Under the pieces are notes generated by a model. It was not told where the DNA came from and ran no database searches. It saw only the letters and a program-made list of their open reading frames with translations. Shown here piece by piece: positions 1 to 64,000 of a DNA stretch of 64,000 nt. Source of the stretch: Apostichopus japonicus (lineage: Eukaryota > Echinodermata > Holothuroidea > Aspidochirotida > Stichopodidae); assembly GCF_037975245.1 (NCBI RefSeq), contig NC_092572.1, forward strand, positions 25,238,489 through 25,302,488, in the 5' to 3' direction. Numbering within the stretch: position 1 is the first letter of the stretch; each line of letters starts with the position of its first letter. Made by a program: the position numbers and the translations under genes.

Positions 1-2250
1 ATCCAATTTATATTTTACGATCGGTCAGCAGAGCGATTTTTATCGGACGACTATCCGATTCGCGCAGTTTTGTCCAAAATAAATAGGATTTATTGTATTG
101 CGACAGCTATGCTATTAGTATTACTATTAGTATTATATTAATACTAGGCCCATATACATTTTGACCTTCATCTTCGGGCCGACCAACAATATTGCATCTG
201 TTTGCTGCTGATCTCAAGCGGAGAACGATACTAAAATTCGACATCACTCGCAACCTTTCATGAAGTAATTATTCTAAGCTTGTGGTTATGGTAGGCAAAG
301 TCACTGTTTTATTGAGGGATTAGTGAAAACTTGTTTTCCAAATTACTCTGCCTAGGAAAGCTGAAATTTATTATTAGTAAATATCAGAGATGGCTGCATT
401 AAAATCCTGTCACGCTTGGTTGATCTACTTTTACGACAAAACGCAGTTAGTGTGATGGTAAAGTGGGCTCTGCAGTTCTTATAATTAGCTTTAATACTAC
501 TAGCCAAGTCAAACTCGAAGTGAAGTTTGTAGCTTTTCGTGGAAGTGACTCTCAGTACATGTTTCAACTGTATATTCTACCCCTAAGAAATACTTAATTT
601 CACCATGACAACCTACAAGCAAGAGCCAATTTCACGAAAAACTACGAAACTACAGTTATTTGCTCTCCAAAATGACCCGTGTGTAGTACAGTATGTACTT
701 ACATATTTGTCAATAAAAGGAAGTTATAGTTTTGTGGTGTTTTAAGGCTTAGGTGTCAGAACTTCGCAGTGTCCATGCTACTACTAGACTAGTAGGCGTA
801 GGGCATAAGACACTAGTAATAGGCCTAGGCCCCTAGCCCTTTCTGTTGTTTTATGTCAGGTAAGATTTTGTGCAGCCAATTCCAACAGGCTAGGCTGGCA
901 GTGCAGGACGCATAAAGCAGGAAAGTCTATGCTCGGTTGACCCAGCGCTTGGAGAGTGTTATCTCTCAAAATACATTTTCAAATAGGCCTACATGTTCTT
1001 GCCAGTGTTATTCTTTGAGCAGAACAGAGGAAAGTATGAGTAAGAATCCAAAAGTGTAATCAGTTTAATAGCTATTGACAGAATTGAAATCTAGTGTAGC
1101 TCCAGAAAAAAAAAGAACAAAAAAGAAAGATAAACTTTTCTACACCACCTCACCACACCTTCCTTCAATTAAGGATAAAGTAAACTTTGTAAATGGTGAT
1201 ATATGACAGTGAAAATAACACAATTTCAACAGTACTTGTATTAAACGTTGCCAAAGCATGATGTCCTCTGCCATGGTACAGAACCAGCTTCTGAATTAAA
1301 ATAATGCTGAAACTTCTCTCTTGTATTAATAGCCTCATGGCTAGCATGGCAACCTTTCATTTGCATGTCTTGCAAACTGACTGCACTCTCCTGAGCATTT
1401 ACAGTCTCATTTGTTTGTGTCATCTGTGCGGACTGTTAAGTTTTCTGTAGAAAGTTGTGCAAGGCACAGGTTGCTTTAATAATTTTATCCACATTCTGTG
1501 GTTGCAGCTTAATTCTCCTCTGGTAGATCCTCCAACGGGCTGCAAGGATTCCGAAGGCATTCTCCACGACCCTCCTGGCCCGTGAAAGGCGATAATTGTA
1601 AATTCTCTTCCCTTCACATAGGTGTTGTCCAGGATAAGACCTCATTAAATTAATTTTTAATGGGAAAGCTTCATCACCCACAGCAACAAAAAGTAGCTTT
1701 CCTATTTCAGGAGCTCCAGGGAGCTGTTGGTATGGAGGTATATTCAGCTCATTGCTGTCCATTTGCCGTCCTATTTGGCTCCTGGCAAAAATCCATCCAT
1801 CACTACATGACCTAAATGCACCAACATCGATTACAGTGAAACAGTAATTGTTGTCTACTATAGCCATGAGAACTACAGAAAAAGTGAGTTTGTAGTTAAA
1901 GAACACAGATCCTGAATTTGGTGGTGACTGGATAACCACATGTTTGCCATCAATTGCACCAATGCAGTTTGGGAATTGCCATCTATTGCGAAATCCTTCG
2001 GCTGTTGTCTCCCAATCCTTTTCCCATTGGAACGGACATGTACAGTGGTTGTAACTTTCTCCAGAGTATTTCGCAAGTCTCCGGAACTATGCCAACTATG
2101 GTGGATTTTCCAACCCTGTAACTATATGCAAACGACTTGTACGAGTTTCCTGTAGCCAAAAACCTACCAATGGATAGACAAAAATACAGAAATTCATTGT
2201 TCTTATTTTGCTACTTTCAAGTAAAATATCTATTTATTCTTTTCAAATAG

Positions 2251-3251
2251 GGGAGGCAGCGCAGAAAAGGTGGATGAACCTTAGAGATGCCCTCAATAAC
2301 TATAATAAAAAGATGAAGGGGCACAAGTCTGGGGACGAATACAGGAAAATAAAAAAATACCGATACGCTGATGTCATGCAGTTCTTATTGCCTTTCCTTA
2401 AACAACGAGAGTAAGTCATTGCTACGCATTAACAAAGAGAAGACCAATAATGATTATTTTTGACTTAATGAATCTGTATTATATTTGTTAACAAGTGTTT
2501 GTAGCTCTCATTTTGTATTTGATTCATGGAAATCTGCAAAGTAGTTAGTAGACTCAGCTTGAAAAACTTCATTAAAGTTCTTGTTAAGGTTATATGTTAT
2601 CACCTTCATGTTTTCTTGCAAAAACCTTGGTTATTAGTTGCAACATTTTCTGTGGTGTTTCAATTTCTATGGAATTGGGTAAAACCAAATTTTAGTTGAA
2701 ATTTGCATGTTGCCAAATATAATAAAAGAACTGTAGGTTGTTAGTTTGGATGGTACGTGGCACAATTATACTCTACTGGTTTGCTTTTCATAATTCCTTT
2801 AATTTTCTAAGGATGATTGTCATTGAATGTTTTATTTTATTTTATGTTATTTTTTAAATTTACATTTAGAACGTGTGGTAACTTGGAGGAAAGCAGATCT
2901 GTGGATCATCTTCCATCAGATACTCAATCCACGTCCAAAGAACTGGATATGGCATTAGAGGAAGCATGTGGGAGTACTTCACCAATCCACTCTCCCTGCA
3001 TTTCATCTCCCAAGGTGCCTACCCGTAAAAGGAAGGAGCAGAATCTGGAGACAGATTTTTTCATCCTTGAATATTTTAAAGAGAAAAGGCAACTTCTGAC
3101 TAAGGAAGATGATATTGATCTCTTCTTTAAATCAATGGCATGCACAGTGCGTAATTTTCCTATGCACCTCCAATCAGAAATTAAATTTGAAATTTATCAG
3201 ATAATTTACAGAGCAGAAATAAAAATGTTAGATCAACCCTCGGAGCCTTGA
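2251..3251 (+). CDS. MADF/BESS domain protein of the Harbinger element (partial gene model)
   Basis: Two exons can be read. The first (2251-2410) follows a TTTTCAAATAG acceptor and encodes EAAQKRWMNLRDALNNY through FLLPFLKQR, the C-terminal half of a MADF (Myb/SANT-like) domain; it ends at GA|GTAAGT. The second (2870-3251) follows CATTTAG, restores the frame as RETCGNLEE, contains a basic stretch (PTRKRKEQ) and ends with a BESS-like segment (DIDLFFKSMACTVRNFP) before a stop. In Harbinger elements a Myb-like partner is known to help import the transposase and bind the element ends; that role is inferred here. The exon for the first half of MADF was not found: it cannot overlap the minus-strand transposase exon and should lie left of 1436. 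The gene sits wholly inside the transposase intron. Confidence 0.75.
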
Positions 3252-5145
3252 AAAAATCCTTCAATTGCATCAAAAATATCAGCAGATGAATTTGAAGAAG
3301 CTGATCGATATCATCTCTCTTATCATGATGATTTTATTTATTCCATTTTTGCCATTTTGTTCTTCTATATTTGTATTAAATAGGTCAGTCCCGAATAGAT
3401 TGGCAAATTTATGTAGTGGAGTGGAAATCCATTTATTTAAGAACCCATACTTTCCCTTTTGGCATCCCATAGTTATTTTGCTTTACAGACAGCAGTGCTC
3501 TTAGGATGGCATATTCCTATTAGAGTCTATATCAATCCGGGAGAATGTTCTTTTACAGGAAAAGTGCCAAACTGCAGTAGGAGAACATCTTTTTTGATAT
3601 GTTATCAATCAGGGTCTGGTTTTTGTAGCTTTCATGTTTAAGAGCATGAATGGAAGTACATGTTGTGCAAAAATTGTGTCAATTCAGGCAATTTTAGTCT
3701 TCTGGCACTCTTCATATGCGTGTTCTCAAGAGAAATTCTGTTTCACATGATTTTTTTAATTCTGGGTTCAAGAGGAACTATAAAAGAGCCATCATCTTTT
3801 AATAGATTGGTTCATATTGTTTACATATTCTTGAAGGAAACACATATTCTGCAAACATTACAATACAAATTTGAAATTATTGGTTTGTGGTTCATTCTTT
3901 CAGTAGCATGTGGCTGAGAGGGTAAAGGTTAACTTCAGTACTCCATCAAGGTCTGTTAGGAATTTTGAGACTGGTGTCAGAGTTGTCACTATTTTAACTG
4001 AGAGGAATTTGTACTGTCCTGTATATTACTGTAAAAGGAATTTTGCTCTTATCAGCCTTCAATTGTTCCATTGGCTGAGTAAATCTGATTAACCAGGTAA
4101 CACCCTTGTTGATCAACATATAGTAACAGGTTCCAAACTACATATGAGAGGTGAATGTTACTTTTCATAAGGCAGTGAATCTGATTTTGATTTCTGGTTG
4201 AAATTCATTAATTCTGGCCGGTTGAAGAGAGTGTTGTACTATTTCTTTTACCAAATGCCAAATGTTAATTTACAGGAAGTCCTACAAAGGCACATGGTCG
4301 ACAACAATGTATCCTTTTGCACCTCTCTCTAAGTAGCCAGAAAATTAGACAATGCCACATTAATATATGTGGGCATTTTATTTTAATACCCAAGCATGAA
4401 CATTTTGCACATTTCAATTGCAATTTAAATGTATGAGATCCACCCTTTGATAATTTGTGATTTTGAAATGCCAAGTTAATGCAAACATGGTATAAAAGTT
4501 GAAACAAGTGGAAAATTCATGAAGAGAATGAAAATAAAGCGAATGAATTTGATATGAAACTTTGTCGTAATCTTGTAAGCATATCATTTTTTTTTAAAGA
4601 ATTAGTCTCAACAAATTATCAGGTGTCATTTGACTAATCAAGGAACATGAAATATGGGGCCAGTGATTTTAACAAAGATTACATGTGTTCAATAGTCGAT
4701 AGCCAACTGTTTAATAGATGTATATATTTCAGCTAGATGAGGTCTATCCCTGGCGGTCCTAGCTTTTGCTTGACGCCCTCTTGCGCCGCCCCACGTCAGT
4801 TTCAAACATTCCACACATTTCCTGCATGCCCCCCCCCCACTTTTCTTTTACTTGGACGCGGTAGCAAGGTGTAGCACAGTGCCAGATCAGCTGTTTACAA
4901 TGGTGTATCACATTTATTTTTAAGGAGGCCTGCCAATTCACCAGGTGTAGGCGTAGACTCCGAATTCCAAGATCTCCCAGCCCTCCTTGTTGCCGTGTTC
5001 AATCTCCCGTCTTTTAAGACCTTTACTTCCTTCCTTCCCTGGTGTCGCATGAAAAGATTACGCTACGGTGAAGATTATCAATTATTTTGAAAATGGCAAG
5101 TGTTTATTGGTAGACTTCATTACTGCAATATCAACGCTTGCTTAC

Positions 5146-5450
5146 CTGAGACAAATCGCCAATCTGTGACGAGCAGAAATTGGTTTTCTGAGCTGTGTCA
5201 CCTGTCTTTTGAGGTCATCTTGTACGAGGTCCAAAATGTGCTCAAACTGGTCCTCGTTCATCCTGAAGTAATTATAGAACTTGTCTTCGTAGCTAGAGAG
5301 TTCTCTTACCAGAGTGTGGTACTCGCCGAGCTCCTCGCGCTTTTTATTTATAGCATGTACCCACAATCGGGGACATCTCTCACGGTTCTTCTTCCATAAC
5401 TGATAGAGGAGCATATCTTCGTCCATTTCGTTGTCTGCCATGTTTCTCAC
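5146..5450 (-). CDS. Harbinger transposase exon 1
   Basis: This exon gives the transposase N-terminus, residues 1 to about 101, with the start ATG at 5450 and an in-phase GTAAG donor at 5145. The frame is open throughout. It lies 170 bp inside the right terminal repeat, as expected for a transposase whose promoter is in the subterminal region. Confidence 0.8.
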
Positions 5451-5622
5451 TTAACTGAGTTGCATTGAAGTTCAGACGTACGCGCGCATACAGGTTGCTA
5501 CATAGAATACGCACTCCGTTTAAATATCGCTGTAGTGTGACCTGTTCCCCGATCCGATTTATAGGAGCGATTTTATATCGGATCAGTTTCCGATCCGATA
5601 TCGCTGTAGTGTCACCGGCCCT

Positions 5623-6970
5623 TTATTGCTGTGTTGTACGTTGTGTTATACGCTGCACGTGGTGCTGTCTTTGGCGCCGTGTTGTACGCTGCGTTTAGAC
5701 GCCTCGTTGAGGAATTGCGCTTACAGAAACGTTCTGTGTAATGCAAGAATAAATGTAAGAGCCGTATACTGTAAGAACAACATTTTATGAACCTTGTATG
5801 CTAAAGGAGGTTTGAATAAAACGGTACCACTGTGCCACGGGCACTTGAACATCTTTACCATTGTCATCTTTTTGTCGAGACTCTTTCAACCATCCCACGT
5901 TTTAAGACTGCCCCACCAGACAGGAAAGTGACGTTACAATACTATATACTTTATGCAATACGAGGCATGTGCACGCTATTGTCCAGACTGGTTCGAGATA
6001 AACTCGAAGACGAAGATGCTACTTGTTGTGTTCCTGTGTTACTGGTCTCACAAATATGGCTTACATGATCAATGTATTGTAGTTACTGAGCTAAACTGCT
6101 ACTGAACTGTTTGTATGTATTTAGATCCTCCTGCAAGCAGGAACTCGCAAAGAAGCCATCATTGCATATCAAAGCCGCAAGCTGACCGAAGTCAGTCTCT
6201 AAGATTCATATATAACGTCCATGATAATGAATTGTCACTTGTCAACAAATGACATTGACGTTGTGACTAGTGACAAACTACGAAAGAGCTGCACTGTCAG
6301 TTGAGTTTATATTTCAACTTTCATGCAAGTTTCTTCTTATCGTATGTCTGCGCATGACGTGTGCACACATCAAATTCCGTATGAGTAACTAACGTGAGCT
6401 TTCACAAATAGCTGAGTATTCCAAAATATATATTTCTTTTATTTTCAACTATCAATGGTAACACTCATTTAGCGATACAAAACACGCTTTTCTTACATGG
6501 AGCCCTCAAACATGATTTACAATTAAAGAAATCGGAAATTGAAACACATATACATTTAAAGAACAGAAAAAAATAAGCATAAAACACAAAATAAAATCAT
6601 AAAGAATGCTGAAATAGAAGTACAGCGAGTAGATCAAACATATCAAGGTCTGGTAAATACAAAATTACGAGGCATTAGAAATAATTTCATTAAAACTTGC
6701 AAAAGTGATAGCATGTTTTATCTTAGGATTGAACTCTTTCCATTCTTTTGCCGCTATTTAAATATAAGTATTTAAATATATGTCTATGGTATTCAGTGTA
6801 TCCCCCCTGTGATGTAGAAATTCTTTGACGATGAGGATCTTAAAAAATGGTTATATAATTCCGATATTGGGGTAAATGGTTCTTTCCAGTAAGATGGGGT
6901 AAGATCATTAATTATTTTATATGTCATTATAATTTTTTTAATATTTTTTTTATATATATCTATCAAAGGT
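5623..6970. other. No gene seen; AT-rich flank of the Harbinger element
   Basis: I see no convincing coding exon, repeat array or RNA gene here. The short open frames have no recognisable domain and no paired splice sites. Confidence 0.5.
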
Positions 6971-6978
6971 CTTCCATC

Positions 6979-7740
6979 TTAATTCATCCAATAGCAAAGT
7001 AGCGAAGTATCCGTATCTAAACATGGTTTTATTCTCCTAAGAGGGGCAAGTCTAGAACCAATCATGTGGAATACATATACTATTTGCCCATGCCATAGTA
7101 AATGACAATCAATTCTTACATCTAGAATTTTACAACTATTCACATTACTAAGACAATGACCATTATTAGCGATATTTAGCTTTTCATCATTCATCGCCTC
7201 GCTGTTGAGAACAGATTAGTACTTGTTTTTATTGAAATTAATAAGCATATTGTTCAGTCAGCTTGATTCCAGTAACTAAGAGAGTACAGTCATCTGCGTA
7301 CATGTCTGCTTTACAATGCTTAGGCATAATTCAAAAACATAATTAAATTATAGTAAAAATAAGAGTGGGCCAAGTATTGAACTTTGTGGTACTCCGCTCA
7401 CTATGTTGAGATATGATGAATTGGTACAATTGATTTAAACATTGCCTTCTATCATTAGGTAAGATGCCTTGCAGTTGCCGAATTGGAAAATGTATGAGCT
7501 TTCAACTTATCTATGATTTTTTTGTGGTCTACTAAATCAAATGCCTTTCGTAAAACAAGAAGAATTGCTCTTGTTTGTTTACCCTTATTGATGGCTTCCA
7601 TTCATCCATCAGTTAATTTTAACAACGATAAACAATTGATAAACTTTGCATATGTAAATCAGATTTCAGCGTGAGTCTACTTTTTGAAGAATCCACTTTG
7701 TCAAATTTTTCAAGTTTATTCAATCTCGAAAATCTGTCGC
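6979..7740 (-). pseudogene. Decayed non-LTR reverse transcriptase fragment
   Basis: Read on the minus strand, the segment contains in order a KAFDLVDH motif (near 7540), VSGVPQSSILGPLLF (near 7390), MYADDCT with the YADD polymerase box (near 7300), and the C-terminal LDVRIDCHLLWHGQI and LRRIKPCLDTDTSLL segments (6979-7194). These are the ordered motifs of a LINE reverse transcriptase. They lie in different frames separated by stops, so this is a dead 5'-truncated copy. No endonuclease or ORF1 was seen. The clade cannot be fixed by eye. Confidence 0.8.
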
Positions 7741-8284
7741 GTGAGAAGCAAAACTTTACTAAGCAAAGTTGTTATCAAATTTGAATATAAATGAGCAACC
7801 AACTAACGAGAAAGATATTATTGTAATAAATAAAAAAATAACAAACAATAATTAACAAACAATCACTGAAAGAGATTGTATCACATCAAAGTTATCGTCA
7901 TGAATATAAAGCTCATGATCGACATTTATACCACGGAAACACTAAATAACTGAAACAATTAGTCTAAATAATGATTATTGGTGTTACCTACTCGAAACTG
8001 TTTAGATGACATAAACATAGCCACTGCAAAATTCATTCTCCATTGCATTGCTCGACAGCCCGAATCAAATTTCGAAAGTCTAGTTGTTGAGTTATGTGTT
8101 GAACTTCACTTTGCTTCAAGTTCGCGGTATGGGACATTCCTTAAATTTGTTATTTTGTAATGTACTTTTATATAATAATAATAAATCATAATAATATTCA
8201 GCAGTTATTTTAACGACGCATAAGCGACCAAAAATGTGGGAGAAACACGCGAAAGCTTATGGATAACAACTTAATCGTCGGGTG

Positions 8285-8482
8285 GGTTCCAATTTAGTAT
8301 TGAAACTCAAATTTTGTATATTTCAATTTTAGAAAGTTATTTCAGATGGGAAAGCCGTAGATTGCTCTTGGATAAAAAAAAAAACCTTACTATGACCAGG
8401 CCTGGTAGCAAACCCGGAACCTCCCGATTGGTAAGGCTCATTGGTTCAAATGCCACCGCCTTTATCCACTCGGCTTCAACGG
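8285..8482 (-). repeat. tRNA-derived SINE, copy 1
   Basis: On the minus strand the unit starts with a pol III A-box-like segment (GCCGAGTGGATAAAGGCG) and a B-box-like GGTTCCGGGTTTGC, then a body with TTATCCAAGAGCAATCTAC. The same body recurs at 11146-11345 and the head at 49893-49993. Acceptor-stem pairing is absent, so it is a retroposon rather than a tRNA gene. Confidence 0.65.
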
Positions 8483-10755
8483 TATGATCGCCCTCTTGTG
8501 TACGTTAGCTTTACCACAGGCACACTGAACAACGCGTTTCCAACCACCCACAAAACAAACAGACTTTACACTGCAAAAACGAAAGTAAACATTTCGATAA
8601 GCCGATGAAAACAAACAACAACTGCTTCGCAGTGTGATAAGATAATTGTGAAAAATAATATGCAAATAACATGCCATCAGAGATGTTCAGTATGTCTACT
8701 TCTGGCATATCAAGTCAGTGAACTTGAAAGAAATGTATACTGTTTGTTTACTTTGGTATACTTCCTTTTGTTTCCTAATATGTACACATATATCATATGC
8801 ATAAACACATTTTTTGTGTCCTCTTAATATTGACTTTTTTAAACTTTCGCAAAGTTGAACTCTTTATGAAGAGATAAAAAAGACAAAGATTAATATATGA
8901 AACAAAAATCTTCCACAATAACTTTCGAGTTGGCGAACAGATGGAATGCTTAAAAGTACGAGAAGTTGTATAGGGGGTTGAACTGCCTCGTGTTTACAGC
9001 TGCAGCTACTGTGCAGCTACTAGAGTGGACATTGTCCCCTCCCAACTCGATGCCTCTGGTAGGATCTGTAATTGCCATAAAGAAATTATGACAGACACCT
9101 TTAGATTCCGTATGTTTATTGCTGAAACTTCATATCAAACTTGACAGCGCTTTCGCGTTTCTTTTTAACTTTTCGAAAAATACCATTAACTATTCGTCTT
9201 GTTTTTTTCTTTTTTTTTCACTTTTGAATGTTGGATTGTAAACAAGTATAACCAAAATGTATAGAATCATAAACGACATAATGTAATTGTGCTAAAACAA
9301 TTGTGTTTTTCAATTCCAAAAAACAGAGAGTGAAATAGCAAACGTTTACACAAACAATGCTTCATGATGTAATCAAGTGAGGTAATATTTTTGGAAAAAT
9401 CTTGAAAACAAAAACAGTGCTTTAAAGAAGGATTTGTCAATTTCACGGTCACATACCGCTGAACACATAATATATTTCAAGTTGACGAAGGTAAAATGAA
9501 ACATCACGTCTCCATACATAATGAGCAAATACAGTTGTGACAGTTGGAAAATGGTAAGCTTTGTCATTTGCATACACACGTTTCATACAACGTGCCTTAC
9601 GTTCAATGAAGAAAATAAGAACTAATTACAACGCATTTCGCAACAAGGAACTACTTAACATATTTCAAAAGACAAATATCTACATGTCATATCAAGTCTG
9701 AGGAAAATGAGGGACTCTATTTTTAGGTGCAGGAATAAAACATCACAATATGTGAGAATTTTACATGTTTAGCAAGATAAAATACGTTTCCAGAACAACG
9801 TTGCTCAAGATTTATGAAAATATATAAAAGCTAGCAAAAGATAACTTAAAAATTATAGATTTTATTGCATCTATTGGGTAGATCATTAACCACTTGCTGG
9901 GCAATGATCACTTGTACCAGGTTTGAGCATTCCCATGTCCACCAAACTTGCAAAAACATGATATCAAACAAAAATTTCACAGTCTTCTCACTCCATTTGA
10001 AAGGTAAGAAAATGGATTAAATTACAACATTAACAACTTTATTACAATTTTCCGACAGCAATGTAATATCCATCTTCTATATTTTCAATTACTTGGCAGA
10101 AAACACGTGCTTCATCTGATTGACTGTTCGTTCCATTTTTCCTTAATTGGGCTTCCTCGAAAGATGAACTAAACAATACATGTTTACGATGATTGCTCGT
10201 TATGGCGGGAAACACTTATAATGCTATTGACAGTGTTCTTTCTGTTTTAATGAGTCTTAAAAGCTGGCTGTTTCATAGATCACTTGTAGGTAAGGTCTCT
10301 TGGTTTTCTTGAAATAGTTTATTTTCCAACTGCCATGGCATGTCACTGTGCGAAATCAAAACACAAATTATAAGTTTCTAAGAATAACCCACATACTTTG
10401 TTTACTATAGATTAAGATGACAAGCGATCCTGAGCTAATAATAAGACCTACCGGTATGAATGATTCAATTTCTTCTCGTTTAATTTGTTTATAATTGTTT
10501 CTTAAAACAAAAAAATTGGAAACGTTATCCACCTTTATAAAAACAATATCGTATATGTAGTTCAAAATCATTCTTGAGCATTCAGTGAAAGAATGTCTTT
10601 TGTGATTTTAAATGTTCTACATTGAAAAACAAGGACGAATTTGCAATGTAGCATAAAGAAAGGTTCTTAAACCAGAGTTAACATCCATGTTCAAACATGA
10701 AGTAAATTTATTTAACGAAAGAGACTGGAATAAAAAGAAGAAAAGGTAGCTTACC
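8483..10755. other. No gene seen; AT-rich intergenic stretch
   Basis: No domain-bearing frame was recognised. A hydrophobic minus-strand stretch near 10380-10460 (GLIISSGSLVILIY) could be a membrane segment but has no linked exons. The rest is low-complexity AT-rich DNA. Confidence 0.4.
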
Positions 10756-11145
10756 TCCATTCCCTCCGAAAAAGTAGCACCTGTAATTTATAAAAATTGA
10801 GAATATTTGTAAATCAAACAACTAAGATTTTACTCATTATTGAAAAGGCATTAAATGGTATGTATTGTACTCAGAGAATATTCGTTTTACATATCAAAAG
10901 TTCTGTCCCATGATTTACGAAACAATAGTTTAAATATCCACAACAATGTTATAGCGCTAATTCTTGTTTCTTTTTTTAATGGTGATAGTGATGTTGAGGA
11001 TGTCATTATGCAAATATTTACAAAGGCTAGAAAGCTATCAAAATATTCCGCTTAGTGTGCTCAGTAATTTCATAAAGTATATTTTATAAGGATTTTAGTA
11101 GCAGCTGCGGTTGTGATAATAATAAATAAAATCAGGCAATTTCAA

Positions 11146-11345
11146 ATCGGGTGGTTTCAGCAATTTAGCTGAAATTTGGAATCTTTTCAATTTGGAAAGT
11201 CATTTCAGATGGGAAACTGTAGATTGCTCTTGGATAAAAAACCTACCTTATAAGACCCGGCCGGACATTGAAACCCAACCTCAAGATTGTTAAACCACAT
11301 TACTTCATTTGCCAACGACTTTATCCACTCGGTCACAGCATATAG
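11146..11345 (-). repeat. tRNA-derived SINE, copy 2
   Basis: This copy aligns with the SINE at 8285-8482 over the body (CATTTCAGATGGGAAA, GATTGCTCTTGGATAAAAA) and over the tRNA-like head (ACTTTATCCACTCGG on the plus strand). It is more diverged in the B-box region. Confidence 0.6.
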
Positions 11346-12121
11346 GATGTATGGTGCATCCAATAACCATACAATATCCAATAACATCCAAATACCGAGC
11401 TTTTCGGTTGCAATGGTTTGCCTTAATGATTATAAATAATTATTTATGTCTCTTTGATTGTTGTTGAACGTTTGCTTCAATGCTATATGTCACGTTTTTA
11501 TCAACGATTGTAAAACATGTATAAAGATGAAGGATGTAAAGAAGGGATACTATGGTAATGAAGTTGCTTTTGACATAAGTCAAGGTGTATGCAAGTTAAG
11601 GTTACCTCCGCCTTGTAATCGTCATTATTCATCACCCGTCCATTTTCTTGTTGCTGAGAAAAGAAAATTATTTCGTTACTGCCTCTTCAACTTTTGCATT
11701 GTCGCAACCATTGTAATTAACTGATCCCAATGTAAAAGTCACTACAAAGTATTGATATTTTTGTCATATTAATTACTTGTTTAATACTTATTAAAACGTA
11801 TCCATTACATATATATATATTTGACGATAGTCTTAGCTACAAATATTACCTTTTTCGATTCCTGCATATCGTTTAAGCATAAACAGGATATAACAAGTGA
11901 CAGAAAACGTTGTGAAATACCAGTTCCAGGAGCTTAAAATTTATTCTTGAGCCACAATGTTTTTGTTTTCCTAAAAGAATAAACGAATAAACTCTTTGTG
12001 TAAACATCTAAGACAGAAATAGACATCTGTACAAAAAGTTAAAGGTTTTAGACATTTAGGATATTTTTCTAATATATTTGAAGTTTTGAAAAGACGGTGG
12101 AATCATCAATTGTTTACTAAC

Positions 12122-12177
12122 CTTCCATTTGCCATCCTGATCAAGCTGAAACCACTGTGCTGTCGGATTCCATTGAA
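12122..12177 (-). other. Possible isolated exon
   Basis: The minus strand shows TTTAAATAG|TTCAATGG as an acceptor and GGAAG|GTTAGT as a donor around 56 bp. In phase 1 it reads QWNPTAQWFQLDQDGKWK. A second short splice-bounded piece lies near 10756-10781. I cannot link either to a gene, and both may be chance. Confidence 0.2.
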
Positions 12178-12424
12178 CTATTTAAATCAAAAGAAAGCAA
12201 ATACCTTTAATCAAAATTAAAATAATCAAATATAACTGCTTTACCACTAAATCCGAAACAAGCGAAACACATGTATATTGAGATATTACAACTCACTGAC
12301 TGTAGGACCAAGTTTAGATTATTCTCTAATGCAAAGTATACTTTGTAACAATGCTTTTGTACAGTTTGGTATGCAAAAATAACGATTGTTACTATTTGCT
12401 TTAACATAACACCTTATGATAACC

Positions 12425-12640
12425 TGTTCCAGAGACAATCCCTCCAGTCGGCAGCAGTTATGTACTGCGCTCAATGACAAGTTACCTCACAGGTACCCAT
12501 TTAACCCCTGGGTGGAAAGGCAAGTGAGATAAAGCATCTTGCCCAAGGACACAACGTAATTAACAAGGCAGGAATCGAACCAGCAATCCTTGGATCACGA
12601 GTCCGACGCCTTAGCCAATTGGCCACCACGCTCTCATAGA
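12425..12640 (-). repeat. tRNA-derived SINE of a second family
   Basis: On the minus strand the head reads GTGGCCAATTGGCTAAGGCG (A-box), an ACTCGTGATCC anticodon-loop-like part and GGTTCGATTCC (perfect B-box). The 5' GAGAGCG and 3' CCTGCC do not pair as an acceptor stem, so this is a SINE head. The following body (AAGATGCTTTATCTCACTT) is unlike any tRNA. Confidence 0.65.
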
Positions 12641-12828
12641 TCGTATTAAGTATTCAGGTATTCACAGCCCATAGTCTTAAACCGGTCAGAAGTGCAAACA
12701 TATGAAATGAAACACTCAAGCCGTGCAGTGCAAACGTGCGCGATTTCCTTACATACCTTGCAAATTGTAGCGACTAATGGAAATTACCTTATCAATTAAT
12801 GGAACTTACCTAATACTCCCTTCTTTTC

Positions 12829-12949
12829 TAATTCCGTAAATAAACATTCACCGGAATTCTCGGGCAGTAGGCAACATTCGAATCTGTTGTTTGGGTATTG
12901 ACAACAAGTAATGTCAGCGGTTGGCACAAGGCGTATCTCAGTTATTTCT
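12829..12949 (-). CDS. Ig-NACHT receptor, putative last exon
   Basis: The exon reads EITEIRLVPTADITCC then NNRFECCLLPENSGECLLRN and a TAG stop. It joins the previous exon in phase 2. The acceptor (TCATACGAG) is weak. A GTAAGTT sits just past the stop (12810-12805), so the stop might instead be a late mutation in an exon that once spliced onward. Confidence 0.45.
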
Positions 12950-15900
12950 CTCGTATGACACAGATAGGTAACATTATGAAAGCATAGAAGTGTTACTAAT
13001 GATTGGGTTGATGCAAATGTGTATCAACAACTGTGCAACTCCAAACTCCTTGGTTTCAAACGTTTACTATAAATCAAGATGTTTCGCTGCCAAAACAAAT
13101 TTATCAGCAGCCAAATGTTGCATGTAAGAAAAACTGTACAGTTGCTGTTTGAAAATGTTCAGAGCAAATTATGAACGCTAACAAAGATTTAATAGAAGAC
13201 ATTAATTAAAAAAAAATTCTACATTTAAATCGCTCATAGTTCGTCCTGATGGGTTTATCCAATATCCAATGAGCAAATAAGGATACTTACGTTAGTCGCT
13301 CCAAGCCTTCACAAATAACAGAGTACTTAAAAATATCAGTCACTTCGTCATATGTCAATTCCCGTCCTCTCTCGGTAATCTTTAGTTCTTCGACCATTTT
13401 CAATGTTTGCAGTTTTAAACCAGAACTAAGCGTGAGCTTCCTTTTTGAGTAATCAACTGAGTCAACGCATTTTTCCAAGTCTATGCATTTTATGGGAATC
13501 TGTAGAGTAAGCAAGAGATATCATTGTCAATAAAATAATCAAGATACAAGAAAAAGTTCAGTCTTAGCAACATTTAGCATCAAATAACAAAGCGTTTTGC
13601 ATTTCTTTCTCCGCATGTTGTAAAAACATTGGCGTGTTTACTTTTGTGTATATTCTTTATCCAATTTTTATCCCATTCATTATTAACAAGCAGTCAAAAT
13701 TGTAACAAAATGCACCAAAATTGGTTCATGTATGTTTTGAATAGTTATTACCAAAGTAGTCTCATTAGACAGTTAGTTTGTTACATTATGTGGATTTATC
13801 GTTCTGTTTTATTTCAGTACCAATTATGTCACAGTCTCGTTACCCATTAATAATCCCATAAAATAATACACGTTTATCCATACAATGTTGCTTACCAGTA
13901 CTCTGAATGCTATGTCAATCAACTGCATAGTGGATCTCTGCAGCAACCTGCTATGCTCGGAACTGATGTAAATGGTATCAACACATAGCTTTCTAACTGT
14001 TTCCTTAATATTGTCGACAGTTCCACTCTTCTCAAGCAGACAAAGAATGGCTAACTTGTCACCATCTTTCAAAGTGTTCAGATATTCAATAATGAGATCA
14101 GCGGCGTTGGAATTTATTCCACATGCAAAGCGATAAACATATTGCAAGTTAAATGGATCCAGATTCTTAAGGATTTTTCTCAGTTTACTTTCAGACAGGG
14201 ATTTCACTTGTTTAGCTAAATAGTGAGCCGCGTACCATTCGCATACCAAGTTGTGAAAGAATCGTACAACAATCTTGCGGTTAATGACTTCTGAAGAGAG
14301 TTCATCATATTTATCGTCAAAAGACAAAATCTCCTCCTCAATTAATATACCAACTCGCAGGTAATGTTCGTAAAAATCTGTTCCTAGTTTGGAAAGAAAA
14401 TCTGCTTTGCTCCATGAAGTTTTGTGTTTGTCCCCTGTCAACCAATCAAAAGCAGCTTCATCCAGTTGTGAATGGTCTGTCTCATAGATAGAAGTTCTAG
14501 CATTATGGTCGTTGCTATACTTGTTTCGTAGGTGATTATGAAAACATGATATCATGTACCGGAAGAACGACGTGACAGAATCAAATTTCAAATCAGTGCC
14601 TCTTTCGTGCGTTATGTGTGCATACATTACAAACAAAAGAGGTACTTCACAAATGTCACCGTGAATGGGATTCTGTTGGAGACGGTGCAATATGTCGTCA
14701 GCTGCATTTGTATCTCCTGCCACAATCGCTTTCTTAATATAATTTCTCCTGTCCTCGTTATCGAAACCATTCAACCTAATGTATAGTGATGATGATGCAG
14801 CATCCTTTGGTAAACAATGCGTTCTTGTTGTAACAATGACTTGCAGGTTTTGCAACATTGTACGTTCAATGATGGATTTAATGTCACTCTTTAGAAAATT
14901 AGCAAACTCGTCAATTTCGTCGTAGCCATCAAAAATCACTACAGTAGATTTACTTCTACGAATGATAGACTCAATATCTTTAACAGATAGTTCAGAGTCT
15001 ATTGGAAGCAGGAAAAGTTTAATAGCTTCAAATAGTGATTTAATACTCCCTAATTGTCTAAATCGAATGAAAATTACGAATTCTATATCTGTGAGTGGTG
15101 AGTTCACCACACGCTTGCACCAATCGTGAACCAATTGAATACCAAGGGTTGACTTTCCGTAGCCAGGATCTCCAAAGATAACACGCATCTTAGAGTGTTC
15201 CAGATTTTTATTTAATATTTCATGGTACGATTTCAGTCTATTCCAAACTTTGCGGCCCCGTGTACCGGTGGTAGATATCTCTATGGCTCCTTCTACATAC
15301 AAATCGTTAACGCTAAAGAGGTTTTCCTTCATGAAAGGAATGGGACAGACTGTTTGGCAAAGTTTTTCATAGTGTACCCGTAGCTCTTGCAGGAAAACAC
15401 TCTTCTTGGCTAAAAGATGAATGATAGAAAGTCAAACTAGAAATCTTCTTAATGATACATTTGTGTTAGTTGTATCATATATTTGTAACATGTGGTCATC
15501 AACTGCGATATACTAAGATGTTCCAAACAACATGTAACATATATATTTTTTGGAAAAAAAAATTGGAATATGCAACATCATTATTAATTAGAACATATAC
15601 GATGCAATGGACGTTGTCACTTCACGGAGTTCTAGTCTTTTGCAGAAGAATGCACCATTTTTTCAAGATTTGTTTTACCTATACCATTCCAGCAGTATGC
15701 TATCACGTTATTTTGATCCAAGTATGTTGTTGAAAAAGTTGGAAACGTTTGCCGAACTTACATTTGTCAATAGATATTTACGTAACGAAATGTATGCAAA
15801 AGAACGACAAGCTAACCTGACAATTCTTCGTATGATGAATGTTGTGTAATCATGTACTCCATCTGTAGAAAAACAAACCAAATCCAATATAAAGAAAACC

Positions 15901-18900
15901 TCTGCTGGAAGTTTCATTTAAATGTTATCTCTCATTATATCAATATGTTTAAGTTACTTTACAGATCAGAACAAGAGCTGCTTATATAATATAATTTCCA
16001 AAGGATGATTTCATTTAGTCCATGCGGTTTAGGTATTTATAATGAAAACGTTCACCTGCTAAAACGATCAAACTTTATTTGGGAAACGTCAGTATCGATG
16101 CTCTTTGCCATGCAGAAATGAAAGCTTCAGCAAGTCTTAACATTAATGTTTTCCTAGTATACGTTATAGACATAGAATCTGTAGATATATTTTGCCAATA
16201 CTTTGAAGTTCTTAAGATGGATATAGTTTAGTACTAAAACTGGTTTCAATGCTACCACTGTTTACAATTCCCTTGAATACATGAGAAAGCAAAAAAAAGG
16301 TTTCACATCCAAACATAATCTATAAACAGACATTGGCATAATAGCAGCCCAATAAACTTTCAATCCATTGTGTTCCTCTCCCCCGCCACCTTCCCCTTCA
16401 ATAAATATCATTATTTTCCTATGTCCTATTTTTAGAGATCTTGCCCATCACAGTGAGTAATGTCATATACTCTAAGGGCTCTAATAGGGGTTCATTCGTG
16501 AGTTGTTAGTACGATTGAAGTAAATGACGAAATACATCAGATTTAGATCTGAACAACACTTAATCCGGTATCACTATAAGCAACCGTCAGTTTTAATTTA
16601 ATTTTAATTTCATTGAATTATCTCATTTACTTATTCGTTTTTCTTCAATTCTTCCCTTCCTTTTTTTCTCTATTTTCCGCAAAATATCTGCAATTAACCG
16701 ATATCAAATTAATGCACAGACGTTTTCATTTTAACTGGGCTGTTCACAGGTTCGTCGAGATAAAGGCTAAAAATTGATTTAAATGTATTTGAAATTACAT
16801 GACATATGACACTCACCTCCTCATTATGACTTTTTTCGGTGACTTCATTTTGTTTTTGTCTCTTCTTCACTGTATATCAAGAACAACGTTATATATCTTT
16901 AAACGGAACGTCAACAATAAAACTATGATTAACAATTTGTTCTATTTGGTCAATATCAAGCACAAGACCTCGTTGTAGAATATAATTTTGAAACCTGAAA
17001 CGTCAAGGTGAAATCAGTCGAGAATCTGCGTAGATGCTCACATTATTGTTACCATTACAAGGATAAACAACCATATGACTTTCCTACTTTATTGGAATAA
17101 ACATTGCAATTTGTTGTTATGAATTTAGTTACCACGTTCTAGTAAAGTTGATCAAGGGCATTTAAGTTTCAACTTTGTTTTCATAATTTTTAATGACATT
17201 TACCTTGGTAAATAACAATGAAGAGTAACATGATGAGAAGTATGGTACTGCCTAGTCCCACTAGAACTGTGATAAACGGACGTTGATACTTTACAGAATT
17301 TGTTGAGGTCGGTTGCTCTGTATTGATGACTCCCTTTGTATATAAAACAGGATCTTGAAAAAGAAACGAAAGCTAAAGTGATTTCGGTCCTAGTTGGATA
17401 CATGTTAATATAATGTGTGGGTACCCAAAATATGTTGTTTCATGTAACGGCATCAATAATTGATTCAACCTATGGTACTCTAAGTGCCAAAAATTAGATC
17501 TATATTCTAGTTTAGCTTTTACGCATTCCGTGGTGTTTGAAATGGCGAACTGCTGGTATATAGATTTGTTGAATATTTTATATTAACAGTCCTATGTGGG
17601 TTGTTCTAGTTGAAAGATGATCTTTTTGAAATATTATCTCCCAAGACGTCCCCGAGAATACTTTATCACTTTATATATTTAAATACTCTACAAAATACTT
17701 TACTGGATTAGAACTGTTTGTTTTTGAGAAAATGTTCGGCCCTCCGTGATGTTTTCCAATGTATATCTTTTTCCTTCTGCAATTTCATTCCAATCCCTTT
17801 CCTGTATGGTGAACATCATTAAATAATTAAACTGATAGTGACAGTGCTACCTACCACTTATAAGGATCATGTCAAACTTTTTTGACCAGTCCAAAGGAGT
17901 GTCTTCATTTTTATGGGTTCCGCATTCAATTGTGAATCTAGCATCACTGGTACCATGCAATTCATACGTCGCTGTCAGAACGATATCAAATGTCTCCCCT
18001 TTATTAGTTACTTTCAATTTTTCGAAAAAGGACATTTTTCCCTTGTCGCTTGGGTAAAACGCTCTGAATGATAGATCGACAACTGGACTAACGCCAAAGA
18101 GTGAGCAACTCAATGTACCCTCTGTTTGAGCCTCTATAACACAGTATTTTTCCTCGCTGCAGCCATCAACTACAGGATAAGAGGGTTGTGGACTCACTGT
18201 ATAGCAAAGAGGAAAGTATTTGTATTTTATTGTGTAGTTTAACGTTTAGTTCACTTGTACGAAAAGGAAAATGCTTTAAAACCTTTTGCATTAGAATTAA
18301 CTTCTAAACATGGCTAATACTGAGGGAATAAATTGAACCAGATATGATATCAACTGAATATACCTGAAGACATGACATGAACCTGATATGTAACACAAAT
18401 CTCCCTTGTCAAGATCAGATGATCGCAAATGTATTTAGTTTAATGATTAACCCGTTATAACAATCATTGTATCATAATGGTGACGAGGCTTTGTCCTTAA
18501 AGTAATCCACAAAATACCACACTATTAGTTCTTTCCCCTTGTAGACTTAGGACTGTTGTTAATGCAGCTGATATAAATCTTGTACACTATGGAAGTGTTC
18601 GGAACTCTACTGTGTAAAGTTTAAAGGCCTATTATTATCTAAAATAAATATTCCATTTGGGAGTGATTGCTCTCTACTGAAACGAAAGTAAATATCAGGA
18701 CAATACATATTTACCAAATTGTCTACTTAATACGTTTATTTTGCTGATGAAACCATTTCTGCCGTTACAATATTTGCTCAATCAACCGAACCGAATTGTA
18801 CAGTTGCTTATAAAAGCGTATTCGACTTGAATATATTGCGCATTTATATGCATCTGTGTTATAACATGATAACACGTGTTATGCTAGAGGCACATTTTAT

Positions 18901-21022
18901 TGCGGCCTGTGTTAAAAAAATATATATATAAAAATATTAAAAAAATAAAAAATATAATATAATACCACTACGATTTACTGTATTGTATCTTTAACATATC
19001 TAGCTCTAGCATGCTCCCAAAACATAACACGTGTTAGTGTGTTATAACACCCTGGCATATAAAAGCATAATATGCTACACGTTAAGAACAAATATAAGCT
19101 CACACCTTTTCGGCTTGGGTGGCTCAATAACTCACCGTAAATTAGCACGTGATGTAGTGAAGTATATTGTACTGTTCCATCGCTAAAGGAACAAGCATAT
19201 AATCCACTATCTAGTATTTGTGCTTGATTAATCTTCATCGCTCCACCTTCGCTAACTTCAAAGTTTCCAGAAGTAGTAGTTTGCCTGTTTCCTCCAAAAT
19301 ATGTAGCTACTGCATAGTCAGTTGTGACGTATCCCTCCGTGAGTTTCCTCCAAACTAGATGTCTCACGTTACTATTCCCACATTGTAACACTAACTTTGA
19401 GTTTCTTTCAAGTATTGCCTTTTCTTGTTCCATTGTTTCATAATGAAGTACCCCATGCTGTATTATAATTTCTGATTCGTTTTTAACAAGAAGTCCATTA
19501 GCCGAGAAAGCTTTGCAAACAAAAAGTGATAACGATGTCAAATTCCCAAAACCTGTGTTAAGAGTTGAGTATGACGAGAAAGTCAAGGTCTGATGCACTA
19601 TGTCTTCCGTTTGTGTTTTAATGTAACTGTCACCGGTTTCGGTTCTTTTTAGCCATTGTAAACTAACTTTGGGTCTGGCATGTTGAACTGAACAGGTAAT
19701 AACATCGTTTTGCTTTAACTCTGTAAAGCATAACGAAGTGCTGTTCCCACAAATGTCGATCACTGGAAAATCTGGATATGGTGTGACTGTTATAGTGAGG
19801 AATTTGAAAAGGAAATTATGCAACAGGGCTTCTTCATTAGGACATAATTGATACATTACGAAAAACAAAAGAAACAATGTTTGTTAATCATAGGCACTGT
19901 TGTAATAGTTTGATACAAATACAAACACCTTAAATTAGTCGATGTTTGCCATTTTAATTCATTTCTATTTAAATGCTTGGCAATCATGATTACCATGGAT
20001 TGTAGCATACTGCCCATTCTATAAAGACATATTCTAAATACATCTTCTTTACGTAATGGAATCACATTGACTTCAAATAAGCTTCAGAGCACATGCAAAT
20101 GGAAATTATTGTTAGTAATATATAGAAAAGCATTGGAAGGTTAGAATGAATAGGAGAACCATTTTGATAGATAAACAACGAAAACAAATTCTTACCAGTT
20201 ACAACGACATCTATGTAATGTAAGGACGGTTCTGCACCCTCTTGTTCGAACAGTACGGCTACAAATGTATGCTCATGGATAAGAGAAACGGCGTTTATTA
20301 TGAGCGAGCCATCTAATGTGATATTATATTCATCAGATAAGCCTCCATCGTCGATTATGTTGTGCTCCTGAAGTACAGCAATTGGTTTTGTTGTGATATA
20401 ATCTACAGAGTCATACCAGATGACTGAATAAATTTCAGCTCCAAATGAGCAACGTAAGGTGTTCATCTCTCCATACTCGAGATATTGGATGGGTTCACAT
20501 TCATCACCAACTGGGAATGAGATATGAAACTTCAAATGATCTCCTTATTACGTGTCGTTTGATATCAGTATTAAAAATATCAAATTCAGTAAAGTAATTT
20601 GCAAAATTCCATACGCTCAGAAAGTGGTCAATTTCCACCAAAGCAGGTGTTGTTTCAATGTGTAATGGTCATGTCCTTGTTGACATAAATCAACCTATAG
20701 GCTTTTTCAAAAATAAATATAAAGTGCGGTTGTATAACATATTTTAGTTCATTTGTTGTTGATTAGAAAACCAACAATGCACTTGGGACTCACGATAACG
20801 AACAACGAAGGAAGACATAAACATATTCTCAAACACCGCTATATGATCCTAGCCATATATCATGACTGTTAAGGTGCTAGTCACACCAACTGAAGTAACA
20901 CCAACTGCTTTTTGTACCTTCAAGCTCACAATATTTCGATTGTGGTATAAAACCGAATCATACTTACTTGTACATGGAAGAATTAGAATCAACCAAAATA
21001 GCTGCAATATCATTGGACCCAT
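12829..21022 (-). CDS. Ig-like / transmembrane / NACHT fusion receptor, ten exons
   Basis: Exons (minus): 21022-20968 signal peptide; 20510-20196 Ig1; 19762-19136 Ig2 and Ig3; 18169-17855 Ig4; 17353-17204 transmembrane; 16869-16817 and 15862-15817 cytoplasmic linker; 15409-13896 NACHT; 13499-13291; 12949-12829 ending in TAG. All splice phases agree and the total of 3405 nt is an exact multiple of three, giving 1134 residues. The order predicts an Ig ectodomain, one membrane pass near residues 464-486 and a cytosolic P-loop NTPase with Walker A GDPGYGKST (about 600-608) and Walker B VVIFDGYDEID (about 677-687). In NLR proteins NACHT drives nucleotide-dependent oligomerisation; here ligand binding outside could be coupled to it, which is inference. 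No leucine-rich repeats were seen. The last acceptor has a weak pyrimidine tract, and exon 7 has a YEEL motif. Two adjacent genes merged by eye is the main alternative, but the in-phase entry into the pre-NACHT linker argues against it. Confidence 0.8.
13291..13499 (-). CDS. Ig-NACHT receptor exon 9, C-terminal to NACHT
   Basis: After a CTCTACAG acceptor this exon encodes IPIKCIDLEKCVDSVDYSKR through YSVICEGLERL and ends AC|GTAAGT. It has no clear leucine-rich repeat consensus. A similar Cys-rich linker followed by an RGRELTYDEVTDI segment is found after NACHT in some invertebrate NLR-type proteins, as I recall them; this is a weak family resemblance. Confidence 0.7.
13896..15409 (-). CDS. 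Ig-NACHT receptor exon 8: NACHT NTPase domain
   Basis: A single 1514-nt exon encodes the pre-NACHT linker (ELRVHYEKLC, then VCPIPF), Walker A GDPGYGKST, an FIRFRQLGSI strand, Walker B VVIFDGYDEID, a sensor-like IVTTRTHCLP, and the downstream winged-helix/helical region (FFHNLVCEWYAAHYLAKQ). This is the standard order of a NACHT ATPase. The frame is fully open and bounded by TCTTTTAG and CTG|GTAAGC, which suggests a gene under selection. The open frame by itself could be mistaken for a complete gene starting at the ATG at 15332; the in-phase acceptor and the linker upstream of that ATG show it is an internal exon. Confidence 0.9.
15817..15862 (-). CDS. Ig-NACHT receptor exon 7, cytoplasmic YEEL exon
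   Basis: A 46-nt exon between TTTTTCTACAG and CAG|GTTAGC encodes MEYMITQHSSYEELS. SSYEEL fits the S-x-Y-x-x-L pattern of an ITIM. It lies between membrane helix and NACHT, so it is cytosolic in the model. Its size makes it the least certain internal exon, although its phases fit both neighbours. Confidence 0.6.
16817..16869 (-). CDS. Ig-NACHT receptor exon 6, basic stop-transfer linker
   Basis: The 53-nt exon follows GATATACAG and encodes VKKRQKQNEVTEKSHNEE before GTGAGT. The KKRQK cluster directly after the membrane helix is what the positive-inside rule predicts for a type I membrane protein. Confidence 0.7.
17204..17353 (-). CDS. Ig-NACHT receptor exon 5: juxtamembrane stalk and transmembrane helix
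   Basis: The exon follows TTTCTTTTTCAAG and encodes a stalk rich in Thr and Ser (INTEQPTSTNSVKYQRP) and then a 23-residue hydrophobic run beginning FITVLVGLGSTILL and ending FIVIY, before GTAAAT. It has phase 1 at both ends, matching the Ig exons. Confidence 0.8.
17855..18169 (-). CDS. Ig-NACHT receptor exon 4: membrane-proximal Ig-like domain
   Basis: A 315-nt phase 1-1 exon starts VDGCSEEKYCVIEAQ and contains GTLSCSLFG and FTIECGTHK as the likely cysteine pair. The usual core tryptophan appears replaced by Phe (DLSFRAF). Length and phases equal the Ig1 exon, which supports origin by exon duplication. Confidence 0.75.
18846..19060. mobile_element. MITE-like inverted-repeat element in an intron
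   Basis: About 215 bp with terminal inverted repeats of about 40 bp: the left side carries TGTTATAACA and TAACACGTGTTAT, and the reverse complement of the right side carries the same two blocks in the same order. The centre is AT-rich. It lies in the intron between Ig3 and Ig4 of the Ig-NACHT gene. No clear target duplication was fixed, so the superfamily is unknown. Confidence 0.6.
19136..19762 (-). CDS. Ig-NACHT receptor exon 3: two Ig-like domains in one exon
   Basis: The 627-nt phase 1-1 exon encodes two domains. The first runs from VIDICGNST with VITCSVQ, SLQWLKR and LFVCKAF as Cys-Trp-Cys core. The second has LVLQCGNS, HLVWRKL and DSGLYACSF, a textbook Ig core. The donor is G|GTGAGT. 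Three AG acceptors lie within 30 bp; I chose the one giving VIDIC because the Ig1 and Ig4 exons begin the same way. Confidence 0.8.
20196..20510 (-). CDS. Ig-NACHT receptor exon 2: first Ig V-like domain
   Basis: A 315-nt phase 1-1 exon after TCATTCCCAG encodes GDECEPIQYLEYGEMNTL, with RCSFG and VIWYD as Cys and Trp of the core and a SLIINAVSL strand. The distal cysteine position reads HEHTFVAVLF and appears to lack the second Cys, so this domain would not have the canonical disulphide. Confidence 0.75.
20968..21022 (-). CDS. Ig-NACHT receptor exon 1: signal peptide
   Basis: The exon encodes MGPMILQLFWLILILPCT, an 18-residue hydrophobic signal peptide, and ends A|GTAAGT in phase 1, in frame with the first Ig exon. 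No TATA element or transcription start was fixed upstream. Confidence 0.7.
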
Positions 21023-22715
21023 CGTGCATGCTATATCGTCAAATATTTTCCATAGATTCTACAGAAATACACATGAAAAAAGTGTATCAATATTTAAGAC
21101 AAGTTCGTTCGTAAGTATGTGTCTAGTAATGGAAAATATGTCTTGTTAATGACAATATTTTAACTATTCAATACCTTGACGTATATGATGAATTGATAAC
21201 CAGTTCGCCAAAAGAACGTACGTCTTAAGAATGCAATTAAGAGCCGTATTTAAATAAAAGGGGTGGGTTATCAACTCATCTGTAACTTTCATTCCGCTAA
21301 CCCTTTGTGAAATAAATGTACACGTAAGAATCTGCAGGATGTTGCTGTAGTGTATCTAAGTGAGTAACGGTGATCGTTTAGAAAACTGATATAACCTATG
21401 CGCAAAAGTATGCCGTTTTACTTGTTAACGTGGTATCATATTCATATGATGGTTATTCTTGACTTTGTTTTATTCGTATCAACTATGGCGTCCGTTCCAA
21501 AGGTCACATTCGTAGTTTCGGTTTGAGAGCATACAGTCAATCAGGGGCAGTAATTAATATGGCGTAATGTTCCATTTGTTCGTCGGAAGCTTAACACCAA
21601 TAGTTAATACAACTCAGGTACACTTACCTTCAATCAAATTACTAAAGCGTCTTCTTGGGTACTAACGAGCATTAATGAATGAATTTATTTTCCGCGTTCA
21701 GCTAAGACATTTACTTATGCAGATGTTTTGCATTCAATTAGCCAAGACAAGAAAAGTTTCTTCAATGCCTAATGGTTATCATTGATTCATCACTTGTCTC
21801 GAATTATTAAAACAAGTTTAAATTTTTGGCTGCACATTATTAACTACAATTTAAGGGCTAAATTTCTTCCACTGACACTAACTAAATTGTATTTTAAAAG
21901 AAAATCATTGTTTCGTCTTACCGTAAGCCATGTCTCGTTACAATCGGTTCCGTGGTACCATTATATATTCTGATAAAATACCAATGCCTTGATCTGTTAA
22001 TGTGTAAAATACCTATGAGACACTTGCACGAAAGCAAATCATATCTTAGCCCAAAGGTCACACTTGATAAATCTTTGAAGAGCCTCAAGTAAATAACTGT
22101 AGATTATTATCGAATATCACAAACCGACGATTAAATATAATGTTAGCTTAGCGATAAAAGATTATTGTATTTTAAGTTCGATTGCTATGTTGAAGCTATG
22201 TTGAAGGTGATTTCCAAAACTGGTGGAAGGTAATTTCATCAGTAGCAAGGAAGTTACTCTGGATATAAGACCTCGTTTAGAGAAATTTATATGAATGACC
22301 GGCATAAAGACTAAACAAATAAAAGTGAACATGTATTATGAAAAACAGTTTTGGTCAAAGAACACAGTGCATTAAAACTCGACGAAAGGTTATGACATAG
22401 CTAAAGACCACGTTGAATTCCTTGGATTGACTTACTCTAATGACTCCCCCTTTATTTACGATATAAAGTAACGAACACGCGGAGCGATAATGTATAGAAC
22501 ATAGAACAGTGACTCAAACACAGTTGCATACGTTACGTTTCACAAACTTTTCAGTAGCACAAATACAGCTCTGTCACTCATAGGTAGATTTACATTACAC
22601 CGGAATCAATTGTAAGATTAGGTAAGTGTGAGAAACACACGTTCTTCGCGTCGTGGGAACAAAATTATTATGTACGCTGTAAAACAGTTTGTTCCGATCC
22701 CTGCTTTAGCGACGT
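21023..22715. other. Intergenic region upstream of the Ig-NACHT gene; no gene seen
   Basis: No supported exon, RNA gene or repeat was recognised. Promoter sequences of the divergent Ig-type genes on either side may lie within 21023-23943. Confidence 0.4.
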
Positions 22716-23190
22716 ATTTTGATTGATTGATTGATTGATTGATTTTGTTTCATAACGTGAATATACAATGTGATAGGAAGTCCTCTAAAAAACCTTCAGA
22801 TGGCTTAACAAAGTAGAGGACTCCCTGTAAAGAAAAGGAGAAGGAAAAAGAAAACAAAATGTATAAGAAAATATGAACATGTTCGATTAATAAGATGCAA
22901 TTATTTGTTGAATAAAGTTTCTCCTGAATGATTTTGCAGAGGGTTTATTTGTAATAGCGTCTGATAGAGAATTCCATGTTTTGATTGTACGTGCCCTTAG
23001 TGATAACATCCCCATTGTAGAATTATATCTGTTATAATGTGCATTGCCTGAAAATCTGGTATTGTAATGATGAACATCACTGTTACTTATTAAGTAGTCA
23101 TTAAGAGCATTTGGTAACAGTCCATTCCATGCCTTATAAGCAAATGTAGCAAGATTAACCCTAATAATGTCAACAGTTTTTAACAACCTA
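22716..23190 (-). mobile_element. 3' end of a non-LTR retrotransposon with a (TCAA)n tail
   Basis: The minus-strand frame 23186-22887 reads LATFAYKAWNGLLPNALNDY, then FSGNAHYNRYNSTMG and TIKTWNSLSDAI, the conserved C-terminal part of CR1/Jockey-like LINE polyproteins. It is followed on the minus strand by a (TCAA)n microsatellite (22719-22745 region), a common 3' end for such elements. It is a strongly 5'-truncated copy. Confidence 0.75.
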
Positions 23191-23943
23191 GAACATTGCT
23201 CGAAATGTGTGATTAAAATAGTACATGGAGTTAACTTGGTGGACTCTGCCGTGACACTGCATCATCTCACCACTGCTCTCACCTGTTTACGTTCCAGGAA
23301 TTTGTGGGGAACAATAATATAACAATCTTGTTAAAAATGTTAAAAGTAATGTTCGGTTTGCTAGACGTCCCAACACTTGAAGTTAGTTATTCAAAAAATA
23401 CTGCGTAACACATAGCTGACAGAAGTTTGCGCTAAGTATTGATTACATGCTTTAATATCTTGCAAGTGTAGTTGAACATATTGTATCACCCTTAGTTCAC
23501 ATTGCTGACTATTGTCGATTATCTGATCACTACATTTATGAATATATTAAGAAAACATGCATGGGGGAAAGATTATTATATATCCCCTCCCCTCCCCAAA
23601 CAAAAACTTTGAATTGAAGTGTTCATATTCATATATTGACAATGACTTACTGTTTCATAACATAACTGCTCTACTGTGAAAGGAAAATTGTAAGGGATTG
23701 AAATAATATATTGAGAACAAAACTTAATTGTGTATCATATAACAGACAATGTAATGAAAGTTAGTTTACAAGCCTTAAGTGTTATTTTTAAGTTTCAAAG
23801 AAAAGAAAACTTTTAAAATTGGCATGTATTTTATTGTCTATGTAGTTTTAATCTCTTCAGTAAGAACAGAGACAATCGGTTGCAGCTCTGTATTGATAAG
23901 TTTGATATTTGATATTAAGTTTGTCTGGTTACTTCAAAGGGGC

Positions 23944-24265
23944 ATGATGGCTTGTTGCATCTGGAAGTTTTGCGCTTCTCTATTAGCTATACGTGTTGTG
24001 AGCGCTACATATTATAACATGGTCGAACTAAACGATTCGGTACTGTTAACATGTAATAGAGAGCAAAACGTTAGCAGTAAGTGGGAACTCGGAAAAATCA
24101 TGCTTTATTTTAACCAGGCAATCATGAATGAAGAGTTTCGATCAAATACTTTTCTTTTCAATAATTACTCTTTGTTGATATATCCAGTGTCTCTTTTTCA
24201 TGAGGGAAAGTTTATTTGTTCTAGTGGCCCAACTCATCGAGCTGAACACATCATTAATATTTTCG
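23944..24265 (+). CDS. Signal peptide plus Ig V-like exon, orphan
   Basis: From the ATG pair at 23944 the frame encodes MMACCIWKFCASLLAIRVVSA, a signal peptide, then VELNDSVLLTCNRE, SSKWELG and HEGKFICSSG (Cys, Trp, Cys), ending F-G in phase 1 at a perfect G|GTAAGT. The pattern SLLI-x-PVSLFHEGKF resembles SLIINAVSLIHEHTF in the first Ig domain of the minus-strand receptor, so the two are probably paralogous, facing away from each other across about 2.9 kb. The open frame extends 55 codons upstream and past the donor into intron. I found no matching downstream exon on the plus strand, so this may be a relic or the start of a gene with long introns. Confidence 0.55.
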
Positions 24266-25017
24266 GTAAGTGTTTCAAGTACGAAATATTCTTCTTTTGT
24301 CGTGTTATGTACCTACCATTAATTATAAAACTAAATTCATACTATAATGAGAGAGTTTTAATTAGTTTGAATATTAAAATTGTAAAATAAAATTATGCTG
24401 ATAACGAGAACATAATATACTTATATTTCATCATCGCCGGCTCATGATGTGGTGCCAGTCACAAGCCGCATATCACTCCAGTTGCACTCAATATAAACCG
24501 TAGGAATGCCTTCCAAGAGAAATAAACAGTTCGCTCCAGAAGAGAGCTTAAAATACGAGCTACTTATGAATGCATTCCTTCTGGCATGTCAATACTATTC
24601 AGGTGCATTAACGAAACGTTAAAGCTGTTAAAGCATTCCAAAACTTCAATGGTCATTATTATTACCCATGGACATTGTAATGCACACTCATTTTAAAAAT
24701 TTTAAGGATATGATTATCTGTTTTGGTGAATTAATATTAGTCAATAGTTATATAAAAGATAATAAAGATTTAATAATCATCAGTCAATTTCAGCGCCTTG
24801 CTGAGTTGCATAACTCTTTCGATACTTGTGACACTGCTGGTAACACTTTAAAATATGTAATCAAGTACATTAAACAATTTGTTAATGAATAATCTCAGAG
24901 TTAAAGTTTTTTCACATATGATCGCACTTAATTGGATTTCGAAAGCCTCTTTATACATACAACTGGTTTTTTTTTTACTCTGCTATGCTGGCAAGGCATA
25001 AGTTCACCGCGTAGTAA
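24266..25017. other. No gene seen
   Basis: Mostly AT-rich sequence. A 74-codon open frame at 24668-24892 has no recognised domain. Confidence 0.4.
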
Positions 25018-25440
25018 CTACTATTTATATTTATATAGATTTTACCTTTTTTCGCAATGCAGCTATCACCAATATGCTTCATGAGCCATTAAACTTTGAA
25101 TGAACATATAGCATGTTATTATGAATGTAAAATCTGCGTATTATTTTGTTTTGTTACTCCACTTTATATTTATATCAAAAAAATCACTTTAATTACAATG
25201 CAGCTATCATAATTAGGAATCATAAGGTATTTAACTGTTAACATACATATAGCATGTTATAATGAATTTGAAATCTACGTATTATTATTATTTTTTTTTG
25301 TAGTAACCATTATTTATCTAGATTTACTTTTTTATCAATGCAGCTTTCTTGATTATAACTCATGAGCTGTAAGACTGTCATTGGTCCAATAGCAACTTAA
25401 TATGAATGTGAAATCTAAGTATTATTGTTTGTTTTATTTG
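25018..25440. repeat. Three diverged tandem repeats of about 140 bp
   Basis: Three successive units start near 25018, 25160 and 25310. Each holds in order a CAATGCAGCT block, a cATATAGCATGTTAT or equivalent block, TGAATtTGAAATCTacGTATTATT, and a T-rich end. Units are clearly related but diverged. Confidence 0.7.
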
Positions 25441-28400
25441 ATGATAGGTGAAAGTTGGTACCGAGTGTCAGCATAGCAGACTACATATACGTTGTTCTTT
25501 CATCTACTTTTCCTCATTTTAGCCTGAAAGGAGTTGTAAATAACATTACCAGTCAATTACGACTAAGGGAACATTGGCAAACATAATTAACAAGCGATAA
25601 AATAAAACGACGGCCTGATTGTAAGTGTAATTACGAGTATTTGAGAAAACTGACTTAGTTTAATATGTCTTTTCACAACTGCCCGCAATTTGATTTGATT
25701 TGATTTGTTTATTTTCTTATCTCTTTTTGGCAATAACGGAAACTTGATTGCAGAATAACTTGTCCGATCACATTCCTTCATAAACGTTTTCTCTGTCTTT
25801 TGCGTTTTGCTTGTTGCTGCGTCAAGGTGAATGAATATTTTACATTCAAAATCTAGAAAAAGCACCTTTTTGAAATTGTATTTACATAAAAAAGAGTACC
25901 GATGGAGTGAGGTTAGTAGAGTCGATGTTGTTCAAAGAAAAAAGTAGTATCACCTTAGCAATGTCACTAAAACTGTTGCGGCTTCTTAAAGAGGGAGATT
26001 CCTGAGTTCCCTTTCTTAGTTTTTCCTTCCTTTGCAAACACTTGAGAATTAAGTTATTTAATATGATAAGATGCTGTTTTCATAAGTAACAGTGCGGAAA
26101 TAACCTACCTATAGATAAACGAGTGTAACCCGTCTCAAAGCGGTGCAATGCATTCTTATCAAAAGAGTTACAAAAAAGGCTATAAATCAGACACGGTAAA
26201 GGTAACTTAATGCGTTTTGCGCTTGTTATATCAGAAAAAATTCTCAACATCAAGTTTACGACAAGATATGCGGGCAGAAGTAGTTGCGGAATGGGGGGGG
26301 GGGGGGGGCATCTGTTCAAAAAATCATAATTTCACTATATAAATAATGTATAGATGATTCCCATAACAGTGTCAAGATGCCTCACTTCGGGACTGAGCAA
26401 TAGGTTATTGGTTAAGGTACAGCAGAGCTTGGATCTTATCGTATTTAGCGCCCTACACATAATTTTGGTTTTGTTCCATAATTAATATTTCCAACTTTCA
26501 AACAAAAAACGTCATTTGACATCACTTTCTTTGTATTCAGCAACGAATCAACCATATGCACAATGTCACCAGCCATCTCTCGGATCTTCCTAGACACTAT
26601 ATATGTCAAGATCGCCGTTATCATCGCTTTACCCACCGCAGCTAAGTGCAAAAGGAATACCATGAATACGAGGAACGACCGACGAGAAACGAGAAAACAC
26701 GCAACCTCCACATACAAAAATTAGTATCACGTTTTGTTAAGCGCAAAAAGCTGTTGCTTCTTTTGAAAATGCCATCATTGAGACACTTTCTGTTATTGAT
26801 ATATTTTATGTTTTACTTGTTTTCATTTTGTAAAGATTTGGTATATGAGTTTTTTTTATGTGAGTCCACGTTATGCTGGTTAAATACTCTGAATTGATAT
26901 GCAAATTGGTCACTGTATGAACGAGGATAGACATTCTTGCAAGTATATGAAACTGTTATTGAACACTCGTTCAGAACCGAACTCCAATGAGGTAAAGCCG
27001 CACCCAGTAAAGTAGTTAGCAGAGTTATACTTTTTCCATGTTCACGATAAATTTAAAATCCAGCGTCCCGGTGAGGCAATGTTAGAGTAAGTTTATCACA
27101 AGTTTTGCAGTTAGGCTTGCAACAACGACTTTGCTCTAAGTATACATATTTGTACAGACAGAATCGTAGTAAGCCGGAAGTGTCGTTGCTGAATAACCCG
27201 TCTATAATATTTATGATGATTCAATTATTTATGTACTTAATACAGTATATTGTGTTTTTACAGGTGCGTTATTTTACAACTAGACCAAGCGTTTCTTTTT
27301 AAGGTAACCAACATCAAATGGTTGTTAAATTATAATTCGCAGTACGTGTGATGTTCATCCATTCATACGCTATTGTTTTAATTGTAGCTGTCTTTTTGTT
27401 ATTGTTTTTCCTTTGGGTGTTGCGTAAAAGTTTCCATGGTTAAACTTTTCTTTTTCGAAAAAAAACGTTTAATAATAGTATATGTTGTAGTTGTAGTAGA
27501 TTTAGGCGCACGAAATACTCGCCCAGCTTAGACACGTGCACACTAACGTGCTGCGGTGCAACCTTACAGTTTTCCTTTGATTTTCTAACACGTATTTTCG
27601 TTGGAGATATCTGTATTCGATGTTTCTTTAGCCGTATATATAAAAGGGGAATATAAAGTAGAATGAACCAGCACATTGGTATTATTACCGCGGGTAAGGC
27701 TTCTATGGCGGGGTCTGTTTGTTCGTGGTTGTATACAGTTTAGGCCTGTGAGCTCATTGTTAGTCGTGACCTTAACTTGTCGAAAGATCTCTCTTTGTCT
27801 ACAGTTGTTATTTTGCCTACCCCCTACTCTCTACTTGTCTACCATAAGTGATAGGTTTGATCTAGATGCTACGGGTTTTCGGGTTTTACTGATCTTTCTT
27901 CCCACGTTGTGAAGGTCATTGGGTTTTTTTCTGTCAATACCATTTACGGATACCCGTATGTGCCAGACGTTTGAACGCCAACTTAAAGTAACACGAGATT
28001 TCAGCTGTTTTTTTCTTTCTTTTTTACTGTTTGGGGGAACAATGGTAACAAGTTATTGCATGATTTTCTTCCTAAGTGTACTTACTAGTTACCCTATTTT
28101 TTTTTCCTTCTTCTTTTCAGAAATCATACACAGTTGTTGAATAAAGATAAAGATCAAAGATTATAGGTAAATAAACAACGTCAAATTGCAAAAACTTGTC
28201 ATCATTACGCACCATTTTGAAAGGAGGTCCTCACCGATTTCACAACAGTATCGTTACGGGGAGTACGTAATTAGGGCCTTAATGTTTCTTTTAAATAAAT
28301 GTTGTTTATTCTTTCCACGGGGTATTAACATAATGTTTTCCTCTACCTTTATGTTCTTGTACGACATCACTACTACTAGTACTGGATATAAATGTAGGTA

Positions 28401-29212
28401 GTACATATTCAGAAACAACATACTCTGCCTCGATCTCATGTCTGTGCCCTAGCTTCACCTGCACTCGTGAAACTTGTGGTTCTATTCGGGAAACCTAAGA
28501 CGCTGGATTATAATGTCAGGCAGATCCTTCAGCACTAGTTGATCACTACGACAACACGTCTTCTGAAAAAGGTGACGACGTACCAGTCCAAGCCCTCTCT
28601 CAACTCGTCAATCCACACCCACCTCCCAAGTAAGCCTTCGTTAACCACAATTTGTGAAGTCAAGTCAAGTCGCGATGTCGTAAGTGAAGCGCCGACAGCA
28701 TTGAGTATCTTCGTAGGATTTTCAAACGTTGACAGATATAGCAAGAATTTCGAAGTAATCTTCCATTATTTGACAAAGATAATTAATCCTTCACCACCAT
28801 TTTACTACTCCACAGAGAAACACATTTCTAGTTAAATTTAAATGTGACAGAGTGTCGCGTAGAGTGGCGATATGAACGTCAATAATGATTCAAAGAAAAG
28901 TTGTCTAGAGGATATATAATTACAAAAAGTGTTCTTAACGCGGAGAGGCTATTTAAGGTGTAAGGGCAACACATGCTGGTATTTTTGCTTTGTTTTACTC
29001 TAGAAACTTTTCTGCACATGTGATTCAATTTCATGCTTACACCAAGCAAACATGCGTCTCTCTTTCGCTCACTTATGTCAATTTAGGAACCGCGAATGGT
29101 TCTTGAAATACATGAATACCTGTTTGCAAGGTTACTCACAAATGTATATTTACACATATTTGAACATTCTTTAATCTAACTAAGAAACTTCCCACAATCT
29201 TGAAGTATAATT
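25441..29212. other. Long stretch without a supported gene
   Basis: Minor features only: a (TTTGA)n run near 25688-25708 that resembles a LINE tail on the minus strand, and a poly-G run at 26293-26308. A hydrophobic minus-strand frame at 26445-26717 (90 codons) has no recognised domain. Other open frames are short and featureless. Confidence 0.4.
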
Positions 29213-30855
29213 GCTAAAGTGGTCCCCATCTTTAAGAAAGGTCATCCAAAAAGCTTAGTTAACTATCGACCACTTTCTGTTTTACCATGTTTTTCGAAAA
29301 TTCTGGAACGTATTATTTACAACAGGCTCTCAATTTTTTAGACAGGCATAGCATTCTTTTCAAAGGTCGGTATGGTTTCCGGCCTGGTTTCTCCACCAAA
29401 ATGGCGCTTTAGGATGCCGTTGACAATTTAACACAAGCTATAAACAAACAACATACATCCATTGGTGTATTTCTTAACTTATCCAAGGCTTTTGATACTA
29501 TAGATCATACCATACTTTGTCATAAATTAAATCATTACGGTATGAGGGGCTCATTCCTCGATTGGTTTGTTAACTATCTTTCGAACAGAAAACAATTAAC
29601 TTTTTATCCGGGCAAAAGTTCTGATGTTTTAAATATACAGTGTGGCCACACTGTATATTTAAAACATCAGAGTTTTTACCCTGATAAAATAATAAAAAGA
29701 AGGAGTCCAAGGATAGAACCTTGGTTCTACAAGGCTGGTTGTCATGTGCGAGGTTCTATTCTTGGACTCTTCCTTTTTATTATTTATATGAATGATATTG
29801 GTAAAATCTCCTCCAAAGCTTCTATGGTGTTGCTTGCCGATGATACAAATATTTTCTTTTCTGATTACAATTATGAACGTCTGCAACAAACCCTTCGTAA
29901 TGATTTATGTACTTTCACAGATTGGTTTGCAGCAAATAAGCTTTCCCTCAATATTGATAAAACAAACCATATCGTCTTCAATGCAAATAGAGATATGGCT
30001 AACTTTAATAATTATGTCAATGGTAAACCACTGCAAAAGGTTGATTTCGTAAAATTCTTAGGTGTTTCATAGACTCCAAGCTCACTTGGCGTGAGCACAT
30101 TAGCCATACGTTTAGCCAAACGTTCTAAGGTCTCTTTACCAAACACTAGTACTACCATATTTGACTTATTGTTGTATCATTTGGTCTGGCACAAGTAATA
30201 ACTTCTTGAAAAAGCTAACTATTTTACAGAAAAAAGCAATCAGACATATTACTCTCTCTCACCCGAGGGATCACTCAAACGTGTTATTTAAAGTAAATGA
30301 ATTTACTGAAACTCACTGACCTGTTCTGTCTAAATGTTCTAACTTTAGTTTATCGTTCAATACACGAAATGCTACCAAATATTCTGAATACCTTCTTTAC
30401 ACAGAACTCGAGCATCCACGCTCAAGGCTATGTCACAACAGTACCTCTAAAAATAGCTTACATCATCGGGTCATCACACTCTGGGATCCCCTACCATTCA
30501 TTTTAAAGGCGATGCCTTCTTTTGTTGCTTTTAGAAAAAGCTTACAAAAAGCACTTCATCAACATGTACTAGAACTGCGAGTTGTTTTGTCTACTACTCA
30601 ATTATTGCTTGCACTTGATATATCTGGGAGGGAAGGTGGGGGTTGGAGTGAGGAAAGGGAAGGGAGAGGAAGGGGTGGTTCTGTTTTTGTTTGCTCTTTT
30701 CTAATGGTAAAGTTCTGTATTTTTTCTTTCAGGGAGTGTCACTACCCGACAAGCCCAATAGGGTATTTTAGTACAAGTTTTGTTTCTCCCTCTGTTTTAT
30801 ATGTCATTCTTATGTTGTGATAGAACAAAAATAAATGAAATGAAATGAAAATGAA
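29213..30855 (+). pseudogene. CR1/Jockey-like LINE reverse transcriptase, 5'-truncated and broken
   Basis: On the plus strand the order is VPIFKKGHPKSLVNYRPLSV, FSKILERIIYNRL, YGFRPGFST, LNLSKAFDTIDH (RT box A-like), RGSILGLFLFIIYMNDI, LLADDTNIFF (catalytic Asp pair), NKLSLNIDKTNHIVF, and a C-terminal PYHSF, MPSFVAFRKSLQKALHQ part, then a TGAAATGAAATGAAAATGAA tail. Several frameshifts and stops are present. A fold-back duplication at 29601-29785 interrupts the RT core just before the GSILG motif. It cannot encode working protein. Confidence 0.85.
29601..29785. repeat. Fold-back inverted repeats inside the LINE
   Basis: A near-perfect palindrome is centred between 29645 and 29646 (arms of at least 26 bp identical, similarity to about 45 bp). 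A second inverted pair follows: 29685-29719 is the near reverse complement of 29749-29785, with a short loop. The structure is an inverted duplication of flanking LINE sequence. Confidence 0.8.
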
Positions 30856-33086
30856 ATATTCGGAAAGATCGCTCTCCAGTTCACACAAAATATAGTAGAT
30901 CAGGGTATTTTAGTGCGTGTTGGTTAATATAAGTATCAATTAATGCTTATGCTCTATCAATGATTACAAAATTGAAACGTATTTGTATTAGTCAAACTTA
31001 CAGTTCAGTGATATCAAGACTTACAGTTGTTAACACTTTTTAAATGCAGGTCTGAGTTGCATGTGGAAATCAGATCTCATAATATTTTTTGTTTCGAAGG
31101 AATACAGTTTTGACGACAAATACTCAATACGTATCTGCATTCTGACCCTTGTACCATTTATACAAATAGTCGTTTTAAATGAGACTGCTGTAGTACGATA
31201 GCGGTTTAATGGTAAGTGACAATAAGTTCGTGTTTGGAATGAAAATCACTAAAGTGTTTGATATTTCTTGGTTGAACAATGCAACAGTGTTTTCGGAATC
31301 CCATTTGTTGCTATTTCTTAAAAAGAAGCAAAGTTGGAACACGTGAGAGGTATTCCCACAAAAATATACAATGCTTCCATCAGTAATGTAACAATCACAC
31401 AGGAACTGACTCAATATCAGCAACTTTCTAAAGAGCATAACCTGTTGAAGTAGGCTATCCATCTGGATTTGTATTGTAGTAATGATCTTTCTATTATATC
31501 TTGGCCTTCAGTAATATTATCTAATGCGCTAAAAAACAATAGAAGATTATCGTGGATGTACTGCAAAATAATAAATATTTGTATGTACATATCTATGATA
31601 CAATATAATTTATAACATGCATTATGCTATTCGACAATTAAATTGAAAACAGTTTTACATGGGTTTAATGACATACTTGAACACAATAGCAACGTTTATG
31701 TGTTTGCATTTTTCTAGTACAGCGTAGTTTGCTAGTCAAAGTCCCACCAAAACACTCTACCACAAGAAAAAAGTAACATTTACAAGCTGAAAATAAATCC
31801 AATGGCAATGGCATTAAGCAGCATTCGATCAACTTCTAACGCTAATGTCAGACGATCGCTCAATGCCAAAATTGAGACAAATTTCAATTACCGTCTATCT
31901 TTATACCTTTCCGAACACAGTTGTTAGGTTTTGTATGCAGCAATCCATAGCAGCTTCCGCCAGAGATGTGCAAAGATGAGGACATGCAACGATTTTAGTT
32001 CATAAGAGTAGGCCCTGCTGCTTATAACTTTCACAAAGTATTTCAAAATTTCAAATTTCTATTTGTCAAGTTCTAAGGTTTATAGCACAAGAAATTGAAA
32101 CTTATTATTAACCTATTATTATTTTGGGTGGTAAAACTTACTATAAATTAGATGACGACATGAGGCATTGGTTATTAAGTATTAGCTGATGCTATCTAGA
32201 GCTTAGCAGCTAAACCAAAACGGTATCATTGGCGGCCGTAAACTCACGTACACATCCATGCTACCGCCACCTAGCCACACGAACGGACACTCTATATATG
32301 GGTAGATAATGAATTTGTAAATTTTCTACCCAACTTAGCTATGTATTTGCGTCTTCGTTGTCATGCACGCTCCCAGCAACACAATATCCGTTTCGTCTAA
32401 AGGTTCATATACACTGGCGTAGGGTATTGTTGTTGCATAGACGCATGTACACATCAGGTCATTTAAATTGCAAAAACCAAGAGCATATGTTATGCATGGA
32501 GTCTAAGTGTGACCCTTAAACTTTAGCCTTTACTTTGTCAAAGTTAATGATGCGTCAATTACATTAATGTTTAAATTAAAACCGCATGCTCAGTTCCACG
32601 GATTCGTTTCCTTGTACAGTTTTAAAAATACAATATGGTTTCCTTTCAGATGATGATGATTTCTCTAATGCAAAGGGGCATGACGTATCTTTGTCATCGG
32701 CAATGCTCTTGTACGAAATTGTCTGCAAGAAGAAAAATGAGAGATCTTTGAAAAAATCAGTTAATTAAAAGCTCATATATTACTATATAACGATTAGTCA
32801 AAATTCCAGTTCAAGTTGATTCAAGAGATAGAATTGACGTTAAAATTTGCTTTTTCAGACATTACTTTTTTGATAATAATCTACAATATATGATTTACTG
32901 TGTCGCAGCTCCTGCATTTAACCAGATAAACATATATTATCTAATTTCTTTATATTTTATGTTCAGTTTATACTCAAATGCTTCATTGTCATGTTCCGAG
33001 TCACTTTTAAAGATTCTGATTGCTATTCTAATCAATTCAGTCGTGTTCATTTTCTCAACTTCGTTCAATATTCAAACAAATCATAC
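30856..33086. other. No supported gene; likely 3' intron or flank of the ZU5 gene
   Basis: The last exon I can read of the ZU5-UPA gene ends at a donor at 33087, so more minus-strand exons should lie here or further left. A plus-strand piece at 32651-32768 after TTTCCTTTCAG reads DDDDFSNAKGHDVSLSSA to a stop and could be a terminal exon of an unseen gene; I could not link it. Confidence 0.35.
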
Positions 33087-59652
<26,566 letters not shown>

Positions 59653-59883
59653 CTGCACAAAATAACAAGCATGAAAGAAAGGAGATGCAATGATAGTAAC
59701 CAAATGATTACCAAACGCAACGTGGAAATAGCATCCGATTACTCTTATTCTTCTTTTATCTTTTTTTGCTATATTTTCTTTTCAGTCTAGATATTAAGCA
59801 TATACACATGTAAACATATAACAGAAATAATGTAAAACAATGTAAATAGAGAATGATAAACGAATATACTTAACGATAGTTTC

Positions 59884-60173
59884 TCATTCACTATCATTCA
59901 GACCTTTTGCAAGATCTTTTAATTTAATGGTCAGATGCAAACTGTGGATTGTAAATGCAATTTGTTTCTCAACACTAAGGATAAAATCCACGGCGCTTTT
60001 AAATTGAGCGCGGCTTGGATTGATTTCCTGCATTTCACTTTTGTAAATGAAATATTTAGCATGATGTAAGAACACATTATGTTTCATATGTTTGTCCAAA
60101 AGCCAAAAGAGATCATTTTAAAGTTATTAAGTTGTGAGGAAAGCAACTTGAAATAGCATTCCAAAAACTCATA
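59884..60173 (-). pseudogene. L1-like LINE ORF2, C-terminal fragment (downstream half)
   Basis: Reads KHNVFLHHAKYFIYKSEMQE and FILSVEKQIAFTIHSLHL, which resembles the extreme C-terminus of L1/Tx1-type ORF2 proteins. It continues the fragment at 63134-63852 once the hAT insertion between them is removed. Confidence 0.6.
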
Positions 60174-60687
60174 ACCCTATCCAGGGGCGTCAATCCGATT
60201 TGAAACGTGATGGGGACGTAGTCGATTCGCGTATTCCGGCCGTAAATACTATCTAAGCGGAGCGCCACCATCAGTTGGCGCGCAGCGTACCAAGAAAATT
60301 TCAGATTTCAATACCTGCCAGATCGATGGAGATGGCACTTGCCAGGCTGAATAGCAGCCATCTAGTTGCGTGATTTCGGGAGAAAATTACAAATTCGTCA
60401 CTCAGGAAATCTGCAATAAAGTTCATGCGACATTCATTTTTGGTAGATTATTTCTTTTATTAGTGATTCCAACTGACATGAACATTAGAACCCAGTGCAA
60501 GCTGACAAATGATGCGGCGAACTGGAACCCCAGCCCCATTTTTCCCTATGTTTCAGGATAGAATACCCCATTTGTTCGAACCCATGACAACTAACAATCT
60601 GTGAATAAATTGACTTCGATATGGGCACACTATATTGCACCAAGTCGGTCAAGGAGTGACAACAGGGCCTCAGATATAGGCCTATTG

Positions 60688-61049
60688 CAGGGGTGGGCAA
60701 CTTTTTTGAATGAATGGGCCAGATTTTAGGAGTGAAAGATTGACAGGGCCGCACCTAACCAACGACCTGCTGTTGATTTCAAACCTTTGATTCCGAGGAC
60801 GTTCAAGCAATAGGTGTGTGTACTAATCTGTATTCACAAAAACATAATGTCAATACAGTCCAGTTGATAACTAATGGTGATAATAGACCAACCTGACAGC
60901 ATCATTAGTGCAGATAAATTCTAAGCAGCTAGCTCGTTTTTGGTGATGATGTAAAATAGATTGATTTTTTTTCTTTTTCTTGAGACATCTCACGGGTCGC
61001 AAAAAAGTCACTGGCGGGCCGCATGTGGCATGCAGGTTGCCCACCCCTG
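60688..61049. mobile_element. Nested hAT-type MITE (362 bp)
   Basis: Ends are CAGGGGTGGGCAAC and GTTGCCCACCCCTG, perfect 14-bp inverted repeats. Flanks GCCTATTG and GTCCATAG match in 5 of 8 positions, a possible decayed target duplication. No coding frame. Confidence 0.8.
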
Positions 61050-61569
61050 GTCCATAGGAACGATATCGCAAAATGTCCCCTGACATATAGGTGAAGGAAG
61101 CTAATCGCCGCGACTGCATGTGAGTTTCTCGACTTGCCGTCCTGGGAGTCATGACACAAAATGGTGCATTTCCTCATACGCCATTATTAATAATTTAAAT
61201 AACTAACTAATTAGGCACAGCCCAGATTCGAGTTTGTATAGCGAGCTTAGCGCAAATTGGTCAAAAGTTGTCAAACGCCAGCATGTTAAACCAGGTTGCT
61301 ACGTCTACGAGAATGCATTTCTATGAAATTTGAAACAAGGATGGCAAGACAACCACTTTAATTATGTTTTCAGGACCTCACACATGCGCATGTATCGTCA
61401 GACTTAGAATAGGTCCCATGTGAGTGGTGGCTAAAGTGATGAAGGCATCAAAATAAATCAGTGGTTGTTCGTTTGAGTCCTCACGCAAGTTACCTCGATT
61501 GCTAGGTGGATCTGCATCTGGTAATCGGGTGAATTCTGATCGGAGCGTACTATGTAACCACCATGTACC

Positions 61570-62315
61570 CAGGGACGTAGCTAAGGCCTGATGATTGGGG
61601 GGTCGGGGTGTAGTGGCTGAAAATCGGTTTTGAAGCCAGAAAATTCCGACTGCTGCTTTGTACCCCCCACCCTCGCGCTACTCGTCAACGATACGGACAG
61701 TTTCAGTCAGAAACCCAATCTTTCGCGACTGCACTTTTGTTCCGAACTTTTTGCGATACATTTGTACGCACTGGCACCCATTTCACAAACTTATTAGCCC
61801 ACCCCCCCCCCCCCACCCCAACCAAATATTTTTGTGAAATTTCGGGCAATATGCTGATAGCATTTTTGGGCACCTACTGAAAGAAAGATAATTTGCAATG
61901 GGTAATAAGACGGAAAATGATTGTATGTTATTTGCAGGCGATTTAAAACAGATGCATGCCTATATGATGTGCACATTATCATGTGGAACGCCGTCTACGA
62001 AGGTAGTTCTATTAGGCATTTCTTTGTAGTATTTTCAAAATCAAACGAAGTTTTGTACGGTGGAGTATAAGAATCGCGAGATACAACTTCCCAAAGTGGC
62101 AAGGAAAACGTGGTAAATATGACAGGTTAAAGGTCAATTTTGACCGAAATTTTTCAATCATTCTAGGTCATGCACAATCACAGGGATAAATGAGTAGGCC
62201 GAGATAAACTAGAATGCGACAGTCGGAAATTCCGACTGTCGCACTCCAATTTTCCAACTCAGTTTTACCAAGTTTGGGGCTAAGACACCCCCACACCCCT
62301 CTAGCGACGTCCCTG
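61570..62315. mobile_element. Nested hAT-type non-autonomous element (746 bp)
   Basis: Starts CAGGGACGTAGCTAAG and ends TAGCGACGTCCCTG, inverted matches. Flanked by CATGTACC (61562-61569) and CGTGTACC (62316-62323), an 8-bp duplication with one mismatch. It has C-rich and G-rich tracts near the ends and no coding frame. Confidence 0.8.
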
Positions 62316-62539
62316 CGTGTACCCAGTGTTCTCACTGTGGAGTAAACTCCGGTATCACTCAACAACAAGGTAACATGGGAAGCGCTGCCACGGAATATGC
62401 TCCCTATTTCATTTTCCCAATATAAGGGAACGGGCACCGTCTTTGAAACACCATCTGAAACTAAACAACAACAACAACAGGCTTTGGCTCTAGCTATGAA
62501 GTACTGTCTCTTATGATAATGACGGAGCGCACTAGTTTT

Positions 62540-62959
62540 CTACTGGAATCGCCCGAAGATGCGGCGTCTGTAATCCGAGGAACCAACGAACTTCTCTGCT
62601 AACTCCTCAGGCTTCAACTGGGCTAGACGTTCGCGGTGAATATGGCACACCATCACATGGTTCAGCCTCTGTTGAGTCATGGTGCTCTGTAGCCTTGTCT
62701 TCAAACGCCTCAAAGCACTAAAAGATTTCTCAGCTTCCGTCGAACTGGCGGAGGAGACGAGGAGCAACCGCAAGAAAGCTTCGACTTCACCAAACATAGC
62801 CCGTACCGCTGGATATATCGACTTGAATATTTGTCTATACCCTTCAACCGACGACGAATGGAACTGGCCTCGAAAGAAAGGCAGACTAAGCTCAATATTG
62901 TTGGAGAGCTCAGAGTACCAACTCACGAGATCTGGGTGGAATTCTCCATTCAGCAACAT
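62540..62959 (-). pseudogene. hAT transposase, C-terminal fragment
   Basis: Encodes 139 residues ending with the hAT dimerisation region: LRLLLVSSASSTEAEKSFSA, then LRRLKTRLQSTMTQQRLNHV and MVCHIHRERL. This is typical of ZMYM/P52rIPK-like hAT transposases. The zinc finger and most of the RNase H-like core, which should lie N-terminal, are absent because the right end of the element follows 166 bp upstream. Internal deletion explains this better than truncation, since both ends are intact. Confidence 0.85.
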
Positions 62960-63133
62960 TGAGTGATATTCGATGATATGAATCCTGAGATGTGTAAGCC
63001 CTAACCAAATAGGGCCACGACACTACTCTTTTTCCAAACGTGTGGGGGCATTTGATATTGTTTTCCCCACCCATCGAAATGTGGGGGGCGTGTCCCCCCG
63101 TCCTCCCCCTGGGTTGACGCCCATGACCCTATC

Positions 63134-63852
63134 ACATGCTTAAAGAGATGAGAGATATCTTAATCTTCTTATTTTCTTTTTTTCATCTTAAAACAATGGC
63201 TGATTTGTACCAAGAATAAAATATAAGTATCTAACCTGAAAGTAACATATTTTTGTATCCCAAACACTGTCAAACAATTATGAAACATCTGACTCCATTC
63301 ACCGTCAGGAATGTTCAAGAGGGTATGGCACTTAGAGCATGTTGAAAGGGAAAGTAACATACTATTCTTACGTAATTCTATATATGCTCTTCTGGAGACT
63401 TTTTGAAAATGCAGCATATCAACAAAGACAATTACCTGTTGTGAAGGATACGTAACCTTAATCAAATAATTCTTCCAGTGGCTGGGAATAGCATGTATAA
63501 TACTATGATAATGTATATAATAGCGAGAATGGATATTGTATTTATTACTCAAGTCAGCAAAAGCCCAAAAAGCATATATATTATTAGCTAAATCTCCTGA
63601 ATATTTGAGAGTAAAACACTTCATTAAAGACCGCTGCGTTATCAATATGAATCAAGGTGTTGTTCCAAATGATTTTGGCAGAACAGAGAAGAGAAAACGT
63701 ACTTGAGAGATTGCTAAAATTTTAATCAGGGTAATTGCCAATAGGAGTGATGTCACTACTGGACCACTGGTTAAGAGTAAGTTTTGGTAGATAATTGAGA
63801 CTGTAAAGACTATCTTTGTGAAATTTATATCTAATGATTTTACTAGGGCCAT
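63134..63852 (-). pseudogene. L1-like LINE ORF2 fragment (upstream half)
   Basis: Frames at 63852-63652 and 63645-63169 read with a break between them. FADLSNKYNIHSRYYIHYHS followed by IHAIPSHWKNYL matches the region of L1/Tx1-type ORF2 after the RT domain. Premature stops and shifts are present. Interrupted by the hAT element at 60182-63125. Confidence 0.6.
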
Positions 63853-64000
63853 AGGTTATGACTATAAAACAATTCTTGAACAAGCAGGAGTAGTGTCATA
63901 AGAAGGACCTATAGGGAAGAGAGATGATTTGTTGTAACCATGCCCGAAACTAGCGAAAAGTCACCCAGTATATGTAAAACAGCCTGTAGGCAATTAATGT

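What the first reader, a model, noticed from the sequence alone, without database searches (positions are those of the whole stretch)
12829..21022. A single gene model joins an Ig ectodomain, a transmembrane helix and a cytosolic NACHT domain
Ten exons with matching phases run from a signal peptide through four Ig-like domains and a membrane helix into a pre-NACHT linker and a complete NACHT ATPase. Vertebrate NLRs are cytosolic; a membrane Ig receptor wired directly to a NACHT switch would be a one-protein sensor and oligomerisation engine. I am not aware of a characterised protein with this order. The exact multiple-of-three total and the in-phase linker upstream of the first ATG of the NACHT frame argue that it is one gene.
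Basis: partly seen in the sequence, partly recalled or inferred. Interest (0 to 1): 0.9.

Follow-up and report, generated by a model that had tools for sequence, protein, structure and literature searches.

The report
Sea cucumber membrane Ig–NACHT receptor gene
This is a real single gene for a cell-surface immunoglobulin receptor with an NLR-type NACHT motor inside the cell; it belongs to a sea cucumber receptor type that has already been studied in the laboratory, so it is a new member rather than a new kind.

Summary
The joined gene is real. The start, the three named junctions and nine exons fit, with AG/GT ends and matching phases. The 3' end is wrong: exon 10 stays open to 12810 and two more exons follow; the model is 12 exons, 1164 aa, stop at 11941. 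Deposited sea cucumber proteins follow the same order: A. japonicus BSL78_11533 (60% identity), Holothuria leucospilota (34%), and a 1215-aa frame on a 4162-nt contig that leaves little room for introns. In the window's genome 34 of 106 scored NACHT places (487 candidates) have a scored Ig exon of this type upstream on the same strand, none downstream. Models of relatives show four Ig domains and an NLRC4/NOD2-like module. The architecture is already described: AjNLRC4 of A. japonicus (PMC8699970) is a membrane protein with Ig outside and NACHT inside that binds Vibrio, dimerises and drives phagocytosis. Most likely this gene is a paralogue working alike: Ig domains bind outside, NACHT modules gather inside, uptake follows. 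I add the exon structure, corrected ends, a family survey and arguments for single-pass topology.

The parts
20968..21022 (-). Exon 1: start codon and signal peptide (MGPMILQLFWLILILPCT), phase 1 out
20196..20510 (-). Exon 2: Ig domain 1 (by eye without the usual second core cysteine), phase 1-1
   Evidence: no Pfam hit on its own
19136..19786 (-). Exon 3: Ig domains 2 (C2-type) and 3 (V-type), phase 1-1
   Evidence: C2-set_2 4.7e-5, over cut-off; V-set 3.3e-5, just under cut-off
17855..18196 (-). Exon 4: Ig domain 4 (C2-type by homology), phase 1-1
   Evidence: no Pfam hit on its own, but C2-set_2 8.8e-7 in the H. leucospilota relative
17204..17353 (-). Exon 5: stalk and membrane helix (model residues 484-502, hydropathy 2.94), phase 1-1
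16817..16869 (-). Exon 6: basic juxtamembrane linker KKRQKQNEVTEKSHNEE
   Evidence: similar segment in P0009; basic side of the helix
15817..15862 (-). Exon 7: linker MEYMITQHSSYEELS
   Evidence: similar segment in P0001 and P0009
13896..15409 (-). Exon 8: pre-NACHT segment, NACHT (Walker A GDPGYGKS at residue 617, Walker B VVIFDGYDE at 694), helical regions after it
   Evidence: (PF05729 1.6e-16); fold of the relative P0001
13291..13499 (-). Exon 9: C-terminal region
12810..12883 (-). Exon 10: C-terminal region (corrected frame and end)
12122..12177 (-).
11941..11970 (-).
   Evidence: weaker than the rest because in BSL78_11531 the frame runs on past this stop

Best explanation
One 12-exon gene (21022 to 11941, minus strand) encodes a 1164-residue single-pass type I membrane receptor of a sea cucumber, most likely Apostichopus japonicus or a very close relative. 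The ectodomain is four Ig domains, probably two V-C pairs; a membrane helix and a basic linker lead into an NLR-type nucleotide-binding module in the cytosol, with no CARD, death domain or LRR array found. It is one of a large, partly clustered family of the AjNLRC4 type. Shown here: gene structure, architecture, homology, family. Inferred: the Ig pairs bind microbial surfaces or a partner; binding clusters receptors; the NACHT modules, brought close under the membrane, exchange nucleotide and assemble, and recruit actin regulators for phagocytosis, as reported for the intracellular part of AjNLRC4. The nucleotide-switch step is inference from the NLR fold. The confidence given is for the gene, architecture and family; for the full mechanism I would give about 0.45.
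Against: No RNA reads were available, so no junction of this very gene was seen in a transcript. The halves exist separately elsewhere: NACHT-only P0006 and P0003 with short N-termini of their own, Ig-TM P0010 on a 2338-nt contig. P0009, a 95% identical A. japonicus gene model over residues 1-201, lacks much of Ig2-Ig3, the membrane exon and about 40 residues at the start of exon 8. The AjNLRC4 sequence itself (MN607598) could not be compared, only peptides encoded by two published primers. The P0001 model has low confidence in the ectodomain. 72 of 106 NACHT places had no scored ectodomain exon upstream, and 4 of 14 fetched NACHT places showed none.
Confidence: 0.87

Rival explanations
1. Two adjacent genes: an Ig-TM receptor ending after exon 5 and a cytosolic NACHT-only NLR starting near 15409, wrongly joined.
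For: Both halves exist alone elsewhere: P0010 (515 aa, Ig-TM with a short tail), and NACHT-only P0006 and P0003, whose match to the model begins at residues 9 and 7, so they have short N-termini of their own. BSL78_11531 is annotated as a NACHT-only protein. In L005, L007 and L009 a Met lies 1, 3 and 15 residues into exon 8.
Against: Three full-length collinear relatives, one on a contig with little room for introns; 34 of 106 NACHT places keep an ectodomain exon upstream, none downstream; linker exons 6-7 have counterparts in P0001 and P0009; in the window, L001 and L003 the first Met of exon 8 comes only 25, 41 and 32 residues in, after the conserved PxPF motif.
Confidence: 0.05
2. One gene with several splice forms: exons 2-5 are all symmetric (phase 1-1), so skipping exon 5 keeps the frame and gives a soluble or cytosolic Ig-NACHT protein, and stopping early gives a decoy Ig-TM receptor. 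Not exclusive with the main explanation.
For: Phases; P0009 lacks the membrane exon yet continues in frame from Ig4 into exons 6 and 7; P0010 is Ig-TM only.
Against: P0009 is a gene model with other faults (gaps in Ig2-Ig3 and in exon 8, C-terminus cut short); P0010 comes from a different, 31% identical gene. No transcript was seen.
Confidence: 0.3
3. Reversed topology, NACHT outside and Ig inside, as claimed for AjNLR-new (PMC13133943).
For: That paper's TMHMM prediction, surface binding of its recombinant NACHT, and antibody blocking (section 4 read).
Against: Signal-peptide-like N-terminus, twelve invariant ectodomain cysteines, basic residues on the NACHT side of the window's helix (5 against 2), sequons above expectation outside only in the sum of four related proteins (28 against 15.5 expected; inside 13 against 13.6; the window alone 4 against 3.6 and 0 against 3.9), and an NLRC4-like nucleotide-binding module, which belongs in the cytosol (inference). 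The second helix reported for AjNLRC4 at 776-795 lies near where this family has NPI..DICEVPLLFVMYAHITHE, also present in NACHT-only P0006 and P0003, so it is probably a buried NLR helix (inference).
Confidence: 0.03

Closest known systems
AjNLRC4 of Apostichopus japonicus (PLoS Pathog 2021, PMC8699970; PLoS Pathog 2025, PMC11932488)
   Same: Same order and spacing: Ig domains 31-132 and 251-353, membrane helix 483-503, NACHT 600-757; described as lacking CARD and LRR. Window model: helix 484-502, Walker A at 617. Peptides encoded by two primers, GTPQYLEL and AFPVVSGC, resemble the Ig1 and Ig4 starts of the window protein (IQYLEY, YPVVDGC).
   Different: A different gene (four primers have 8 or more mismatches to the window). 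I see four Ig domains and one membrane helix; the paper names two Ig domains and two helices.
AjNLR-new of A. japonicus (J Biol Chem 2026, PMC13133943, PIK48001.1, 1197 aa)
   Same: Ig, TM and NACHT in one protein.
   Different: Reported with the opposite topology; its sequence was not compared here.
BSL78_11533, BSL78_11531 and 'putative NLRC4' models of A. japonicus; 'NLRP14' of Holothuria leucospilota
   Same: Homologous over all or part of the protein (60%, 92%, 95% and 34-35% identity).
   Different: Deposited gene models; 11531 lacks the Ig part; the names with CARD, LRR or PYD do not describe the architecture.
Chiridota heheva NLRs (Commun Biol 2022, PMC8913654)
   Same: Some NLRs with an Ig V-set domain in another sea cucumber order (passages).
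   Different: In the passages seen they are only counted among 6 NLRs with other domains; a membrane helix is not stated.
Sponge NLRs with transmembrane segments (Front Immunol 2026, PMC12909245)
   Same: Putative membrane-bound NLRs (passages).
   Different: No Ig domain with NACHT mentioned in the passages seen.
Vertebrate NLRC4, NOD2, NLRP3
   Same: Fold of the NACHT and following helical module, on the model of P0001.
   Different: Those are cytosolic, with CARD or PYD and LRR (recalled).

Membership tests
AjNLRC4-type Ig-TM-NACHT receptors of sea cucumbers | N-terminal signal and Ig ectodomain, one helix near residue 490, NACHT near 600-760 | tested here: met
AjNLRC4-type Ig-TM-NACHT receptors of sea cucumbers | Full-length homology to a deposited member with Ig and NACHT | tested here: met
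   P0001 60% over residues 21-1112; P0005 35% over 21-1119
AjNLRC4-type Ig-TM-NACHT receptors of sea cucumbers | Homology to AjNLRC4 itself | tested here: inconclusive
   only peptides from two primers compared; the genome search for the primers did not complete
AjNLRC4-type Ig-TM-NACHT receptors of sea cucumbers | No CARD, no LRR | tested here: met
   no such Pfam family up to E = 1 for model residues 1-1111 or up to 0.1 in P0004 and P0005 whole; residues 1112-1164 not scanned
AjNLRC4-type Ig-TM-NACHT receptors of sea cucumbers | Plasma-membrane location, microbe binding, phagocytosis | not testable with these tools
   reported for AjNLRC4
Canonical animal NLR | NACHT with Walker A and B, NLR fold | tested here: met
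   fold tested on the relative P0001
Canonical animal NLR | C-terminal LRR array | tested here: not met
   no LRR hit (a weak FNIP repeat at 0.065, under cut-off, in P0006); only about 120 residues follow exon 8, of which the last 53 were not scanned
Canonical animal NLR | N-terminal CARD, PYD or death domain | tested here: not met
   Ig domains instead
Canonical animal NLR | Cytosolic, no membrane helix | tested here: not met
   predicted helix only

The most novel reading that the evidence does not exclude
Sea cucumbers have turned the NLR into a large repertoire of cell-surface receptors: dozens of four-Ig ectodomains, each wired through one membrane helix directly to its own NOD module, so that extracellular recognition drives NACHT assembly at the plasma membrane without adaptor proteins, with possible soluble and decoy forms made by skipping symmetric exons.
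Probability: 0.35. Interest if true: 0.65.

Novelty: new member of a known kind. Interest (0 to 1): 0.4.

Why it matters
It supports at gene level that an Ig receptor and an NLR motor are one protein in sea cucumbers, and suggests that the published AjNLRC4 is one of many. A repertoire of this size with a shared exon layout offers a way to test whether NLR switches can be driven from outside the cell. The comparison also questions two published topology points: the second membrane helix of AjNLRC4 and the extracellular NACHT of AjNLR-new.

Tried and rejected
Last exon ending at 12829: rejected. Two-gene reading: judged unlikely, not excluded. Second copy of this gene in the window: none at E 1e-4 by tblastn with seven proteins. 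AlphaFold of P0001 with six rows: NACHT half usable, ectodomain not (mean pLDDT 51.5); the ectodomain was then modelled from P0010 with eight rows (pLDDT 76.8), a 31% relative, not the window protein. The profile search with alignment A1 returned only two proteins, the candidates having been cut to those sharing most words. The P0005 part crashed and was not repeated. Species: inferred A. japonicus or near from contig lengths (C16 46,036,110 against 46,042,199 for the contig of P0003; C17 37,194,397 against 37,207,079 for that of P0006) and 92-95% protein identities; not proven. Family counts are lower bounds: 106 of 487 NACHT candidates and 96 of 650 ectodomain candidates were scored, and two fetched NACHT places with an Ig4-like exon (L014 on C7, L018 on C21) are not among the 34.

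Literature: searches. Seen of PMC8699970: abstract, passages, section 31; of PMC13133943: abstract with the start of the introduction, passages, section 4; passages only of PMC11932488, PMC8913654, PMC11508797, PMC12909245; all others only as listings. I did not see the exon structure or a family count of these genes in those passages; that is no proof that they are unpublished.
Full report
The sequence. On the minus strand nine exons from 21022 to 13291 have AG/GT ends; the running phase is 1 after each of exons 1-5, then 0, 1, 0 and 2. The product begins with a signal-peptide-like stretch and has one strong membrane helix at residues 484-502 and Walker motifs at 617 and 694. Pfam finds NACHT at 1.6e-16 and C2-set_2 just over its cut-off, with a sub-threshold V-set; exon 3 alone gives C2-set_2 4.7e-5 and V-set 3.3e-5, the latter just under its cut-off, while exons 2 and 4 give no Pfam hit by themselves.

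The 3' end. The frame that the model needs is open to 12810. BSL78_11531 continues in the same frame and matches model residues 612-1164 at 92%, through 12177-12122 and 11970-11941. In BSL78_11531 the frame runs on beyond the TAA seen here, so the last exon is the least certain part. The corrected coding length is 3495 nt with the stop, 1164 residues.

One gene. Of seven proteins found with the nine-exon model, three cover Ig and NACHT: P0001 (BSL78_11533, A. japonicus), P0004 (unnamed source, 1215 aa on a 4162-nt contig, so most likely from cDNA; inference) and P0005 (H. leucospilota). tblastn puts P0001's matches on exons 2, 3, 4, 5, 8 and 9 in order. P0009, 95% identical over residues 1-201, runs from Ig4 through counterparts of exons 6 and 7 into the NACHT, but lacks much of Ig2-Ig3, the membrane exon and about 40 residues at the start of exon 8. 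Against the joined reading stand P0010, an Ig-membrane protein of 515 aa without NACHT, and NACHT-only P0006 and P0003, which have short N-termini of their own. The first Met of exon 8 comes 25 residues in for the window, and 41, 32, 1, 3 and 15 residues in for L001, L003, L005, L007 and L009, so missing start codons argue against a separate NACHT gene in some copies only.

The family. The window is C12:25238489-25302488 of a 671.6-Mb genome. Twenty regions were fetched, chosen by me, not at random, covering 14 NACHT places other than the window's. The five C12 neighbours at 24.77-25.16 Mb match Ig1, Ig2-3, Ig4, NACHT and exon 9 in order; three C16 places match Ig2-3, Ig4 and NACHT, two of them with an Ig1 match further upstream; two places (C7, C21) match Ig4 and NACHT only; four (L015, L016, L017, L020) match NACHT only. 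So 10 of 14 have at least Ig4. A membrane exon candidate sits between Ig4 and NACHT in 10 of 10. With cut-offs set after seeing these, 0 of 400 random window segments and 0 of 90 locus segments pass; on hydropathy alone 21 of 400 pass. From coordinates alone, 34 of 106 scored NACHT places have a scored ectodomain exon within 12 kb upstream on the same strand, 0 downstream, 0 on the other strand; 72 NACHT places and 45 ectodomain hits are unpaired, in part because both lists are capped. With the window's phases imposed, splice sites could be placed for 24 of 25 exons in the five neighbours. In the close pair L005/L007 dN/dS is 0.40, 0.36, 0.24 and 0.12 for E2, E3, E8 and E9 (E2 rests on few changes; L007 exon 4 could not be delimited); in the three more distant pairs dS is saturated or undefined for 10 of 15 exon comparisons and large (1.7-2.8) for the other five.

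Topology. Twelve cysteines of the ectodomain are invariant in four proteins. Basic residues inside against outside the helix: 5/1, 3/3, 4/3, 5/2 for P0001, P0004, P0005 and the window. Sequons over the four related proteins: 28 outside against 15.5 expected from composition, 13 inside against 13.6; the window alone has 4 against 3.6 and 0 against 3.9. The hydrophobic segment NPI..DICEVPLLFVMYAHITHE occurs also in NACHT-only P0006 and P0003, so the second membrane helix reported for AjNLRC4 is probably a buried helix (inference).

Known work. AjNLRC4 (PMC8699970; abstract, passages and section 31 read) is described as a membrane receptor with Ig domains at 31-132 and 251-353, helices at 483-503 and 776-795 and NACHT at 600-757; it binds microbes by its Ig part, dimerises and is internalised on Vibrio challenge, and its intracellular part binds actin. 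PMC11932488 (passages) reports that its Ig domains bind caspase-1 after internalisation, which is hard to square with an extracellular Ig part. PMC13133943 (abstract, passages, section 4) reports AjNLR-new with the opposite topology. PMC8913654 (passages) reports NLRs with Ig V-set in Chiridota heheva, and PMC12909245 (passages) membrane-bound NLRs in sponges. Two AjNLRC4 primers encode GTPQYLEL and AFPVVSGC, resembling the Ig1 and Ig4 starts of this family. So the kind is known, and this gene is a new member.

Mechanism. Most likely ligand binding by the Ig domains gathers receptors, and the tethered NACHT modules then assemble and recruit partners for engulfment. Shown: architecture, family, constraint in one gene pair. 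Inferred from AjNLRC4: ligand class, dimerisation, phagocytosis. Inferred from fold: nucleotide switch. Exons 2-5 are all symmetric, so exon skipping could make soluble or shortened forms without frame loss.

Noticed in passing
window 34327-34686 (-): An open frame with a ZU5 domain (PF00791, 5.1e-14), part of another gene; NACHT-ZU5 proteins occur in early animals (passage).
   Followed up: partly
window 23779-24387 (+): An open frame on the other strand, head to head with the receptor gene, that looks by eye like a signal segment plus a V-type Ig exon; no Pfam hit up to 0.1.
   Followed up: partly
window 1439-2086 (-), 2817-3248 (+), 29413-30069 (+), 62543-63022 (-): Transposon remains or related genes: DDE_Tnp_4 (1.6e-29), BESS motif (6.2e-7), reverse transcriptase (6.1e-14), weak hAT dimerisation region (0.0011, under the cut-off).
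   Followed up: partly
window 54729-55240 (-): Long simple repeat that gives open frames of repeated Tyr-Ile.
   Followed up: no
window 11211-11456 (-): A segment matching the extra C-terminus of BSL78_11531 (82% over 82 columns), past the stop of the present model; unclear whether coding.
   Followed up: partly
P0003: An A. japonicus protein with two NACHT modules in a row; both match exon 8.
   Followed up: no
G000 C12 27.6-34.1 Mb and C7 3.1-12.3 Mb: Two further large groups of NACHT places with no scored ectodomain exon upstream in the capped lists. Of those fetched, L016 and L017 (C12) show NACHT only, but L014 (C7) has an Ig4-like exon and a membrane exon candidate.
   Followed up: partly
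G000 C12:25115122-25116506 (-): Ectodomain exons (Ig2-3 and Ig4) between the fetched neighbours with no scored NACHT within 12 kb; perhaps a broken copy or an Ig-only one.
   Followed up: no
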